Below, piece after piece: positions 1 through 64,000 of a stretch of 64,000 nt of DNA. A model generated the notes under the pieces. That model was not told the DNA's origin and searched no databases. It saw only the letters and a list, made by a program, of their open reading frames with translations. The position numbers and the translations under genes are program-made. Source of the DNA: a virus; IMG/VR virus record IMGVR_UViG_3300009788_000093, positions 37,280-101,279 of that record. One strand, 5' to 3'. The stretch's first letter is position 1; each line of letters starts with the position of its first letter.

Positions 1-1
1 T

Positions 2-514
2 AGTGAAATTTTATCATTAGCTGCAGAATTTGGATGTATCCTACATAATAGGCCACCTGATTACGCTAAACCACTTTCAACAATATTTGAAGTTTGTACA
101 GATATCGTTGAGCAAATGAGGCCAGATAGTTTTGCAATGCTTTCACCTACTAGCCCGTTTAGGGATTCAGCAATGATTCAATATGCACACTTAGACTTCG
201 AACACTTGAACTTAGATTGCTTAATGTCAGTAACTGACTATGAATATCCCCCGCAGTGGGCGTTGAGGGCAGAAGGAAATTACCTAATGCCTGATAGTCC
301 GATAGGCTACAAAACTAAGAGGCAAGACTTAGGGTTCTTAGGTAAACACGACGGCAGCATAATTATGTGTAATACAGATAAGTTCTTAGAAGTAGATGAT
401 TGGATTAAAATGAGGACATCTCCATATTATTTACCAGAAGAAAAAGCGGTTGACATAGATACAGAATTGGATTTATTATGGGCGGAATTTTTATTGTCCG
501 ACGGGGGAAAATAA
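2..514 (+). CDS. Acylneuraminate (CMP-sugar) cytidylyltransferase, C-terminal part
   Basis: Partial gene: the frame is open from base 2 and its start lies left of the window. The visible part reads like the C-terminal two thirds of a NeuA/KdsB-type enzyme, which activates a nonulosonic acid sugar with CTP. It has the motif LSPTSPFRD (family form QPTSPLR) and the closing DIDTELDLLWAE helix typical of the family. Its stop is one base before the next start, so it is co-transcribed with the PIG-L deacetylase. A phage copy suggests glycan synthesis or remodelling, of the virion or of the host surface; that role is inferred. Confidence 0.72.
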   Translation, partial: SEILSLAAEFGCILHNRPPDYAKPLSTIFEVCTDIVEQMRPDSFAMLSPTSPFRDSAMIQYAHLDFEHLNLDCLMSVTDYEYPPQWALRAEGNYLMPDSPIGYKTKRQDLGFLGKHDGSIIMCNTDKFLEVDDWIKMRTSPYYLPEEKAVDIDTELDLLWAEFLLSDGGK

Positions 515-515
515 C

Positions 516-1202
516 ATGAGTATAATGCAAGATATTCTAGTAATAGCGGCTCACCCTGATGATGAGGTGTTAGGGTGCGGGGCTACTATTAAACGATTTA
601 CGATGGAAGGGGAGCGGGTTCATATATTTTGGCTCGGGAATGGGCTTGCGGCTAGGGGGGCAATTGACCCCGAAGAAGAAGAAATGCTAAAACAAGCACA
701 AGGTAATGTTTGTAGGTTATTAGGGGCTTTCCCTATTTTAGACTCAGAAGAACACAATGTTCTACCGGACAACAAATTTGACTCAATTCCTCTGCTAGAT
801 ATAGTAAAGAGAATAGAGGCAGTAATTGAGGCCATTCAACCGGAAATTATATTTACTCATTCTTCGAAGGATTTGAACGTTGATCATAGGATGGTAGCTT
901 ACGCAACTATAACGGCCACAAGGCCATGCTCTTGCAACGTGAGGGAGATATACCAATATGAGGTTCCCTCTAGTACCGAGTGGGCTTATGGCTCGCACGG
1001 TGACTTTCGCCCTAATCATTATATTGATGTTCATGGAACTATAAATAGTAAATTAACTGCAATGGCCCTTTATGATACAGAAGTTAGGGAAGAGCCGCAC
1101 CCAAGAAGCTTAAATAATCTAGAAGCACTTGCCATAGTCAGGGGAAGTGAATGCGGGTTTAAGTCGGCTGAGGCTTTCGAGGCATTAAGGACAACAAGAT
1201 GA
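516..1202 (+). CDS. PIG-L/LmbE family N-deacetylase
   Basis: The 228-residue protein carries the zinc-binding signature AHPDDEVLGCG at residues 12-22 and the later histidine site HSSKDLNVDHR, both diagnostic of PIG-L/LmbE deacetylases, which remove N-acetyl groups from sugars. Length is normal for the family. It follows the cytidylyltransferase by one base and overlaps the small terminase start by four bases (ATGA). The pairing points to modification of an N-acetylated sugar. The substrate is unknown. Confidence 0.85.
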   Translation: MSIMQDILVIAAHPDDEVLGCGATIKRFTMEGERVHIFWLGNGLAARGAIDPEEEEMLKQAQGNVCRLLGAFPILDSEEHNVLPDNKFDSIPLLDIVKRIEAVIEAIQPEIIFTHSSKDLNVDHRMVAYATITATRPCSCNVREIYQYEVPSSTEWAYGSHGDFRPNHYIDVHGTINSKLTAMALYDTEVREEPHPRSLNNLEALAIVRGSECGFKSAEAFEALRTTR

Positions 1203-1810
1203 ATGAAAAGAAAGTTCTAACACCACAACAACAAATATTTATTAATGAATACTTAGACCACTTTGATATTAAGCGTGCAGCCGATGAAGCTGGCTACATT
1301 GATGGTTATTATGAAATGATTGCCACTCCAGTAGTTCAAACCGCACTTGCTGAGGCCATCAAAAAGAGAATTGGCAAAGGCGAGGTTAGCGAGGAAAAGG
1401 TTCTTATTGAGTTAGGCAAGATAGCCTTCACTAGCATGAACGACTTTGTTTCTTGGGATAATAATGGTGTTAAAGTTAAAGACTCAAAAACACTTAGCGA
1501 AGAGTTGGCATCTTGTGTCCAGGAGATAAATATCTCACCCACCGGCAGAATGAAAATTAAGCTCTATGATAAAAAACCGGCGCTGGAATTACTCACCCGG
1601 ATCTTCGGGATGCTTAAAGACAAAGTTGAACATACTGGAACGATCGATCACTTACATCATAAATATGATGATTTCACAGACGAGGAGTTAGATCAGGAAC
1701 TCCAGAGGTTGGTGGCCGAGGCGCAGGCGGTGGAAAATGTCAACGGCAACAAGCAGGGTGCAAAAAGAAATAGCAGTCGGGCTAACGGAAGTAAAAAGAG
1801 CAAGAGCTAG
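1199..1810 (+). CDS. terS: Terminase small subunit
   Basis: Has the usual Terminase_2 layout: an N-terminal helix-turn-helix region opening with LTPQQQIFINEYL and continuing KRAADEAGY, a central oligomerisation part, and a charged Lys/Ser-rich tail. The 203-residue length fits TerS proteins, which recognise the packaging site and load the large subunit. The 3' end overlaps the large terminase by 74 bases in another frame, consistent with translational coupling. Confidence 0.8.
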   Translation: MNEKKVLTPQQQIFINEYLDHFDIKRAADEAGYIDGYYEMIATPVVQTALAEAIKKRIGKGEVSEEKVLIELGKIAFTSMNDFVSWDNNGVKVKDSKTLSEELASCVQEINISPTGRMKIKLYDKKPALELLTRIFGMLKDKVEHTGTIDHLHHKYDDFTDEELDQELQRLVAEAQAVENVNGNKQGAKRNSSRANGSKKSKS

Positions 1811-3245
1811 CCGTAAGCTACTTCATTTTACTCATTACACCAAGCCGGATTACCAAGCCGGTTGGGTTCACGAGGAGATAGCTGAACGCTTAGATCAGTT
1901 TTTAAAAGATGTGGAGGCTAAGCGCTCGCCGCGATTGATGATATTTATGCCGCCACGGCACGGAAAAACGGAGCTGGTTTCTAGGCGTTTGCCTGCTTTG
2001 GCGTTCGGGCTAAATCCGGACCTCCAGATTATAGCTACAAGCTATGGGGCTGATTTTGCCGCCGGTATTAACCGGAACGTTCAACGCATTATAGATTCCG
2101 AAGAATACAAAAACCTATTTCCTGACACTATGTTAGCTGGCACTAAAATGCGGAGAATTAATCACAGTGGCGCTAGGGGTTATTTGCGGACTACCGATAT
2201 TTTTGAAATAGTGGGACACCATGGTATGTATCGTAGTACCGGCGTCGGTGGCGGTATTACTGGGATGGGCGCTGATATTCTTATTTTAGATGACCCCATA
2301 AAAGATGCGGAACAAGCTGACAGTACAACCTACCGCGAGAAAACGTGGGAATGGTATTTATCTACAGCTTATACCAGGTTAAGCCCAGGTGGTGGCGTCC
2401 TCTTGTGCGTAACAAGGTGGAACGAAGATGACCTACCAGGTAGGTTACTTGAGGCACAAAAAGTCGGCGGAGACCAGTGGGATTGTATTGCCTATCCTGC
2501 TATGGCAGAGCAAAAGGAGGCTCATAGGAAAGTTGGTGAAGCTCTTCATGAAGAAAGGTGGCCACTAGAAAGATTACAAGCTATTAAGGGTTCTTACAAG
2601 GGCACGTATGGCGCTAGAATGTGGGCGTCACTCTACCAACAAAGACCATCACCGTCCGAAGGTGGCATCCTAAAACGAGCATGGTGGAAATTCTTTGATG
2701 AACCGCCTATGCCTATGGAGGAAATAATCCAGTCTTGGGATTGTTCTTTTAAAGATTTAAAAACCAGTTCTTATGTTGTAGGGCAAATTTGGGGACGTAA
2801 GGGCGCTAATAAGTATTTATTAGATCAAGTTCGAGACCAAATGGACTTCCCGGCTACAATTGCAGCCATCAGAATGATGACTAGGAAGTGGCCGAAAGCT
2901 AGGGGGAAATTGATTGAAGATAAGGCTAATGGCATTGCTGTCATACAGGTCTTAAAAAATGAAATACCGGGAATTATTCCTGTAGAGCCCAAGGGCGGTA
3001 AGGAAGCTAGAGCGCAAGCTATCAGTTGGGATATTGAAGCTGGTAATGTTTTTCTTCCTAATAACGCTCAGTGGGCACATGATTTTGTTGAAGAGTGTGC
3101 GCTATTTCCTAATGGTGCTCACGATGACCAAGTTGACGCTATGTCCCAAGCCTTAGTGAGGTTGGGCAGCAAGAGGAGTTATGCCAATGTTAGTCTTAGT
3201 GGAAATGAAGATTTTGCAAGAGAAAGTCCCAATTATGTATTTTAG
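1737..3245 (+). CDS. terL: Terminase large subunit (packaging ATPase/nuclease)
   Basis: The 502-residue protein has an N-terminal ATPase with Walker A in MPPRHGKTELVSR (about residues 70-82) and Walker B ILILDDPIKD, followed by an RNase H-fold nuclease with acidic residues in QSWDCSFKD and the C-terminal HDDQVDAMSQAL motif. This is the DNA-packaging motor and headful nuclease. The listed start gives a long overlap with terS; an internal start cannot be excluded, but the N-terminal region before Walker A resembles that of other TerL proteins. Confidence 0.93.
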   Translation: MSTATSRVQKEIAVGLTEVKRARASRKLLHFTHYTKPDYQAGWVHEEIAERLDQFLKDVEAKRSPRLMIFMPPRHGKTELVSRRLPALAFGLNPDLQIIATSYGADFAAGINRNVQRIIDSEEYKNLFPDTMLAGTKMRRINHSGARGYLRTTDIFEIVGHHGMYRSTGVGGGITGMGADILILDDPIKDAEQADSTTYREKTWEWYLSTAYTRLSPGGGVLLCVTRWNEDDLPGRLLEAQKVGGDQWDCIAYPAMAEQKEAHRKVGEALHEERWPLERLQAIKGSYKGTYGARMWASLYQQRPSPSEGGILKRAWWKFFDEPPMPMEEIIQSWDCSFKDLKTSSYVVGQIWGRKGANKYLLDQVRDQMDFPATIAAIRMMTRKWPKARGKLIEDKANGIAVIQVLKNEIPGIIPVEPKGGKEARAQAISWDIEAGNVFLPNNAQWAHDFVEECALFPNGAHDDQVDAMSQALVRLGSKRSYANVSLSGNEDFARESPNYVF

Positions 3246-3257
3246 AGGAATATAAAT

Positions 3258-4745
3258 ATGACGGACAAAAAAGATAGAGTATTGAAGCTCGATACAGGTG
3301 AGGTCGGCAAAACCGGCCTAAATATTTTTGATGGTCGGCTTTTTGAGGAGCAGTTACGGCAGCTTCAAAGTGAAACTGAACGACGCAGGGTTTATAAAGA
3401 AATGCAAGCCAATGACCCCACAATTGGTGCTATCCTTTTTGCTATTGAGATGCTTATTCGGCAAGTCCCCTGGACGTTTCAAGCAGCAAGCGATGACCCT
3501 AAGGATATTGAAGCTAAGGAGTTTATGGAGGGCGTTATTAATGATATGTCACAATCCTGGGAAGATACTTTGGCTGAAATTCTATCATTCCTACCTTGGG
3601 GCTGGTCATATCATGAGATTGTCTATAAGTTTAGAAACGGGCGGGATAAGAACGCAAGTAAGCGCAGCCGGTTTAATGACGGGAAAATTGGTTGGCGGAA
3701 ATTGCCTATTCGGTCACAGGACTCACTAGATCACTGGGAAATGGATGATGAGGGCGGAGTAAATGCCATGATTCAAAACCCACCGCCTGAATACCAACTT
3801 CTTACGATCCCAATAACAAAGGCGCTATTGTTCCGAACGAGCGTTCATAAGGGTAGCCCTGAAGGTGAATCTATCTTGAGGAGCATATATCAATCCTGGT
3901 TCCTAAAGAAGCGCATTCAAACTTTTGAAGCTATCGGCATTGAACGTGATTTGGCTGGCTTCCCGGTTTTAACTGTTCCGTCAGAATGGACGGATGCTAA
4001 TGCTCCGCAAGGGCTAAAAAACGCTTATGCAGATGCCAAAACTATTGTGCAAAACATTAAGCGTGACGAGCAGGAGGGCGTAGTCCTTCCCGCTATTTTC
4101 GATGATAACAACAACAAACTATTAGAGCTTGCATTGCTCAATTCAGGCGGTAAGCGGAATTTTGATACAGAGGCGATTATCAATCGCTATGACCAGCGTA
4201 TTGCGATGACAGTATTAGCGGACTTTATCTTCTTGGGCACGAAGTCGGTAGGCTCATTTGCCCTTAGTAGCTCTAAGACTGAGATGTTTGCCGCCGCTAT
4301 TGGTGCTTGGACTAATATGATTGCGGACGTATTTAACCGGCACGCAATACCACGGTTGTTTGAACTTAACGGCGAAAACCTTGAGGAACTACCGAAGTTA
4401 GTTCCGGGCGATATTGAAACGCCAGACTTAGCTGAACTCGGTGCTTATCTTGGCAACCTTACTGGCGTAGGGATTAACCTGCAAGGTGATGTCGAGCTTG
4501 AAAATTACTTACGGGATGTTGCTGGTTTACCTATGGCTCCTGAAGACGAAGATAGGGTTATTCCGGCTGCCGCAGAAGTGCCTGAGGAAGGTGTAGCGAC
4601 TACTAAACCTAAGCCGAAACCTAAGCCTAAAACAGAACCCAAGGAAGAACCGAAAACACCTCAACCTGACGGCAAGGAAGAGTTGGTCGAAGCAGTTAAG
4701 GTAATGAAAAGTGCAGTCCTTAGTGCCTTAAAATCTGATGAATAA
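3258..4745 (+). CDS. Portal protein (DUF935/Mu gp29-like)
   Basis: The N-terminal half (RRVYKEMQANDPTIGAIL, then a Trp-rich segment with FLPWGWSYHEIVYK) matches the DUF935 portal family, the dodecameric ring at the DNA-entry vertex. The C-terminus is a Lys-Pro repeat tail (KPKPKPKPK) and an acidic end, probably disordered. It lies directly after terL and its last bases overlap the MuF gene, the standard terminase-portal-MuF order. Confidence 0.85.
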   Translation: MTDKKDRVLKLDTGEVGKTGLNIFDGRLFEEQLRQLQSETERRRVYKEMQANDPTIGAILFAIEMLIRQVPWTFQAASDDPKDIEAKEFMEGVINDMSQSWEDTLAEILSFLPWGWSYHEIVYKFRNGRDKNASKRSRFNDGKIGWRKLPIRSQDSLDHWEMDDEGGVNAMIQNPPPEYQLLTIPITKALLFRTSVHKGSPEGESILRSIYQSWFLKKRIQTFEAIGIERDLAGFPVLTVPSEWTDANAPQGLKNAYADAKTIVQNIKRDEQEGVVLPAIFDDNNNKLLELALLNSGGKRNFDTEAIINRYDQRIAMTVLADFIFLGTKSVGSFALSSSKTEMFAAAIGAWTNMIADVFNRHAIPRLFELNGENLEELPKLVPGDIETPDLAELGAYLGNLTGVGINLQGDVELENYLRDVAGLPMAPEDEDRVIPAAAEVPEEGVATTKPKPKPKPKTEPKEEPKTPQPDGKEELVEAVKVMKSAVLSALKSDE

Positions 4746-7700
4746 ACTTGCCCTTTTAAAAGCATTTGATGATTTTATAGAAAAAGTCGAACCGGCTTGG
4801 CAGAAGTTTAATGATATTGCTGACGAATACCTTCCTGCTGTTCAGGAAGCGACGGAACAGGCTTTAGGCTTATTTGAAAAAGACGTTAGGATGGGGTTCC
4901 TTGAGGGAGCCTTAAAAGTTCAAGATCCTATCGGGGCCGAGATAGCGATTAACTTCGCGGGTATGGAGAAAAAGCTTATGCCTGTTGCGAAGGTATTAGT
5001 GGAAACTTTAATGGATGGCGCAGAAGCTTCAGTTGAGGATATCTTTGCCGTATCTAGGGGTGCTGAAGGTGTTACTCCGGCTATCGAGAAGCATGGATCA
5101 AGTGACGATCCTAATTATGGGAGGTATCATCCGGGAGCAGCTGCCCCGATAACTGTTTTCCATGGAACCGTGAGTAAGTATTTTAATTCAATCAACAATA
5201 AAGGAATAAAGTTTAAGCCACCTCAACGAACAGGAGATACGGAAGCTTGGAAGGAATTGGGTGTTGATTGGTATGAGGGTGAAAATGGTCAAGCGGTTTT
5301 TGTAACCAAGGACTTCAAGGCAGCTAAAGGAATGGCTAATTTTGCTACAGAAGCATATGAGGAGCGTACCGGAAGATCAAGTATCCCTATTATTTTAAGA
5401 GTTGAATTACCTCAAAGCATAGGAGCTAAGTTAAAACAAGATGAGAATCTTGCCGCAGGCTTGAAGCTTATAGGGCAAGATATTAAGCCTGAATGGATAA
5501 AATCTTCGAGTCGTGAAGGTAATGATGGTGTTTGGCGTGGTTCCCGATTCCGGAAGGCTGATAACACAACCTTGTTCATGCTGGCCCTAATTGACTTACT
5601 GCCTCCTATCGAAATTGAAAAAGCCGATGCACTCCTCGGCGTAGATGTTGCTGCTGGGTTGGGCATATCTTTTGAGCAAGCTGAGAGGTGGGCTGCTGAG
5701 AATGCGGCCATAATGGTTACTGCTGTTACTGAGCAAACGAAGTTAGGCGTGCGGAGCATTATAGCAAGATCTATAAATGAAGGTATTGTTCCGAAAGCCG
5801 CAGCTAGGGAAATACGACAAATAGTTGGCCTTACGGACAGACAAGCTAATGCCGTAATAAATTTCAAGCGTGACCTCGAAGATCAAATGGCTAGGGGAAA
5901 AAGCCCGTTCAAGACAGTACCGCTAACGCAAGAACGCATCGACCGGATGACAGAAAAATTCCGTAAAAAGCACTTGAAACTACGATCTGAGATGATTGCT
6001 AGAACCGAAACCATACGCTCCTCAAATATGGGGCAACAAGCTATCTGGGAGCAAGCAGCTGATAGGGGCTTAATAGATGAAAGCGTAGCCGTTAGACGAT
6101 GGGTGGTCACCCCAGACGATCGTCTTTGCGACTTTTGCAGACCTATGGATGGGCAAATTGTTCCACTAAGGGGTTTATTTGAGTCTGGAACAGTGGAACT
6201 TCAAAGAGGTGGAACTAGAGCGTTTAACCCAACACTGACGCCACCGCTACACCCACAATGCTTAGTTAGTTATAAGACGCCTATTTTTACGTCAAAGGGC
6301 TGGAAGCAAGTAGGGCAAATTAAAGTTGATGATTTAGTTCTTACGCATAAAGGTAGGTTTCGCAAGGTAACTAAGCTTATTCAAACGCCTAAGCAAACCC
6401 CAACTATTGTAAAGATTAAATTGTATGGTTGCGCGACTTTGACCTTGACTGATAATCACCCAATTTTAATCGACGGGGAGTGGGTTGAGGCTAAGGATGC
6501 GAAACCAGGCCAAAAGATTAAGTATATGGCGGCTAAGTGTGTTCGTTGTGGTAAAGATATCCCGATGGATAATAAGTATTGTTCTGATAGGTGTTGCAGC
6601 CTTGATATAACTGATAGGCAGTGGAAGTCGGAAGAACATAGGCGGTTAATATCAGCAAAAACTTCAGCTCAATTACGCAGAGAATACAGCAACGGAACAA
6701 GGGACGGCGCTGCCATTACCAAGAAAGCTCATGAAGCTACTAGGGAAATGGCTGCCGAAGGAAAACACCCTTTTCAACAAGATTGGGTAATTGAGAAAAA
6801 TAAGCTTGTAACAAATTTACCTCAACACAGAAAAGCAAGTTCTGAACGTATGAAGAAAAATAACCCTAGTTTGATCCCAGAAGTTCGTAAATGTATGACC
6901 GAATCTTACAAGAAAACTATGCTTGCGCACCCAGAAAAGCACCCTAATTCCATTATGGCTCAAAAAGGGTTTATGAGTTCCCTTGAAAAAAGAATGAAGA
7001 TAATATTGGATGAATTAGGCTTGGAATATGTACCCCAGCAACCTATACTAAATTATTTTGTCGATTTTGGATTGCCGAAATATAAAGTTGCTATCGAAGT
7101 AGATGGTAATTATTGGCATCAAGATAAGGAAAAAGATTCGGTCAGACAAGTAAAAATAGAAAAAGAAGGATGGACTGTTTTAAGGTTTTCAGAAGATGAA
7201 ATGAAGGATGAAAGTTTAGTTAAAGATGAAGCAAAAAGAATCCTCATGAATCATAATGAAGAATATTCTTTTGTAGAAGTTGAAATAACTAAGGTTGAGA
7301 AATATCAACCTACACGAAAAATTAAATTATTCAATTTTTCCGTAGAAGAAGATGAATCTTATATAGCTAAAGGGTTTGTTGTTCATAATTGCCGTTGCGC
7401 CATGGTATTAGATATCTCACCAACGGGAGTTATTGCAGGGGTGGATAAGCCAACCCCTATTGCCACATTACCTAAGAAGTTTAGCGATTTTAAAAACGTG
7501 CGAGAAAACTTAAGGTCAGGATCAAATGTTTCTCGTGTGGCTGAGTTCAACGACGAAGAGTGGTTTCTAAAAAGACCGGGAGATACTGAAGTAATCAGCG
7601 AAATTGTATCATCAAAGATAGGTAAATATTTTGGCGTGAATGTGCCAGCAGTAGTTTCCTTCAAGCATAGAGGAGATTGGTGGGTGGCAACAAAATCATT

Positions 7701-8190
7701 GAAAGAAAAGTTCCCTGGAGCCAGAACAGCAAGAATGTTTGAGAAAAATGTGCCAGAAGGGATAAAATTCACAAGCGAAATATCAAAAAATGTAGGCTGG
7801 CAGAGAATGAAGCTTTTTGATGTTTTCATAGGAAACGAAGATCGTCATTTAGGAAATTATATGATTGTCGGTTCAAAGGGAAATATTAATGAGATAGAAA
7901 ATATATTGGCTATCGATCATGGCCTAGCTACTTTTGGTGAAGATATTGCGGTCAATGTTCCTGCAATATTTTCCTCTCCTAGCCTTAGGTCGCGCTTAAC
8001 TCCAGATTTATTGGAAATGCGATCCGAAATAATTGTTTTATTAAATAATGTAACGCAAGAATTGTCTGATGATTGGGTTTCCGATATTCCTGAGGAATTA
8101 CTTATTGATGCATTTGGTGTTGGCGGAGATTTGTTTGATGCAGGACATTTCGTTTTTCGGGCTAAAACGTTATTGGAGATATTAACATGA
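4738..8190 (+). CDS. MuF head protein with ART-like domain, intein and PI3/4K/HipA-like kinase tail
   Basis: A 1150-residue mosaic. Residues 1-120 are helical. An ADP-ribosyltransferase-like segment begins near residue 138 with VFHGTVSKYF and contains QAVFVTKDF. A helical linker leads into the MuF (SPP1 gp7) domain at about 400-507, ending DDRLCDFCRPMDG and PPLHPQ. An intein fills residues 508-884. The C-extein resumes with CRCAMVL, completing the MuF zinc motif. Residues about 905-1150 form a kinase-like domain with EWFLKRPGDTEVISE, GNEDRHLGNYM and LAIDHGLATFG, resembling PI3/4-kinase or HipA folds. Splicing would leave about 773 residues. MuF proteins are packaged minor capsid proteins, and some carry toxin domains, so delivery of enzyme domains with DNA is an inference. 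Confidence 0.88.
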   Translation: MNKLALLKAFDDFIEKVEPAWQKFNDIADEYLPAVQEATEQALGLFEKDVRMGFLEGALKVQDPIGAEIAINFAGMEKKLMPVAKVLVETLMDGAEASVEDIFAVSRGAEGVTPAIEKHGSSDDPNYGRYHPGAAAPITVFHGTVSKYFNSINNKGIKFKPPQRTGDTEAWKELGVDWYEGENGQAVFVTKDFKAAKGMANFATEAYEERTGRSSIPIILRVELPQSIGAKLKQDENLAAGLKLIGQDIKPEWIKSSSREGNDGVWRGSRFRKADNTTLFMLALIDLLPPIEIEKADALLGVDVAAGLGISFEQAERWAAENAAIMVTAVTEQTKLGVRSIIARSINEGIVPKAAAREIRQIVGLTDRQANAVINFKRDLEDQMARGKSPFKTVPLTQERIDRMTEKFRKKHLKLRSEMIARTETIRSSNMGQQAIWEQAADRGLIDESVAVRRWVVTPDDRLCDFCRPMDGQIVPLRGLFESGTVELQRGGTRAFNPTLTPPLHPQCLVSYKTPIFTSKGWKQVGQIKVDDLVLTHKGRFRKVTKLIQTPKQTPTIVKIKLYGCATLTLTDNHPILIDGEWVEAKDAKPGQKIKYMAAKCVRCGKDIPMDNKYCSDRCCSLDITDRQWKSEEHRRLISAKTSAQLRREYSNGTRDGAAITKKAHEATREMAAEGKHPFQQDWVIEKNKLVTNLPQHRKASSERMKKNNPSLIPEVRKCMTESYKKTMLAHPEKHPNSIMAQKGFMSSLEKRMKIILDELGLEYVPQQPILNYFVDFGLPKYKVAIEVDGNYWHQDKEKDSVRQVKIEKEGWTVLRFSEDEMKDESLVKDEAKRILMNHNEEYSFVEVEITKVEKYQPTRKIKLFNFSVEEDESYIAKGFVVHNCRCAMVLDISPTGVIAGVDKPTPIATLPKKFSDFKNVRENLRSGSNVSRVAEFNDEEWFLKRPGDTEVISEIVSSKIGKYFGVNVPAVVSFKHRGDWWVATKSLKEKFPGARTARMFEKNVPEGIKFTSEISKNVGWQRMKLFDVFIGNEDRHLGNYMIVGSKGNINEIENILAIDHGLATFGEDIAVNVPAIFSSPSLRSRLTPDLLEMRSEIIVLLNNVTQELSDDWVSDIPEELLIDAFGVGGDLFDAGHFVFRAKTLLEILT
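6259..7389 (+). mobile_element. Intein with Vsr/DUF559-like homing endonuclease in the MuF gene
   Basis: Residues 508-884 of the host protein begin with Cys and end VVHN, followed by Cys+1. Block A is CLVSYKTPIFTSKGW, block B contains TLTDNHPIL (Thr-x-x-His) and the C-terminal splice block is ESYIAKGFVVHN. Between them lie a four-Cys zinc knuckle (CVRCGKD, CSDRCC), a basic helical stretch, and a PD-(D/E)XK-like nuclease with YKVAIEVDGNYWH, an EDxHD/Vsr-type fold. All catalytic residues for class 1 splicing are visible, so it is probably active. Confidence 0.9.
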
Positions 8191-8492
8191 TGTATTTCTC
8201 ATTCATGAAGTTCTTTCCTAGTGAGGGAGCAGGTAAGGCGCTACTACTTACAGACGACGAAGGCAATGGATTTATATCCTTAGATGGTAAGACCTTCAGC
8301 GAAGACCCGGTTATAGATTTCATTATGGAAACCGAGCGATATAAAAAGGGCGGTCCATTAAGAAAGCTTGAATGGCTACAGCAAGGGTTTCAAAATGTAG
8401 CATTCATGTCAATGGCTAATATCGCTAAAGGTAGTTTAGAAAACGCTCTCGAAACACTATGGGTACAACTACAAGGATGGGAGCCTGAATGA
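8187..8492 (+). CDS. Hypothetical protein downstream of the MuF kinase
   Basis: The 101-residue protein starts inside the stop of the MuF gene (ATGA; a second ATG follows immediately), so it is coupled to it. I see no recognised domain: a compact alpha/beta composition, the acidic segment LLLTDDEGNGFISLDG and a C-terminal amphipathic helix. Its position directly after a possible toxin-like kinase domain makes an immunity or partner role conceivable, but there is no sequence evidence for it. Confidence 0.7.
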   Translation: MMYFSFMKFFPSEGAGKALLLTDDEGNGFISLDGKTFSEDPVIDFIMETERYKKGGPLRKLEWLQQGFQNVAFMSMANIAKGSLENALETLWVQLQGWEPE

Positions 8493-8668
8493 CAACAGTG
8501 AAGCCATCAACGGTCGGAATGGAAGCAATAAGGTGCTATGATTGTGATAAGTTGTTGGGGTATACAGATGGACGTGTAAGCATTAAGTGTAGTAGATGTG
8601 GTGCGATTAATATTTATGTTATTACATGTGCGCCTAAAGGAGTTGAACTTCTGCTTACAAATAGATAG
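8489..8668 (+). CDS. Com-like zinc-finger protein
   Basis: A 59-residue gene overlapping the preceding stop (ATGA). It reads like the Mu Com family: two CxxC knuckles, IRCYDCDKLLG and IKCSRCGAIN, with the usual spacing. Com of phage Mu is a zinc-binding RNA-binding protein that opens the mom mRNA for translation. Com-like proteins are common beside MuF/portal genes of other phages, where their targets are unknown. A predicted promoter and terminator follow directly. Confidence 0.8.
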   Translation: MTTVKPSTVGMEAIRCYDCDKLLGYTDGRVSIKCSRCGAINIYVITCAPKGVELLLTNR

Positions 8669-8677
8669 ATAAAATAT

Positions 8678-8705
8678 TTGCTTATTAAAATAATCGGACT
8701 ATAAT
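8678..8705 (+). promoter_or_regulatory. Candidate sigma70/sigmaA-type promoter
   Basis: TTGCTT at 8678-8683, a 16-base AT-rich spacer and a perfect TATAAT at 8700-8705. Initiation would fall near 8712, just ahead of a strong terminator hairpin. It could make a short RNA or feed the protease-scaffold-capsid genes by read-through. Confidence 0.45.
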
Positions 8706-8726
8706 GAATTCCAGAGGACCATTAGA

Positions 8727-8771
8727 GACCCAGCGAATTGTTGACTAAAGACAATTCGGTGGGTCTTTTTC
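8727..8771 (+). terminator. Rho-independent terminator
   Basis: The arms GACCCAGCGAATTGT and ACAATTCGGTGGGTC pair over about 14 bp with one mismatch around a 9-base loop, followed by a T-run. It lies between the MuF/Com block and the protease/scaffold block and can separate early from abundant capsid transcripts. Confidence 0.8.
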
Positions 8772-8790
8772 TATTTATAGGAGTTTATAA

Positions 8791-8967
8791 GTGCGAATAC
8801 GTGATATTCCTAAAGAATGGTTAGCAACAACAGATGAAGATAGGGCTAAACAATTCTTGCAAGCCAAACAAATTATCAAACGAATTAAAGAAGACGAAGC
8901 GAACAATGTTCCAATACCAGCAATTAAAGGGTTTGAACTAACCTTAATATCGAAGGACTTAATTTAA
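8791..8967 (+). CDS. Small hypothetical protein (58 aa)
   Basis: GTG start preceded by a GGAG ribosome site eight bases upstream. The protein is charged, with a central amphipathic helix (AKQFLQAKQIIKRIKEDE) and a hydrophobic C-terminus. Its stop abuts the GTG start of the prohead protease without a gap, so translation is coupled. No family recognised. Confidence 0.6.
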   Translation: MRIRDIPKEWLATTDEDRAKQFLQAKQIIKRIKEDEANNVPIPAIKGFELTLISKDLI

Positions 8968-9456
8968 GTGTTCAATAAATTGAAAAGCATAGTGAAGACA
9001 ATAAGGAAGCACAAGTCAAATACTAATGAATCGAGGGAAATGGATAAATCAGATACTTGGTCAACACAATTTGATATTGCTAAAACAGATGAAGATAGGC
9101 AATTGGTATTCGGTTGGCTATCGGTAGCGGTTGATAAGGCTGGTGAGGTTATTATCGATAGCCAGGGCGACATTATTGAAGAAGAAGTTTTAGAAAAGGC
9201 AGCATATGACTTTACTCTAGATGCTCGCAGAGCTGGGGCTATGCATAAGCGCATAGATGGGATAGGCCGCTTAGTAGAATCAATGGTTTTTACGGTTGAA
9301 AAACAAGAAGCTCTAGGCATTCCTGAAGGAACCTTGCCAGTTGCGTGGTGGATCGGTTTCAAAATCGATGACTCAGACACCTGGGCTAAAGTGAAAAGTG
9401 GGGAATATTCAGCCTTCAGTATCGGGGGAAAAGCAGTCCGAGAGGAGGTGAGCTAG
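8968..9456 (+). CDS. XkdF-like prohead serine protease
   Basis: The 162-residue protein matches the phage XkdF/S78-2 protease pattern: VFGWLSVAVDKAGEVIIDSQGD, then AGAMHKRIDGIGRL (candidate catalytic His) and SGEYSAFSIGG (candidate catalytic Ser). Such enzymes cleave scaffold and capsid proteins during prohead maturation. GTG start; an internal ATG at 9040 would drop only a basic leader. The next gene begins with sequence that is often the protease C-terminus in relatives. Confidence 0.82.
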   Translation: MFNKLKSIVKTIRKHKSNTNESREMDKSDTWSTQFDIAKTDEDRQLVFGWLSVAVDKAGEVIIDSQGDIIEEEVLEKAAYDFTLDARRAGAMHKRIDGIGRLVESMVFTVEKQEALGIPEGTLPVAWWIGFKIDDSDTWAKVKSGEYSAFSIGGKAVREEVS

Positions 9457-9457
9457 G

Positions 9458-10498
<1,041 letters not shown>

Positions 10499-10897
10499 AT
10501 GTCTTACGAAATTAAAGGATTTACTCTTGGAACGTTGCGTGCGCCGACTACTGCTTTTGGCAATCGGCAATATTACGGAGTGAATGCTTCTAGTTCGGAA
10601 GGTTTTATTAAGGTTGCTGTAGGTAACGCTTCTTCAAGTGGTTCACCTATTGGTATTCTGCAAAATGCTCCTCAAGTTGCTAATGAGGCTGCTGAAATTA
10701 TGGTGATGGGTGTTAGTAAGGCGTTTGCTCTTACGGCAGTTAGTGCCGGGGCAAACTTCATCTTTAGCACTAGCGGGGCAATTGCCTCTAGTACCGCAGC
10801 TGGAGCCTTGACAACAAGTTGGGGGCCAGTGCTTGAAAGCGCTTCATCAGGTGAATATGCAACAGTGTTGCTACGACCTGTTGATCGGAGCACGTAA
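10499..10897 (+). CDS. DUF2190-like head decoration protein
   Basis: The 132-residue protein has the pattern of DUF2190/decoration proteins upstream of capsid genes: a beta-rich core with SPIGILQNAPQVANEAAEIM and a Gly/Ser/Ala-rich second half. These proteins cement the capsid surface. A strong GAGGAG site precedes the ATG. Position between scaffold and major capsid genes supports the call. Confidence 0.78.
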   Translation: MSYEIKGFTLGTLRAPTTAFGNRQYYGVNASSSEGFIKVAVGNASSSGSPIGILQNAPQVANEAAEIMVMGVSKAFALTAVSAGANFIFSTSGAIASSTAAGALTTSWGPVLESASSGEYATVLLRPVDRST

Positions 10898-10899
10898 GA

Positions 10900-11052
10900 A
10901 TGACTAATTTTGTTCCACCTAAAGGCGACCTCCTAGGAGTAGCTTTGAACGGTATCCCCCATGCCGGGGTGGAACGATTAATTTTTTCGAACAGTAATGG
11001 GTTCCGCTTCGGGGGAAGAAGTGGATTGAAAATTAACAAAGGAGTGAATTAA
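10900..11052 (+). CDS. Possible small protein before the capsid gene (50 aa)
   Basis: An uninterrupted 50-codon frame fills the gap exactly between the decoration and capsid genes and ends at the base before the capsid ATG. The capsid ribosome site AAAGGAGTGAAT lies inside its last codons. The Gly/Asn-rich protein has no recognised family, and the start lacks a clear ribosome site, so it may be only a leader that couples capsid translation. Confidence 0.45.
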   Translation: MTNFVPPKGDLLGVALNGIPHAGVERLIFSNSNGFRFGGRSGLKINKGVN

Positions 11053-12012
11053 ATGCCACAACCGCATCGCGGGCAAGTGCATGTCGATAGGCCGCTGACG
11101 AATATCAGCATTGCTTATCGGCAAGACGCTTCACAGTTCATCGCGGAAAAAGTTTTTCCACGTGTTTCTGTAAGCAAGCAGAGCGATCAATACTTTGTCT
11201 ATGACATTGGTGATTGGTATCGTTCTGATACCCAACGCCGAGCACCAGGCTCGGAATCCGCTGGGTCGGGATGGGCAATCACAACAGATAGCTATTTCTG
11301 TGACGTGTTTGCTATCCACAAAGATGTAGATGACCAAACTCGTGCGAATGCAGATTCGCCGATTGAACTAGATAGGGATTCTACTGAGTTCATCACTCAA
11401 GATATGATGATTAAAAAAGAAACAGAGTGGACAACTGCTTTCTTCACAACAAGTTTGTGGACAGGAAGTACAACCGGCACGGACATTACGCCGGGTGATC
11501 TCTGGGATACCGTTGCTAGCACGCCTATCGACGATATTCAAGAACAACGGCAATCAATCGCCGAGAAGACAGGCTTTATGCCTAACACGTTAGTGTTGGG
11601 GCCAGAAGTCTACAAGGAACTTCGGGAACATGCCGATATCCTTGATCGGATTAAGTACACACAAAGAGGAATTGTTACCGAGGATATTTTGGCGGCATTG
11701 TTTGATGTTAGCCGGGTTTTCGTTCCTCTGGCAACGCGGAACACTGCAAATGAGAATGCTACCGATGTCATGGACTTCATCTATGGCAAGAGTGCGTTCC
11801 TTTGCTATAGTGCACCGTCACCGGGTGTCATGCGTCCGAGTGCAGGCTACACATTTACTTGGAGTGGTTTAGGCGCAAATGCTACTGGTCAAGCTGTTAC
11901 TCGGTTCCGCCAGGAACACCTTAAGAGTGACCGCATCGAGCTTGAAGCTGCATTTGACCAAAAGCTAGTGGCCGCTGACCTGGGTGTATTCTTCTCAGCT
12001 GTAGTTAGTTAA
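11053..12012 (+). CDS. Major capsid protein (HK97 fold)
   Basis: The 319-residue protein has the order seen in this HK97-fold class: N-terminal DRPLTNISIAYRQDASQFIAEKVFP, a spine-helix region, KTGFMPNTLVLGPEVYKELR, the middle SGKSAFLCY-like beta strand and the C-terminal RFRQEHLKSDRIE. It forms the icosahedral shell. It is placed downstream of protease, scaffold and decoration genes and has a strong ribosome site, as expected for the most abundant virion protein. Confidence 0.9.
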   Translation: MPQPHRGQVHVDRPLTNISIAYRQDASQFIAEKVFPRVSVSKQSDQYFVYDIGDWYRSDTQRRAPGSESAGSGWAITTDSYFCDVFAIHKDVDDQTRANADSPIELDRDSTEFITQDMMIKKETEWTTAFFTTSLWTGSTTGTDITPGDLWDTVASTPIDDIQEQRQSIAEKTGFMPNTLVLGPEVYKELREHADILDRIKYTQRGIVTEDILAALFDVSRVFVPLATRNTANENATDVMDFIYGKSAFLCYSAPSPGVMRPSAGYTFTWSGLGANATGQAVTRFRQEHLKSDRIELEAAFDQKLVAADLGVFFSAVVS

Positions 12013-12025
12013 GGGGGGTTGTAAC

Positions 12026-12547
12026 ATGGGAACACAAAAATTCTTCAGGGACAGTTACTTTACTGGGAATTCTAGTTTTGCTGGTAATGTTACGGTTGAC
12101 GGGACACTGACGGCGACTAGCGGTTTTACAGCGTCGGATGTGGTGACCCTTACAACGGGGTTAGTCGTTCCGGTGGTAACCGCTGGCTCTAGCGAGAGTA
12201 TTCCGCAGACCGGGTTAGTTAATTTTAACTCGACAGGTAAAGGGACAAATCTTCACCTGTTTACAGGTGCTCCAGTAGCAGGACAGACAGTGACTCTTTT
12301 CAATCAGTTGATGTCAGGGTCATCGTCAATCAACAAGTGCATTACGTCTACTGAGTTTGGCGCAGTCACTATCGTTTCAACCGGAATTATTAACGGTCGA
12401 AGCGTCACGATTGGGACACCAGGCACAGCAGCAAACGGCAACGGAGCGTATGCAGTTCTGATTGGTCTTTCGACAAGCCAATTTGGATTGATTGGCGGCG
12501 AGCCAAGTTCAGGCGTATTTGTAACAACTTCAACATCAACAGGGTAA
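12026..12547 (+). CDS. Hypothetical virion protein, Gly/Ser/Thr-rich
   Basis: The 173-residue protein is beta-rich and nearly free of charge. Its opening (FTGNSSFAGNVTVDGTLTATSG) looks like the repeat-type start of phage fibre or capsid-fibre proteins. It has a strong AGGGGGG ribosome site and directly follows the capsid gene, so a head fibre or second decoration protein is possible. No family recognised. Confidence 0.7.
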   Translation: MGTQKFFRDSYFTGNSSFAGNVTVDGTLTATSGFTASDVVTLTTGLVVPVVTAGSSESIPQTGLVNFNSTGKGTNLHLFTGAPVAGQTVTLFNQLMSGSSSINKCITSTEFGAVTIVSTGIINGRSVTIGTPGTAANGNGAYAVLIGLSTSQFGLIGGEPSSGVFVTTSTSTG

Positions 12548-12560
12548 ATTCGATTCCTAA

Positions 12561-12591
12561 AGGGGGAAAGGCTTGCGGGGGCAAGCCGATG
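12561..12591 (+). promoter_or_regulatory. Ribosome site separated from ATG by a perfect hairpin
   Basis: The purine-rich site AGGGGG at 12561-12566 is about 22 bases from the ATG at 12589, too far for normal use. Between them GGCTTGC (12570-12576), GGGG and GCAAGCC (12581-12587) form a perfect 7-bp hairpin. Folding would bring site and start to about four bases apart, as in T4 genes where a hairpin shortens the spacing. Confidence 0.55.
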
Positions 12592-13599
12592 ATTATGGAA
12601 AATGTAGTGACAAAAGAAAGATTAGTACAAACACAACCCGAGGGGGCTACTTCTACCCCAGTAGAAGAGCCTCCTTCGGGCGCTGTGGTTGCTCTACCGA
12701 TTAACGAGACTCAATCAATTGTTATTAAACAACGGAAAAAGGTTATTATCTTAGGCTTTGCACCAGATACTAGAAATATGGCACCAGTTGATGACCCAAC
12801 TTTTGATGTATGGCCATTGAATGAGCTTTACCTGGAAATGCCAATATTGCGGGAATATGCTACTGGCTGGTTTCAACTTCACGGTTCAGAGCCGTCTACA
12901 ATTCGAGATCCGCAACAGAAATTAAGTTTATCGAAATTAAAGTGCCCAATTTGGATGTGGAACGTACACCCTGAGATTCCTAATTCGGTTAAGTATCCCA
13001 GGGAACAAATTATGAAGCACTTTGATACTTACGGTGAAGGCATGAATCCATTGATTTTACACGAACGTGATCGGGTTTACTTCACAAACACTATTAGCTG
13101 GATGATAGTTCTAGCTATTTATTTGCAATATGAGGAAATTCATATTTACGGTGTCAATATGGCTCAAGACCAAGAATATCAACACCAACGACCAAGTTGC
13201 GAAATGTATATCGGCTGGGCCAGGGGTAGGGGAATTAAGGTTCATTTGCCACATGAATCTGATCTTTGTCGATCATGGATGCTTTACGGGTACGACGATG
13301 ATTCAGCTTACATGAAGAAGATGTATGCTCGAGAGGGCGAGTTGCAACAACGCATAAATGCAGGGCAACAACAAATAGCCCAATTCCAGCAACAAATAGC
13401 TAATCTATCAGCTCAACAAAATCAACTTATGGGCGCTAAGGAAAATGTTAAATATTGTATTGGCTTAGGTGCACCGGGAGGAACTAGCGACTTATTTAGA
13501 GAAGAAGTCAAACAAGAAGTAAAAGATAAGATTGAAGCGGAAGCTCTAAGGGAGAAGCAAGAAGCGGCTAGAAAAGCAGAAATTGAGGGGAAAGAATAA
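12589..13599 (+). CDS. Rossmann-like protein with C-terminal coiled coil, function unknown
   Basis: Residues about 40-230 form an alpha/beta domain beginning KVIILGFAPDTRNMAP and containing EEIHIYGVNMAQDQEYQHQ and RGIKVHLPHESDL, a pattern I associate with uncharacterised proteins of phage head regions that resemble nucleotide-sugar or DUF115-type folds. Residues 240-336 are Gln-rich coiled coil and a Glu/Lys tail. Its place between capsid and connector genes suggests a virion or glycosylation role, not shown by sequence. A second ATG two codons in is also usable. Confidence 0.75.
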   Translation: MIMENVVTKERLVQTQPEGATSTPVEEPPSGAVVALPINETQSIVIKQRKKVIILGFAPDTRNMAPVDDPTFDVWPLNELYLEMPILREYATGWFQLHGSEPSTIRDPQQKLSLSKLKCPIWMWNVHPEIPNSVKYPREQIMKHFDTYGEGMNPLILHERDRVYFTNTISWMIVLAIYLQYEEIHIYGVNMAQDQEYQHQRPSCEMYIGWARGRGIKVHLPHESDLCRSWMLYGYDDDSAYMKKMYAREGELQQRINAGQQQIAQFQQQIANLSAQQNQLMGAKENVKYCIGLGAPGGTSDLFREEVKQEVKDKIEAEALREKQEAARKAEIEGKE

Positions 13600-13988
13600 T
13601 GTATAGAGTTAAGCGTAAGCGCATTAAAACTAAAGATAGAACTATGCATGCTGGGGATACGTTTGAGGTCGCAGAGTTGGGGCTTAAGCCGGGGCCGAAG
13701 CTAGACCGTCTCCTAGATAGATTAACAAGGTTGGATATGGTGATTGAAGTTGAGGGCAACAAGAAAGCTCCCGCATCGGTTGTTAATGTTGGAACGGTTG
13801 TTGTTGATTCGGGGCCTGAGCCAACGCCGGAAAACTTGCCTGAAGAGTTTCAACCGCAACAAAAGGCGGGGCTAACTTTAGGGGATTTAGAACATAAAGG
13901 TCCATGGTATTATCTGCCAAATGGGGAAAAGGTTAAAGGCAAGAAAGCAGCGCTTGAAGCTTTGGTATCCTTGAATGGAGGTAATTGA
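13599..13988 (+). CDS. Hypothetical head-region protein
   Basis: The 129-residue protein has a basic N-terminus (MYRVKRKRIKTKDRT), a central Pro/Glu-rich linker and a C-terminal part with KGPWYYLPNGEKVKGKKAALEAL, which looks like a small strand-helix domain. The start overlaps the preceding stop. No family recognised. Confidence 0.65.
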   Translation: MYRVKRKRIKTKDRTMHAGDTFEVAELGLKPGPKLDRLLDRLTRLDMVIEVEGNKKAPASVVNVGTVVVDSGPEPTPENLPEEFQPQQKAGLTLGDLEHKGPWYYLPNGEKVKGKKAALEALVSLNGGN

Positions 13989-13990
13989 GT

Positions 13991-14254
13991 ATGTATATAG
14001 TGCAAAGAATGGCGGTTGATGTTGCCCCTAATATTGTTAGAAATGTTGGTGATGAGCTAACTAAAGATGATGTGAAGAAGGTCGGCAAAAAGCGCATGAA
14101 GTCTATGCTGGCCACTCGCAGGCTTATTGAGATTGAGGTCTTAGCTTCTGAGCCAGAAGTGAGTGTCATTTCCGAAATTAAGCTTGAACCTAGAGCTCAA
14201 ACTGGGGCTGAAATTAAAGTTGCCTACAAGAAGAGTAAGGCTAAGGAAAGCTAA
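13991..14254 (+). CDS. Small basic hypothetical protein
   Basis: About 87 residues, highly charged. An ATG at 13991 is eleven bases from the GGAGG site; a TTG at 13985 is closer and overlaps the previous stop, so the start is uncertain by two codons. No domain recognised. It is coupled to the adaptor gene by an ATGA overlap. Confidence 0.6.
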   Translation: MYIVQRMAVDVAPNIVRNVGDELTKDDVKKVGKKRMKSMLATRRLIEIEVLASEPEVSVISEIKLEPRAQTGAEIKVAYKKSKAKES

Positions 14255-14682
14255 TGACCTTCTCATATAATGATGCTGATCTTTCCACTGACCTGAATAA
14301 GGTTAGGCGGTTAATCAATGATGTGAATTCTAGCTCACCCTTCTTCACTGACGAAGAAGTTGGCTTCTTTATTGATCAGGATTCTAATATTTTTGGTGCA
14401 GCTTCAATTGCTTGTAGGGCTTTAGCTACGAGGTTCGCTAGCGGTGTAAGTAAATCTGTGGGCAAACTCAGCATTAGCTTAGAACAAAAGTTTGATCATT
14501 ATGATGCGCTATCGACTCAATATGCTTCGCTGGCAACATCTAAGGGCGCTCCGCAAGTATTTGCCGGGGCTTTGACTAAGACCCAAAAGAATACTTTGGA
14601 ATCTAATACCGATAGAGTCGAGCCAGCTTTCTATCGTGATATGTTTGACTTTGTTGGAAGGGTTTCGTCCTCACAGGATTAG
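14254..14682 (+). CDS. Head-tail connector (adaptor)
   Basis: The 142-residue protein has the adaptor pattern: LNKVRRLINDVNSSSPFFTDEEV then an alanine-rich helix and VSKSVGKLSISLEQK. These rings extend the portal (gp6/gp15-like). Position between capsid and tail-completion genes agrees. Confidence 0.75.
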   Translation: MTFSYNDADLSTDLNKVRRLINDVNSSSPFFTDEEVGFFIDQDSNIFGAASIACRALATRFASGVSKSVGKLSISLEQKFDHYDALSTQYASLATSKGAPQVFAGALTKTQKNTLESNTDRVEPAFYRDMFDFVGRVSSSQD

Positions 14683-14695
14683 GTGATTGACTTAA

Positions 14696-15022
14696 ATGAC
14701 TTTTGAAAGCGAATACCTCGACTGCATGCCGCATTCAATTGTGGTTAATGCATTTAGTTCAATAGATGCTTACGGTAAGACGGCGCACTCAACAGCAGGT
14801 ACAACTTATTCGGGGTTGTTTCAACAAGATCAAAAACTGGTTAGGGCGTTAGATGGTGAAGAGAAGGTTTCTCATGCTAGCGCAATAATCAGCAGTAGCG
14901 GGGCGACCATAAACCCTGATGATAAGATTACCCTTCCAGATGGGACTGTTCGGAAGATCATAGCAATTGCTACCCTTTATGACGAAGAAGGTCAGCATCA
15001 TACAGAAATAATGTTTGGGTGA
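14696..15022 (+). CDS. Head closure (stopper) protein
   Basis: The 108-residue beta-rich protein contains DDKITLPDGTVRKIIAIATLYDEEG, matching the core of small stopper proteins that follow the adaptor gene. Assignment relies mainly on gene order (adaptor, stopper, gp10-like, terminator). Confidence 0.65.
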   Translation: MTFESEYLDCMPHSIVVNAFSSIDAYGKTAHSTAGTTYSGLFQQDQKLVRALDGEEKVSHASAIISSSGATINPDDKITLPDGTVRKIIAIATLYDEEGQHHTEIMFG

Positions 15023-15025
15023 ATT

Positions 15026-15487
15026 ATGGCTAGAAATGTTTTAGGGAAAATGTTAACAATTACCGGGGATGACGAACTTATTCGGAAACTAAAGGATATT
15101 GATAGGCGGCACCCTAAGGTTACGGAGGCATCTTTACTTAAGGTTGCTCAAGACATAATGAATGACTCAAAAGAAAACTTTGTCCCTAGGCGTGAAGGGA
15201 TCCTGGAGGCTTCAGGGCACGTTGACCCACCTGAAAGAACAAGTGGAAGGGTTACGATTAAGATAGGTTACGGTGGGTCGGCAGCTCCTTACGCTTTGGC
15301 GATTCATGAAAACCCGAGGGCCGGTAAGACTCGCGGAGAAAGTCCGTCAGGTAAGAAATATAAAACTTGGGCGAAAGTTGGGGAGTGGAAGTACCTAGAA
15401 ACTCCGGTGATGGAAGCCACTCTTGATTATCGGCAAAACATGGTTAAGACGGTAAACGAATTTCTACGCAGGCAGGCCATACAATGA
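15026..15487 (+). CDS. HK97 gp10-like tail-completion protein
   Basis: The 153-residue protein has the gp10 family layout: an N-terminal helix GDDELIRKLKDIDRR, then DSKENFVPRREG, a beta core ending YALAIHENP, and a C-terminal helix after WKYLETPVMEA. It helps join head and tail. The stop overlaps the next start. Confidence 0.8.
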   Translation: MARNVLGKMLTITGDDELIRKLKDIDRRHPKVTEASLLKVAQDIMNDSKENFVPRREGILEASGHVDPPERTSGRVTIKIGYGGSAAPYALAIHENPRAGKTRGESPSGKKYKTWAKVGEWKYLETPVMEATLDYRQNMVKTVNEFLRRQAIQ

Positions 15488-15900
15488 TATTGGATGAGAT
15501 TGCGAAATTGATAGTAGATAGTACAACAATGGCTCTTGGCACAAACATATTTAAGGGTTTTGAAAATAACAGGGCGCAGGATACTGCTACCTTTGTTCAT
15601 GAAACTCAAGGTGCTGCGCCTACAAGAATATTCGCTTCATCAACCCCGGCTTGGGAGAATCCTAGGATTCAAATTGTAGACCGTTCAAGCGATTATCAAA
15701 CGGGCAGGGATGCGTCAGAACTGAATTATAAAATATTGCAAGGACAAGTAAATGTTACATTAAAGCCATCGTCAAGTGCATCAGGGACAACATACTTAAC
15801 GATTGACCCAGTTCAGTCCCCATTTTATTTAGGCTTAGATGACAGCGACAGGCACACATTTGCTTGTAATTATCAAATATTTAAAAGCTTATCAACATAG
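15484..15900 (+). CDS. Tail terminator / minor capsid protein
   Basis: The 138-residue protein has a hydrophobic N-terminal helix, then PTRIFASSTPAWENPRIQIVDRSSDY and a strand-rich C-terminus with SPFYLGLDDSDRHTFACNYQIFK, the pattern of tail-terminator proteins (gpU/DUF3168-like) that cap the tail tube. Gene order places it directly before the tube genes. Confidence 0.68.
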   Translation: MILDEIAKLIVDSTTMALGTNIFKGFENNRAQDTATFVHETQGAAPTRIFASSTPAWENPRIQIVDRSSDYQTGRDASELNYKILQGQVNVTLKPSSSASGTTYLTIDPVQSPFYLGLDDSDRHTFACNYQIFKSLST

Positions 15901-15910
15901 GAGGTGTTAA

Positions 15911-16639
15911 ATGGCTTTTGTACATGGTAAAAATACGATTGTGTTGATGCAAGGCTTCAATATGTCCAACTATCTCAACTCTGTTGAAACGGATTTAACG
16001 GCAGATGTTAGCGAAATCACTGTTTTCAATAGCTCTACCGTAAAGAGTTATATTGGTGGCAACAAGGATGCTACCTTGAGTGCTGAAGGATTATTTGAAG
16101 GCAGTACGGCTGCCCCAAATGTAGATGCATTCATAAGCATAGTTCCCAGTTCTTCAGACGTTCTTTGGTCAATTTACCCAAATGGGACAACGCTCGGATC
16201 TTTCGGTAATGGAATAGCAACTGTTCATACTGAATATTCGGTTACAGCTCCTGTAGATGATGTGGTTTCTATGACTGTAAGCGGGCAATCAGTTTCCGGT
16301 AGAGAGCGAATTGCCTCACTCAAATCTATTGCGTCAGAAACAGCTAATACTGGTGTTGGGACTGGGTTTGATGCTGGGGTCGGGAGCAGTTCTGACGCTA
16401 GCGGCGGGGTTGGATATTTGCAAAAATTAGAAAACCTGAGGAGCTTAACCTCTGCTACGATTCAACATTCTAACAACAACTCATCTTGGGATGCCTTAAT
16501 CAGCTTTACGGCTACAACGGCGGTAACAGCAGAGCGGATTGCGGTTACTGGTGCAGTTAAAAGGTATACAAGAGCAATTTTTCAACAAGCAGCAAGCACA
16601 TTGAACGGCTCATTCAATATGGGCTTCAACAGAAAGTAG
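15911..16639 (+). CDS. Tail tube protein, longer paralogue
   Basis: The 242-residue protein begins MAFVHGKNTIVLMQGFNMSN and contains NSVETDLTADVSEITVFNSS and YIGGNKDATLSAEGLF, the tube-protein core shared with the next gene. It has an extra Gly/Ser-rich C-terminal half. Perfect AGGAGGTG ribosome site. The two neighbours are clearly homologous in their first 90 residues, so a duplication has occurred; which one builds the main tube is not decided. Confidence 0.75.
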   Translation: MAFVHGKNTIVLMQGFNMSNYLNSVETDLTADVSEITVFNSSTVKSYIGGNKDATLSAEGLFEGSTAAPNVDAFISIVPSSSDVLWSIYPNGTTLGSFGNGIATVHTEYSVTAPVDDVVSMTVSGQSVSGRERIASLKSIASETANTGVGTGFDAGVGSSSDASGGVGYLQKLENLRSLTSATIQHSNNNSSWDALISFTATTAVTAERIAVTGAVKRYTRAIFQQAASTLNGSFNMGFNRK

Positions 16640-16649
16640 GAGGTAAGAA

Positions 16650-17078
16650 ATGGCTTTTCAACATGGTAAGAAAACGGGATTTCATGTTACTGATTCCTCA
16701 ACAACTTTGAGGAACATTACTCAGTTTTTAAACTCGGTAGAAATCTCAAAAACTGGTGATACTGCGGAGGTCACAACTTTCAATACGACTAATGCGACTA
16801 AGGCGTATTTAGGCGGACTAAAGGATGCGACCCTTTCTCTTGAGGGAAAATGGGACGCAACAGTTGATGGCTACTTGGATGGGATCGTAGGTCTAGCGAA
16901 GACTTACTACCTCCAAGTCCCATCTACAGATGCTTCAGCAGCAGATTTCGTTCAATACACGGGCACTTGCATTATGACGGCTTACAGTGGCCCGGCAGCT
17001 AGCGTTGATGACGCAGTTACATTTACTGCAGACTTTCAACTTAGCGGATCGCAAGTAAGAACAGCAGGCTCAACGTAA
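16650..17078 (+). CDS. Tail tube protein, shorter paralogue
   Basis: The 142-residue protein is homologous to the preceding gene (MAFQHGKKTGF, FLNSVEISKTGDTAEVTTF, YLGGLKDATLSLEGKW) and has the length normal for siphovirus tube subunits, making it the likelier main tube protein. Very strong AGGAGG site. Confidence 0.78.
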   Translation: MAFQHGKKTGFHVTDSSTTLRNITQFLNSVEISKTGDTAEVTTFNTTNATKAYLGGLKDATLSLEGKWDATVDGYLDGIVGLAKTYYLQVPSTDASAADFVQYTGTCIMTAYSGPAASVDDAVTFTADFQLSGSQVRTAGST

Positions 17079-17108
17079 ACTAGATTACCTTAGGAGGGTA
17101 AAAGTAAA

Positions 17109-17465
17109 ATGGGGAAAAAAGATATGCTCACGGTGGACCAGATCCTTGATTCTGTTGATTTCAAAGAAGAAGTAATTGAGATCAAGGAATGGGGGGGCAG
17201 CGTGAAAATTCGTTCGTTAAATATCGAACAGATGCAACGCATTAGAAAGAATGCTTCTTTAGTGGAAGATGGAGAAATTGACGAAGAAAGGTTTGGCATG
17301 CTCCTATTTATTGAAGGAGTTTCTGAGCCTAAGTTTGATGAGTCTCATATCGAAAAACTTAAGACTAAAAACTTGATGGCTTATGGGCGAGTAATTACTA
17401 GGTTGCAAGAACTTTGTGGCCTTGGCGGGGACGAAGTAAAGGAAGCTAAAAAGCTTTTTACCTAA
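17109..17465 (+). CDS. Tail assembly chaperone, G-type product
   Basis: The 118-residue protein begins with a basic leader then VDFKEEVIEIKEWGGSVKIRSL and a helical second half, the usual chaperone pattern before a tape measure gene. It coats the tape measure protein during tail assembly. Its stop overlaps a -1 frame that is open from 17450 and carries a T-like extension. Confidence 0.8.
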   Translation: MGKKDMLTVDQILDSVDFKEEVIEIKEWGGSVKIRSLNIEQMQRIRKNASLVEDGEIDEERFGMLLFIEGVSEPKFDESHIEKLKTKNLMAYGRVITRLQELCGLGGDEVKEAKKLFT

Positions 17466-17632
17466 ACCCTGAGCTAATGTATGTTTTTGGTCTAGCTGAG
17501 CGCTTAGGGGGGACTGTATCTCAGCTGAAGGAAGGTATGAGTCAAATGGAATATCAATTGTGGATAATTTATGATGAAGTTAGGGCGAAGAAAGAAGAAG
17601 AAGCTATGAAGAAAGCTAGAAAGAAAAGTTAA
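17459..17632 (+). CDS. T-like extension of the tail chaperone (predicted -1 frameshift product)
   Basis: In the -1 frame the sequence reads on from the end of the G-type gene through NPELMYVFGLAERLGGTVS and a Lys/Glu-rich tail to the stop at 17632, ending three bases before the tape measure start. The -1 frame is blocked by a stop at 17447-17449, so slippage must occur in the short stretch AAAAGCTTTTTACC. That stretch is not a classical X-XXY-YYZ heptamer; slippage on the T-run is the likeliest. Independent initiation at the ATG at 17477 would give 51 residues instead. Confidence 0.6.
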   Translation, partial: YLNPELMYVFGLAERLGGTVSQLKEGMSQMEYQLWIIYDEVRAKKEEEAMKKARKKS

Positions 17633-17635
17633 CCA

Positions 17636-20600
17636 GTGGCCATTAATGTAGGTGCGTTAGAGGCAACTTTAGGCTTAGATTCAGCCCAATTTTCTAAGGG
17701 CTTAAATAGTGCTGCAACTACAACCAAAGGGTTCTCCAGAAGGCTTCAGGCCGCCAGAACAGGTTCTTTTGCTCTTGCTGGCGGTATGGCTGCTTTGGGA
17801 GCAGCTTTCGTTGGCTTGACCACATTTGGCTTCCAACAAGCTAGAACAATTCAAAATCAAGTTGCCGGAATTCAGGCTTTGACTAAAAACTCTAAAGAAG
17901 CCGGTAAGGTTCTTAATGACATGGTTGAGTTTGTTCAAGGTAAACCATTTGATAGACTTGATGCTATTGGCGCTGCGAAAGACTTTTTGGCCATGGGTGG
18001 CGCGGTTGAAGACCTTGATGCTCAAATGGACTTATTGGCCAGGGGTGCTGTTTTAGGCGGTACTAGTTTGCAAGATGTTGGCGCAGTTTTAAATGTCGTT
18101 CAATCTCAAGGTCGAGCAATGACCAACGAATTCAATATGATGAGCGCAAGAGTTCCTAGTTTTGCTAAGGCCATGGCCGAAGAATTCGGTGGAGATATGG
18201 AGAAAGTTCGAGAAGCTTTAGCTGATGGCGAAATATCGGCTGAAACTTTCACTAGAGTTCTCGATAAGTCACTAGATCCTAAAATTGTCGAAAAAGCTGG
18301 CAACACTATTGACCAACGATTGTCTTCTTTAAGCGCCAGATTTAGAGGGTTAGCATTTGATATCTTAGGCGTTGACTTTACGCAAATTGATGGAAGACCT
18401 TTGGTTACTCCGGGAAAACTCTTAGATAAGCTAATTGACGGATTTGAAGCATTAACCAAGTTTTTAAGCAGTGACAAACTGAAGGGAGCATTTAAGGGAA
18501 TAGGTGACGCCATAGTTGGCGCAATCGATTTCCTACAAAAAAATAGCGCAACGATATTTGGACCATTTATGGCATTCTTAGCATTTGCTGCTGATAATAG
18601 CACAGCAGTAGCGGGGGCTATTGGCGGAGCCCTTGTTCCTGCATTTCTAGCCATGGCTAGCGCGTTATGGGCTATGATGGCTCCGCTTATCCCCTTCATG
18701 ATTGCGGGTGCAGCTCTTGCGCTGTTAGCTAAGCACATAATTGATAATTGGGACACTATTGGGCCTAAAATTATGCCTTCTATTGAGCAATTTGTTGCAG
18801 CTGCTAGTGATGGTTTCAACCTAATAGTAAATGATGTTGTCCCGGCATTGATTGAAATTTTTGAGGAAGTCGTAAGCGTTGTTGGCCCAATCATAGATGA
18901 AATTACAAAATTCATAAACGTATTTGTTTCGGAAGCTTCTGACGATATAAGCGGTTTTAAAACTGCGTTCAAGACTATCAGCGCCATTATTGGAGACGTT
19001 GTTACATTTGCCAAACCACTTATAAGAGATATTTCTAAGTTTATCGTTAAGAACTTAAGATTTGTCACTGATTGGGTTGACGAAAATTGGCCGCTCATCC
19101 AAAGAACAATTACTGTTGTGATGAATCGGGTCAAGGCAGTTTGGGATGCAGTTTGGCCTGTCATTAAAACTACTATTATGGTTGTTTGGGAAATTATTAA
19201 AGAGGTTGTTCAGACTGGAACCCGAGTTATTTTAGGCTTGATTAAAGGTGTTATGCAGTTAATTACAGGGGATTGGGAAGAAGGTTGGGCTACTATCCGC
19301 AAGGCTCTTTGGGAAGCTATTAAGGGTATTTTTAGGATCATAGCTAAACTTGTTGTTGGTGTTGTTCGGATAGGTATCGATATAGTTAAGGGTATCTGGA
19401 AGGGCATCTTGCAAACAGGCGGTTTCCTGAAGAGAAAGATCAGAAAATGGATAGGCGATAAGATAGATTTCATCAAGCGTTTATTCAGGATTTCTTCACC
19501 TTCTAAGGTCATGGAGGAAATTGGTGAGTTTATTACCATAGGTTTAGCTGAAGGCATAGCCAGCAAGGGGGCCGAAGTTACAAAAGCTCTGGGAGGAATA
19601 ACAAGTAAGCTGCTAGGTGGGCTCAATGGCGTTATTGATAAGGTTGTTCAACTTTCAGACTCCTTAATGGTACAAAAGGGAACTGCGGAAGAAGTAGCCA
19701 GGGCAGAACTTTCCCTACAAAGTGCCATTCTTGCTCACGGTGATGCTGTTGCAGCGTTGAATGAAACTAACATAGATGCCGAAAAGAATGAGAGTGACCG
19801 CAGGAAAGCATTAATTGCTGTTCAGCAAGCAGCCTTTGGGGTAACTGATGCTCAAAAAGCTCTAAATGATACGTTGTCCAAAATACCGGGGCCGGGAGTG
19901 TTGGATGCTATCAATGAAAGCCTATCCACAATGCAACAAAGAGCAACAGATATGATATCAGCATTTGATTCTGCGGCTAACGCTATTAAAAACTGGAAAG
20001 GAATATTGGATTCAGTTGATAAGCCTCAAGCAATAAGTGCTGATGAAATGCGTAAATTAGAACTTGGTGTCACTAAGGCTATATTGAGCCAAGTGGAAGC
20101 GCAAGAAGAACTTAACTTATTATTAGATGTTGGCGAGGCTACGACTAATGAAATCTTAAAAGCTCAAATAGCCTTAGAGGAATCTATAATGTCAACCAAG
20201 GCAGCTGAGGAAGAGTTAGCTACTGCACAACAAGGCAGGAGACCAGTAGAGGATTTAATCAATAACTTAGCTGGGCAAAATGACGCATTAAGGGCTTTTC
20301 AAAATACTATGGGTAAACTAAAAACCAAAGTTCCGGAAGATTTATTCAACGAATTATATGCTTTAGGCCCAGGTGCACTCTCAGATTTAGATGCTTTAGC
20401 TAAAGCTGCGCCTGAAAAATTAACTGAGTTTATTAATCAATGGAGCAAAAATCAAGTATTGAGTAATCAAGTTGGTTTTGCCGGGGCTGCTGCAGCTGGT
20501 GATTTTGGCGAAGAATTTGAGAATCATAACTTCTTCAAGAAACCCCCAGAAAATGTTGTAGCATTTATGGACGGCTTAAGGAAACTATCTGGCACTAAGG

Positions 20601-21043
20601 GCGTACAAATAGGCAAGAACTTGGTTAAAGGAATAAACGAAGGAATACAAGAATTATCTAATTGGTTGGGGAACAAAATCGGTGGCTTTGGGGAGAAAAT
20701 GATAAGGCAGCTGAAGTCAGTCCTAGGTATCGCTTCACCTTCCAAAGAATTTGCTAAGATTGGTGCATTTATGACGGAAGGGTTGGCTTCAGGGATTAAT
20801 AACACCGCCAATAACCCTAGGGAATCCGTAAGGTCGTTATTAAAAGATAATTTCAACACCTTATCGTTATCCGGGGCACAATTAGCGGGTGAAGGTGGCA
20901 GCGGAACAACTAATACGTTCAATATAACCATTAATGCAAGCGGTAATGTTGATGGTAGGGGGTTGGCTGGCGATTTTATGGACGAAGTGAGGCGCATGAC
21001 ACGCTCTGCTAATCTAAGGAAGCGAGTAACAACTAATGGCTGA
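17636..21043 (+). CDS. Tail tape measure protein
   Basis: The 1135-residue protein starts at a GTG just after the chaperone stop. Residues 60-240 match the tape-measure N-terminal domain (KEAGKVLNDMVEFVQGKPF, AMGGAVEDLDAQMD). A hydrophobic stretch at about 305-372 holds two or three membrane-spanning segments. Trp-rich helical repeats lie at about 475-600. The motif SSPSKVMEEIGEFITIGLAEG near residue 620 recurs as ASPSKEFAKIGAFMTEGLASG near 1035. Coiled coils fill the space between. It sets tail length (of the order of 170 nm by the usual helix-length rule). Confidence 0.93.
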   Translation: MAINVGALEATLGLDSAQFSKGLNSAATTTKGFSRRLQAARTGSFALAGGMAALGAAFVGLTTFGFQQARTIQNQVAGIQALTKNSKEAGKVLNDMVEFVQGKPFDRLDAIGAAKDFLAMGGAVEDLDAQMDLLARGAVLGGTSLQDVGAVLNVVQSQGRAMTNEFNMMSARVPSFAKAMAEEFGGDMEKVREALADGEISAETFTRVLDKSLDPKIVEKAGNTIDQRLSSLSARFRGLAFDILGVDFTQIDGRPLVTPGKLLDKLIDGFEALTKFLSSDKLKGAFKGIGDAIVGAIDFLQKNSATIFGPFMAFLAFAADNSTAVAGAIGGALVPAFLAMASALWAMMAPLIPFMIAGAALALLAKHIIDNWDTIGPKIMPSIEQFVAAASDGFNLIVNDVVPALIEIFEEVVSVVGPIIDEITKFINVFVSEASDDISGFKTAFKTISAIIGDVVTFAKPLIRDISKFIVKNLRFVTDWVDENWPLIQRTITVVMNRVKAVWDAVWPVIKTTIMVVWEIIKEVVQTGTRVILGLIKGVMQLITGDWEEGWATIRKALWEAIKGIFRIIAKLVVGVVRIGIDIVKGIWKGILQTGGFLKRKIRKWIGDKIDFIKRLFRISSPSKVMEEIGEFITIGLAEGIASKGAEVTKALGGITSKLLGGLNGVIDKVVQLSDSLMVQKGTAEEVARAELSLQSAILAHGDAVAALNETNIDAEKNESDRRKALIAVQQAAFGVTDAQKALNDTLSKIPGPGVLDAINESLSTMQQRATDMISAFDSAANAIKNWKGILDSVDKPQAISADEMRKLELGVTKAILSQVEAQEELNLLLDVGEATTNEILKAQIALEESIMSTKAAEEELATAQQGRRPVEDLINNLAGQNDALRAFQNTMGKLKTKVPEDLFNELYALGPGALSDLDALAKAAPEKLTEFINQWSKNQVLSNQVGFAGAAAAGDFGEEFENHNFFKKPPENVVAFMDGLRKLSGTKGVQIGKNLVKGINEGIQELSNWLGNKIGGFGEKMIRQLKSVLGIASPSKEFAKIGAFMTEGLASGINNTANNPRESVRSLLKDNFNTLSLSGAQLAGEGGSGTTNTFNITINASGNVDGRGLAGDFMDEVRRMTRSANLRKRVTTNG

Positions 21044-23252
21044 TGTAATTATATTGGGGAATTTGACTTTAACCTCTTCGCCATATGGGGTTAAAGTAAA
21101 TGGTCATGACTTCTTAGAACCTCAGCCTGAACTTACTATGAGGGCAAGGGCTTTTAGGGACGGAGACGTACTTGTTAAAAAAAGATATCCTAATGTCATA
21201 CGGACAATACAATTAATTGTCTCAAGCTCAGATGGCACTAAAGATTCGCTTAATGGAAACCTAAGGGCTATTGAAACCGAACTACGTAAATTAGATGTTG
21301 GCGATTCTTTAGTTCTTCAATATACACCCAATGGCGGCTCAGTAGATAACTTTTCTGATGTTATTTCGGGGTCAAGGCAAACAAGATTAGAATGGTTTTA
21401 TACAGAGAAGAATACTGCTATTGAGGCTATCTTACACTTAGAATGTGAGCCGTTTTGGCGGGGAGAGCAAATAACAATTGCTCAACAAACATTTAGTCCA
21501 ACCCCTGCCATCTTAGCTGCCTCTACAGTATCGGGAGACATAGAAACTCCTGTATTTGTTGAAATAGCTGCGTCTTCTAATGGGTTTGGTAATGACTTAT
21601 ATGTAGGAACTCGTAAGGCTCCTATTTCCGAAACCTTGTTCGACCCGTTGAAAGACTTTCAAGGTAACTCAAGTAACTCTACTGGGTTTACGCATAACGG
21701 AGAATTTTCCACTGTTGCTGTTACTTCGGCGTTTACTTCTGTTACGGGTGACAACGACGATTTGTACGCAGTTTCGTTTTCAACTGCTACGCCAGCGATA
21801 GGTTGGGCGGTTGGTGACGCCGGAGTCGTGTTTAAAACCACGAACGGGGCTAATACATGGTCGGAACAAACCTCAAATGTGGGGATTAGATTAACTGGTG
21901 TTCAAGCTCTAGGTGATAACACTGTATTTGCTTGCGGGAAAAGTGGAGTAGTTATTAGGACTACTGATGGAGGAGCGACGTGGAGCCTTAAGGCCACTGG
22001 GACTTTAGTAGACTTTAACGCATTAGTATTTAGCTCCTCAAATGTAGGGTGGGTTACTGGGAGCGGGGTAGCGTCATTTATCATGCGTACTACAGACGGA
22101 TTTACTTCTACAGGGGCGATTACAACTCAACTAGAAGGAGTACCTGGAACCCTTAATATTGTAGACATTACTGCTCCAACTTCTAATGTTTTATATGCTT
22201 GCGGGAATGATGAAGATTTTGGGGCAATCTTTAAAACTACTGGCAGCGGTGAGGCGGGGTCAACGTGGGTAAATGATTCCGGAAATGCTTTTGATTCATT
22301 ACGAAGCATTAATGCCCCAACTTCTAATGTAGTCTTTTCTTGTGGATCGTCAGGAACACTTGTTAGAACTACTGGGGGGGGCGGTTCTACGGGGTGGACA
22401 GCTCAAACCTCAAATGAAACTGGTGAGCTAAATAAAATTAGAATGAACTCCTCTAGTGTGGGGTGGTTTGCCGGTAACAACGGAGTTTTGCGGGTTACCG
22501 CTGACGGGTCAACGTGGACGGCCCAAGCTTCTGGTACGGGTTCTACTCTAATCGCAATTTATATAGTTGACGCTAATACTATTTATATAGTCGGGTTTGG
22601 ATTCTTAGTAATTAAAACCGTAGACGGAGGCACAACATGGACTCAACCCGCTGCGGGGTGGTCTTTATCTTCGGTTCAGGATTATCGAGGACGTTATATA
22701 GTCTTTCTACGGTGTCGTTCAGAAACCCCTTCAAACACGGAAGTAAGGGCATCAGCGGGCTTTGCGGGCGGAACTGTAGTCACAAATGACACGGTAACAA
22801 TGTTGAACAGTACAACGTTTCAAATACTGAACTTAGGCGAAATAAATGTTCCCATTACAAGGGTTTCAGACGAAATCAACCCGACACCTATTATTAAATT
22901 AGAAGCCAGGGGAACAACAGAAGGAAATCCCGACAAGAACTTTGATGCAGACATTGGAGTTTTATTACCGATAGACGGCGAAGCAGTTTTTATCGGTGGG
23001 AGCACAGCAAACGACGGTGCTACTCAAGGACAAGCTATTACGTTGGATTCAGATATGAATGCTGTCAATAAGGGATTTCAAAGAGTAACTTGGAACGGTT
23101 CCCCACCTCTTTTGCGACCGGGCCTAAGGAATAATATTGTTATTCTTGAAACTTCTACAGGTTCGGCAACTAATAAACAAAAAGGTATAAATGACGCATT
23201 GGTGACGATGAAATATTTTGCTAGGTTCCTCTCGCCGGAGTCAAGCGGATGA
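21036..23252 (+). CDS. Distal tail (Dit-like) protein with inserted seven-blade Ycf48/BNR propeller
   Basis: Residues 1-160 resemble siphovirus distal tail proteins (DFLEPQPELTMRARAFRDGD, FWRGEQ). Residues about 241-540 hold seven Asp-box-like repeats: KTTNGANTW, RTTDGGATW, RTTDGFTS, a variant ending GSTW, RTTGGGGSTGW, RVTADGSTW and KTVDGGTTW, each preceded by strands such as GWAVGDAG. Seven units fit a closed beta-propeller. Dit-like sequence resumes at SSVQDYRGRYIVFLRC and continues to the end. Propellers on tails usually bind carbohydrate; here that is inference. Confidence 0.85.
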   Translation: MADVIILGNLTLTSSPYGVKVNGHDFLEPQPELTMRARAFRDGDVLVKKRYPNVIRTIQLIVSSSDGTKDSLNGNLRAIETELRKLDVGDSLVLQYTPNGGSVDNFSDVISGSRQTRLEWFYTEKNTAIEAILHLECEPFWRGEQITIAQQTFSPTPAILAASTVSGDIETPVFVEIAASSNGFGNDLYVGTRKAPISETLFDPLKDFQGNSSNSTGFTHNGEFSTVAVTSAFTSVTGDNDDLYAVSFSTATPAIGWAVGDAGVVFKTTNGANTWSEQTSNVGIRLTGVQALGDNTVFACGKSGVVIRTTDGGATWSLKATGTLVDFNALVFSSSNVGWVTGSGVASFIMRTTDGFTSTGAITTQLEGVPGTLNIVDITAPTSNVLYACGNDEDFGAIFKTTGSGEAGSTWVNDSGNAFDSLRSINAPTSNVVFSCGSSGTLVRTTGGGGSTGWTAQTSNETGELNKIRMNSSSVGWFAGNNGVLRVTADGSTWTAQASGTGSTLIAIYIVDANTIYIVGFGFLVIKTVDGGTTWTQPAAGWSLSSVQDYRGRYIVFLRCRSETPSNTEVRASAGFAGGTVVTNDTVTMLNSTTFQILNLGEINVPITRVSDEINPTPIIKLEARGTTEGNPDKNFDADIGVLLPIDGEAVFIGGSTANDGATQGQAITLDSDMNAVNKGFQRVTWNGSPPLLRPGLRNNIVILETSTGSATNKQKGINDALVTMKYFARFLSPESSG

Positions 23253-24784
23253 GTATAAACATTGTCACAAAAGATGGCGGCGGAAACCAATTTCACCCGG
23301 CGACTATTTATACTCTTAACTTTTCATACCTAATTGGTGCAGGTTGCGAGAAAGCAGAAATTCTATTACCTAACGAAATGGATTTACCTGAACAACTAGA
23401 TGACCTTAGAATTTACGACAATACCGAATTACTTTGGTTGGGGAGAATAGAGGATGAACCTCTTGTAACAGAAAGCGGAGAAGTTCTTATTACGGCGGTG
23501 GGGTACACATCCCACCTCAAGGATGAACTCGTACAAAAATTGTGGGTAGATACTGGATCGGCTAATTGGGATGTAACTCCTCCTGTGCCGTACCCTAACG
23601 GCAACAACTGGGATGGGACGGATAGAGACAACAACAACCGTGTATTTATCAAAGTAAGGGATGGGACTTTACCCGCTCCTTCTTTTACGGGTCTTTATTA
23701 TCGACTCTCTAATAGTGACGCAATCAATCAAGATATTTACAGTGTTGTGTTTGATTTTGAACTTGGAGGGGGAATTGGCACTAGTAGATTTGGCCGCCTA
23801 ACTTCTTATGACGACGACATTACAAACCCTGTTACAGAATTTAGCCTAGAAGGTGACCTTACAAATCAATCAGGATCAACAGATATTGTATTAACTGCGG
23901 GGAAAAAGGGTGTAGCTTTTCACCTCGCTAATTCTGCTGTTATTACGGGGAATAGTTCAACGCATTTTAAGGGTACGAGTCTTCGGGTAAACGGTTCTTC
24001 AAATTTTACCGGCACCAATACAGCAGATGATTTTATTAAGGATATTATTCCCGATTTCGCAACTGCGTTATCTACGGACTTTTCCGACATAGATACTGGC
24101 ACAGCAACAATTACAGACTTCTTTGCGGAAAACCCTACCACTCCTTTAGAGCTGATAAAGAGAGCTGTTGTTGGGGAAGATTGGAAGACTGGTATTTACG
24201 AAGTCGGTTCAGACGATAAACCTCGCTATCGGGCAACTGCAATATTAAGAGATACAATTGATTGGTTTATATCCGTAGACGACGGGTTATTAGATTTAGC
24301 TGGGAAATCAATTCAAGAAATGTTTAATTCTGTCGTGGTGGAGTTTTTAACTTCTGACGGAAGAACTACTACTGTTACCCGCACTGCAATTATAGATTTA
24401 TTTGATAACTTTGGAATTACCAAAGAAGCTCATATTAAAGTTAACACAACATCAACAACTGCTGCCGAAGAAGCAGGTGACCAATTTTTAACAGAATTTG
24501 GGAGACCTCGCGCAAAAGGGCAAATGATATTAAAGGGGCCGATTCTTTCTAAATTCGGCAATAAGCCTGCATGGTTTATCCGCCCTAATGATATTATTCA
24601 AATACATGATTTAGATGCTTCGCCTGCGACCTTAGGGGATATGTCTGCTTCAACAGTAACAAATGGCATAAATATATTTGAAGTTACAGCAGTAAGTGTA
24701 AATATATCAGGATCAGAAGAGTCGGTTACTATTCAGCTAGAAACACCTGCTTCACGTTTAGATTTTGAGCTGGTGAGCCGATGA
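23249..24784 (+). CDS. Tail hub / tail-associated minor protein
   Basis: The 511-residue protein overlaps the Dit gene stop. Its first 90 residues (FSYLIGAGCEKAEILLPNE, WLGRIEDEPL) and later SVDDGLLDLAGKSIQEMFNS and KPAWFIRPNDIIQIHDLD fit the Gp37/hub-like minor tail proteins that follow Dit in siphoviruses of Gram-positive hosts. A beta-rich region lies between. It probably forms the central hub at the tail tip. Confidence 0.72.
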   Translation: MSINIVTKDGGGNQFHPATIYTLNFSYLIGAGCEKAEILLPNEMDLPEQLDDLRIYDNTELLWLGRIEDEPLVTESGEVLITAVGYTSHLKDELVQKLWVDTGSANWDVTPPVPYPNGNNWDGTDRDNNNRVFIKVRDGTLPAPSFTGLYYRLSNSDAINQDIYSVVFDFELGGGIGTSRFGRLTSYDDDITNPVTEFSLEGDLTNQSGSTDIVLTAGKKGVAFHLANSAVITGNSSTHFKGTSLRVNGSSNFTGTNTADDFIKDIIPDFATALSTDFSDIDTGTATITDFFAENPTTPLELIKRAVVGEDWKTGIYEVGSDDKPRYRATAILRDTIDWFISVDDGLLDLAGKSIQEMFNSVVVEFLTSDGRTTTVTRTAIIDLFDNFGITKEAHIKVNTTSTTAAEEAGDQFLTEFGRPRAKGQMILKGPILSKFGNKPAWFIRPNDIIQIHDLDASPATLGDMSASTVTNGINIFEVTAVSVNISGSEESVTIQLETPASRLDFELVSR

Positions 24785-24831
24785 CCCCCTTATATGTCAA
24801 TTCAAAGATTAAATTGAAAGTGGTGATTTAA

Positions 24832-25632
24832 GTGTCTTTTTGGGGAAACGAGGATTTCTTTTTCCATATAGCTTCAGGTCATATTGATGGCTATAGAATG
24901 TATTCAATACCGGGTCGTAAAAATTCATTGTCTCAAGTCATTTTGGATGATTTAACGCAAATTCCTAGTGCATTAATTTATGATGCTCCTGGGGGTGCTG
25001 TCAGTGCAGAAATTCTATCAGATAGCAGTGCAGATGAAGCAGCTAGTTCCGGCGCTCGCACTATGGATCTACACTTTTTAGATGGTGACGGCATAGAGCA
25101 ACAAGAAACCCTAATTATGAATGGAACAACTCCTGTTCAAACTGCGTCTACTAACATAGATTTTATTCAATGGGCACACGTTAAAACAATTGGGGGAACA
25201 AGCAATGAAACTGCTGTAGGTAATATTTCTATAAGAAGTACAGATGGGGCAACAACTTGGGAATATATCGCGGCTGGTGGCAATCAATCACTAAGCGGTA
25301 GGTATAAAGTGCCTTCTGATAAAATTGGTTATGTTATGGGCTGGCAAGTAACTGGTATTTCTCAAAGAATTGATTGTCGACTGAGGGCCACAGTTGAACG
25401 TTTTGATAGATCATTAACAGCAGGTGTCTTCTTATTCCAAGATATTGTAGTTTTGAAAGATATGGCCAGTGGTTGGATCCCGTTTACTGTTCCATTAAAA
25501 ATGCCTAGTGGGGCAGAAATTAAGATGTCGGCGATTTCTGCAGCTGCAGCTGGCGATGCAGGCGGTCAATTTGATATTATGCTTGTAGATGAGAATGCAA
25601 AATTCAATTTACGAACAATGAAATTAAGATAA
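24832..25632 (+). CDS. Beta-rich structural protein, baseplate or fibre
   Basis: GTG start. The preceding 16-codon frame 24781-24831 bridges the gap from the hub gene and may couple translation. The 266-residue protein contains DSSADEAASSGARTMDLHFLDGDG and ETLIMNGTTPVQTAS, which I recognise from structural proteins of many environmental phages, where it is of unknown structure. A surface role at the tail tip is inferred from position. Confidence 0.68.
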   Translation: MSFWGNEDFFFHIASGHIDGYRMYSIPGRKNSLSQVILDDLTQIPSALIYDAPGGAVSAEILSDSSADEAASSGARTMDLHFLDGDGIEQQETLIMNGTTPVQTASTNIDFIQWAHVKTIGGTSNETAVGNISIRSTDGATTWEYIAAGGNQSLSGRYKVPSDKIGYVMGWQVTGISQRIDCRLRATVERFDRSLTAGVFLFQDIVVLKDMASGWIPFTVPLKMPSGAEIKMSAISAAAAGDAGGQFDIMLVDENAKFNLRTMKLR

Positions 25633-25644
25633 GGAGTGAATTAA

Positions 25645-25992
25645 ATGGCGTATGGTAGAAGAAATTACGGAATACTTGGAAGCATTAGGCTGCTTTCCTC
25701 AGCTGGATCAACCACAACTAGCTCAGGGGTTGCCTTGGGTGCAGCCTTTTCTAAGTTAGGGATGCAAGTTGTAACTTCGGCGTCTAGTGCTGCGGTGCAA
25801 TTGCAAGTTAGTTTAACTGGCGGAGGCTCTTCGGAATGGCGAGTTGTTGATACTTGGGCAACTAGTTCTGGGGACGTTAGTGGTGATATTCTTTTCAATA
25901 TTGATCAGCCGGTGACGTATGTGAGAGCCAATCTAATTAATCAAGCTACAACCGGCGCTGCAACCAGCGTTTGGGTATCGGCATCAAATTAA
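25645..25992 (+). CDS. Hypothetical tail-region protein
   Basis: The 115-residue Ser/Thr/Ala-rich, beta-strand protein has the core QVVTSASSAAVQLQVSLTGGG and VVDTWATSSGDVSGDI. Strong AAGGAGTGAA site. It looks like a small jelly-roll or fibre component. No family recognised. Confidence 0.65.
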   Translation: MAYGRRNYGILGSIRLLSSAGSTTTSSGVALGAAFSKLGMQVVTSASSAAVQLQVSLTGGGSSEWRVVDTWATSSGDVSGDILFNIDQPVTYVRANLINQATTGAATSVWVSASN

Positions 25993-26001
25993 GGAGAAGG
26001 C

Positions 26002-26256
26002 ATGGATGCATCATTTTTAGAATATGGGGCACTAGGAGTTCTTGCGGCAGCATTGTATTTTCAGCACGTAAGGCAAACAAAATTAGATCAGATTAACGCT
26101 AAGCATGAAAGTGACTTACAAAAAATTGTAGCTAACCACTTAAGCCATATGGAACAAGCTACTTACAAAATGGGAAGAGCTTTCGAAAAACTTGCCGAAG
26201 TAATACAAAACTGTAAAATTAACTCAACGCCAAAAACAAAAAAGAAAGAAGGGTAA
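26002..26256 (+). CDS. Small membrane protein, BhlA/UviB-like
   Basis: The 84-residue protein has one N-terminal membrane segment (LEYGALGVLAAALYF) followed by a charged helix and a Lys-rich tail. The layout resembles BhlA/UviB-type holin-like proteins. Position inside the fibre genes, away from the endolysin, leaves the role open; it could be an accessory holin or a tail-tip membrane factor. Confidence 0.6.
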   Translation: MDASFLEYGALGVLAAALYFQHVRQTKLDQINAKHESDLQKIVANHLSHMEQATYKMGRAFEKLAEVIQNCKINSTPKTKKKEG

Positions 26257-26259
26257 TAA

Positions 26260-26760
26260 ATGGCAATACAAAGACTAATATTTCCAGTTCAATCAGCCAA
26301 GATAGTAGGCTCAACTGTCGATGGTGCTAACTATATTACCAATCCTGCAGGAATAGATGGAGGCCAAAATACATGGGCGCTCCTATTTGATGCTTCAACA
26401 GCAGAACAAGCTACGTGGACATTTCAAATGCCTAGTAATTATACAGACAGTCCTTCCGCCAATATTCAATTTACTATGACATCAAGCTCAGGCTCAGTAG
26501 ATTTTAATATTGACACTAAAGGGTTGTCGAGCGGGAACCCTAATTCTACGGTGCCTGGGTTTGCGACCGCCACAAGTTTTGCTGTCGCAGTTTCTTCTAG
26601 CGTAGGCTTTATTCAAGAAATAACAGCTTCGCTTACTACTGGAACTTTAGCGGCAGATAGGTTTATCGTTTTAAGGTTATCCAGAGCTGTTGCTAGTTCT
26701 AGCGATACTGCTTCAGGTGATGCTGAGGTCAGAGCGCTAACTTTTGAATATTCAACATAG
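26260..26760 (+). CDS. Hypothetical beta-rich tail protein
   Basis: The 166-residue protein has an all-beta pattern: FPVQSAKIVGSTVDGANYI, STAEQATWTFQMPSNYTD and DRFIVLRLSRAVASSSD. It resembles jelly-roll modules found in receptor-binding regions of environmental phages. No specific family recognised. Confidence 0.62.
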   Translation: MAIQRLIFPVQSAKIVGSTVDGANYITNPAGIDGGQNTWALLFDASTAEQATWTFQMPSNYTDSPSANIQFTMTSSSGSVDFNIDTKGLSSGNPNSTVPGFATATSFAVAVSSSVGFIQEITASLTTGTLAADRFIVLRLSRAVASSSDTASGDAEVRALTFEYST

Positions 26761-26766
26761 GAGATA

Positions 26767-27039
26767 ATGATGATAGCGAAACAAAAGATAGTTCAGGCGT
26801 TAGTTCAAGCAGTTATCGAAGCTGACGAAAAGTTTCAGCAAGGTAATAATCTTTTGCAAACGGCTAAGGCTAATTTTCAGGCTTTAGGAATTGACCTCAC
26901 GGATACAAAACTTACAGCGGCAGAAGTAACAGCTTTAATTCAATATGCTAACGACGCTCAAGCACTTGTTGATAGCCCAGTAGCAAGCGGAGCTAAAAGT
27001 AAAGACGTACCTAGTCATAGTTCGGGAGTTTTAAAGTAA
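26767..27039 (+). CDS. Small helical hypothetical protein
   Basis: The 90-residue mainly helical protein contains IVQALVQAVIEADEKFQQGN and AAEVTALIQYANDAQALVD. Overlaps the next start by one base. Pattern and position recall small proteins encoded among tail fibres; function unknown. Confidence 0.6.
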   Translation: MMIAKQKIVQALVQAVIEADEKFQQGNNLLQTAKANFQALGIDLTDTKLTAAEVTALIQYANDAQALVDSPVASGAKSKDVPSHSSGVLK

Positions 27040-27863
27040 TGCCTATTCTATTTGGCGGGACAGACGAAATAGTTAGTGTTGATGATAATGCGACACTGGA
27101 TTTTGGGTCAGGGAATTTTTCTTGTGCTGTTTGGTTTAAACATAATACCTTGGGTGCTGCCCAAATTGGAACATTTGTTACTAAATATGATATTACACGT
27201 GGATTTTTCACAGAATTAAGGCAAAGTTCGGGCGGAGCTATTTCTTGGCAGGTTTGGACAAATGGGTCAGCCAATAGACGAGTTAGAACATCAGCGGCTA
27301 CTGGCCTAGATGATGGAGCTTGGCACCACGCAACCTTTGTATATTCTGGAGATTTGCCTGATATATATATTGACGGTGCCTTATCTAATGGCGCTACAGT
27401 TTCTTCCGGGGTCATGGGGAATATAAATAATGCTGTTTCTTTATTCATTGGTAGCCTTAGGGATGTTGCATCATATTGGGACGGAACTATTGGTGAGATA
27501 GCTTTTTGGAATACAGATTTATCTGCTATTCAGGCTGCCTTATTGTGCGATTCAAGGGTTAAGAGAATACCCTTACAGGTTGCTCCCGCAAATCTTGTGG
27601 CCTACTGGCCAATGGACGATAAGCCGCATGGAACAAATGCTAACGGTGACACGGTTCTTGATATTAGCAGCAATACCAATAACGGAACTGGTGATGATGG
27701 TGCTGGGAATGTTCTTACGTGGCAAGCGGAAGAAGTTTTAAGTTACCCAACATATATAATGACACCGCAATCAATTGCAGCAGCAGCAGCACCAGTAGAA
27801 CTAATAGCAATACGAGGTCCATTTAGGGGCATCAACAGAGGAATACAAAGAGGAGTAGCATAG
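27039..27863 (+). CDS. LamG/concanavalin-like lectin domain protein
   Basis: The 274-residue protein contains one LamG-type jelly roll over about residues 1-160: FSCAVWFKHNT, DDGAWHHATFVYSGD, PDIYIDGAL and GTIGEIAFWNTDLS, the hallmark order. A linker with NLVAYWPMDD and a basic C-terminus follow. Such domains bind polysaccharides. In a tail locus it is a candidate receptor-binding or adhesion protein. Confidence 0.85.
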   Translation: MPILFGGTDEIVSVDDNATLDFGSGNFSCAVWFKHNTLGAAQIGTFVTKYDITRGFFTELRQSSGGAISWQVWTNGSANRRVRTSAATGLDDGAWHHATFVYSGDLPDIYIDGALSNGATVSSGVMGNINNAVSLFIGSLRDVASYWDGTIGEIAFWNTDLSAIQAALLCDSRVKRIPLQVAPANLVAYWPMDDKPHGTNANGDTVLDISSNTNNGTGDDGAGNVLTWQAEEVLSYPTYIMTPQSIAAAAAPVELIAIRGPFRGINRGIQRGVA

Positions 27864-29462
27864 ATGGCAGAATTACACAAATATGGTACATCAGGCAAGT
27901 TTTATGTTCCTTTGCTTTTAGCGAGCACACAAAACTTTGCCTCAACTTCAATAATTACGTTTGCATCTTCAGATGTAACTATAGTTAAAGACGGTTCAAC
28001 TTATCGAAACCTTTCCAACACTCCCACGGGCGTAGCGATGGGCTCAGCCGCAGTTTTTGAAATAGTTACAAGTGCTTCCGAAATGGGGGCTAAAAAGATA
28101 GCTATTCAAATTAAAGACGAAACTGGAGCATTAGTTCAAGATCAAATGCTTATTATTGATACTTACGGTGCCTCTAGCGCTGCTCATGAATTTGACCTAG
28201 ATCAAGCAATTGAAAATTCAACTATTGCAGCCGTTGTATTTGTTAGTTCAGATGTTAGAGGTAAAGTGGTGGGTGCAGTTGCCTCAGTAACCGCAGATGT
28301 GACTGTTTCAAGCACATATGCTGATGATATTACGGATAAAGTTTGGGACGAAACAGTTGCCCTACATGCCACTACAAGTCAATTTGGTGGATTGATAGGA
28401 ATAACGCTAGACGATATAATCACTTCTCGTTTAGCAACTACAGAAGAAGTACAGCTAAGTTCATGCGCTATTAGTCAGATATGGAATGAAGCAGTACTCG
28501 GCCATGCGTCTTCAAGTCAATTTGGCGGAATGTTTACCTTACTGCTTGACGATTCAATTACTTCAAGGATGTCTAGCACCAAGTCAGTATTGGGTTCAAC
28601 AGAAACTGCTAGGGCAAATGTAATTCAAGTTGTTGGCGGAACAAGTGCGGCAGACGCATTAACTGCCCTTACTACTGGGCGCATAGATAATTTAGATAAT
28701 TTAGATGAATTGATCAGCTCCAGATTGGGGACAACCGTTGGCGCTCAATTAGCTACAACTGCTATTGATAGTATTTGGGATGAGCCCACTGTTGGCCATG
28801 CGTCTTCTAGTCAATTCGGAGGATTCATTTTGAATCGAATGGATGATCAAATTACATCTAGAATGTCTTCAACCAAGTCAGTCCTAGGATCTACGGCAGT
28901 AGCTTTGGCCGACCTTAAGAAAATAGGTGGCTCCACTGTTACCTTCGATAACCTTGAGGATGATTACGATGGAACTGGTTACACTAAAGTTAATAGTGTT
29001 ATTGGTACTGCCTCAGCGCTTACAGCCAACAACGACAAAACAGGTTATGCTCTAGCAACTACAGCCCAAAATGACATCGTTGATAAAGTTTGGGACGAGC
29101 CCCTACTTGCTCACTCAGGTACTTCTCAAATGGGCGGCTTGATAGTAACTCAGCTTGATGGGACAATTACATCTAGGCTTGGAACAACGGTCGGGGTTCA
29201 ATTTGGAACAACTGCTCAAAATTACATTACTGACGAAATTAATGATGCATTGTTCACAGATGCCACAAGCGAATCTACCGGGCTAGCCGGTTCAATAGCT
29301 AACAAAGTATCGTTGACTTACGAACGTTTCTACCATCACGTACAACAAGATGCCTCAAGTCAAGTGGTTATGAAACTTGGTAGCACGGTTAATGTTAAGG
29401 CAGTTATGACGGTTACGGAAACAACTGCCCTGCAAACCAAACAACAGGCGACAACAGTATGA
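27864..29462 (+). CDS. Repeat-containing tail fibre protein
   Basis: The 532-residue protein has a beta-rich head (residues 1-110), then at least four copies of a unit of roughly 45-100 residues with an IWDE/VWDE element, HASSSQFGG-type sequence and ITSRMSSTKSVLGS-type sequence, separated by variable linkers. The periodic low-charge repeats fit a trimeric fibre shaft. The C-terminal part has ERFYHHVQQDASSQVVMKLG. It directly abuts the LamG gene. Confidence 0.72.
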   Translation: MAELHKYGTSGKFYVPLLLASTQNFASTSIITFASSDVTIVKDGSTYRNLSNTPTGVAMGSAAVFEIVTSASEMGAKKIAIQIKDETGALVQDQMLIIDTYGASSAAHEFDLDQAIENSTIAAVVFVSSDVRGKVVGAVASVTADVTVSSTYADDITDKVWDETVALHATTSQFGGLIGITLDDIITSRLATTEEVQLSSCAISQIWNEAVLGHASSSQFGGMFTLLLDDSITSRMSSTKSVLGSTETARANVIQVVGGTSAADALTALTTGRIDNLDNLDELISSRLGTTVGAQLATTAIDSIWDEPTVGHASSSQFGGFILNRMDDQITSRMSSTKSVLGSTAVALADLKKIGGSTVTFDNLEDDYDGTGYTKVNSVIGTASALTANNDKTGYALATTAQNDIVDKVWDEPLLAHSGTSQMGGLIVTQLDGTITSRLGTTVGVQFGTTAQNYITDEINDALFTDATSESTGLAGSIANKVSLTYERFYHHVQQDASSQVVMKLGSTVNVKAVMTVTETTALQTKQQATTV

Positions 29463-29668
29463 AAATAGATGAATTCGGGTTTTCGTTTAACGGGACATTA
29501 TCGTCAACCGAAATAACCAGATTTATCAATGTTGGATTTGACATACAACCATCTACTGCTGCTGCGCCAGTTTTTGGTGACTTGTTTATTGAAAGAACGT
29601 TGCAGCTAATTGACAAAACTAGAGGGATTACATTAATAGATAAAGAAAGAAATTTGGTGTTGATATGA
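29459..29668 (+). CDS. Small hypothetical tail protein
   Basis: The 69-residue protein overlaps both neighbours by four bases. Its DEFGFSFNGTLSSTEITRF opening suggests a small beta domain. No family recognised. Confidence 0.55.
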   Translation: MKIDEFGFSFNGTLSSTEITRFINVGFDIQPSTAAAPVFGDLFIERTLQLIDKTRGITLIDKERNLVLI

Positions 29669-30018
29669 GCCTTGATGAAGTTCGAATAACGGTAAATGAT
29701 TCGCTGCCTAGTATTGAGTACACAATATCAAGAACTGGCAGTGGAAGCACGACGCCTAATCTTTCCGGTTTTACGGCCAACCTAAAAGTAAGAGAAGTTG
29801 GAACTACGGCTAATTCTTTTACTATCTCCATAACGTCAGGTTCCACGGCTAACGGTCAAATCACCAACCCAACGGGAGCGGTAATAAGGTTTGATTTTTC
29901 AACAAGTAACTTTTCTTCATCAGGAACCTCCATAGGTGAAATATCTTTTGAGAGCGCAGCCGGAAAAACTGAAACAGCTCCAGATAGGCAATTATTTGTA
30001 GTTGACTCAGAATTCTAA
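29665..30018 (+). CDS. BppU-like Ig-fold baseplate protein
   Basis: The 117-residue protein has the pattern of BppU N-terminal domains: NDSLPSIEYTISRTGSGS, FTANLKVREVG, then GAVIRFDFSTSNFS and GEISFESAAGK. Such Ig-like modules anchor fibres to the baseplate. It is the last gene of the tail operon; its 3' end overlaps the convergent HNH gene. Confidence 0.65.
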   Translation: MSLDEVRITVNDSLPSIEYTISRTGSGSTTPNLSGFTANLKVREVGTTANSFTISITSGSTANGQITNPTGAVIRFDFSTSNFSSSGTSIGEISFESAAGKTETAPDRQLFVVDSEF

Positions 30019-30275
30019 GAATGGATGTCATTATGACAAAAATAGCAAAGAGTTTCCATATGTTCAACTTCATCAACGACGCCAAGCCCATTTCGTAATT
30101 TATGATGGACGTGTAAACTTTTCGTGGAACCGCATTTAACACAAGTATGGTTATCTCGCTCCAGGACTTTAAGCCGTTTTCCTCTGTCGCGACGTCTTGC
30201 GTAGTGTAAAGTGTTTAAATTACCTCCAAAAAGGTTTTCAATGATGCCAGGGGGTAGGTCTGAATGAATGTCCAT
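30015..30275 (-). CDS. HNH endonuclease
   Basis: The 86-residue minus-strand protein has the full HNH core: two CxxC knuckles (CVKCGS, CYFC), LHVHHK and HNDIHS, preceded by a basic arm (RRRDRGKRLKVLERDNHTC). It stands alone against the direction of all surrounding genes, typical of a freestanding mobile HNH gene. Its start region overlaps the untranslated leader of the endolysin gene. Confidence 0.85.
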   Translation of the reverse strand: MDIHSDLPPGIIENLFGGNLNTLHYARRRDRGKRLKVLERDNHTCVKCGSTKSLHVHHKLRNGLGVVDEVEHMETLCYFCHNDIHS

Positions 30276-30404
30276 ATTTTTAGTATAGCTGACCTGCGGG
30301 GATATGACTACAAAGAAGTCAAGTCCCGGAGAGCCACTCTAAGCCACGAACAGGGCGTGACCCTTATGCTAGTACCCCCTAAACCCCAACAGAAAGGAGC
30401 TAAT

Positions 30405-31154
30405 ATGCCTAAATATATCTTTCCAGTAGATATCAACCATATCAATAAGGCTTCAAGGGGCGATTACTGGGTTGATGCCGGGTGCGATATCAATGTTCCG
30501 AGGGGCACACCAATTGTTGCCGTCGGTGACGGAGTTCTTAGGTACGCGGAATATGGTCACGTAAAAGCAAAATGGTTGCTTCCGCCTAACGACCCATTTA
30601 GTGTTCGCTACATTCTTGACGAACCTATTGCTCGGAATGGTAAATTGTATTATGAGGTTTACAACACTCACCTAAAAGAAATCCACTTCAGCCTCAAGGG
30701 GAAAAGTTCAATCCCGGTAAAGCAAGGGCAATTATTAGCTTGGTCGGGAACGGCCAATAATTCTCCGCACCTGCATATTACTTTTTATGAAGGTTGGGGC
30801 GGCCAGCAAGATTATATCGGAAATACCGGCAATCGCTTTGATGATCAAGATATGATGTGGGATGAATGGTTGCCGGTGCAGCGCAGTCAACCGGCTCAGG
30901 AGGGAAGGGAAATGGAACAAATAGGAAAACGGCACGGCCATGTCATCTTAGATGAAGATACGGCTTTGTATATTGCGAATCAACATAAGTCGAGCATTAA
31001 AGTATGGGTGACGAAGACAAACGAGGCGGGACAAACTGGAGCGGCTGAGCTAAAATCGCTCAAAGCCAGGGAAGTCCACGGGATGCCTTTAGGCGATTTC
31101 GTTGGTCAGATAACCTTGTCTTCAAGAGCTTGGTTTTCAACGAGACTCGCTTAG
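30405..31154 (+). CDS. Endolysin, M23-type endopeptidase
   Basis: The chosen ATG has an AAAGGAG site; an upstream in-frame extension to 30264 overlaps the HNH gene and has none. The 249-residue protein contains the LytM/M23 pattern: DAGCDINVPRGTPIVAVGDG (His replaced by Cys in the first site), then YEVYNTHLKEIHF and the metal site SPHLHITFYEG. M23 enzymes cut peptidoglycan cross-links. A C-terminal domain of about 80 residues (KRHGHVILDEDTALYIAN) may bind the wall. The holin follows at once. Confidence 0.8.
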   Translation: MPKYIFPVDINHINKASRGDYWVDAGCDINVPRGTPIVAVGDGVLRYAEYGHVKAKWLLPPNDPFSVRYILDEPIARNGKLYYEVYNTHLKEIHFSLKGKSSIPVKQGQLLAWSGTANNSPHLHITFYEGWGGQQDYIGNTGNRFDDQDMMWDEWLPVQRSQPAQEGREMEQIGKRHGHVILDEDTALYIANQHKSSIKVWVTKTNEAGQTGAAELKSLKAREVHGMPLGDFVGQITLSSRAWFSTRLA

Positions 31155-31186
31155 CAATTTCCCCCTTTTAGTTGGGAGGTGATAAT

Positions 31187-31438
31187 ATGGTAGAAGTCAT
31201 TTTGGCCTCTGTTTTAGTTGAGACCATTACTGAAAAGGCTAAAGAGCTTGGCCTAACTGGTGTCAGTGGTTGGCTATCACTCGTTGTTGGTTTTGGTGTT
31301 GCTTTTGCGACCAGCCTACAGCTAGTGCCGGTTGACATCATTAACAATGAAATCGTTAACATCGCTATTTCAGGGCTTATCCTTTCTGGTGGCGCAAATT
31401 ACGCTAACAGTGTGAGAGACAAACTCAAAGGAAACTAA
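31187..31438 (+). CDS. Holin
   Basis: The 83-residue protein has two hydrophobic segments (WLSLVVGFGVAFATSLQLV and IVNIAISGLILSGGANYA) between charged ends, like class II phage holins. The ATG at 31187 follows GGGAGGTGAT. It is placed right after the endolysin and before a strong terminator, giving a compact lysis cassette. Confidence 0.82.
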   Translation: MVEVILASVLVETITEKAKELGLTGVSGWLSLVVGFGVAFATSLQLVPVDIINNEIVNIAISGLILSGGANYANSVRDKLKGN

Positions 31439-31444
31439 ACGCAG

Positions 31445-31489
31445 AAAAGACCCCCATCCCGAGGAAACCGGGTGGGGGTCTTTTCTTTT
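31445..31489. terminator. Bidirectional terminator between convergent operons
   Basis: AAAAGACCCCCATCCCG and CGGGTGGGGGTCTTTT form a GC-rich stem with a single bulged T. Because the outer pairs are A-T, each strand reads a stem followed by a U-run, so it ends both the late operon (plus) and the minus-strand operon whose last stop is at 31489. Confidence 0.9.
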
Positions 31490-32010
31490 TATTGAACAGA
31501 AAACTTTCTCAATTCGTCCTTTGTTCCGGCTAGCCCGGAAAGAAGCCACAATATAGCACGCTCTGACTTTTCAGTAAGTAGTGATTGTTCCTTTAGTGAC
31601 GGCTTAGTTGTAGTGTTCACAAAATGAACGGAAGCTTCTTTCCGTAGGCGCAAGCCGGTAGATATATCTCCACGTGATTCATTAAAGCTCTCGGGAGCAT
31701 CGAGTTTGTAAAGCGCTTGAAGTAAGTTTTCGTGCGTTTCTACTGAAGTTTCGGCGGCTAGAATTGCATCGTCGCCGTCATCAACTGCAGCTTGAATGGA
31801 GAAATAAGCATCATCGGAAAGGTTTACATATTGCTCAACCTTAACACCATAAGCTTTAACGGTGTCTCTTTCGGCCTTTGCTTCATCAAGCCAATTTATG
31901 ATCTGCTTTTCATTTTTAGTTAGTTTCGGTTCAACCCTTATGCTTTGGTAGATCCCAATAAAAAAGAAAACCGCAAATACAGAAAGCGCTACCTTATACC
32001 ATCTAGGCAT
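31489..32010 (-). CDS. Membrane-anchored hypothetical protein
   Basis: The 173-residue protein has a single N-terminal membrane segment (VALSVFAVFFFIGIYQS) and a helical, charged remainder (about residues 35-173). Last gene of the minus-strand unit. A surface or periplasm-facing role such as exclusion is possible but unsupported. Confidence 0.65.
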   Translation of the reverse strand: MPRWYKVALSVFAVFFFIGIYQSIRVEPKLTKNEKQIINWLDEAKAERDTVKAYGVKVEQYVNLSDDAYFSIQAAVDDGDDAILAAETSVETHENLLQALYKLDAPESFNESRGDISTGLRLRKEASVHFVNTTTKPSLKEQSLLTEKSERAILWLLSGLAGTKDELRKFSVQ

Positions 32011-32329
32011 CTTCGGCGCTCCTCTCCATCCAATCTTTGAGCCAATGGTCTATATCTTCGGACGTAAGGTGAAAAGCGTCTTTGGTTTGCGCGGCAATGA
32101 CTTCCCGCTTGAAGCTTTGGTATACGGCATCTTTAGGTTCTTCTCCTATAAGATCCCATAGGATACACCGGGCTAACTCCGCTGGGCCACTACCCTCGTA
32201 TCCCCAATTGAATCCGTCGAGGCTATGCTGAACGTGGTGTGTTAAGCGTACCGGGCTTTGCCCTTCCGCAATAACCACGACAACATTGCTTTCTTCATAT
32301 CGTTTACCGACGTATGTTTTACTCTTCAT
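32003..32329 (-). CDS. DUF6166 family protein
   Basis: The 108-residue protein contains GFNWGYEGSGPAELARCILWDLIG, matching the family signature (GFEWGYGGSGPAQLA), with a short beta-rich N-terminus. DUF6166 proteins are widespread on phages and plasmids and have no known function. Overlaps both neighbouring genes. Confidence 0.8.
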   Translation of the reverse strand: MKSKTYVGKRYEESNVVVVIAEGQSPVRLTHHVQHSLDGFNWGYEGSGPAELARCILWDLIGEEPKDAVYQSFKREVIAAQTKDAFHLTSEDIDHWLKDWMERSAEDA

Positions 32330-32573
32330 TCTCTTGCTCCTTCTCCTCCGGGAAATATATGAACGGAACTTTCCTGCCTTCTGGCGACCTCTTCCTTAAA
32401 ACTCCTTCTCTTGTCAATCTTCTTAAAGCTGAATTAACGGTAGATAGTAGCAGCCTGGTTCCCAAAGAACCTTCGCAGCCTCTATGGATTATTCTTGCTG
32501 TTGTTCCGGGTTGCTCATATAGAAATGCTTCAATCGCTTGTTCCAGTCCCGGTATCGGTCTTCCTCTCGCCAT
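32319..32573 (-). CDS. Small winged-helix-like protein
   Basis: From the ATG at 32573 it encodes 84 residues: PIPGLEQAIEAFLYEQPGTT, then a helix region and ALRRLTREGVLRKRSPEGRK, a helix-turn-helix with a wing. This suggests a DNA-binding regulator. The frame is open to 32663, but the upstream part (Cys/Gly-rich) looks untranslated; ATGs at 32618 and 32663 are alternatives. Confidence 0.6.
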   Translation of the reverse strand: MARGRPIPGLEQAIEAFLYEQPGTTARIIHRGCEGSLGTRLLLSTVNSALRRLTREGVLRKRSPEGRKVPFIYFPEEKEQENEE

Positions 32574-32669
32574 TTTTATCACACCCTTACACCCTTTATA
32601 GATAATTAACTTGGCCATTAAGGGTAGGTCCCTGAAGCACAGAGACCCACCTTTCCTGGTCAACTTGGC

Positions 32670-33662
32670 TTAACTGGCCAGCTTAAGCAGTGAGTTGTAA
32701 GCGGTCGCCTTGACCTTGGCGCGGGTGCCGAACAGAACGCTTCGATCGGCGGCACCATCTTCGCCGCGACTGTTCCGGTAGTCTTCAACTTCGACAATAC
32801 CGTTGTACAAGCCCCAGCCAGTACCCTTACACGCTTTGTTGTCAAGGGCAGTACCGTCACCTTCAAGAAGCTCGTGCACGGCATTACGTCGCTTGTTCAC
32901 GCGCTCCATTTCGAAGGTGTGATACCTTTGCCGCTTCTCCGTCATTTCCGTAGAAACGCTGCGCTGCGGTGCATCCGGCATCGGGTAGCAGGCCTGAAGA
33001 ACTTGCGTAACCTGCCTCTTGGTCACATTGAAGTTGGCCAAGGCATCAAAAGCCTCTTTGAGTGTTTCAAGCTTTTGCTCCGACCGACCATAAACGTCGG
33101 TCATCCAGGCGGCAATGTTCGCCTTGATGTGCCGGTCATGGATGATCCGGTAGACCTCGGTGCAAGACCCTTCAGCTGCACTCAAGGTGTTTTGGCATAC
33201 AACCCTGATGGGGGCGACCATAACCTTGGCCGATTGAGTACCGTTCATGGGTGAGACCGCAACAAGGTAGTTTTCGATCTCGTCCCCGTGAATGTCCATG
33301 CCCGGCATCTTAGTAGTAATAAAGATGTTTTCACCTTGGCCGAGAACGCCTAAGGTTTCAACCGGGCGACCGACCTTGTTGTCCCAGATGTCGCAAAAGT
33401 CTTGCGGGGCGAGCAGGTGATACTTGCTGCTGACCACGTTGAAGACTCGGCGGTGCGGATCATCTTTGGTCTTACCGCGCACGATGGCCTTTTGGTCGAT
33501 GGCCGTTCCGTCCGTTAGCCTCAAATTCCTGAGGCCCACCGTGTAAGAACCGACCTTTTCAAAAGCCGCAGCTGCGCCCATATCGCTCTCGGTTATTTGC
33601 CCGAGGCGGTGCCATGGCGGCACTCTCTTACTCAAGAACCTTTCTCCAAATAAATTGTGCAT
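32670..33662 (-). CDS. DUF932 (TIGR03299-type) phage/plasmid protein
   Basis: The 330-residue protein shows the family pattern: PPWHRLGQ near the start, VVSSKYHLLAPQDFCDIWD, an NTLSAAEG-type motif after RVVCQ, and C-terminal ALDNKACKGTGWGLYNGIVE. DUF932 proteins are abundant in phages and plasmids, often near replication genes, and their activity is unknown. Codon use looks more GC-rich than its neighbours, which may mark a separate origin. Confidence 0.87.
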   Translation of the reverse strand: MHNLFGERFLSKRVPPWHRLGQITESDMGAAAAFEKVGSYTVGLRNLRLTDGTAIDQKAIVRGKTKDDPHRRVFNVVSSKYHLLAPQDFCDIWDNKVGRPVETLGVLGQGENIFITTKMPGMDIHGDEIENYLVAVSPMNGTQSAKVMVAPIRVVCQNTLSAAEGSCTEVYRIIHDRHIKANIAAWMTDVYGRSEQKLETLKEAFDALANFNVTKRQVTQVLQACYPMPDAPQRSVSTEMTEKRQRYHTFEMERVNKRRNAVHELLEGDGTALDNKACKGTGWGLYNGIVEVEDYRNSRGEDGAADRSVLFGTRAKVKATAYNSLLKLAS

Positions 33663-33702
33663 ATACTTGCCTTTCTCCGTGAGAAGCGGCGTTCTACCGC
33701 TT

Positions 33703-34488
33703 CTATTGTTTAGTCCGACCTTGTGCCGGGGTTTGTTTCATGAGTTGCTCAAGCGTTTGCTCAAGCTCGTCACCTTCCTTACCTAGTAGCTGATTGCCAA
33801 ATCTCCTCAGCATCATCTCGGCTATACGGTTGTAGACCTGCTTGGTCTGACCTTGCCGAAGTACGTTGTTCTCAAACTCAAGGCTTTCAATCCGGGTATC
33901 TCTTGAGCTGATTGCCCGGCCAATAACTGCCAGCGCGGCGTCGATATCGTCTTCGCCGTTGGTTGATTCAGTTGGCGGCAAAACTGGCGCTGTTGGCGCT
34001 GTTGGTTCAGTATTTACTTGACCCTGAAGGTATTGTTTAACCTTAGCGATTTGACCAGGCACCCTCCTAGGTCTACCCCTCCCTGCTTTCAGGGGCGGTA
34101 GCGGGATCTTCCACCTTGATGGGGTGAGCCGCAACCGCATAACAGTATTTCCCGAAACACCGTGAGCTTCACCAACCAAATCGTCGTGGATGCCCAACCC
34201 ATTCTTCAGCAAATATTCCGCTGAATTATAGATTTCCCTGGCTTGCTCAACTCTGATCTTGCCCCTGTTGTACTTAGTAGGTTCAGGCGGTGAAGGCTGG
34301 CCATTATCCTCTAACCACTCACGCCTAGCTCTGCTTGCTGCCGTTCGCAAGTTGGTATCCCCAGCGCACAGCTCACAAGTTTGGGCATAGCCTCCTTTAT
34401 ATCTCCCCCCTTTGACTAACTTCCGAGGATTTGAACACCCAGGAACAAAGCATGTAGGGTGATCCTCCAATTCAACATATGAAAACAT
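33703..34488 (-). CDS. Zinc-finger and helix-turn-helix protein
   Basis: The 261-residue protein begins with a Cys cluster (CFVPGCSNPRK and CELCAG). The centre (DLVGEAHGVSGNTVMRLRL) reads as a helix-turn-helix. A basic Pro-rich linker (KAGRGRPRRVPG) and a C-terminal coiled coil follow. It is probably a DNA-binding regulator of this operon; no exact family recognised. Confidence 0.7.
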   Translation of the reverse strand: MFSYVELEDHPTCFVPGCSNPRKLVKGGRYKGGYAQTCELCAGDTNLRTAASRARREWLEDNGQPSPPEPTKYNRGKIRVEQAREIYNSAEYLLKNGLGIHDDLVGEAHGVSGNTVMRLRLTPSRWKIPLPPLKAGRGRPRRVPGQIAKVKQYLQGQVNTEPTAPTAPVLPPTESTNGEDDIDAALAVIGRAISSRDTRIESLEFENNVLRQGQTKQVYNRIAEMMLRRFGNQLLGKEGDELEQTLEQLMKQTPAQGRTKQ

Positions 34489-34551
34489 AGGCGTTCTCCT
34501 TTCTTAGCGCTCATGCGCTATTTGAACTGTTGACCTTCCGTTTTATTCTTC

Positions 34552-34857
34552 TCAACTGGCTTGTTTGCCATTTGCGATCCGAGCAAGTTGCCCTGCATAC
34601 TTCAGCATGCTTCTGCGGCCAAATGTCATTTGTTTAGTTGATAAAGGCCGACCAGCCGCAACTTGTTTGGCTAGTGACGTTAGGAAAGGAGCATCAGCAC
34701 CGTTAAACCCGACACCGTTATCCTCGATAGTTTCCTCGGTATCAGTTTCTTGCCTGGTTTGAAATTTGAGGATCGAAACCAATCCCTTCCTGACCGCTAC
34801 ATCTCGTGTTTCGAGCATTGTGCGAATTTCCTCTTTCTCCCACGTTTTTTCTGGCAT
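34552..34857 (-). CDS. Hypothetical protein with NGVGFNGADAPF motif
   Basis: The 101-residue protein has an acidic helical N-terminus and a conserved-looking C-terminal half: NGVGFNGADAPFLTSLAKQV then a basic helix GRRSMLKYAGQL. I recognise this half from uncharacterised phage proteins and helicase-associated segments, but cannot name a function. A clear GGAGG site precedes the start. Confidence 0.68.
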   Translation of the reverse strand: MPEKTWEKEEIRTMLETRDVAVRKGLVSILKFQTRQETDTEETIEDNGVGFNGADAPFLTSLAKQVAAGRPLSTKQMTFGRRSMLKYAGQLARIANGKQAS

Positions 34858-34887
34858 GTGACCGTGCCTCCTTTTGTTTCTATTTAG

Positions 34888-34960
34888 CTGTGATGGGGGG
34901 ATTCGAACACCCCGTCCTCTCCCTTTCTCAGGAAGCGCTCTCCCGCTGAGCTACATCACG
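34888..34960 (-). tRNA. tRNA-like gene, anticodon uncertain, unusual loop
   Basis: Read on the minus strand it has an acceptor stem (six of seven pairs), a perfect D stem GCTC/GAGC, an anticodon stem CTTCC/GGGAG and a T arm with TTCGAAT. The seven-base anticodon loop is TGAGAAA, so position 33 is G where U is nearly universal and the anticodon would be AGA (or GAG if the stem shifts). T-stem and acceptor each hold one mismatch. No CCA is encoded. It may be decayed or a decoy. Confidence 0.6.
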
Positions 34961-35127
34961 CGATACGCCTTCATCGACTACCGGAGCATCGGCTTGGGAC
35001 ACCCGCCCCCCATTCTCTGTTTCACCTTCTAGGCTACTCACGACCTTCCATGACATGCCTTATCCAGCGTCCACCCCCGTGACTACCCAAGTTCACATCT
35101 CAGCCACAGGATTACCTCGTCGAATAG

Positions 35128-35202
35128 TGGAACTGGAGGGATTCGAACCCCCAAGTCGCGGATTATGAGCCCGGCGCTTTATGCCATTTAAGCTACAGTT
35201 CC
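35128..35202 (-). tRNA. tRNA-Met (CAU) or tRNA-Ile2
   Basis: The minus strand folds into a full cloverleaf: perfect acceptor GGAACTG/CAGTTCC, D stem GCTT/AAGC, anticodon loop CTCATAA (anticodon CAU), and T arm GGGGG-TTCGAAT-CCCTC. Discriminator A; CCA not encoded. A-poor D loop and lack of initiator features argue for elongator Met, but a lysidine-modified Ile tRNA shares this anticodon. The 5' end overlaps the next gene's stop by about ten bases. Confidence 0.9.
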
Positions 35203-35414
35203 CTTTGATTCCATACCCTTAAACGCAGGGCATCAATCCTAACAATTATGGATTCGTCTTGATCGACAACATCCACGTGGTACTCGTGGCTCAGCAAGCC
35301 TTTAGTTTCGGCTATTACTTCAGCATGAATTCTCGCTAAATTCACAGCGTTTTCGAATTTCGGAATCCGCATACTTTTACCGTTGTATCTCTCAACTACG
35401 AAATATTTTTTCAT
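35193..35414 (-). CDS. Small hypothetical protein
   Basis: The 73-residue protein (KKYFVVERYNGKSMRIPKFE, then a helix and VDVVDQDESIIVRI) looks like a small strand-helix-strand domain. Its 3' end overlaps the tRNA-Met 5' end, so transcript processing would separate them. No family recognised. Confidence 0.6.
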   Translation of the reverse strand: MKKYFVVERYNGKSMRIPKFENAVNLARIHAEVIAETKGLLSHEYHVDVVDQDESIIVRIDALRLRVWNQREL

Positions 35415-35423
35415 GATACCCCC

Positions 35424-35606
35424 TTAACAACAACAGCGTTTCCTCGGCACCCCGCAAATCCGGCACCGTCGTTCGTCAAACGGTAACTGCGGAGTTGTAT
35501 CTAAGTGGCTTGTTCTAAAGTCTATCACCCAATTATCGCAATCCTTACACTTAAGCGAACCGTCGGGCTGAACTTCATATTCACCACCGCATTTAGAGCA
35601 TTTCAT
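35424..35606 (-). CDS. Small double zinc-ribbon protein
   Basis: The 60-residue protein has four Cys pairs: CSKCGG, CKDCDNW, CRICG and the C-terminal RCCC, enough for two zinc sites. The first pair encloses a rubredoxin-like knuckle. Such small zinc ribbons in phages usually bind nucleic acid or partner proteins. AGG-type ribosome site present. Confidence 0.68.
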   Translation of the reverse strand: MKCSKCGGEYEVQPDGSLKCKDCDNWVIDFRTSHLDTTPQLPFDERRCRICGVPRKRCCC

Positions 35607-35618
35607 GAAAGACCTCCG

Positions 35619-35819
35619 TTAGCTTTCTGCTGTGTAAGCGTCGATGGCTGCATTCTCAAGTAATTGGATGATGAGCTCCGGTGTCACGTAGCGTGTTTCC
35701 GCCGTCTTCCCGTCGATTGGGTTTGTGTAGCTGAGCTCGATCCTTGTACCGGCTTCGAACAATGTGTAGTTTTGGCTGCCCTCGGTCGGCCTGATTTTCA
35801 TTTGCACGTTTTTCAACAT
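35619..35819 (-). CDS. Small hypothetical protein, first gene after the structured leader
   Basis: The 66-residue protein (GTRIELSYTNPIDGKTAE and ELIIQLLENAAIDAY) appears to be a beta hairpin plus helix. It has a strong AAGGAGG site and directly follows the structured RNA region on the same strand, so it is probably the first gene translated from that transcript. Confidence 0.6.
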   Translation of the reverse strand: MLKNVQMKIRPTEGSQNYTLFEAGTRIELSYTNPIDGKTAETRYVTPELIIQLLENAAIDAYTAES

Positions 35820-35829
35820 AAGTGCCTCC

Positions 35830-36234
35830 TTGTGGTCGCTTCTTTCCGCCTACTTTGAATCACCTGGGTTCTTGTGCTGAGTAACTGCACCATTGTCTAC
35901 GCACCCCTAGTGAGAAGGGATTAGGAATCTTTTAGTTTCCCGAGACAATTCAAAGTAAGCGGTTTGTTAACAAGTTCCAAGGAGCAGCTGGTTGCCATGC
36001 CTCGCCACGGTACGCCGTTAAACGTGTCGCTTGATTGAAGAACCAAACTAAGGATTTTTATTCAATCAGCTACTCTTAGCAACTTGTTATTGCTTGGCTC
36101 TCCCTATGCCCTACTTCCGCGCCTTTCGGCTTTCCCTACGTTTTCGGAGTTCATTCGGCTGAGCTCTTATTTAGTTGTTTCACCGCTCTGACCACTCGGT
36201 TCTGGCGGATTCACTATGTCAAGGTTCGCTTACA
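35830..36234 (-). ncRNA. Large structured non-coding RNA or 5' leader (unassigned)
   Basis: About 400 bases without a gene, downstream of a strong minus-strand promoter. The RNA contains a 15-bp stem (35948-35962 with 35846-35860) whose only non-Watson-Crick pair is U.G on the minus strand and C.A on the plus. Other elements are GCC-GAAA-GGC with a GNRA loop (36121-36130), ACGG-CGTA-CCGT (36007-36018), GATTGAA/TTCAATC (36032-36067), and GTGC/GCAC (35875-35891). A second partner for the long stem's 5' arm, GTAAGCG, lies at 36227-36233, allowing a switch. tRNA genes lie on the same strand downstream. Confidence 0.65.
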
Positions 36235-36240
36235 AACTCT

Positions 36241-36269
36241 ATTATAAAGTATTTTATAAGGGAAGTAAA
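36241..36269 (-). promoter_or_regulatory. Leftward sigma70/sigmaA-type promoter
   Basis: On the minus strand: TTTACT (36264-36269), a 17-base spacer, and perfect TATAAT (36241-36246). Initiation near 36234 would start exactly at the structured leader. It is the only strong leftward promoter seen for the genes down to 31489. Confidence 0.72.
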
Positions 36270-36274
36270 TACTT

Positions 36275-36303
36275 TTTACAAGTTTATTCAGGTTTTTTCT
36301 AAT
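36275..36303 (+). promoter_or_regulatory. Rightward sigma70/sigmaA-type promoter
   Basis: TTTACA (36275-36280), 17-base spacer, TCTAAT (36298-36303). Initiation near 36310 precedes the helicase ATG by about 55 bases. It is back-to-back with the leftward promoter, with only five bases between the two -35 boxes, so the pair forms a divergent early control region. Confidence 0.6.
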
Positions 36304-36365
36304 ATTTATTGTATTTTCTTCTAAAAAGGGTACTTTGGTGCAGCACTGTAGGCGATAATAGAGGT

Positions 36366-38039
36366 ATGACCTTAGCAAAGCTGTCTATTAGCGGTAATCG
36401 TTTCAGGCTCCAAACGGAGTATCAATTCAGGGTAATCCCCAAACAAATACCGGGTAGCAATTGGTCTAAGGCGAAACAGCTTTGGCAAATACCGCTAGGT
36501 TTAGAGAATTATCAAGCTCTTGTTAACGCCTATAACGACATAGGCATTAATGTTGACACAACAGCTCAAGTTGAGCGATACATTCAAACAGCACTATATA
36601 AGATAGAAACCCTTGATAGCATAATTAAAAACGGTTACGAGAATGCCCCTCTATATAGAGAAGGGCTTTATAGTTATCAAAATCAGGGGATCCAGTACCT
36701 AATAACTGCCAAGCGTTGCGTGTTAGCGGATGAAATGGGCCTCGGGAAAACGGTTCAGTCCTTATTGGCTGCCAAGGCTGTTGCTATTGAGGTGGGCAAT
36801 CCCTGCAAGGTGTTAACAGTCGTGAAGAATAATTTGAAGCCTAATTGGGTGGCTGAAATAGCTATGTGGTTGCCCAAGGCTAAAGTTTGGGTATTGGATG
36901 GATCAACTAAGGTTAAGCAAAAGCAGCTAGATGAAGTTGGCGCTGACGAGAGCGGTTTCATTATCGTAAATTATGAAGGCTTGCGGGATCTACCTGAACT
37001 TCAAAAGCGCAAGGACATTGACGTATTGATAGTTGATGAGGCCCACTATCTAGGCAACCGTAAATCCCAAAGGACTAAGGCGGTCAAAAAGGTGAAAAGC
37101 GATTATGCCTTCTTCTTAACCGGCACGCCCATAACGAACAAGGCTGAGGATTTTTGGTCATTGCTCAATATATTAGAGCCTACTTTGTACGGGAGCTATT
37201 GGCGCTTCATGGAAAAGTATTGTGACCTGAGACACAATGGCTTTGGCCTCGAGGTTGTTAAGACCCATAGTGATAAGCTTGCTTACGACCTAAGGCACAT
37301 GACCATTAGGAGGCTTAAGAAGGGCTCTACCGGCGTCCTAAAGGACTTGCCTGATAAGACTCACCAAACGATTTATGTTGAGCTAACAACCCAGCAAAAA
37401 GAAATGTACCGGCAAGCTCTTGAGGATCTATTTGTCAAGGTATCCAACGATGAAGTTATCGATATATCAAGCGTGCTCACTCAGCTTCTAAGGTTCAGGC
37501 AGATAACGGTGTCAGCTAGGACTCTTGACGAGAATATCATTGAAAAGAAAAACAACAAGTTTGAGTTTGTGAAGTATGTATTGGAAAGCACTGCACCTGA
37601 AGATGGCCTGGTTGTCTTTAGTGCGTTCCGCAAGCCGCTACGCTACCTGGCACAATATTTGATTGATGCCAAAGTGTTGAAGGCTAATGACATTGCCTTG
37701 TATGATGGCGAGCCGGAATTGATTGAAGAGTTCCAAGCCGGTAAGCGACGGTTATTCTTGGGCACAATTAAGAAAGCGGAGGGGTACAACCTATACCGAG
37801 CGAGTCGGTGTATTCGGTTGGATAGAGAATGGACGCCGCGCGAAAATGGGCAAGCAGAAGATAGATTGCACCGCATAGGCCAGAAGGAAAATGTGACTAT
37901 ATATGACATAGTGGTAAGGGGGAGTGTGGATGAAATAGTTGAGGAAACTGTAAGCGGGAAATCAAAACTGTTTAAGTCGATTTTTGACAACAAGAAGGTT
38001 TTAGAAAGGGTGATTGCAAGTGGCAAAAACATTGTCTAA
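36366..38039 (+). CDS. SNF2-family DNA helicase/translocase
   Basis: The ATG at 36366 has an AGAGGT site; an upstream TTG extension is less likely. The 557-residue protein has LADEMGLGKTVQS (motif I), LIVDEAHYLGN (DEAH, motif II), FLTGTPITN (motif III) and the C-terminal SNF2 signature ENGQAEDRLHRIGQ (motif VI). A short N-terminal part before the helicase core resembles the SMARCAL1/HARP-type front. It remodels forks or strips proteins from DNA in phage replication. Confidence 0.93.
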   Translation: MTLAKLSISGNRFRLQTEYQFRVIPKQIPGSNWSKAKQLWQIPLGLENYQALVNAYNDIGINVDTTAQVERYIQTALYKIETLDSIIKNGYENAPLYREGLYSYQNQGIQYLITAKRCVLADEMGLGKTVQSLLAAKAVAIEVGNPCKVLTVVKNNLKPNWVAEIAMWLPKAKVWVLDGSTKVKQKQLDEVGADESGFIIVNYEGLRDLPELQKRKDIDVLIVDEAHYLGNRKSQRTKAVKKVKSDYAFFLTGTPITNKAEDFWSLLNILEPTLYGSYWRFMEKYCDLRHNGFGLEVVKTHSDKLAYDLRHMTIRRLKKGSTGVLKDLPDKTHQTIYVELTTQQKEMYRQALEDLFVKVSNDEVIDISSVLTQLLRFRQITVSARTLDENIIEKKNNKFEFVKYVLESTAPEDGLVVFSAFRKPLRYLAQYLIDAKVLKANDIALYDGEPELIEEFQAGKRRLFLGTIKKAEGYNLYRASRCIRLDREWTPRENGQAEDRLHRIGQKENVTIYDIVVRGSVDEIVEETVSGKSKLFKSIFDNKKVLERVIASGKNIV

Positions 38040-38205
38040 AGGTGCGAACGAAGAAATTGCGTTCCTTCGAAGAAGGATAGCGAGAGCCTACGGCAATGGC
38101 GATATTGATAAGGCTAGATTTGATAGCCTCATCGAAAGACTGGAAGGGCTTAAAGCGGAGATTGAAGAACTAGGGGGTGAAGGTGCCGAAACTACAAGTT
38201 CTTAG
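38020..38205 (+). CDS. Small coiled-coil protein
   Basis: The GTG at 38020 with AAAGGGTGA seven bases upstream gives 61 residues: KGANEEIAFLRRRIARAYGNG then a Lys/Glu-rich helix. Overlaps the helicase end and the nuclease start. Possibly an accessory of one of them; no family recognised. Confidence 0.6.
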   Translation: MAKTLSKGANEEIAFLRRRIARAYGNGDIDKARFDSLIERLEGLKAEIEELGGEGAETTSS

Positions 38206-39241
38206 CAACAGCAAGCGGAATTCTTACTTGGGTTGCGAAGCTAAATATTATTGGGAGTTCGTTCGTCGGTTAAGGCCGAAAGTAACACCGCGCTCCCTAT
38301 GGTTGGGCAGCTTAATCCATGAAGCATTGGCTGAGTTCTATTTGACGATTAAAAATTTGATGAACGATGGTCGAATACGGGGTGTTGTAACTAAGCCAGA
38401 AGCTTACCGTGAAGCCAGAGCACGAGCCCTAGCAAAATTCGCAGATAAGTACGATGAAGAAATGCAATATCTGCTTACGTTGCCGGACAATCAGTTTGAT
38501 CTTGAGGCCCAAGAGCGTGCTCAGGAAGACTTCCATTTAGGCGTTTCAATGCTGAATCAGTATCATCGGTTTGCGCTAGAACAAGATGACTTTGCCGTGA
38601 TTGATGTGGAGTGCGAATTTGAACTTCGGTTGCCCGGAACGAATATTGTGCTTAAGGCACACATTGATTTACTGGGCAAGCTCCCTGACGGAACGCCGCT
38701 TATCCGTGAACACAAAACGGCAAGCAGCCTTTACGACAACTACATTGATTTACAACTAGACACACAGCCTACTGTTTATTCCTTAATGATGAAAGAACAT
38801 TATGGTTGGGTGCGCCCTAGGATTGAGTACAATTTTTTGAAGAAAGTTGCGTTGTCTGAGCCTAAAGTCTTGAAGAACAAAAAGTTAAGTGTGGCAAAAA
38901 ACCAATTGACAACACCGAGGCTTTATCGGGCAGCCATTGAGAGAGAAGGGCTCCAAGAGGTTGATTATGAGGAGTATCTTGATTACCTTGAAACTAACCC
39001 GATAAAGACCAACCACATTGAGCGCGTTACCCGGAATGAGTACGAGATTAATCATGACGTTCAATCGCTGAAGTCTGTTGCTAAATTAATGCGGCAGGTA
39101 GGACAAAGAGAGCCTATTATGACGCCGTCTCATTGGTGTAGAAGTTGTTCTTACAATTCTCTTTGTAAGGTTAAGATCGCTGGGGGCGGTGTTGAAGACG
39201 TAGTTAATGCCTTGTTTAAAGAAGCAGATTATTTACCTTAG
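38183..39241 (+). CDS. Cas4/RecB-like PD-(D/E)XK nuclease with Fe-S cluster
   Basis: The GTG at 38183 follows GGGGGTGA closely. The 352-residue protein has an N-terminal YLGCEAKYYWEF Cys, the nuclease core DVECEFELRLPG, LKAHIDLLGKLPDGT, REHKTASSLYDNYI, then QPTVYSL, and a C-terminal CRSCSYNSLC. The four cysteines fit a 4Fe-4S cluster as in Cas4/AddB. It likely resects DNA ends for the adjacent single-strand annealing system. Confidence 0.87.
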   Translation: MPKLQVLSNSKRNSYLGCEAKYYWEFVRRLRPKVTPRSLWLGSLIHEALAEFYLTIKNLMNDGRIRGVVTKPEAYREARARALAKFADKYDEEMQYLLTLPDNQFDLEAQERAQEDFHLGVSMLNQYHRFALEQDDFAVIDVECEFELRLPGTNIVLKAHIDLLGKLPDGTPLIREHKTASSLYDNYIDLQLDTQPTVYSLMMKEHYGWVRPRIEYNFLKKVALSEPKVLKNKKLSVAKNQLTTPRLYRAAIEREGLQEVDYEEYLDYLETNPIKTNHIERVTRNEYEINHDVQSLKSVAKLMRQVGQREPIMTPSHWCRSCSYNSLCKVKIAGGGVEDVVNALFKEADYLP

Positions 39242-39251
39242 GGGGTGAAAG

Positions 39252-39992
39252 ATGGGAATTGAAGAACTAATTAAGCCGATAGCCGATATTCAAGAAGAAG
39301 AAACTTACAGCATTATTATCTACGGTGAACCAAAAGTTGGGAAAACTCGACTTGCTTCAACCATGGGGGAAAAATACCGGACGCTCTTGATTGATACCGA
39401 AAGTGGCACAAAATCAATCGACCGGGACATACCTCACCTAGATGGTGTTCGGCTTGAGGGTGGATATCCTCAAATGTTGAAGTTGTACGAATATTTGGCA
39501 AAGGGGGATAGCGGTTATGAGGCCGTCATAATTGATAACCTTAGGGATCTAGAGGATAGGATTATGCGGCATACGATCCATGAGTTTGCCAGCGTTAAAC
39601 GACCGTATGGAGATTCGCCGGGTCAAAGTGATTATGGTCGCACTATGGATTTGTTGGTGAGAACGATTAAGGGTTTTCGTGACTTACCGATGCATGTTAT
39701 TTTCGTGACTTGGGAAAAGCTTCAAAAGGATGAAGACGTTGGCAGCAAGCTAGTGCCAGCTATCGTCGGGAAGTCATTGCCTGAAGAGGTTATAGGCTAC
39801 ATAGATATATGTGCTCGGATGTACAAGCAACAAACTGACGATGGAGTAAAGACTAAACTTCTGTTCACCAGCATACCGCATATTGCGGCTGGGGATAGAA
39901 CGGGGAAACTTCCTGATGTAATGGAAGACCCAACAATGTCTAAGATATTTGGATACCTGGAAGGGGACAAGAAAAAAGATGGTAAGGGTTAA
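39252..39992 (+). CDS. Sak4-like RecA-fold ATPase (AAA_24)
   Basis: The 246-residue protein has Walker A YGEPKVGKTRLAS (residues 22-34), LLIDTESGTKSID, Walker B AVIIDNLRDLED, and VIFVTWEKLQKDED, the pattern of phage Sak4 recombinases/annealing ATPases. It sits between the nuclease and an SSB-like gene, the usual recombination trio. Confidence 0.85.
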   Translation: MGIEELIKPIADIQEEETYSIIIYGEPKVGKTRLASTMGEKYRTLLIDTESGTKSIDRDIPHLDGVRLEGGYPQMLKLYEYLAKGDSGYEAVIIDNLRDLEDRIMRHTIHEFASVKRPYGDSPGQSDYGRTMDLLVRTIKGFRDLPMHVIFVTWEKLQKDEDVGSKLVPAIVGKSLPEEVIGYIDICARMYKQQTDDGVKTKLLFTSIPHIAAGDRTGKLPDVMEDPTMSKIFGYLEGDKKKDGKG

Positions 39993-40392
39993 CACAAACA
40001 GCGAGCGCGGCGCACTTCTGCCTGACGGTGATTATGAGGTGAAGGTGGAAAAGGCTATCGAAAAAGAAAAAGAAGAAACCGGCAACGTTAGTGTTCAAAT
40101 TGACGTAAAGGTTATGGAAGGAAACTACGAGGGGCAAATGATTCGTGACTGGCTTCCGTTCTCCGAAAATGCTCTTTGGCGGACGCTCCCGATTATTAGG
40201 GGGATGGGAATCGACGTCCCTGAAGCTAGGGATGATTGGAACTTTGATCCCGCGTCTTTGAGTGGCTTGAATTTCGTGGCTACATTTACGCAACACACTT
40301 ACGGGGGCAATACTAGGAACATCATTTCGGCAACTAATGCGAGCGACAAAAAGTTCGGAGGAAAAGCGATTAGCGACGACATTCCGTTCTAG
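39979..40392 (+). CDS. SSB-like protein (DUF669-type)
   Basis: The ATG at 39979 overlaps the Sak4 end. The 137-residue protein is beta-rich (LPDGDYEVKVEKA, QIDVKVMEGNYEGQMIRDWL) and ends with the acidic tip SDDIPF, the classic C-terminal interaction tail of SSB proteins. It is probably the phage ssDNA-binding protein and is followed by a terminator. An in-frame start at 39949 is less likely. Confidence 0.75.
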   Translation: MVRVNTNSERGALLPDGDYEVKVEKAIEKEKEETGNVSVQIDVKVMEGNYEGQMIRDWLPFSENALWRTLPIIRGMGIDVPEARDDWNFDPASLSGLNFVATFTQHTYGGNTRNIISATNASDKKFGGKAISDDIPF

Positions 40393-40420
40393 CTAGTGGC
40401 GCAATATTGAGCACAAAATT

Positions 40421-40453
40421 GACCGGGTGGCTTCAAACTGCCCGGTCTTTTTC
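40421..40453 (+). terminator. Rho-independent terminator
   Basis: GACCGGG/CCCGGTC perfect 7-bp stem with a 13-base loop and TTTTTC tail. Ends the helicase-to-SSB transcript and opens the long non-coding region. Confidence 0.85.
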
Positions 40454-40980
40454 TCGTTAAAATAAGTAAGCGAGCGTAGTTAAAAAGGCGGAGACATAGT
40501 CAATAAGCATCATGAAACAGGTTTTTGAAATAGTGATCCTTATACGAGCGCTTTTGTGAAGTCCGTAAGCATTGCGAATACGGTTTAAACATTGCGAAAA
40601 AAGGCGGTATGTCTAGCCCGACGCTGCTACCAGGGGGTTCTTAAAACGCTAGCGAGCGGCGAAAAAAGTTGACAAGCGCTCTACCGGGGGTTACGTGAAA
40701 AAAAAATTATGTGACCCCTAAAGGGTAATAAACTTTTAGTGAAAATTTATTTTTGAAAAATAAATCTGCCTCACCGGGGGTCAATAATTTTTTTCGTGAT
40801 TCCGTAACCTGCGGGTTCTTATTATTACGTTAATAGTAATTCCCTAATTACACAAATAGGCATATGTGTAAAATATGTAAAAGTGATATGTCTAATGCGT
40901 TTTTGTAGGTAGCGAGCGGTGTTTTAAAACTTTCTGAAAATAGTTGGTTATGGCACAACATTATGTATTATGATAGTTAT
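40454..40980. other. Non-coding region with repeats and AT-rich palindrome, possible replication origin
   Basis: No credible gene in this stretch. It holds three copies of AGCGAGCG (about 40469, 40652, 40914; two as TAGCGAGCGG), two copies of ACATTGCGAA-like sequence (about 40570 and 40590), repeated ACCGGGGGT-type blocks (about 40630, 40682, 40773), a perfect AT palindrome ATTTATTTTT-G-AAAAATAAAT (40745-40765) and TACACA...TGTGTA (about 40850-40871). Repeats plus AT-rich dyads between SSB and primase genes fit an origin. No match to a known iteron was established. Confidence 0.5.
40944..40971 (+). promoter_or_regulatory. Candidate promoter of the primase leader
   Basis: TTGGTT (40944-40949), 16-base spacer, TATTAT (40966-40971). 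The RNA would begin near 40978 and enter the folded leader. Moderate match only. Confidence 0.4.
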
Positions 40981-40988
40981 TGTAAGGT

Positions 40989-41151
40989 GGTCACGGAAAG
41001 AAAAAGAAAGGAGCGTATACAATAAACCTTCAAGCCCCAAGAGTGAACCTCAGTAAGTTTCTGCCTGTGACCGGGCTCTCCTTTTTTGAGATTGTTACTG
41101 TTCAAACAATCTCCTCCTTTCGGACTTACTGCGGTTCACCCTTAGGGCTTG
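40989..41151 (+). ncRNA. Structured RNA leader upstream of the primase gene
   Basis: A long stepped hairpin: CAAGCCC/GGGCTTG (41031-41037 with 41145-41151), GTGAACC/GGTTCAC (41043-41049 with 41133-41139) and CAGTAAGT/ACTTACTG (41051-41058 with 41124-41131), capped by GAGATTGTT/AACAATCTC (41088-41096 with 41105-41113). GGTCAC at 40989 can also pair with GTGACC at 41067, and a GAAAGGAG site with CTCCTTTC at 41114-41121. Alternative pairings suggest a regulatory leader or a small RNA. Confidence 0.6.
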
Positions 41152-41164
41152 TCATTTTATTAGG

Positions 41165-41185
41165 AATATCTATATCATAGATATT
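41165..41185. promoter_or_regulatory. Perfect AT-rich dyad (possible operator)
   Basis: AATATCTAT-ATC-ATAGATATT, a 9-bp inverted repeat, followed by T-rich and highly AT-rich sequence to 41240. Could be an operator, a weak terminator or part of an unwinding element. Confidence 0.45.
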
Positions 41186-41262
41186 TCTTTTTTCTATTTA
41201 TCTATTATTTAGTATTTATTATTTAGTTATCTATTTAACTCTCTCAAAAGGAGAGGGTTAAA

Positions 41263-41337
41263 GTGACCAATAAAGTAGAAAGTGTGCCTATATGGCAAAA
41301 TATTACTCATTCTATAAACAATATTTCGAAAAACTAA
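41263..41337 (+). CDS. Possible 24-residue leader peptide overlapping the primase start
   Basis: A GTG at 41263 sits at ideal distance from AAAAGGAGAGGG, the best ribosome site here, and opens a 24-codon frame that runs through the primase ATG. The primase ATG at 41292 has only a weak site of its own, so translation of the leader may deliver ribosomes to it. Confidence 0.35.
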   Translation: MTNKVESVPIWQNITHSINNISKN

Positions 41338-44111
41338 GAAACAAAGAAGGTGAAAATCAGGTATCGTGCTGCTTTCACGACAAAGACGAAAACCCCTCAA
41401 TGTCAATCAATTTGACAACCGGCAAATATATGTGCTTTGCCTGCGGTGAGGCCGGTGATGCTTATAACTTTCATCGTAAACAGCATAATAGTAATTTTCC
41501 CACCGCTAAGAAGGCAGTTGAAAAAGCTACCGGCGAATGGGTTGACGATGATGAACCTCAGAAGAAGCAACCCAAACAGCCTATCAAGGTCAATATTAGA
41601 ACTGAGAAAGAATATCAAACTCTAGAAAAAGAAGTTAAGGCTTGGCACGAAACCTTAATGAAATCTTCTAAGAAGAAAAAGTGGCTTGAAACTAAACGAG
41701 GAATATCGGAAAAAACCATAAAGAAATACCAGTTAGGTTGGGACTTCGAGCGGCTCACTATCCCCATCAAGGACGCGCAAGGACGCATTGTAAACGTTCG
41801 TAAATACAAACCGGGAGCTAAGGGCAAAGAACCTAAGATGACGTCTTACAAGCGGGGGCATGGCGCAGCAAGGCTATTCCCGGTTACTTCTTTAGATGAT
41901 GATACTATTTTGATATGCGAGGGCGAGATGGATGCCATTATTGCCAATCAGTTAGGGTTCAACGCAGTTACTGTCACGGGCGGAGCGGGTACTTGGAAGG
42001 AAGAATGGAACGCCTTATTTAAGGGCAAAGAAGTTTATATTTGTTATGACGTTGATGCACCGGGCACTTCCGGAGCCAGAAAGGTAGCTCAAAACTTATT
42101 TAGGGTAGCCAGTGTTACCAAGATTGTATTGCTACCTTTGGAGGAAAAGGGTTCAGACATTACTGATTATTTCCACGGTAATGGCCAAGGTAAGAAAGAC
42201 TTCCAGGGCTTGATGGCACGATCGCCTGATTATGAACAAACTGAAAAAGAAAAAGGTAAGGACTTCCCAATTGATACGCACTTAAGCACTTCCGATAGGG
42301 CTGCGCTCACAGGCAAGAGGTGTAGAATAAATGCAATTGTAGCCGGGAAGGGGGAATCCTCATTTACAATTCCCTCCAAAGTTAAATATAAATGCGATCG
42401 ACCTGGTGACAAAAAGTGTACCTTGTGCAGCCTGCAATATAGTGGGGAAAAGATTCAAGAGTTTAACGCTCAAGATCCAGTTGTTTTAGAAATGATTAAT
42501 GTCAACAAAGATAGATTATGGGAAGTTATACGAAAAAAAGCAGCAGTCTTCAAAGGCTGCGGCAATGTTAGCCGGGAAACCAAAGGATATATGAATATTG
42601 AGATGGTTCACCTCATACCTGAAGTAGATGCCGGGGAAACAGAACAAAATTATGTTCGAGCAATGGGTTTTTATGTGGGGCACGGGCTTGTAGCTAATCA
42701 ATCATATACGCTTGTAGCGCTATCGACCGTTGAGCCCAAAACTCAGCACACTACCTTATTAATAGAAATAGCGGAGTTGGCTCAAGATAGCGTTATGGCA
42801 TTTGAATTAACACCGGAGATAAAGAAAGAACTTGAGGTTTTTCAATGTGCGCCTAACGATGATGCTATTGAGCATAAGCTAAAGAAAATACATGAAGATT
42901 TAACAGATAATGTAACCCAAATATATGGCCGTAATGATTTATTGATGGCGATAGATCTAGTAATACATTCAGGATTATCATTCAACTTTCAAGGCAAGCG
43001 GCTCAAACGTGGTTGGTGTGAGTGCATGCTCTTAGGCGACACCAGGACGGGCAAAACGGAAGCTGTTCAATCATTGATGAGTCATTACCGAGTGGGCGAA
43101 ATGGTTACGGGGGAAAGCTCAAGTAAGGCCGGATTAACTGGGGGTATGATACCAACCGCAAATGGTTGGCTTATTGCTTGGGGAAAAATACCGCTAAATG
43201 ATCGCAGGCTTGTAGCTATTGATGAAGTCACTGGCTTAAGCCAAGCAAAGATAGGCGAAATGTCGGGAATCAGGAGTAGCGGTATTGCCGAAATTACGAT
43301 GGTTCAAACATCTAAAACTCACGCCAGAACTAGGCTTATTTGGATCAGTAACCCCAGGGATAATAGGCCGCTTAGCGAGTACCCTTTCGGCATTGAAGCT
43401 ATCAAGGATATTATCGGTAAGCCCGAAGATATCAGCCGCTTTGACTTCGCTATCAGTTGTGCCACTGAAGAAGTTGACCCGGATATCATTAACCAAGGCG
43501 AAAAAGATAAGAAGGAGCATATATATACAGCTGATCTTTGCAATAAGCTAGTTCTTTGGGCCTGGAGCCGAAGGTCGGAGCAAATTGAGTTTAAGCCGAA
43601 AGCAGTTAAGGCTATCTTGGGGCATGCCAAACTAATGGGCAAGAATTTTAGTTCGACTATCCCCTTAGTTGAGGGTGCTGATCAGCGAATCAAGATAGCC
43701 CGATTATCAGTATCCATGGCGGCGAGGCTTTTCAGTACGGACGAAACCGGCGAAAAGATCATAGTTGAGCCTGCCCACGTGACCAAGGTGGTAGAGTTTT
43801 TATATGAGATTTACAACAAAGGCAGCTTAGGCTATTCCCACTACAGTGACACTAAACTGGCAAACAAGCGTAAGGTTGAAGAACGCTTAACGAAAATTAA
43901 GGAGTTTTTGGCCGATAAAGAAACGTTGCGGGAGCTGTTTTACAACACCCGGTATGTTAGGGTGAAGGATATGATTATTTGGTTGGATGAAGATAAACAG
44001 ACTTGCGAAGGTTGGACGAGATTTATGTTGCTTAACGGCTTGCTTAAACAAAATACAAACGGCTACGAAAAGACGGCGGAGTTCATCAAGATATTGAGAG
44101 GTGTAATGTGA
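41292..44111 (+). CDS. Primase-helicase: zinc finger and Toprim fused to MCM-type AAA+ helicase
   Basis: The 939-residue protein begins with a CHC2-like zinc domain (CCFHDKDENPSM, CFACG, residues 26-51), a helical link and a Toprim domain (ILICEGEMDAI near 207, CYDVDAPGT near 252). An MCM N-terminal-like region follows with a zinc motif KCDRPGDKKCTLC near 367. The AAA+ core has Walker A GDTRTGKTEAV (near 582), the MCM hallmark GESSSKAGLTGGM (near 606), Walker B LVAIDEVTG, sensor WISNPRD and finger ISRFD (near 715). It should prime and unwind at the phage fork. DnaG-type priming joined to an MCM motor is unusual. Confidence 0.9.
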   Translation: MAKYYSFYKQYFEKLRNKEGENQVSCCFHDKDENPSMSINLTTGKYMCFACGEAGDAYNFHRKQHNSNFPTAKKAVEKATGEWVDDDEPQKKQPKQPIKVNIRTEKEYQTLEKEVKAWHETLMKSSKKKKWLETKRGISEKTIKKYQLGWDFERLTIPIKDAQGRIVNVRKYKPGAKGKEPKMTSYKRGHGAARLFPVTSLDDDTILICEGEMDAIIANQLGFNAVTVTGGAGTWKEEWNALFKGKEVYICYDVDAPGTSGARKVAQNLFRVASVTKIVLLPLEEKGSDITDYFHGNGQGKKDFQGLMARSPDYEQTEKEKGKDFPIDTHLSTSDRAALTGKRCRINAIVAGKGESSFTIPSKVKYKCDRPGDKKCTLCSLQYSGEKIQEFNAQDPVVLEMINVNKDRLWEVIRKKAAVFKGCGNVSRETKGYMNIEMVHLIPEVDAGETEQNYVRAMGFYVGHGLVANQSYTLVALSTVEPKTQHTTLLIEIAELAQDSVMAFELTPEIKKELEVFQCAPNDDAIEHKLKKIHEDLTDNVTQIYGRNDLLMAIDLVIHSGLSFNFQGKRLKRGWCECMLLGDTRTGKTEAVQSLMSHYRVGEMVTGESSSKAGLTGGMIPTANGWLIAWGKIPLNDRRLVAIDEVTGLSQAKIGEMSGIRSSGIAEITMVQTSKTHARTRLIWISNPRDNRPLSEYPFGIEAIKDIIGKPEDISRFDFAISCATEEVDPDIINQGEKDKKEHIYTADLCNKLVLWAWSRRSEQIEFKPKAVKAILGHAKLMGKNFSSTIPLVEGADQRIKIARLSVSMAARLFSTDETGEKIIVEPAHVTKVVEFLYEIYNKGSLGYSHYSDTKLANKRKVEERLTKIKEFLADKETLRELFYNTRYVRVKDMIIWLDEDKQTCEGWTRFMLLNGLLKQNTNGYEKTAEFIKILRGVM

Positions 44112-44764
44112 GCACTATTGGGATTACTCATGTAACCGGGAGCGGCAGCGAGTATCCAATGAAAGTTTATCACAAGGTTATTAAGCCTGAAGAGATAATT
44201 TTGCTCGAAGGCAATAAGGCGGATTATTGTGTAGGGTGCAGTAATCATGAGAAGAATGGCGGTTGTGCTTGGTGTGCTCCCGACTTCAATAAGCTGGCTA
44301 AAAATTATCCACTCTTTCACATCATATCTTTGCAATCAACTTATGATACTATCCTCAAGTTTGAGAAGATGGCTATCTTTCATAGGCTGTCTAACTTGGA
44401 GCGGTTGACGGCGAATATTATGAATAAGTTGGCGGCGAAATATATTGAAAGCGTAACAGAAAAATCCTACCTAATTTCTCAAGGAAACTGCCGGAGTTGT
44501 CGGTCAAAAGGTTGCGTGGTTGCTGACGGCGAAAAATGCGTTCACCCAACTCGGCGACGTTATAGCCTAGAAGCTACTGGCATAAACGTAGTAAAAACAG
44601 TTAAGAAACAACTTGATATTAAGCTCCTATGGTATGAGCGCGGGACGGGCGTGCTCCCCGACCACATGACTAGGGTGGCAGGAATATTGACCAATATGAC
44701 AATAGAAGAATGCAACGAAGCTATTGAGGAGACAGTGAGGTCGTTATATGGAGGAAAGGAATAG
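44108..44764 (+). CDS. Predicted metal-binding protein, DUF2284-like
   Basis: GTG start overlapping the primase stop. The 218-residue protein has two Cys clusters: CVGCSNHEKNGGCAWCAP (residues about 41-58) and CRSCRSKGC...EKCVHP near 130-150, followed by RRYSLEATGINVVKTVKKQ. The CxxC/CPP-type layout and the second cluster match DUF2284 metal-binding proteins, probably Fe-S. Role in the phage unknown. Confidence 0.62.
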   Translation: MSTIGITHVTGSGSEYPMKVYHKVIKPEEIILLEGNKADYCVGCSNHEKNGGCAWCAPDFNKLAKNYPLFHIISLQSTYDTILKFEKMAIFHRLSNLERLTANIMNKLAAKYIESVTEKSYLISQGNCRSCRSKGCVVADGEKCVHPTRRRYSLEATGINVVKTVKKQLDIKLLWYERGTGVLPDHMTRVAGILTNMTIEECNEAIEETVRSLYGGKE

Positions 44765-44766
44765 TT

Positions 44767-45969
44767 ATGAGTAGGGAAGGTTTTCACAAGGAGCTGGCCA
44801 TCAATCAAATGGTTGCAGCTTACCCAAACGAGTTATTCGTGAGGGCATTTGAGAGTATTTGCCAGGGAACAGAAATAACAGTAAAGGGGGAAAAGACGTT
44901 TGAATTACAACCGATGATAAGTGTCTTAGAGCAGCCTCAAAAAAGGGTGCTGACAATACCATACCGGCGCTTAAACCCGTTCTTCCTTTTAGCTGAATCA
45001 TTGTGGTTATTGGCCGGTAAAAGTGATGCTGGGTTTATTACATATTTTAACCCACGTTTAAATGAGTATCTTGATGAAGGAGAATTTGTCAGGAGGGACG
45101 GGAGTATTGGAAATAATTTTCATGGAGCTTACGGTCAAAGGTTGATGGAATCACCAGGGAGAAGGAGCAAATATATCAACCAGTTAGAACAATGCTATAA
45201 GCGATTGAAGGCAGATCTCAACAGCCGTCAAGCAGTTATGACTATTTGGAATCCATCTAGGGATAATACGGAGATTGAAACCAAAGATACGCCTTGCAAT
45301 ATCGCTATCAGCTTTAAGGTTCGGGACGGCAAGTTGAATATGTCGGTCTTCAATCGTTCTAATGATTTTGTTTGGGGTTATTGTTCGACCAACATTGTCC
45401 AGTTTAGTGTGATTCAGGAAGTGCTTGCCGGTTATTTAGGCGTTGAGATTGGACGGTACATTCAATACAGTGATAGCATGCATGTCTACGAAAGCAATCC
45501 ATACTATAAAGCCTATCATCAACCGAATAGTAAGGTTAAAGCTGCGGCTCATTATCACCACGTTTGGAATAAATACGATATCTATAAGTCAGTTAAACCG
45601 TTGCCAATTAAGTCGGAGAGCCCGGAAGAGTTTGAGGCAGATGTTCAAAAGACATATGATATTATCGATAGGCTGATTACAGGGAAAGACGTTGAGATAT
45701 ATTCTGTTAAGAATGAATATTTGAAGCTTACTAAAGAGGCATTGTCAACTTGGATGTTAATTCAGGACGGCTATTTTCTAGAAGCTACCGAAAACATTCG
45801 GGATATGGTGCTTTGCGATTGGAAGGTTGAAATAATCAGGTATATGTACACGCACCTAATGAGGCAAGGCTGGGAGCAAGGTAACATCGTAGATGAGCTA
45901 GGGATTGAACAATTGCCAATAGTGGCAGCCACGTATGTGATGCATGATGACGGGGAGGCGCTAATATGA
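44767..45969 (+). CDS. Thymidylate synthase-like enzyme, possible dUMP hydroxymethylase
   Basis: The 400-residue protein has the thymidylate synthase order: LNPFFLLAESLWLLAGKSD, a catalytic Cys in KDTPCNIAISF, then FNRSNDFVWGYCSTNIVQFS with the substrate-binding Asn, and YIQYSDSMHVYE. The C-terminal 130 residues are longer than and unlike classical ThyA. Related phage enzymes make 5-hydroxymethyl-dUMP. Given the hypermodification genes further right, hydroxymethylase activity is likely but cannot be decided from the motifs alone. Confidence 0.83.
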   Translation: MSREGFHKELAINQMVAAYPNELFVRAFESICQGTEITVKGEKTFELQPMISVLEQPQKRVLTIPYRRLNPFFLLAESLWLLAGKSDAGFITYFNPRLNEYLDEGEFVRRDGSIGNNFHGAYGQRLMESPGRRSKYINQLEQCYKRLKADLNSRQAVMTIWNPSRDNTEIETKDTPCNIAISFKVRDGKLNMSVFNRSNDFVWGYCSTNIVQFSVIQEVLAGYLGVEIGRYIQYSDSMHVYESNPYYKAYHQPNSKVKAAAHYHHVWNKYDIYKSVKPLPIKSESPEEFEADVQKTYDIIDRLITGKDVEIYSVKNEYLKLTKEALSTWMLIQDGYFLEATENIRDMVLCDWKVEIIRYMYTHLMRQGWEQGNIVDELGIEQLPIVAATYVMHDDGEALI

Positions 45970-46424
45970 GCGGGGGAATGACGGATGAATATTTGGACCA
46001 CTTGATCGAGGAAAGTGAGGGAGGGGAGCCACCTAAACAACCAAAAACATATTTACAATTCAGGCCGGAAGGTGATCAAACGCGGCCAGGGGAATTGACC
46101 GCGAATCTTAGTCGGTTGTCTGAAGCGATGATTAAGTTGTGTGCTAAGAAGAACACGGTATATCGCGATAGTTATGCAAAACATGGTGAATTACTTGGGC
46201 TTTTCAGCAATTTAACAAGAAAATACGATCGAATTGAAGCTATTATGACCAGCGGTATCGATGGTAATCCGGTTATTGGAAACTTAGGCGATGAATCGAA
46301 AGCTACTACAATAATGGATTTAACGCTGTATGGGCTGCTCTGGTTGGAGTGGCTTGCTAAAAATAAACCAGAAGAATTCGACGGAGTGGTTAAGGAATTG
46401 GAGCAATGGGGTATACAACTCTAG
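45966..46424 (+). CDS. DUF1599 / nucleotide-modification-associated protein (tentative)
   Basis: The 152-residue helical protein contains LCAKKNTVYRDSYAKHG and NLTRKYDRIEAIM followed by ATTIMDLTLYGLLWLEWL. This matches the Kn-x-Y...K-x-dRi...dl-x-Y order of DUF1599 (Nmad1) and MazG-like proteins, often linked to modified bases. It overlaps the synthase gene by four bases, supporting a joint role. Confidence 0.55.
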   Translation: MSGGMTDEYLDHLIEESEGGEPPKQPKTYLQFRPEGDQTRPGELTANLSRLSEAMIKLCAKKNTVYRDSYAKHGELLGLFSNLTRKYDRIEAIMTSGIDGNPVIGNLGDESKATTIMDLTLYGLLWLEWLAKNKPEEFDGVVKELEQWGIQL

Positions 46425-46813
46425 AAAACCAGATCCTCCATTCGCGCCGGGGCGTTAAACAAAACCGAGGAACTGACCTTGAGGTGATAGCGCAAGGCAT
46501 GTTAGATAGACTTGAGAAGCGATATGCTGATGAAGGTTTTGATATTAGCCAATTAGGGAATAAACAGCTAATGGAAGCTTGGCGTCAAATTATTGACGAG
46601 GAAGTTAAATATGTCAGGGTGTATTCGCCCACACTAGATGACGAAATTGTTCTGAGTCAATATGGCCAAGAGAATTGGCCGGGTAAGAAGAAGATATATT
46701 CTCGAGACGAAATGAAATTGTTAATTGGGGCCGATAAAGAACTCTTAAGGGCGGTTCATTTATTGAAATCAGAAATACCGGGAATGGAAGTAGTGGGGGT
46801 GGAAGATATATGA
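46406..46813 (+). CDS. Hypothetical helical protein
   Basis: The 135-residue charged helical protein contains ISQLGNKQLMEAWRQIIDEE and KKIYSRDEMKLLIGADKELL. It overlaps both neighbours. No family recognised. Confidence 0.6.
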   Translation: MGYTTLENQILHSRRGVKQNRGTDLEVIAQGMLDRLEKRYADEGFDISQLGNKQLMEAWRQIIDEEVKYVRVYSPTLDDEIVLSQYGQENWPGKKKIYSRDEMKLLIGADKELLRAVHLLKSEIPGMEVVGVEDI

Positions 46814-47247
46814 AGCAAGCTGTATTTGCCGTAGATCCCGGGGATGAAATTATGAATTGGCTCGTTGCGGGGTCGGATGGGAATATTCAAAGGTACGGCG
46901 AAGGCAATATGATTGAATTTGAGGAAGCACTTCTTGAGGCGAATCAACATTATGTGACTAAGGCTGGGATGGTTGTCGTCATTGAAGATTACATCAGCTA
47001 TCCGGGCAACGCTAAGTTGTATAAACCGCTTTTAACTGCGGAGAATTTGGGTGTGGCTAAATATATTTGTGACCGTGAACAGATTCCGTATGTTCTCCAA
47101 AAAGCTGGGGAAATGAAGTTGTTTGGTGACGATTATTTGCGGCTCAAGGGGTTGTGGGTAAAGAATCGACATTATAGGTCGTGCCTGAAGCATTATTTGG
47201 TTTACAAGAAAAAGGAAGCAGCAGGTCATGCCCCGAAAGGGATATAA
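46810..47247 (+). CDS. RuvC/RNase H-fold resolvase-like protein
   Basis: The 145-residue protein opens with AVFAVDPGDEIMNWLV (first acidic residue) and has VVVIEDYISYPGNAKLYK (second), followed by IPYVLQKAGEMK, the usual phage Holliday-junction resolvase order. The expected third acidic site appears as NRHYRSCLKHYLVYK, with Ser where Asp is typical, and the extreme C-terminus overlaps a homing endonuclease gene by 20 bases. The end of the gene may have been altered by that insertion. Confidence 0.65.
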   Translation: MKQAVFAVDPGDEIMNWLVAGSDGNIQRYGEGNMIEFEEALLEANQHYVTKAGMVVVIEDYISYPGNAKLYKPLLTAENLGVAKYICDREQIPYVLQKAGEMKLFGDDYLRLKGLWVKNRHYRSCLKHYLVYKKKEAAGHAPKGI

Positions 47248-47929
47248 GCAAACAGTTGAACACCGAAAGAAGAGAGGTGACGCACTCAAAGGCAGAAAAC
47301 GCAAAGAGACTTCTGAAGAAACTAAGCTTAAAATAAGTAATGCCCTCAAGGGTAAGCCGTCTTGGATGAAAGGTAGAAAGCATTCTGAGGAAACCAAACA
47401 GAAAATGAGCGAATCTCAGAAAAAGAGGGTTGGAGTTTGTTGGCCGAAAGGCAAGAAACATTCTGAAGAAACTAAGCTTAAAATAAGTAAGGCTAAACAA
47501 GGGGTATTGCGCGGTTCACCTTCAGAAGAAACTAAGGACAAAATGCGCGAAGCATCTGCTAGGCGATGGGGCGATCCCGAGGCAAAGCAAGAACAGTTAA
47601 GGAAGATGCGAGAAGGAAGAACATATGCTGGCACAACCATAGAGCTTGCCATAAGGGCGGTCTTAGATGAATGGGGCGTCACTCATATTGATAATAAATA
47701 TTATGCAGGAAGGGAATGCGATATATTCATCCCTTGTTGTAACTTGAATATAGAATGTGACGGAGACTATTGGCACGGTAGGCCGGGGGTAAGGGAAAGC
47801 GATAGGGAACGAGATATATTTATGAGAGCGTTAGGCTATGAGGTAGTAAGAATTTGGGAGAAAGATATTAGGGAAAACCCTGAGGTGGCACTTGAAGCAG
47901 CGTTAATAGAAAGGATAGGTAATGGATAA
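47228..47929 (+). CDS. Freestanding homing endonuclease, NUMOD3 plus Vsr/DUF559-like nuclease
   Basis: The 233-residue protein has four N-terminal NUMOD3 DNA-binding units (SEETKLKISNALKG, SEETKQKMSESQKK, SEETKLKISKAKQG, SEETKDKMREAS) and a C-terminal nuclease with TIELAIRAVLDEWGV, ECDIFIPCCNLNIECDGDYWHG and a Vsr-like acidic/His core. The nuclease resembles that of the MuF intein. It is a mobile gene inserted at the 3' end of the resolvase gene. Confidence 0.88.
   Translation: MPRKGYKQTVEHRKKRGDALKGRKRKETSEETKLKISNALKGKPSWMKGRKHSEETKQKMSESQKKRVGVCWPKGKKHSEETKLKISKAKQGVLRGSPSEETKDKMREASARRWGDPEAKQEQLRKMREGRTYAGTTIELAIRAVLDEWGVTHIDNKYYAGRECDIFIPCCNLNIECDGDYWHGRPGVRESDRERDIFMRALGYEVVRIWEKDIRENPEVALEAALIERIGNG
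47311..47490 (+). repeat. Perfect 30-bp direct repeat pair within the NUMOD3 region
   Basis: The 30 bases at 47311-47340 and 47461-47490 are identical, 150 bases apart, and encode the same SEETKLKIS unit. Identity at every third position implies recent duplication or gene conversion. Confidence 0.9.
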
Positions 47930-48365
47930 AGCCATCATTGTGGATATTGATGGTACATTAGCTGATATTTCTCATAGAATTCATCTTTTAGTTGGGCGCG
48001 ATAGCAAGGACTGGTGCAATTTCGAATCTGGTTGTGTTGATGATGGCGTTTACGAATGGGCAGCAAATTTAGTGCGGATGTATAAGGGTGCTGGGTATAA
48101 GATTTTGCTGGTTAGCGGAAGGACAGAAAGTGTTCGGGGCGAAACAGAGCGTTGGCTGAAGCTTCATAATATACCATACGACGAATTGCATCTTCGACCT
48201 GTTGGGAATTTTATTTCTGATTGTGAATTAAAGCAAGAAGTTTATATTTCTGTGCTTTCGGGTAAATACTCAATTGAGTTTGTAGTGGAAGACCGCGCCA
48301 GAGTTGTCTCGATGTGGAGACGTAACGGCCTTACATGTCTTGCTTGCGCAGAGGGAGACTATTGA
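47922..48365 (+). CDS. HAD phosphatase, polynucleotide 3'-phosphatase-like
   Basis: The 147-residue protein has HAD motif I AIIVDIDGTLADISHR, motif II LLVSGRT and a C-terminal FVVEDRARVVSMWRRNGLTCL ending in an AEGDY tip. This matches the phosphatase domain of T4 polynucleotide kinase, without its kinase half. It can remove 3' or cyclic phosphates from broken RNA or DNA, fitting the RNA ligases elsewhere in the window. Confidence 0.85.
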   Translation: MDKAIIVDIDGTLADISHRIHLLVGRDSKDWCNFESGCVDDGVYEWAANLVRMYKGAGYKILLVSGRTESVRGETERWLKLHNIPYDELHLRPVGNFISDCELKQEVYISVLSGKYSIEFVVEDRARVVSMWRRNGLTCLACAEGDY

Positions 48366-48613
48366 GAAATAGAGTTAACATAGTTTTTCTTGGCCTAACA
48401 ATTATTATTGCCGCAGGGCTTGCTTTTGTTGTGGTCAAGTATGGCCCTATGCAGCGAGTTAAACAGCGAGCAGTGGTTGCACAGAAGGTATTAAGTCGAG
48501 CTGATAAAACGGTTAAGATAGATGAATACAATACGATATTTTACATAGACAATGAGTGCTTTATTTATCGTGACAGACCAAACCATTACCCAGAATTAAG
48601 AGGGTGTAATTGA
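48362..48613 (+). CDS. Membrane-anchored paralogue of the pilin-like protein
   Basis: TTG start after GAGGGAG, overlapping the phosphatase stop. The 83-residue protein has one N-terminal membrane segment (VNIVFLGLTIIIAAGLAFVV) and a C-terminal part IDEYNTIFYIDNECFIYRD...LRGC that aligns with the end of the next protein. It lacks the prepilin cleavage motif. Two cysteines in the outer part could form a disulfide. The two genes overlap by one base. Confidence 0.72.
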   Translation: MRNRVNIVFLGLTIIIAAGLAFVVVKYGPMQRVKQRAVVAQKVLSRADKTVKIDEYNTIFYIDNECFIYRDRPNHYPELRGCN

Positions 48614-48915
48614 TGGCAAACCAAAAAGGCTTCACACTCGTAGAGCTAATGGTTATAGTTCTGATCATCGGTATTTTGGTCGCAGTCGGCATTCCGGTTT
48701 TCGGTAGTGCCGCTGATAAGGCACGAGAGAGGGCTGAGGGCGTTCCGGATGAACCGGAAAAGTCTTTGATCCCTAATAATGCCACAGACGTTGAAGTAAT
48801 AGGCGATTTCACTATTTTCTATTTAAACGATGACTGCTTTATGCTATATGAAGAAATCGTCCCGAACGGTACTAAGTATCATGACCTAAAGGCGTGTTGC
48901 GAAAATGAGTCATAG
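48613..48915 (+). CDS. Type IV pilin-like (pseudopilin-type) protein
   Basis: The 100-residue protein has a class III signal peptide: a six-residue basic leader ending in Gly, then FTLVELMVIVLIIGILVAVG with Glu at mature position 5, the exact prepilin peptidase motif. The mature 94 residues are of minor-pilin size and end in DFTIFYLNDDCFMLYEE and LKACC. Host prepilin peptidase would be required. Structural pilin, decoy or exclusion factor are all possible; none is proven. Confidence 0.83.
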   Translation: MANQKGFTLVELMVIVLIIGILVAVGIPVFGSAADKARERAEGVPDEPEKSLIPNNATDVEVIGDFTIFYLNDDCFMLYEEIVPNGTKYHDLKACCENES

Positions 48916-49276
48916 GATCGCAATCGTAGGTTCTCGCGATTATAATAACTTAGGCTTGGTGCGGAAGTTCGTACGCAACTTACCGGCAGGGGCAATAGTT
49001 GTTTCCGGGGCAGCTCGGGGTGTTGATAGAACGGCTGAGGTTGAAGCTATAAAGAATGGGTACGAAGTAGCCATCAAACCACCGAATGTGCTTAAATATG
49101 GGATACCATTAGCTCTATTTATGAGAAATACAGAAATAGTTAAGGCGTCTGACGAAGTTGTTGCATTTTGGGATGGGCATAGCACCGGGACGTTTGACAC
49201 CCTAAGGAAAGCTAAAAGGGCGAAGTTACCTATAACGGTCTATAACGAAGAAGGGGAAAAGGTGGATTGGGAATGA
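48905..49276 (+). CDS. YspA-like SLOG-domain protein
   Basis: The 123-residue protein has the SLOG/DprA-like nucleotide fold: RIAIVGSRDYNNLGLVRKFV, IVVSGAARGVDRTAEVEAI and SDEVVAFWDGHSTGTFDTL. YspA-type proteins bind nucleotide-like ligands and are common on phages. Function in infection unknown. Confidence 0.83.
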   Translation: MSHRIAIVGSRDYNNLGLVRKFVRNLPAGAIVVSGAARGVDRTAEVEAIKNGYEVAIKPPNVLKYGIPLALFMRNTEIVKASDEVVAFWDGHSTGTFDTLRKAKRAKLPITVYNEEGEKVDWE

Positions 49277-49542
49277 GCATAGGTGTGCACGCAATACTTG
49301 AGATATTACAATCATCTGCATTGGCGCTTTTGTGTGTAGTTGTTCTTGCGAACGTTCTACTAGCAAGGCGACTTGCGAGCAGCATGGGGCAAATTGATAT
49401 GTTGGAACTAAGGATGGATATACACACAACCAGGCTTGAGGGGCTAGAAGGGCATAAGCACGAAGGTGATAAGATTATTAAGCCAGAAATAATGCCAACG
49501 CCTAGGATGAAGGAGTGGAAGGATAAACTTGAAGGTTTATAG
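49273..49542 (+). CDS. Small membrane protein with coiled coil
   Basis: From the ATG at 49273, 89 residues: one N-terminal membrane segment (ILQSSALALLCVVVLANVLL) followed by a coiled coil (GQIDMLELRMDIHTTRLEG). Spanin-like topology is superficial only. Its end overlaps rtcB. Confidence 0.6.
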   Translation: MSIGVHAILEILQSSALALLCVVVLANVLLARRLASSMGQIDMLELRMDIHTTRLEGLEGHKHEGDKIIKPEIMPTPRMKEWKDKLEGL

Positions 49543-50686
49543 AGAAAATGGACTTCCAATAAAAGCGTGGCTTGACGATATAGAAGATGGTGCGTTGAAG
49601 CAGGCATATAACTTGGCCGAATTACCGTTCGTCTATAAGCATATTGCGCTTATGCCGGACGCTCATGTCGGGTACGGAATGCCAATCGGGGGTATTATGG
49701 CTACTAAGGGCGTTGTTGTGCCTTATGCGGTTGGGTACGATATTGGTTGTGGTATGTGCGTGTGTAGCCTTGGTATTAAGGATATCAGCAAAGAAGATTT
49801 GAAAAAGGTTATGGGGCTTATCCGTAAACGGATTCCAGTCGGCAAAAATTGGCATAAGGAAATGAAGGCGACGGGCTTTTTGCCTGATTTGCCCGACAAT
49901 ACACCTATCGTTGAGCGGGAATATGCTAAGGCTCGTAAGCAGGTTGGAACCTTAGGCGGGGGCAACCACTTTATTGAAATTCAAAAAGGTTCAGGCGGCT
50001 ATATCCATATAATGATTCACAGCGGTAGCCGGAACCTTGGGCACCAGGTGGCCGGTCATTATAATAAGGTGGCGGTTGAGCTGAATGAAAGATGGTTTTC
50101 AAAGGTGCCGAAGGAATGGCAGTTGGCATTTTTACCGACGGATACCGACGAGGGCAGAGCTTATATGGCTGAGATGGAATACTGCCTTAAGTTTGCCCGT
50201 AAAAACCGGGCGTTCATGATGAATGAGGTAATCAAGATTTTCGTCAGCGAGGGAATATCTGGGCCAGAAGAAACATATCTTGACGTGGCGCATAACTATG
50301 CCGCTTGGGAAAACCATTTTGGTCAAAATGTTATTGTTCATAGGAAGGGAGCAACGAGAGCTTATGAAGGAGAGCGCGGAATTATACCGGGTTCCCAAGG
50401 AGCCTTTAGTTACATTGTTAAAGGTAAGGGTCACGAAATGGCGTTCAAGTCTTGCTCCCACGGTGCAGGTAGAAAGATGGGGCGCAAAGACGCTATTCGC
50501 AGCCTTGATATGGCTGAACAAATAGATATCCTTGACGCTAAAGGGGTTATTCATTCGGTGCGGAACAAAGGCAACCTTGACGAAGCACCAGGTGCTTATA
50601 AGGACATAGCTGAGGTTATGGCTAACCAAAGCGACCTAGTTGATATTGAAGTTGAGCTAACGCCGCTGGCGGTGATTAAGGGGTAG
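49529..50686 (+). CDS. rtcB: RtcB-type RNA ligase
   Basis: TTG start behind GGAAGG. The 385-residue protein has the RtcB signatures: MPDAHVGYGMPIGGIMAT, AVGYDIGCGM (metal Cys), GTLGGGNHFIE, IHSGSRNLGHQ, and SHGAGRKMGR containing the guanylylated His. RtcB joins 2',3'-cyclic phosphate and 5'-OH RNA ends with GTP, as after anticodon nuclease cleavage. Slightly shorter than bacterial RtcB (about 400-480). Confidence 0.96.
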   Translation: MKVYRENGLPIKAWLDDIEDGALKQAYNLAELPFVYKHIALMPDAHVGYGMPIGGIMATKGVVVPYAVGYDIGCGMCVCSLGIKDISKEDLKKVMGLIRKRIPVGKNWHKEMKATGFLPDLPDNTPIVEREYAKARKQVGTLGGGNHFIEIQKGSGGYIHIMIHSGSRNLGHQVAGHYNKVAVELNERWFSKVPKEWQLAFLPTDTDEGRAYMAEMEYCLKFARKNRAFMMNEVIKIFVSEGISGPEETYLDVAHNYAAWENHFGQNVIVHRKGATRAYEGERGIIPGSQGAFSYIVKGKGHEMAFKSCSHGAGRKMGRKDAIRSLDMAEQIDILDAKGVIHSVRNKGNLDEAPGAYKDIAEVMANQSDLVDIEVELTPLAVIKG

Positions 50687-50688
50687 AA

Positions 50689-51282
50689 ATGTTTGTAATT
50701 CCAAAAGAAGAACAAGAGTTTACAACAGAAGATTTAGATACAGAATTATTACAACTAGGGCTTGCGAAAGAACAAGCAGGAAAACTAGGGCTATCTTTAG
50801 AACCTTATGAAATAAGAGAGGCCATTATTAAAGATAAACTGGGATTGGTTAAATGTCAGGTTACAGTTGATAGTGACGGTGATTTTCGGCTTAATGTTGG
50901 AGGTGAGTCGGTAACATGTACTTCTGGGGGGAACCACACTAGATATTTTAACAAGATAGCAATAGAAGATTTCAACGAACCGATTCCTGCCGATATATTG
51001 AATAAGTGTGGGAAAGTAAAAGAAATGTTTAGCTGTGAAACAGCACTACATATTTATACACCTCAATGGGACAAAGATCCATTAGTTATGTTAAATTTCC
51101 CAACCTGGAAATTAGATTACATAGTTGCTCAATGGGAAGAATTTTATGAGATACCGCAAGAGAAAAAAATAATAGCTAAAAAACCTGAACACGATTATTC
51201 AAACAATTACAACATCAATGACCATACCCCCGAAGAAAACATTAAACGTATAAAGCAGAAACGAGGTTGGTTTAGCAGATGA
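50689..51282 (+). CDS. Hypothetical protein
   Basis: The 197-residue protein has no recognised family. It has an acidic N-terminus (QEFTTEDLDTELLQLGLAKE), a beta-strand centre with a CTSGGNHTRY loop, and a C-terminal part with FNFPTWKL-type residues and a basic end. Lies three bases after rtcB. Confidence 0.62.
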   Translation: MFVIPKEEQEFTTEDLDTELLQLGLAKEQAGKLGLSLEPYEIREAIIKDKLGLVKCQVTVDSDGDFRLNVGGESVTCTSGGNHTRYFNKIAIEDFNEPIPADILNKCGKVKEMFSCETALHIYTPQWDKDPLVMLNFPTWKLDYIVAQWEEFYEIPQEKKIIAKKPEHDYSNNYNINDHTPEENIKRIKQKRGWFSR

Positions 51283-51464
51283 AAATATTAGGAATATGCG
51301 GAATCTTAGTTTGTACATATTTCGGTTGGCTTGCAATAGAGCGGGGCCAATGGATTATGTTACCGGCAGTCTTGGTTGGCATTTTACTATGGGCTAATCT
51401 TTTAGATTTGCCAAGGCGACAGAAAAATCGTTGGGCGAAACAAGATGAAAGAATAGGGTTATGA
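51279..51464 (+). CDS. Small two-helix membrane protein
   Basis: 61 residues with two hydrophobic segments (ILGICGILVCTYFGWLAI and MLPAVLVGILLWANLL) and a basic tail. ATGA overlaps at both ends. Unknown function. Confidence 0.6.
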   Translation: MKILGICGILVCTYFGWLAIERGQWIMLPAVLVGILLWANLLDLPRRQKNRWAKQDERIGL

Positions 51465-51793
51465 GTCAAAAACGAGGATTCAAGTCTAAAATTATAGAAT
51501 GTAGTTGCGGGTTTGGTGATGCTTTCCTTAGGATCGGTATGGAAGATTTTGATGGAGAGATTAAGGAATCGGACGAAATTGAGCGTGATTGGTATGTGCA
51601 GGTTATTCATGTTCACCGAAATTGGCGTGATCGTTTCGGTATGATTTGGAATTTACTGCGTCACGGCGAAGTGCATCACGGGGAGATACTTCTTGATACG
51701 GTAGACATAAAAGAGCTTCACGAACTTACCGGGGAATGGTTGAGGGATTATGCAAAGTATCACGATAAACGGCAGGCGCATTTATTGAAATGA
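51461..51793 (+). CDS. Hypothetical protein with CSCG motif
   Basis: The 110-residue protein contains IIECSCGFGDAFLRIGMED, DWYVQVIHVHRNWRDRF and a C-terminal helix. I recognise the layout from small uncharacterised phage proteins but no function. Overlaps both neighbours. Confidence 0.62.
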   Translation: MSQKRGFKSKIIECSCGFGDAFLRIGMEDFDGEIKESDEIERDWYVQVIHVHRNWRDRFGMIWNLLRHGEVHHGEILLDTVDIKELHELTGEWLRDYAKYHDKRQAHLLK

Positions 51794-51999
51794 AATTATG
51801 CTCTAATTGTTTAGATAAAAGCGAGCTTATTTGTGATTGGTGTAAGCATTTCCCTACTGATGAAGAGCTAGGCGATGATTACACTGGGGATGCTCTTTGT
51901 AAAAAATTAAATAAAATTGTAAATTTGATACAACCAGCGTGTGACGATTTTCATTGTTTTATGCGGGACAAAGAGGAAGAACAGGGGGGATTGTTTTGA
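51790..51999 (+). CDS. Small cysteine-rich protein
   Basis: 69 residues with seven cysteines (CSNCLDKSELICDWCKHF; later CKK, PACDDFHCF), consistent with one or two metal sites. Its stop overlaps the TTG start of the Fic gene. Confidence 0.6.
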   Translation: MKLCSNCLDKSELICDWCKHFPTDEELGDDYTGDALCKKLNKIVNLIQPACDDFHCFMRDKEEEQGGLF

Positions 52000-52481
52000 A
52001 AGATATGCGTGAACACATCAAAGAGTCGAACTTAATAGAGGGCGTTGACTCACGTAAATCTGATGGGCATTCGTTTGCGGCTTGGCTTTGGCTTACTCAG
52101 CAAGAGGAATTAACTCATGAAGTTATTTGTGGCCTTCACGGTATGATAATGAAGGGGTTGCTTAACCCGGAATTAAGAGGAGTTTATCGTCAAGACAGTA
52201 GGGAAGTTGGGGGCCGGATGACTCCTCATCATGATTATGTTGAAGGTTTAATGCAAAACTATCTCTATGATATGAAAGTATCGGATGACCCTACAAGTAT
52301 GCACGTGAGATATGAATATATCCACCCGTTTGTTGACGGCAACGGAAGGACTGGCCGCATGCTTTTATGGTGGCACCAAATGAAGCTTGGGCAAGAGCCG
52401 ACGCTTTATAAGGCTAGTGAACGTGAAGAATACTATAAATTGTTTGAGGGACTAGGCAATGGTCCATCTTTGATGCCCTGA
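51996..52481 (+). CDS. Fic-domain AMPylase-type protein (class II, self-inhibited form)
   Basis: TTG at 51996 lies six bases after AGGGGGGA; an ATG at 52005 is possible. The 161-residue protein has the full catalytic loop HPFVDGNGRTGR (residues about 110-121). Near the N-terminus, SNLIEG fits the [S/T]xxxE[G/N] inhibitory helix of class II Fic proteins. Fic enzymes transfer AMP or related groups to proteins. The target is unknown. Confidence 0.9.
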   Translation: MKDMREHIKESNLIEGVDSRKSDGHSFAAWLWLTQQEELTHEVICGLHGMIMKGLLNPELRGVYRQDSREVGGRMTPHHDYVEGLMQNYLYDMKVSDDPTSMHVRYEYIHPFVDGNGRTGRMLLWWHQMKLGQEPTLYKASEREEYYKLFEGLGNGPSLMP

Positions 52482-52491
52482 TTGGAGCAAT

Positions 52492-52764
52492 ATGGCCGGT
52501 AATATTTATAGAACTGAAATGATTGAAAGATTGATGGATGAATTTACTCCGTTGATGCGAAGTAAAATGGTTTTGCGTGGTAAGAAGTTAGACGAATATG
52601 GCACCAAGGGTAGCATGTACTTCTACAAAAGGATCCATGAAGAGTTATTTGAACTTACTGAGGCATTAGTTGAAGGGCGAACCCCTGAAGAAATAGCGTT
52701 GGAATGTGCTGACGTTGCAAATTGCTGTATGATGCTGGCCGACAAAATATTGGAGGAAGATTAG
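52492..52764 (+). CDS. MazG-like nucleotide pyrophosphohydrolase
   Basis: The 90-residue protein has KRIHEELFELTEALVEG and ALECADVANCCMMLAD, the ExxE...ExxD metal motif of the MazG fold. It could clear modified or unwanted dNTPs and fits the adjacent base-modification genes. Confidence 0.75.
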   Translation: MAGNIYRTEMIERLMDEFTPLMRSKMVLRGKKLDEYGTKGSMYFYKRIHEELFELTEALVEGRTPEEIALECADVANCCMMLADKILEED

Positions 52765-52766
52765 GC

Positions 52767-53339
52767 GTGATTGTTTTTGTTTGTGGAACTAATGGGTCGG
52801 GAAAAACATCTGTAGTTAAATATCTATTGGGTAATGATTATGAAGTTGAGGTACACGATGGCTATAAAATTACGAAGGGAAACGGCTATGTAGCTTTCGG
52901 CCCATATTATCCCGATAAGAAGATGGGCGGCGCTGATTGTAATAATATGGGGGGCAGCACAACCGACAACCTCAAGCGGTTTATAGTTGATTTCAAGGAA
53001 GAAGATTGTTTGATAGAGGGATTACTGCTACCCAACATGATTAATATTAGGCGCTTCAGGGAAGTTCAAGGACGGCAGGTTGTGCCCATATTCCTACATA
53101 CTGATTTGGAAACGCTCCTTCATCGCCTAGAAGTCAGAAATGGCGTCAAAAAGGAATATAAGAACGGTGCTAAAAATATCGAAGATAAAAATCGGCAATG
53201 TACCCGGACTTACGAATATTGTGTTGAGGAACACCCAGACATACCTTCCTTATTCATAGATACGACGGAGGCAACAGTCGAAGAAACACTCGCAGAAATT
53301 GTTAGCCACATACTGGCTTCTAGAGCGGCGTTTTGGTAG
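52767..53339 (+). CDS. P-loop kinase resembling 5-hydroxymethyl-dU DNA kinase
   Basis: GTG start after GGAGGAAGA. The 190-residue protein has Walker A VCGTNGSGKTSVVKYL, then AFGPYYPDKKMGGADCNNMGG, CLIEGLLLPN and FLHTDLETLLHRLEVRNG. The GxY...GG-D-N...EGL order is that of the phage kinases which phosphorylate 5-hydroxymethyluracil in DNA before hypermodification. An alternative is a plain nucleotide kinase. Neighbouring thymine-pyrophosphorylase-like gene favours the first. Confidence 0.72.
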   Translation: MIVFVCGTNGSGKTSVVKYLLGNDYEVEVHDGYKITKGNGYVAFGPYYPDKKMGGADCNNMGGSTTDNLKRFIVDFKEEDCLIEGLLLPNMINIRRFREVQGRQVVPIFLHTDLETLLHRLEVRNGVKKEYKNGAKNIEDKNRQCTRTYEYCVEEHPDIPSLFIDTTEATVEETLAEIVSHILASRAAFW

Positions 53340-53349
53340 GCAATAAGTT

Positions 53350-53997
53350 ATGTGTGGGATTCTAGGCGTTAAGGTTCAAAATAAGGATGAAGGAACTATC
53401 AATTTCATTAAATCATTGATGTTGGAGTTGCGGATCAGGGGAACGCATTCTTTAGGTGTGGCCTATTCGCTAGCGAATTCAATTGAACTAGAGCGTATTT
53501 TTGGCGCTGGCGGTATCGGTATTAATTGGTTTGTTGAAGGGTTCAAAACTTCGGAGGCCGACACCCTTATATTCCATAGCCGTTACTCAACATCCGGTAA
53601 TCATGAAGTTATGGAAAACAATCAACCTATAATCGTCGGACGTACTGCTATTGCGATGAACGGTATCCTCACGCAAGCAACAAAACAAGTATATGAAAAA
53701 CAATATTCAGTGCAATGCAATTCAGCTAACGATGCAGAGATATTCCTTAGGAAGCTAATCATGGACGGGGTAGATATTCCTGAATTCGTAAAGGCTAATC
53801 CGTTGTGTAGCTTTGCTGGCGTGTACCTTGTTGGCGGCCACTTGTACGCTTTCCGGAACAATAAGAGGCCGCTTTATTACGGGGAGTATAAAAATTGTAA
53901 ATACTTCACATCAACGATAGACGTAATTGCTAGAGCTGGCGGGGATTTGAACAACGTAGAAATTGTGCCGCCTTTTGAGGAGAAACTTTGTGAATAG
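53350..53997 (+). CDS. Class II glutamine amidotransferase domain protein
   Basis: The 215-residue protein begins MCGILGVKVQ, placing the N-terminal nucleophile Cys2 after Met removal, with FHSRYSTSGNH and IAMNGILTQ (oxyanion/substrate loop) and a late AGVYLVGGHLYAFRNNKRPL. It is a stand-alone GATase II that releases ammonia from glutamine, probably for a partner such as the amidoligase or base-modifying transferase next door. Confidence 0.88.
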   Translation: MCGILGVKVQNKDEGTINFIKSLMLELRIRGTHSLGVAYSLANSIELERIFGAGGIGINWFVEGFKTSEADTLIFHSRYSTSGNHEVMENNQPIIVGRTAIAMNGILTQATKQVYEKQYSVQCNSANDAEIFLRKLIMDGVDIPEFVKANPLCSFAGVYLVGGHLYAFRNNKRPLYYGEYKNCKYFTSTIDVIARAGGDLNNVEIVPPFEEKLCE

Positions 53998-55021
53998 GAA
54001 TGTACCATTGTTCAAAGAATATTATCGCCTAATGATGTGCGCGGGTGATTGCGACCCGTCGTATGCAGCTATGAACTATATTGCTGACCGATTAGAGTTG
54101 AACATGTCACAAAGGTATTGGTTGGCGTTCCTTTATGGCTTAACGTATTGCGCTCCAACGTCTTACTACATACTGAATGAATTTCCCGATATGGAAAACG
54201 TAGACTTGGGCAGGATGGAAAGATGGTGGGCCGAAAAGAGAGGTTCGTTATTCTTTCAAACAGACCGAGCTAAGGTTAGGAACTTTAATAAATTTGTGCG
54301 TTCTTACGAAAGCTATCGCGATTTAATGGGCGGCTTAGAGCAGGAAGCTAAATTTGCGGAGTTCCTTGATATTCCATACGAAGATAGATATAAGGCTGTG
54401 TACAAATTTGCCGACAACATCTATTATTTCGGGCGGTTCTCCTTATTCAATTATTTGGAGGCCATCAATGAGCTTACTAGCTTAAAAATGACCCCAGATA
54501 CCCTTGAATTAAAGAAAGCAGAAAGCTCTAGAAATGGCCTTTGTTATGTATATGGCTTAGAGGCTCAAGTCACCAAGCATCACCAAAAGCCTGAAGAACC
54601 CATAAACTATGAACTCTTAGAGAGTACGTTGCTCGGGTTACATACTCAACTTACGATTGATAACCCGGACATCCCGGTTACTTATTGGAACATTGAAACC
54701 GCGCTTTGCGCCTACAAGAAATTGTTTTGGGGAGCACGCTATTTAGGCTATTACATAGACAGGATGCAACAAGAAATAATAACGATGCAGGATAATATCC
54801 CTGAGGGCGTTAACTGGAATATACTTTGGGATTTCAGGCGAGAGTTTTTTGATCACTCCTTGTTAGGCGAAATTTCTGGATGGGTAGGGGTGCGCAAGGG
54901 TAGATTGAACTTGTTTAAAGATACACGTCAATTCCTAGAAAAAGGGGAAGTGGTAAATATCGGTATAGGCACATATAAACAAAAGGTTGTTTTACCTAAT
55001 ATTGGGGATGTGTATAGGTAA
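53990..55021 (+). CDS. Alpha-glutamyl/putrescinyl-thymine pyrophosphorylase-like protein (amino acid:DNA transferase)
   Basis: GTG start with GAGGAG seven bases upstream. The 343-residue protein has LFKEYYRLMMCAGDCDPSY, MSQRYWLAFLYGLTYCAPTS, RMERWWAEKRGSLFFQTDRA and ESYRDLMGGLEQEA, the pattern of aGPT-Pplase clade proteins. These displace pyrophosphate from 5-pyrophosphoryloxymethyl-dU in DNA to attach an amino acid or amine. No closer family member could be chosen by eye. Confidence 0.68.
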   Translation: MNRNVPLFKEYYRLMMCAGDCDPSYAAMNYIADRLELNMSQRYWLAFLYGLTYCAPTSYYILNEFPDMENVDLGRMERWWAEKRGSLFFQTDRAKVRNFNKFVRSYESYRDLMGGLEQEAKFAEFLDIPYEDRYKAVYKFADNIYYFGRFSLFNYLEAINELTSLKMTPDTLELKKAESSRNGLCYVYGLEAQVTKHHQKPEEPINYELLESTLLGLHTQLTIDNPDIPVTYWNIETALCAYKKLFWGARYLGYYIDRMQQEIITMQDNIPEGVNWNILWDFRREFFDHSLLGEISGWVGVRKGRLNLFKDTRQFLEKGEVVNIGIGTYKQKVVLPNIGDVYR

Positions 55022-55452
55022 TGAAGGTGCTATTTGTTTGTACGGGCAATATAAATCGTTCGCCTGCTGCGCAGATAATTATGGAAAGCCTTGCGCCTGA
55101 TTATGAAGTTGATTCTTCTTGCTTGAACGGTAACGAAGGGAACATAACGCGCAAGCGGATGCGTGAAGCTTTAGGGCGGAATGGTTTCGAATACCGCGAG
55201 ATTAGATCAAAGATGACGACCGTAGAGTTAATTGAATGGGCCGATATGGCTTGTTATATGCAGCCGTCTCACCTAGAAAAGCTTATTATGATCGGCGGCG
55301 GTAGTCGTGCCCATAGGCGTAAGTTTGTTAACTTTGCGGGGCTCATCAAGAAGAAACGAATCCACGATCCTAACTATGAGATGGACATTAGCAAATATGA
55401 CGACGTTGTTCGCGATCTAGTTAATTGCTGTGAGAAGTTCATTGCGTTATAG
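55021..55452 (+). CDS. Low-molecular-weight protein tyrosine phosphatase-like
   Basis: The 143-residue protein has the catalytic P-loop VLFVCTGNINRSPAA (Cys7, Arg13) near the N-terminus and the acid DPNYEM near 120, as in LMW-PTPs. Its position between transferase and amidoligase is unusual for a PTP, so a phosphatase in the modification pathway is possible. Confidence 0.85.
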   Translation: MKVLFVCTGNINRSPAAQIIMESLAPDYEVDSSCLNGNEGNITRKRMREALGRNGFEYREIRSKMTTVELIEWADMACYMQPSHLEKLIMIGGGSRAHRRKFVNFAGLIKKKRIHDPNYEMDISKYDDVVRDLVNCCEKFIAL

Positions 55453-56338
55453 CGTGTTGGGCTTTACATATGGCGTTGAGTTGGAATATGCTGACGTTGA
55501 TTGCTTTGGGTTGCTACCGGAAGGGGCTGTTTGGAGTAGGGAAGACTACACTATTGTTAACAGCAATGGGATAGCCAACGATCCCAAGGGTAAGCTTTAT
55601 GGATTTGGGGGTGAGGTTAATACCAAGCCAACACCTACTATGGGCGAACAAATAACCCATATTAAAGAAATAAACGCATTACTTCAGCCTAAGCCGGTAA
55701 TAAATTACAAGTGCAATCTTCACGTGCACATTGGGGTGCCAGGGCTAATAGACGATATTGATAGTTGTAAGCGGGTTTTGAAGTATGTTCATGATTTTGT
55801 TAATCAGTCATTTGAAATTTGTGACCCTATCATTAAGCCCACGGCGGAGCTGTTTCCCGATGCTGAGGAATTAATGTGGGCTAAGAAGCGGCATAGGAAG
55901 AACCTACTATCGCACAGGTGTATGCTACCGGAAGCTAGGTATGCGGAAGCTATGAGGGCGGAAACTTTTGAGGAGTTTTATGATGCTCACGCACCTGTAG
56001 GCAAAAATGGTCAAAGACTATTCCAATTCGCACCACGAGCGGCGGTAAATATGAAGAGCCTAAAGAAGCATGGCACTATTGAGTTTAGGCATTTCTTTGG
56101 AACGCTCAACATGGTTGAAATGAGGAATTGCTTAATTTGGTGTGCAGAGTTTTTGAATGCCGCACTGAATAATATGGGTGAACCAGCTGAGATATTAGAG
56201 AGGTTGCCGTGGCTAACCTTCCCTCAACCGAAGCCATTCGATGTTAGGCTCGCCAAGGGGTTTGACCTAACAACTGTTAGTAAGAACACAAGGGAAGAAG
56301 CTGAGCGGAACATAATAAAAATTATATTGAATAAGTAA
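55430..56338 (+). CDS. Amidoligase-like enzyme (carboxylate-amine ligase fold)
   Basis: The 302-residue protein contains TYGVELEYADVD, a GFGGEVNTKPTPT glycine loop, CNLHVHIGVPG and KHGTIEFRHFFGTLN, the order of phage/bacterial amidoligases of the glutamine-synthetase-like fold, which form amide or peptide bonds with ATP. The exact start is unclear: GTG at 55430, TTG at 55442 and GTG at 55454 are all possible and none has a good ribosome site; the first overlaps the phosphatase end by 23 bases. Confidence 0.8.
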   Translation: MRSSLRYSVLGFTYGVELEYADVDCFGLLPEGAVWSREDYTIVNSNGIANDPKGKLYGFGGEVNTKPTPTMGEQITHIKEINALLQPKPVINYKCNLHVHIGVPGLIDDIDSCKRVLKYVHDFVNQSFEICDPIIKPTAELFPDAEELMWAKKRHRKNLLSHRCMLPEARYAEAMRAETFEEFYDAHAPVGKNGQRLFQFAPRAAVNMKSLKKHGTIEFRHFFGTLNMVEMRNCLIWCAEFLNAALNNMGEPAEILERLPWLTFPQPKPFDVRLAKGFDLTTVSKNTREEAERNIIKIILNK

Positions 56339-56367
56339 TTCTAAGTTTTTCTTCGAAAGCGGTTTTA

Positions 56368-56396
56368 TTGTTCATTGTTACGGGTATAACTTAATA
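56368..56396 (+). promoter_or_regulatory. Weak candidate promoter before the AAA ATPase
   Basis: TTGTTC (56368-56373), 17-base spacer, TTAATA (56391-56396), in one of the few gaps longer than 80 bases in this region. Confidence 0.3.
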
Positions 56397-56427
56397 GAAA
56401 ACGGAGAAAGGCAACGGAAGGGGAACT

Positions 56428-57981
56428 ATGGCACCAGCGGCTGAAGAGGAAGTAATACTATCTCTCAAGGAGAGCTTAGAGGAGGCTAATGAGTCCCTCT
56501 TGGCTCAAAAACAATTTATTGAGGACATCACTGAGCCACCGTTTGCATTTGCAACAGTATTAGATATCGGCGAGGAAAAGAAGCAGCCCGTCGAAAAACC
56601 ATCTAAGAGCTTGGACGGCAAAATTATTGAGCCTAAGAAGAACGGCAAAACAATCAATGTCCGCCGGGTGCTGTTAGGTAGCAACGGCAAGCTGATGGAG
56701 ATATGGGCGTCTAGTGAAGTGGTCAAAAAGTTAGGGTTGAAGGCGGGTTCACCTGTTAAGATGAACCCGGAACTTATGACGATAGCTGACGAGCCGGTGA
56801 GCCAAGAACATATCCCCGGAAATATTGGAACCGTTTCCAAGGTCATAGATGGCAAGTATTGCGAAGTCAACATTAACGAACAAGTTCGCACGGTTTTCCA
56901 TGGGCAAGAAGAACTTGAAATCGGCGATCGGGTTTTGGTCGATGAATCAAACATGGTCGTCACCCACAATATAGGTAAAGGCGAAAACCAGTTCGCCGCG
57001 CAATTGCCGGCAGCCGTTCATTGGGAAGATATTGGTGGCCTTGAAGAGGCTAAGCGGGAAATGGTCGATGCGGTTGAATTACCGCATACTAATCCTGGTA
57101 TTTTTGAGAAATATGGTAAGAAACCTATTAAAGGCATTCTTCTTTATGGACCACCAGGTTGTGGCAAGACGATGATCGGTAAGGCCGTGGCAACCTCGTT
57201 GGCTAAGATCTACGGCGTAAAGGACGGAACGTCAGAAGGTTTTATCTATGTCAAGGGGCCGGAAATACTCGACCGCTATGTTGGCGTAGCCGAAGCAGCC
57301 ATAAGGCGCTTATTTGCTTACGCTAAAGATTTCCGCGAGGAAAAAGGTTATCCGGCGGTGGTGTTTCTTGATGAGGCAGATTCCCTATTGGGTAGGCGGG
57401 GGAGCGGAATAAGTTCGGATATGGAAAGAACTATCGTGCCTATGTTTCTTACTGAGATGGATGGCTTGCAGGAATCAGGCGCTTTGATTATACTGGCGAC
57501 TAACCGGCCAGACGTGCTTGACCCGGCAGTGGTTAGGGAAGGGCGAATTGATCGCAAGATCAAGATAGGTCGCCCAACTAAAGAGAGCGCTCAAGAAATA
57601 TTCCGGCTTAACTTGGGGGAGACGTTGCTTCATTCTGAATGCAATATCGATAACCTTAGTTTGAGTGCAACTGAGACCCTATTCTCTAACGAAAAAGCAT
57701 TCTACCGTATGCACACCAAAGAGGGCACGTTTAGTATTTCTTTAGGCGACTTGTGTAGCGGCGGTATGATAGCCACGATAGTTGAGCAGGCGATCGCAAA
57801 GGCTATCCGGCGTGAGTTGGCGGCCAAGAAGGAAGGGCCGTCCGGCATAACGGAAGAAGATCTAACTGCATCAGTTCGTTGGATGCGAGCGCAGCAAAAG
57901 GATGTTGACCATCGGCCAGAAGTTGAGGAACTAGGCAAGAACTTGAATGCGCCTATTCTCAAGATAGAGGCAGTAGCCTAA
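56428..57981 (+). CDS. Proteasomal-type AAA ATPase (ARC/Mpa-like)
   Basis: The 517-residue protein has an N-terminal coiled coil (SLKESLEEANESLLAQKQ), an OB-type region at about 60-190 and a single AAA domain: HWEDIGGLEEAKREM, YGPPGCGKTMIGKA (Walker A near 241), FLDEADSLLGRRG (Walker B) and ATNRPDVLDPA with REGRIDRK. The C-terminal segment FYRMHTKEGTFS then LGDLCSGGMIATIVEQA is the ARC/Mpa-type insert. It ends without a proteasome-docking HbYX or QYL tail. A phage unfoldase is indicated; target and protease partner are unknown. Confidence 0.88.
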   Translation: MAPAAEEEVILSLKESLEEANESLLAQKQFIEDITEPPFAFATVLDIGEEKKQPVEKPSKSLDGKIIEPKKNGKTINVRRVLLGSNGKLMEIWASSEVVKKLGLKAGSPVKMNPELMTIADEPVSQEHIPGNIGTVSKVIDGKYCEVNINEQVRTVFHGQEELEIGDRVLVDESNMVVTHNIGKGENQFAAQLPAAVHWEDIGGLEEAKREMVDAVELPHTNPGIFEKYGKKPIKGILLYGPPGCGKTMIGKAVATSLAKIYGVKDGTSEGFIYVKGPEILDRYVGVAEAAIRRLFAYAKDFREEKGYPAVVFLDEADSLLGRRGSGISSDMERTIVPMFLTEMDGLQESGALIILATNRPDVLDPAVVREGRIDRKIKIGRPTKESAQEIFRLNLGETLLHSECNIDNLSLSATETLFSNEKAFYRMHTKEGTFSISLGDLCSGGMIATIVEQAIAKAIRRELAAKKEGPSGITEEDLTASVRWMRAQQKDVDHRPEVEELGKNLNAPILKIEAVA

Positions 57982-57994
57982 AAAGGGGGTTAAT

Positions 57995-58231
57995 ATGGTA
58001 AGTCAATCACAAAGGTCATCACAAGGCAGCGGTAAGGGTGCTAATACTGATATTGTCTTTGATTTTGAGGTAGGGGAAGTAAAGACTCCGAATGTAGATA
58101 AGGTTTTAAAAAGCACTACTGATGCTATTGAAAAGTCTAGTGCGGTTCTTGCCGCGCAAAAGAAGGAAAGGACTGCTCAGAAACGAAAGGTCAAAAAGCA
58201 ATGTTGTGGTGGGGTTTGCTGTGGCGGCTGA
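57995..58231 (+). CDS. Small Lys-rich protein with Cys/Gly tail ending Gly-Gly
   Basis: The 78-residue protein has a disordered Ser/Gly/Gln N-terminus, FDFEVGEVKTPNVDKVLK, a Lys-rich helix and the terminus KKQCCGGVCCGG. It follows the ATPase by 13 bases with an AAGGGGG site. Small size, disorder, the C-terminal GG and an ATPase neighbour recall Pup/UBact tags, but the tail may equally be a metal-binding site. The VGEVKTPNVD stretch recurs in the gene at 58547. Confidence 0.6.
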   Translation: MVSQSQRSSQGSGKGANTDIVFDFEVGEVKTPNVDKVLKSTTDAIEKSSAVLAAQKKERTAQKRKVKKQCCGGVCCGG

Positions 58232-58544
58232 GTTAATTGAACTATTAGCGGTTAGCCTAGCGGTCTCCGGGGTATCTATTACTATAAGCCGGTCGCAAAT
58301 GTTTCAAACCGTGCGGGTTTGGGCATTCGGAGTTAATGATTGGTTCGGGGAGTTACTTAGTTGTTGGTGGTGCGTGAGTCATTGGATAGCGTTTCTATTT
58401 GTGGCTTACTATAGGGTGACGGTACTTGAGTCAGAGTTCGTGGTGCTTGATTTATTTTTCAATACGTTTGTAGTTGTAGCCCTAGCAGGGTTAACAAGCG
58501 CATTGTTTTCAAAACTATGTTGGCGGATATTATGGGGAGGTTAA
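58221..58544 (+). CDS. DUF1360-like membrane protein
   Basis: GTG start inside the previous gene. The 107-residue protein has membrane segments near residues 1-20, 50-62 and 75-95 and the conserved-looking core LLSCWWCVSHWIAF, as in DUF1360 proteins. Function unknown. Confidence 0.68.
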   Translation: MAAELIELLAVSLAVSGVSITISRSQMFQTVRVWAFGVNDWFGELLSCWWCVSHWIAFLFVAYYRVTVLESEFVVLDLFFNTFVVVALAGLTSALFSKLCWRILWGG

Positions 58545-58546
58545 GG

Positions 58547-58927
58547 ATGGTTCAGGAACAGAAGAAGAAAGCTGAGAAAAAGGTTGGCCTAAATGCTGAG
58601 GTTGAGGTTAAGCAGGGAAAGGTGCAGGTGCCGGAAGTTGATGCGACTATCGATGGTATCGACAACGTTTTGGCCAAGGCTAAGGTTAAAAGCCGAATGA
58701 TTCAACTCAGGGGTTCATCGGGCGACGAACCACTGCTTGAGTGGGAAGCGGATGATGTTGAATCGATTAAGGCGGCTAAGGTTAAGTTCAAGCAACTAAA
58801 GAGCCAAGGTTGGTCTATTTTAACGACTGATGGGGAGGGGGTAAGCGAGGTTGCTCACGAGTTTGACATTACAGTTCAAGAGTATTTTGTTATCCCGCAA
58901 ATGGCCGGTGGCGAGGAATTGAGTTAG
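58547..58927 (+). CDS. Hypothetical protein sharing a motif with the gene at 57995
   Basis: The ATG at 58547 follows GGGGAGG; an upstream in-frame ATG at 58517 overlaps the membrane gene. The 126-residue protein has a basic start, VKQGKVQVPEVDATIDGIDNVL (similar to VGEVKTPNVDKVL in the 57995 gene) and a C-terminal domain with EWEADDVESIKAAKVKFKQL. Unknown family. Confidence 0.62.
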   Translation: MVQEQKKKAEKKVGLNAEVEVKQGKVQVPEVDATIDGIDNVLAKAKVKSRMIQLRGSSGDEPLLEWEADDVESIKAAKVKFKQLKSQGWSILTTDGEGVSEVAHEFDITVQEYFVIPQMAGGEELS

Positions 58928-58929
58928 AC

Positions 58930-59469
58930 ATGAATGATATTGTTGGTGGTTGTGATTGCGAAGATTGCCGTGAGGCGAGGCGCATTCAAGCCACAATGAA
59001 AAAGGAAGGCAAAGGCCGGGTGATGTACGATGAAACAAGCGTACAATTCAAACGACTTTGGCGAAATCTGAGCGCCTATCAGCGTGAAATCCTTGAGAAA
59101 TATAACCGCATACCTATTCGGGGTCAAAGCGGAACGCTTTACGTTATGCCTTATTCAAGGTTTCATGATCATACGTTGAACGGGCAAATGGAGTCGCTTG
59201 CGCACGTTACGCTTCAAGTGTTCAAGAAGGACGGTAAGGGCGAAGACATCCTAAGTGACCATTATTGCGCGGGGCTAGATAAGACGCATGCGGCGATTAA
59301 TGTGTTAGCCGTAAAGTTATTGCTCGAAGCTGATCAAGGCGCTTACTTAGAGCGGGGGCATTCATTTAGGGGGCCGTGCGGGGCTTTTGAATCTTATGCA
59401 GGTAGGACTTTCGAAAAAACGCTTGAAGTTAATATTGATCCGTTAGCCTACTTAAGCGAGACGGTTTAA
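58930..59469 (+). CDS. Hypothetical protein
   Basis: The 179-residue protein has a Cys-rich start (GGCDCEDCREARRIQ), a middle TLYVMPYSRFHDHTLNG and a late SDHYCAGLDKTHAAINVLAV. A metal site formed by Cys and His is plausible. No family recognised. Confidence 0.62.
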   Translation: MNDIVGGCDCEDCREARRIQATMKKEGKGRVMYDETSVQFKRLWRNLSAYQREILEKYNRIPIRGQSGTLYVMPYSRFHDHTLNGQMESLAHVTLQVFKKDGKGEDILSDHYCAGLDKTHAAINVLAVKLLLEADQGAYLERGHSFRGPCGAFESYAGRTFEKTLEVNIDPLAYLSETV

Positions 59470-59474
59470 CTAAT

Positions 59475-59681
59475 ATGATATTAACTAAAGAAATACTGCG
59501 GTTGGCTAAGGAGTCTGTTCAAATAAGGAAAACTTGCAGCATGTATATGAAGAGTGACGGTTGCGATTCTTGTGCTACGGCTGCGTGCGGGAAGGCTATG
59601 GCAGCTTTCGTAGACTTAATTATAGAGGCCGGAGAAGTCGAGGAAAAAGATCAATCCGAAGAAGAAAGGGTACTACACTAA
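59475..59681 (+). CDS. Small hypothetical protein with Cys cluster
   Basis: 68 residues: an N-terminal helix, CSMYMKSDGCDSCATAACGK with four clustered cysteines, and an acidic tail. Ends ten bases before tRNA-Gln. Confidence 0.55.
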   Translation: MILTKEILRLAKESVQIRKTCSMYMKSDGCDSCATAACGKAMAAFVDLIIEAGEVEEKDQSEEERVLH

Positions 59682-59691
59682 CAACAAGATT

Positions 59692-59762
59692 ACTCAGGTC
59701 GTCCAATGGTAGGACAGCGGGCCTTGGACCCGTCAATGAGGGTTCGAACCCTTCCCTGAGTG
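59692..59762 (+). tRNA. tRNA-Gln (UUG)
   Basis: Full cloverleaf: perfect acceptor ACTCAGG/CCTGAGT, D stem GTCC/GGAC, anticodon stem GCGGG/CCCGT, loop CCTTGGA (anticodon TTG), T arm GAGGG-TTCGAAC-CCTTC, discriminator G. CCA is not encoded. Position 33 is C rather than the nearly invariant U. Confidence 0.9.
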
Positions 59763-59791
59763 CGAAATTTTAATTAGAAAGGGGTTTGAGT

Positions 59792-60136
59792 ATGACCTTA
59801 GAAAACTTTATTGTTTATTATATGTTTTTGTATCCAACAATTGTAACTGTGGTACTAATAGTAGCATTGAACAAAATAAAGAAGGATAGTCAAAATAAAT
59901 TCTTGATAGAAAGGCGACTCATATGTTACATGGAATATATTGCGCCTAAGGATTCGGAAGAGTATCGAAATCATATTGATAAGTTTCAGGGGATAATGGG
60001 CGATAAAGTAAACCTAAAAGCTATGGAATTGGCAAATATAGTGTGGACCGGCATTCGCTCTTATGAAATAGACAATAAGCTTTTGCCGGCGATAAAGTAC
60101 GAAGATATGGAGGCATGGGTAATTGGTGGGAAATAA
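59792..60136 (+). CDS. Membrane-anchored hypothetical protein
   Basis: From the ATG at 59792 (AAAGGGG eight bases upstream), 114 residues: an N-terminal membrane segment (FIVYYMFLYPTIVTVVLIVA) and a charged helical domain. A TTG two codons earlier is an alternative. Function unknown. Confidence 0.6.
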   Translation: MTLENFIVYYMFLYPTIVTVVLIVALNKIKKDSQNKFLIERRLICYMEYIAPKDSEEYRNHIDKFQGIMGDKVNLKAMELANIVWTGIRSYEIDNKLLPAIKYEDMEAWVIGGK

Positions 60137-60278
60137 AGTTAAAATATTTCATCTGTTTCCAGTCATTTTATTTGGTGTAATGATGGGCTTGAACCTGTAT
60201 AGCGGTTTATGGTCTTGGGCTGTGCTTTTTGGTTTTATGACAGCGTGGTCTTTCGGGGGGTTATTTCGTGGGCGGTAA
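60126..60278 (+). CDS. Small two-helix membrane protein (50 aa)
   Basis: GTG start overlapping the previous gene by 11 bases; 50 codons to a stop that overlaps the next gene. Two hydrophobic segments (FHLFPVILFGVMMGLNLY and WAVLFGFMTAWSFGGLF). The unbroken overlaps on both sides and clear membrane pattern support a real gene. Confidence 0.6.
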   Translation: MGNKVKIFHLFPVILFGVMMGLNLYSGLWSWAVLFGFMTAWSFGGLFRGR

Positions 60279-60636
60279 ATTCTTTAATAGTAGCTACCGC
60301 GAGTCGTCGGTTAAGAATAAGAAGTTCCGCCAAGGCGGTAGTGATGAACCGCCCAGGGTGAAAAAGAATAGCCGCAAGAAGAAGAAAGAAATAAAGGTTC
60401 AGTTCTTACGTGAAGCGCATCACTGGTACTTTAATTGGCAAGGCGAACCGGGTTGCTGGGAGTTGTTTCCTTGCCAAAATATTCATGATGGGTTGTTTTG
60501 GATAACTATGGGGAAATATGAAAAACTTCGGGATGCCCATAATTCCCTAAAAGGGCATATTTGGTTTGATTGGGTGGCTTGGCGAATACTAGACAAAGAC
60601 GGCAACATAATTGATGGAGGACTAAAAGATGCCTGA
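60268..60636 (+). CDS. Hypothetical protein, basic N-terminus
   Basis: GTG start. The 122-residue protein has a Lys-rich first half (KKNSRKKKKEIKVQ) and a Trp-rich second half (HHWYFNWQGEPGCWELFP, WFDWVAWRILD) suggesting a compact beta domain. No family recognised. Confidence 0.6.
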   Translation: MGGKFFNSSYRESSVKNKKFRQGGSDEPPRVKKNSRKKKKEIKVQFLREAHHWYFNWQGEPGCWELFPCQNIHDGLFWITMGKYEKLRDAHNSLKGHIWFDWVAWRILDKDGNIIDGGLKDA

Positions 60637-60856
60637 GAAAGATATTGAAATAACCGAAACAACGGAACTTTACTTGCACTGTGCTAAGTGCGGGTGCGGA
60701 AAGCTTGAGATCGTTGTTAAGAAAGAGGAGGGGAAACTATTAATCGGTTGTCCTGAATGCGTTATCGCGGTAGCGGTAATGACGTTGCCGGATGAACTTA
60801 GGGATGACGTGAATACTCAAGGTTGTCATGAGTGTGGGTGCGGCAAGGAGCATTAA
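60629..60856 (+). CDS. Small zinc-ribbon protein
   Basis: 75 residues with CAKCGCGKLEI, GCPEC and a C-terminal CHECGCGKEH, enough for one zinc ribbon and an extra Cys/His tip. Overlaps its neighbour by eight bases. Confidence 0.65.
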   Translation: MPEKDIEITETTELYLHCAKCGCGKLEIVVKKEEGKLLIGCPECVIAVAVMTLPDELRDDVNTQGCHECGCGKEH

Positions 60857-61069
60857 GTGCAAAAGTTTATGAATGGAGAAAAGGATGTATCGAGCATAGA
60901 TATACCAACTGACACTATAAAGGCGTTAGGGCATCAATTAAGGATTGCTGCAAATAATAAGCTTTATTTAACCATCACCCCGAGGGAGTGCAGGATATTA
61001 GGCGCGGAATTGCGTAAGATGGAGAAAGAACTTGCGGAAGCTAGGGAACAATTGAGTGAGAATGAGTAA
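60857..61069 (+). CDS. Small hypothetical protein
   Basis: GTG start directly after the previous stop. 70 residues with a strand-helix core (KALGHQLRIAANNKLYLTI) and a C-terminal coiled-coil helix. No family recognised. Confidence 0.58.
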   Translation: MQKFMNGEKDVSSIDIPTDTIKALGHQLRIAANNKLYLTITPRECRILGAELRKMEKELAEAREQLSENE

Positions 61070-61598
61070 TGTTGACATTAAAGAAGCGGCGGACAGGGTT
61101 GGCGTTATCGGCGATCTAGAATATTGGGTAGTGCCTAACCCTATGATGCAACGGGAACTTGATGGCGAAGAGCCTTGGTGGAAAGCAGAAGGTAAAGACC
61201 CGGAGATGTTTGATTTTGCTGGGTATAACGGCTATGTAATTTATCCTAAGAGACCGGTACGTGAGAAAGGGTATTGGGGTATTTTAACTTATGTTCCTGT
61301 TCATGGCGGCATTACTTATGCGGAGGAAGACGAGCTCGGCATGGTTTATGGCTTCGATACAGGGCATCATGATTCGCAACAGTTTCCGCGTAAGGACGGC
61401 GACTGGATACAACATCAATGCGGCATTATGATTATGGGAATAACTAAAGCAATTGAGGTTGAGAGGAATTACCTTAGGTGTACTACTAATGAAGGAAAAG
61501 GTAAACATGCTCAAGCGGTAATAGATGTTGTCGGGGATGTTCCGGGCTATGACGGTAATTTCGGCATCAACATTAATCTTATGTTTGGCAGGCTTTAA
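61062..61598 (+). CDS. Hypothetical protein
   Basis: The ATG at 61062 (or GTG at 61056) starts a protein of about 178 residues with GYVIYPKRPVREKGYWG, YVPVHGGITYAEEDELG and VYGFDTGHHDSQQFP. I recognise the GGITYAEE...YGFDTGH pattern from uncharacterised phage proteins; no function is known to me. Confidence 0.66.
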   Translation: MSNVDIKEAADRVGVIGDLEYWVVPNPMMQRELDGEEPWWKAEGKDPEMFDFAGYNGYVIYPKRPVREKGYWGILTYVPVHGGITYAEEDELGMVYGFDTGHHDSQQFPRKDGDWIQHQCGIMIMGITKAIEVERNYLRCTTNEGKGKHAQAVIDVVGDVPGYDGNFGININLMFGRL

Positions 61599-61750
61599 TG
61601 GGGGCTAGTTATAAACTCATTAAAAAGGGGAATAAGGTAGGTATAATGTGTCTGCGGTGCGACCGGATTAGTTGGTGCCCAGACGATGTTGAGTATAAAT
61701 ATTGCGGCAATTGTCATAAGTTCCACGAAGAGGAGGCGGAGGCTGAATGA
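61598..61750 (+). CDS. Small zinc-ribbon protein (50 aa)
   Basis: ATG overlapping the previous stop (taATG) and ATGA overlap with the next gene. 50 residues with CLRCDRISWCP and CGNCHKFHEEE, a four-Cys zinc knuckle. Both overlaps and the Cys pattern support expression. Confidence 0.65.
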   Translation: MGASYKLIKKGNKVGIMCLRCDRISWCPDDVEYKYCGNCHKFHEEEAEAE

Positions 61751-61989
61751 TCAGTGCTGACGAACGAATAAGGCAGGCGGTTATACGGGAGTTAAGAAGC
61801 ACAGTTAGTCCCTATACTCAACCTGCGTGGCGGACGACGTTATTCCTAGTTGACGGGTTACCGGTAAGTGAAGCTCTTGATGTTGTGGCTAAATTGGCTG
61901 ATAGCGGCCAAAGAGGGTTTGATGCCGTTAATAAAAAGTTGTTAAAGATTACTTTAGTTGGTGAAGATGAACAAGCCACTGGGACATAA
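61747..61989 (+). CDS. Small hypothetical protein
   Basis: 80 residues: helix-rich with WRTTLFLVDGLPVSEALDVVAK in the middle. Overlaps both neighbours. No family recognised. Confidence 0.55.
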   Translation: MISADERIRQAVIRELRSTVSPYTQPAWRTTLFLVDGLPVSEALDVVAKLADSGQRGFDAVNKKLLKITLVGEDEQATGT

Positions 61990-62677
61990 ATCATACGGCT
62001 CGATTCCACATATTAGTGGCAGCCGGTTAGGGCCAGGTGATCATAAGATTGAGGCCGGTCAAGAACGGATAGCGCTCGAAAAACCACGCAAGGGCGATAC
62101 GGTTATAGTTCAAGAAAAGCTTGACGGTAGTAACGTCTCGGTAGCTAGGGTTGACGGTAAATTGTTAGCGCTAGGGCGTGCCGGGTACTTGGCCCAGTCG
62201 TCACCATTCGAACAACATCAACTATTTGCCGATTGGGTGCGGAAGAATATCGAGCGTTTTGAATTCCTAGAAGAAGGCGAACGGTTGGTTGGTGAATGGT
62301 TAGCTCAAGCGCATGGGACTAGGTATAACTTACCTAATGATTGGACTGAAGATCCTTTTGTAGTTTTTGATATTATGCGAAATGGCCACGAAAGAGCGAC
62401 ATATTATGAACTTTTCCACCGGACGTATAAATTTAATCGGACATTTATGCTTTCTTTTGGTGACGAAAGAGCTGTTAATCTTGAGAACGCATTAGTTCTT
62501 TTAGGCGAGCATGGGCACCATGGGGCGATTGATAAAGCTGAGGGTATTATTTGGCGGGTTGAGCGTGAAGGCAAGGTTGATTTCTTATGCAAATATGTTA
62601 GGCCGGGCAAGGTAGATGGTTGCTATCTTAACGGCGAAGAGGTTTGGAATTGGCGACCTGGGGGTATAAATACCTAA
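61967..62677 (+). CDS. Rnl2-like RNA ligase
   Basis: The ATG at 61967 is chosen; TTG and GTG starts lie three and two codons upstream. The 236-residue protein has nucleotidyltransferase motif I EKLDGSNVSV (catalytic Lys), motif III-like DPFVVFDIM, motif IV AEGIIWRVE and motif V FLCKYVRP. It seals nicked RNA with ATP. It is shorter than T4 Rnl2 and lacks an obvious C-terminal domain, like other minimal phage ligases. Confidence 0.88.
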   Translation: MNKPLGHKSYGSIPHISGSRLGPGDHKIEAGQERIALEKPRKGDTVIVQEKLDGSNVSVARVDGKLLALGRAGYLAQSSPFEQHQLFADWVRKNIERFEFLEEGERLVGEWLAQAHGTRYNLPNDWTEDPFVVFDIMRNGHERATYYELFHRTYKFNRTFMLSFGDERAVNLENALVLLGEHGHHGAIDKAEGIIWRVEREGKVDFLCKYVRPGKVDGCYLNGEEVWNWRPGGINT

Positions 62678-63018
62678 TGAAAAAATTACTTCAAGAAATA
62701 AAAGATGCTAGGGTCATTAAGATAATTTGGCCAACACTCCTATCAACAGGTATCAACCTTTTGTTTGTTCTTGCTGTTGGCAGTTCACTTTCTTATTTTC
62801 TACTAGGCGTTCAGGGTACATTCTTAGTGGTGTTTTCCTGGCACGTAGTTAGTAGGCACCGCTTACTTCAAGAGTTTAAGGAAAGCCTAGGGGAAACTGA
62901 AAAATTTAATTCAATAATTGGGAAGCGCTTAGATCAATTAATCCAACAAATTGAAAGATTGCCTGGGGAAAAGGGGGGAGAACATGAGGAGCCGATAGAG
63001 CCACCAGTACTTCATTAA
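62677..63018 (+). CDS. Membrane protein with two hydrophobic helices
   Basis: From the ATG at 62677 (overlapping the ligase stop), 113 residues: a helix pair (TLLSTGINLLFVLAVGSSL and FLLGVQGTFLVVFSWHVV) and a charged coiled-coil tail ending in Pro/Glu. Close to the SPFH gene, so a membrane partner is conceivable. Confidence 0.62.
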   Translation: MKKLLQEIKDARVIKIIWPTLLSTGINLLFVLAVGSSLSYFLLGVQGTFLVVFSWHVVSRHRLLQEFKESLGETEKFNSIIGKRLDQLIQQIERLPGEKGGEHEEPIEPPVLH

Positions 63019-63044
63019 TCATGTAATCAATTTAAGGGGGACGT

Positions 63045-63974
63045 ATGGGTTTAGTTAAGTTTTTAATGTTTATTATTGCATTTGCCGGTCTTGCGGCGTT
63101 CGTTTTCGCAGGCTTCAAGTGGAATCGGGTCGGCGGCCAAATCCGGGGTGCTGAGAAAGTACCATTCGGGCGGTTTTTTGTTAGCACTTTATTGCTGATT
63201 ACGCTGCTGATATTCTTCTCGGCCATCCAGATTATTCCGGCGGGTCATCGTGGGGTCGTCTTCTCTCAAGGTTCGGGAGTTAAGAGCCGCATCCTAGGTG
63301 AGGGTTTTAACGTTGTTACACCGGCTATTGAGAGCGTAATTTTGATGGAAGTACGAGTTCAAAAGCATCCGGTTACGGCGGCAGCAGCTTCAAAGGATAC
63401 GCAGAATGTCAAGACCGTGGTTGCCATTAACTATCATTTCGACCCAAGGAAGGTCCATAAGATTTATCAGGATTACGGGTTGACAAGTGAAGTTAACGCT
63501 AGGATTATTGCGCCTAAAACGCAGGACGCTATCAAGCGGTCTACAGCTAAGTTTGATGCTGAGGATATGATAGCTAACCGGGATAAGCTAGGCGATATGA
63601 TTCTGGCAACGCTAGGCGCTAGATTGGCGAAGTCTAATATCATCATTGATGATGTTTCGGTCGAGAACATATCGTTCGACGAGGACTTCATGTTGGCGAT
63701 TGAGGATAAGGTTAAGCAGAAACAGCTTGCTAAGAAAGCTCAGCTCATTGTAGTAACTAAAGAGGCTGAAGCTAAGCAGGCGATAGCGGAAGCTGAGGGT
63801 ATTAAGCAAGCTCGTATTCTCAAGGCTGAGGGAACGGCTAAAGCGAATGAATTGCTTGACCGAAGTTTGACACCGGGGGTTCTAAAACAACGCTACTTAG
63901 ATACCTGGGATGGCGTGTTGCCGAAGTTTGTTGGTGCTAGCGACATATCGCTATTGATGCAAGCGCCTGAGTAA
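63045..63974 (+). CDS. SPFH/prohibitin-like membrane protein
   Basis: AGGGGGAC site before the ATG. The 309-residue protein has two N-terminal hydrophobic segments (FLMFIIAFAGLAAFVFAGF and FFVSTLLLITLLIFFSAI), then the SPFH/band-7 domain: IIPAGHRGVVFSQGSG, GEGFNVVTPAIESV, KTVVAINYHFDP and TLGARLAKSNIIIDDVSVENI. A coiled coil with AEAKQAIAEAEGIKQARILKAEG follows. Prohibitin-type proteins form membrane rings or cages. A phage copy may reorganise the host membrane; inferred. Confidence 0.9.
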   Translation: MGLVKFLMFIIAFAGLAAFVFAGFKWNRVGGQIRGAEKVPFGRFFVSTLLLITLLIFFSAIQIIPAGHRGVVFSQGSGVKSRILGEGFNVVTPAIESVILMEVRVQKHPVTAAAASKDTQNVKTVVAINYHFDPRKVHKIYQDYGLTSEVNARIIAPKTQDAIKRSTAKFDAEDMIANRDKLGDMILATLGARLAKSNIIIDDVSVENISFDEDFMLAIEDKVKQKQLAKKAQLIVVTKEAEAKQAIAEAEGIKQARILKAEGTAKANELLDRSLTPGVLKQRYLDTWDGVLPKFVGASDISLLMQAPE

Positions 63975-64000
63975 GTTAGGCACGGCGAGCGGTATGCGCA

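Follow-up and report, generated by a model that had tools for sequence, protein, structure and literature searches.

The window, i.e., the whole stretch of 64,000 nucleotides that was analysed, represents the last 64 kb of a virus record of 101,279 bases (IMGVR_UViG_3300009788_000093). It contains a gene for a 939-aa protein in which CHC2, Toprim, and MCM domains were all matched over the curated Pfam cut-offs. The position given for this ORF in the preliminary description was exact, and the frame is open end to end. The gene belongs to a module with the order SNF2-type helicase, PD-(D/E)XK nuclease, RecA-like AAA_24, DUF669, and primase-MCM, which is broadly kept in the phages Youna2, BSP7, Krampus, and Wollypog. 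The DUF669 protein probably has an ssDNA-binding role. The coordinates of the features are listed in Table 1.

Table 1. Features of the primase-MCM locus in window coordinates.
Feature	Position	Strand	Evidence
SNF2/DEAD-type SF2 helicase of the same replication-recombination module	36309..38039	+	same order in phage relatives
PD-(D/E)XK nuclease	38177..39241	+	
RecA-like AAA_24 (Sak4-like) recombinase	39252..39992	+	relatives' copies annotated RecA-like
DUF669 protein	39979..40392	+	DUF669 protein at same position in phage Youna2
Long stem-loop in ~900-bp non-coding gap directly upstream of the primase-MCM gene	41031..41151	+	fold z, conserved stem
Primase-helicase gene, DnaG-type primase and MCM helicase, 939 aa	41292..44111	+	ORF intact, open throughout
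DnaG-type CHC2 zinc finger, residues 17-80	41340..41531	+	Pfam Zn_ribbon_DnaG 6e-12; conservation
Toprim primase domain, residues 204-298	41901..42185	+	Pfam Toprim_2/4; residue conservation
MCM N-tier-like domain (predicted), residues ~328-496, beta-rich, four-cysteine site	42273..42779	+	AlphaFold2 secondary structure, Foldseek, cysteines
MCM AAA+ motor, residues 531-723	42882..43460	+	Pfam MCM 1e-10; PDB profile search; hhalign
Walker A GDTRTGKT, residues 582-589	43035..43058	+	sequence; K588 invariant
MCM hallmark GESSSKAGLT, residues 607-616, then beta-hairpin 617-630 matching helix-2 insert	43110..43139	+	sequence, AlphaFold2, hhalign
Walker B ..IDE, D644 and E645	43209..43226	+	residue conservation
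Arginine finger SRFD, residues 715-718	43434..43445	+	sequence; R716 invariant
AAA+ lid helices 747-841 and predicted C-terminal helix-turn-helix/winged-helix region 848-938	43530..44105	+	AlphaFold2 secondary structure; hhalign

Several neighbouring ORFs were also observed. A DUF2284 metal-binding protein (44108-44764) overlaps the end of the primase-MCM gene by 4 bases and is followed by thymidylate synthase. By eye, a homing-endonuclease-like ORF with repeated HSEETKxKxS motifs (47228-47929) was seen within the replication module, and an RtcB-type RNA ligase-like ORF at 49529-50686. In the part of the record immediately preceding the window (L092 6509-18293), a cluster resembling nonulosonic (sialic/pseudaminic/legionaminic-type) acid synthesis was recognized by eye from translations only; it comprises epimerase/dehydratase, DegT-like aminotransferase, two NeuB-like, PseG-like, and NeuA-like proteins.

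A 332-nt region of the gap upstream of the primase-MCM gene folds at z = -5.6, and its stem is kept in the 84%-identical relative (L002), where it consists of 26 uninterrupted base pairs and shows paired changes. The stem-loop is a candidate leader RNA or origin hairpin. The Rfam search of the gap gave no credible match. According to lenient ORF calling, the median gap in relatives is 4 nt, and only 1 of 61 exceeds 300 nt; because these gaps are so short, the upstream gap is not a family feature, and its interpretation as a conserved origin was rejected.

The N-terminal half was classed as DnaG-type. The CHC2-like and Toprim motifs noticed in the preliminary description were recovered by Pfam (6e-12 and 4e-9, respectively), the latter as Toprim_2/4 at residues 204-293. 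All four CHC2 ligands (C26, H29, C48, and C51) are present in the window protein; across 65 relatives they vary, with H29 kept in 54 and C51 in 34 as aligned. The Toprim residues E212, D253, D255, and D289 were found in 65/65 relatives and E210 in 59/65. Pfam detected CHC2 in 29 of 40 relatives and Toprim in 36 of 40. The full DnaG equivalog model (NCBIfam TIGR01391) scored 112 bits and did not reach its cut-off of 283.6. The AEP domain is absent, as no DNA_primase_S match was obtained in the window protein using Pfam. Judged from its sequence, this half is a related primase domain rather than a cellular DnaG, and the CHC2-Toprim module is predicted to synthesize primers.

The remainder of the protein matched Pfam MCM at residues 531-720 (1e-10), and DnaB_C, the RecA-fold SF4 motor, was not found by Pfam in the window protein. 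Among 40 relatives taken singly, 36 matched Pfam MCM (best 6e-17), and one also matched generic AAA. Matches to MCM and to Toprim in 36 of 40 relatives each go beyond chance. The PDB search with the profile of 65 relatives revealed DnaG 2au3 (9e-25), MCM2 (3e-12), and archaeal MCM (3e-11), and the 60 best-listed profile matches comprised only MCMs and primases, the latter being DnaG and T7 gp4 aligned with the primase portion. The phage motor was aligned by hhalign with ten archaeal MCM-family proteins (99.3%, E 1.5e-20, 466 columns) through the lid and C-terminal domain to the archaeal MCM C-terminus; the identity to cellular MCM was about 17%. In the AlphaFold2 monomer model (mean pLDDT 90.2), hairpins 617-630 and 665-677 correspond in position to the helix-2 insert and the pre-sensor-1 hairpin. 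The 50 best PDB matches of this model in Foldseek were MCM subunits (top 1.4e-24, 652 columns), with an alignment of about 650 columns covering whole subunits, N-tier included. A blind motor scan of 84,980 genomes recovered archaeal MCMs and a few bacterial loci with the phage motor. The profile searches of the kind proposed in the preliminary description came out for MCM, leaving SF4/DnaB unsupported, and the structure prediction, made on a monomer, led to the same family; none of the searches placed the motor in another AAA+ clade.

The motifs GESSSKAGLT and SRFD, on which the earlier assignment was based, are present in the motor. K588, N687 (sensor 1), and R716 were conserved in 65/65 relatives, E645 in 64/65, and D644 in 63/65. 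The MCM-type AAA+ core is present, including Walker A and B, the helix-2 insert, sensor 1, and the arginine finger. The MCM-like zinc site reported earlier corresponds to C368, C376, and C379 (65/65 relatives) together with C423 (63/65); an N-terminal OB domain with a zinc-binding site is predicted as a fold from the model. A C-terminal winged helix is also predicted from the secondary structure of the model and the hhalign match to the archaeal MCM C-terminus. The NCBIfam whole-protein MCM model gave 26 bits and did not reach its cut-off of 940. At the sequence level, the motor can be regarded as a divergent MCM and not as an ortholog of cellular MCM. The fusion of a DnaG-type primase with an MCM-type helicase claimed in the preliminary description was confirmed, and Pfam, PDB profiles, hhalign, and Foldseek concur in placing its motor with MCM.

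The fusion is not unique to the window and represents a widespread phage family; isolate genomes already contain members, although the names given to them are vague. Full-length proteins 84% identical to the window protein are encoded in two other contigs, and proteins 30-45% identical in dozens more. An alignment search revealed relatives in at least 329 viral contigs; the 80 retained match across both halves. Matches that span 80% or more of the window protein were obtained in 47 records of the phage collection. Isolate phages of Bacillus, Weizmannia, Arthrobacter, Microbacterium, and Paenibacillus carry DnaG-MCM relatives, in which Toprim or CHC2 together with MCM was confirmed using Pfam; Krampus, API480, and ctIqW946 are a weaker case, with MCM under the curated cut-off. 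The existing annotations of relatives are 'DNA primase', 'DNA primase/helicase', 'DNA primase small subunit', and 'DNA directed DNA polymerase'. The identities of the primase and motor halves correlate over 65 relatives (r = 0.88; maximum of 500 shuffles 0.14), so that the halves diverge together, as expected for an old, stable fusion. A chimera or assembly error was rejected on the basis of this co-divergence and the full-length copies in other contigs. Whole-protein matches from Streptomyces, Leptospira, Helicobacter, and cyanophage were not accepted as relatives of the fusion, as they cover the primase half only and leave the MCM half unmatched. The most divergent homologue was that of Paenibacillus phage API480 (L009 7995-10784), with an altered Walker A (GEPRSMKS), no Pfam Toprim match, and most of the N-tier zinc cysteines gone.

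In Bacillus phages and prophages as well as in a B. velezensis plasmid, the same MCM motor was found joined to an AEP primase (L010 6900-9980; L093-L127). The motor of vB_BboS-125 gp45 was 33% identical over 97% of the query, and its primase is AEP (PriS/PriL-like). The N-termini of 176 motor-bearing ORFs comprised 87 of DnaG type, 38 of AEP type, and 51 of neither, the last almost all archaeal MCMs. PHROG 18685 ('unknown function') represents the AEP-MCM protein; the DnaG-MCM proteins match it over the motor only and match DnaG PHROGs over the primase, and because the matches are split in this way, no DnaG-MCM family of its own was seen among them. In the tree, the phage motors formed one group (100/100) against 16 archaeal MCMs. 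The AEP rows nested among the DnaG rows when the long-branched Paenibacillus API480 (L009) row was included; without it, the DnaG rows formed one group (89/100), and the AEP rows were no longer nested. The primase appears to have been swapped on a common motor, and the direction of the swap, i.e., whether DnaG or AEP is older, depends on the rows taken into the tree. MCM helicases with AEP primases were reported in bacteriophages and bacterial plasmids in 2018 (PMC5862659). BcMCM, an AEP-MCM of a B. cereus prophage, is reported to be a 3'-5' helicase, for which a later study added primase and polymerase activity (PMC4538821); judging from its description, it probably belongs to the phage AEP-MCM group. 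No paper on a DnaG-MCM fusion was found in the literature searched, a set that lacked the main survey (Kazlauskas 2016). Phage primase-helicases and phage MCMs are already known, and the DnaG-MCM protein is a variant for which no description was found, widespread and overlooked.

To assess the replication genes of relatives, DnaB_C was searched in 29 whole phage records, including seven deposited phage genomes, one of which (vB_BboS-125) is of AEP type. It was detected in 0/29, and the control in this search was positive in 14/14 named genomes. PolA (family A) was present in 11/29 records and DnaE-type polymerase in 15/29, together in 26/29, so that one kind of primase-helicase operates alongside two unrelated polymerases. 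In the window's own record, there was no DnaB_C, PolA, DnaE, or PolB match, so that either another or a host polymerase is used or the record is incomplete. Since DnaB is absent from the 29 relatives and 26 of them encode a polymerase, the window fusion is likely, with considerable confidence, to be the phage's replicative primase-helicase.

According to the proposed mechanism, the N-terminal CHC2-Toprim module would make RNA primers in the DnaG fashion, and the remainder would be a complete MCM subunit with an OB/zinc N-tier, an AAA+ motor, and a C-terminal winged helix. The MCM subunits would form a ring, presumably hexameric, with ATP hydrolysed between subunits, and the ring would travel 3'-5' along the leading-strand template. 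The primase, attached to the N-tier, would prime the lagging strand, which would be excluded between the zinc fingers. Because BcMCM unwinds 3'-5', the same polarity is a well-founded prediction for the window protein and would have a precedent among bacterial phages. In the replisomes of yeast and humans, the primase subunit sits on the leading CMG N-tier, above the zinc-finger channel where the lagging-strand template exits (PMC10501992). A primase fused to the MCM N-terminus would therefore occupy the place of Pol alpha-primase in eukaryotic replisomes, and this position would explain how a DnaG-type primase, moved from a DnaB-type to an MCM-type motor, could still prime the lagging strand. 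No loader was identified, which counts against the replicative reading, as do the missing polymerase match in the window's own record, the variable CHC2 finger of relatives, and the identity of only about 17% to cellular MCM.

Other explanations were weighed against this reading. Other AAA+ clades share some short motifs, for instance the helix-2 insert, and the motor could thus be of another AAA+ or RecA-type family (SF3, SF4/DnaB, Mg-chelatase, sigma-54, or DUF927-like), MCM-like in short motifs only; the generic AAA match in 1/40 relatives points the same way. However, Pfam, the PDB profile search, hhalign, AlphaFold2/Foldseek, and the blind scan all lead to MCM, the four-cysteine N-tier and C-terminal winged helix are MCM parts beyond the motor, and the T7 gp4 matches cover the primase part only. 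Because the five tests agree, another AAA+ clade was rejected for the motor, and such an origin is extremely improbable. It is very unlikely, too, that one half is inactive, with Toprim/CHC2 now serving in DNA binding or regulation and the host DnaG priming. The variation of C51 and H29 among relatives would fit such a loss, as would the Paenibacillus phage homologue with its changed Walker A and missing Pfam Toprim match, but the window protein keeps all four CHC2 ligands, and the four Toprim residues E212, D253, D255, and D289 do not vary among the 65 relatives.

The fusion might instead have an accessory role, in recombination-dependent replication or in restarting forks, with a host DnaB-type helicase driving the forks. 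The gene lies near an SNF2 helicase, a PD-(D/E)XK nuclease, and a RecA-like recombinase, its own record lacks a replicative polymerase match, and a restart role was proposed for BcMCM in a review (PMC4538821). Against this stand the absence of a DnaB-type helicase in all 29 relatives, 26 of them equipped with a polymerase, and the retention of primase and helicase with all catalytic residues in one chain, which suits continuous fork movement. The accessory role is, on balance, unlikely. There is slightly better than an even chance that these phages represent an unrecognised large class of replisomes with eukaryote-like fork geometry: a 3'-5' MCM ring on the leading-strand template, an N-tier DnaG-type primase at the lagging-strand exit, PolA or DnaE, no DnaB, and DnaG and AEP primases swapped in phage evolution.

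Bacterial replication uses DnaB, which unwinds DNA 5'-3' on the lagging strand, while in archaea and eukaryotes MCM unwinds it 3'-5' on the leading strand; the reason for this polarity split is a long-standing question on the origins of replication machines. Within bacterial cells, the phages studied appear to combine an MCM motor with a bacterial primase and, in many cases, with a polymerase of bacterial type, and the fusion appears to replace the usual bacterial-type helicase in a large phage group. As the relative BSP7 grows on Bacillus subtilis, the polarity, primase geometry, and host-DnaB independence are testable in a standard laboratory host. Moreover, hundreds of phage proteins labelled 'DNA primase', 'DNA polymerase', or 'unknown function' would gain correct names.

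Compared with known systems, the window fusion shares with the MCMs of haloviruses and archaeal plasmids the location of an MCM on a mobile element; however, the halovirus MCM is stand-alone and filed with an archaeal host, and those plasmid MCMs that were placed in the tree group with archaeal MCMs. Archaeal and eukaryotic MCMs are similar in the motor, the N-tier zinc domain, and the predicted C-terminal winged helix, whereas they have no primase in the chain, and the phage motors group apart from them. T7 gp4 and other DnaG-DnaB (SF4) primase-helicases likewise have a helicase preceded by CHC2 and Toprim in a single chain, but their motor is a RecA-fold SF4 one, in contrast to the MCM AAA+ motor of the window protein, for which the opposite polarity and threaded strand are predicted. 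The BcMCM/AEP-MCM proteins (vB_BboS-125 gp45, PHROG 18685) have a homologous motor, the same N-tier/AAA+/winged-helix layout, a fused primase, and a phage setting, and they differ in the primase, which is archaeo-eukaryotic in these proteins and DnaG-type in the window fusion.
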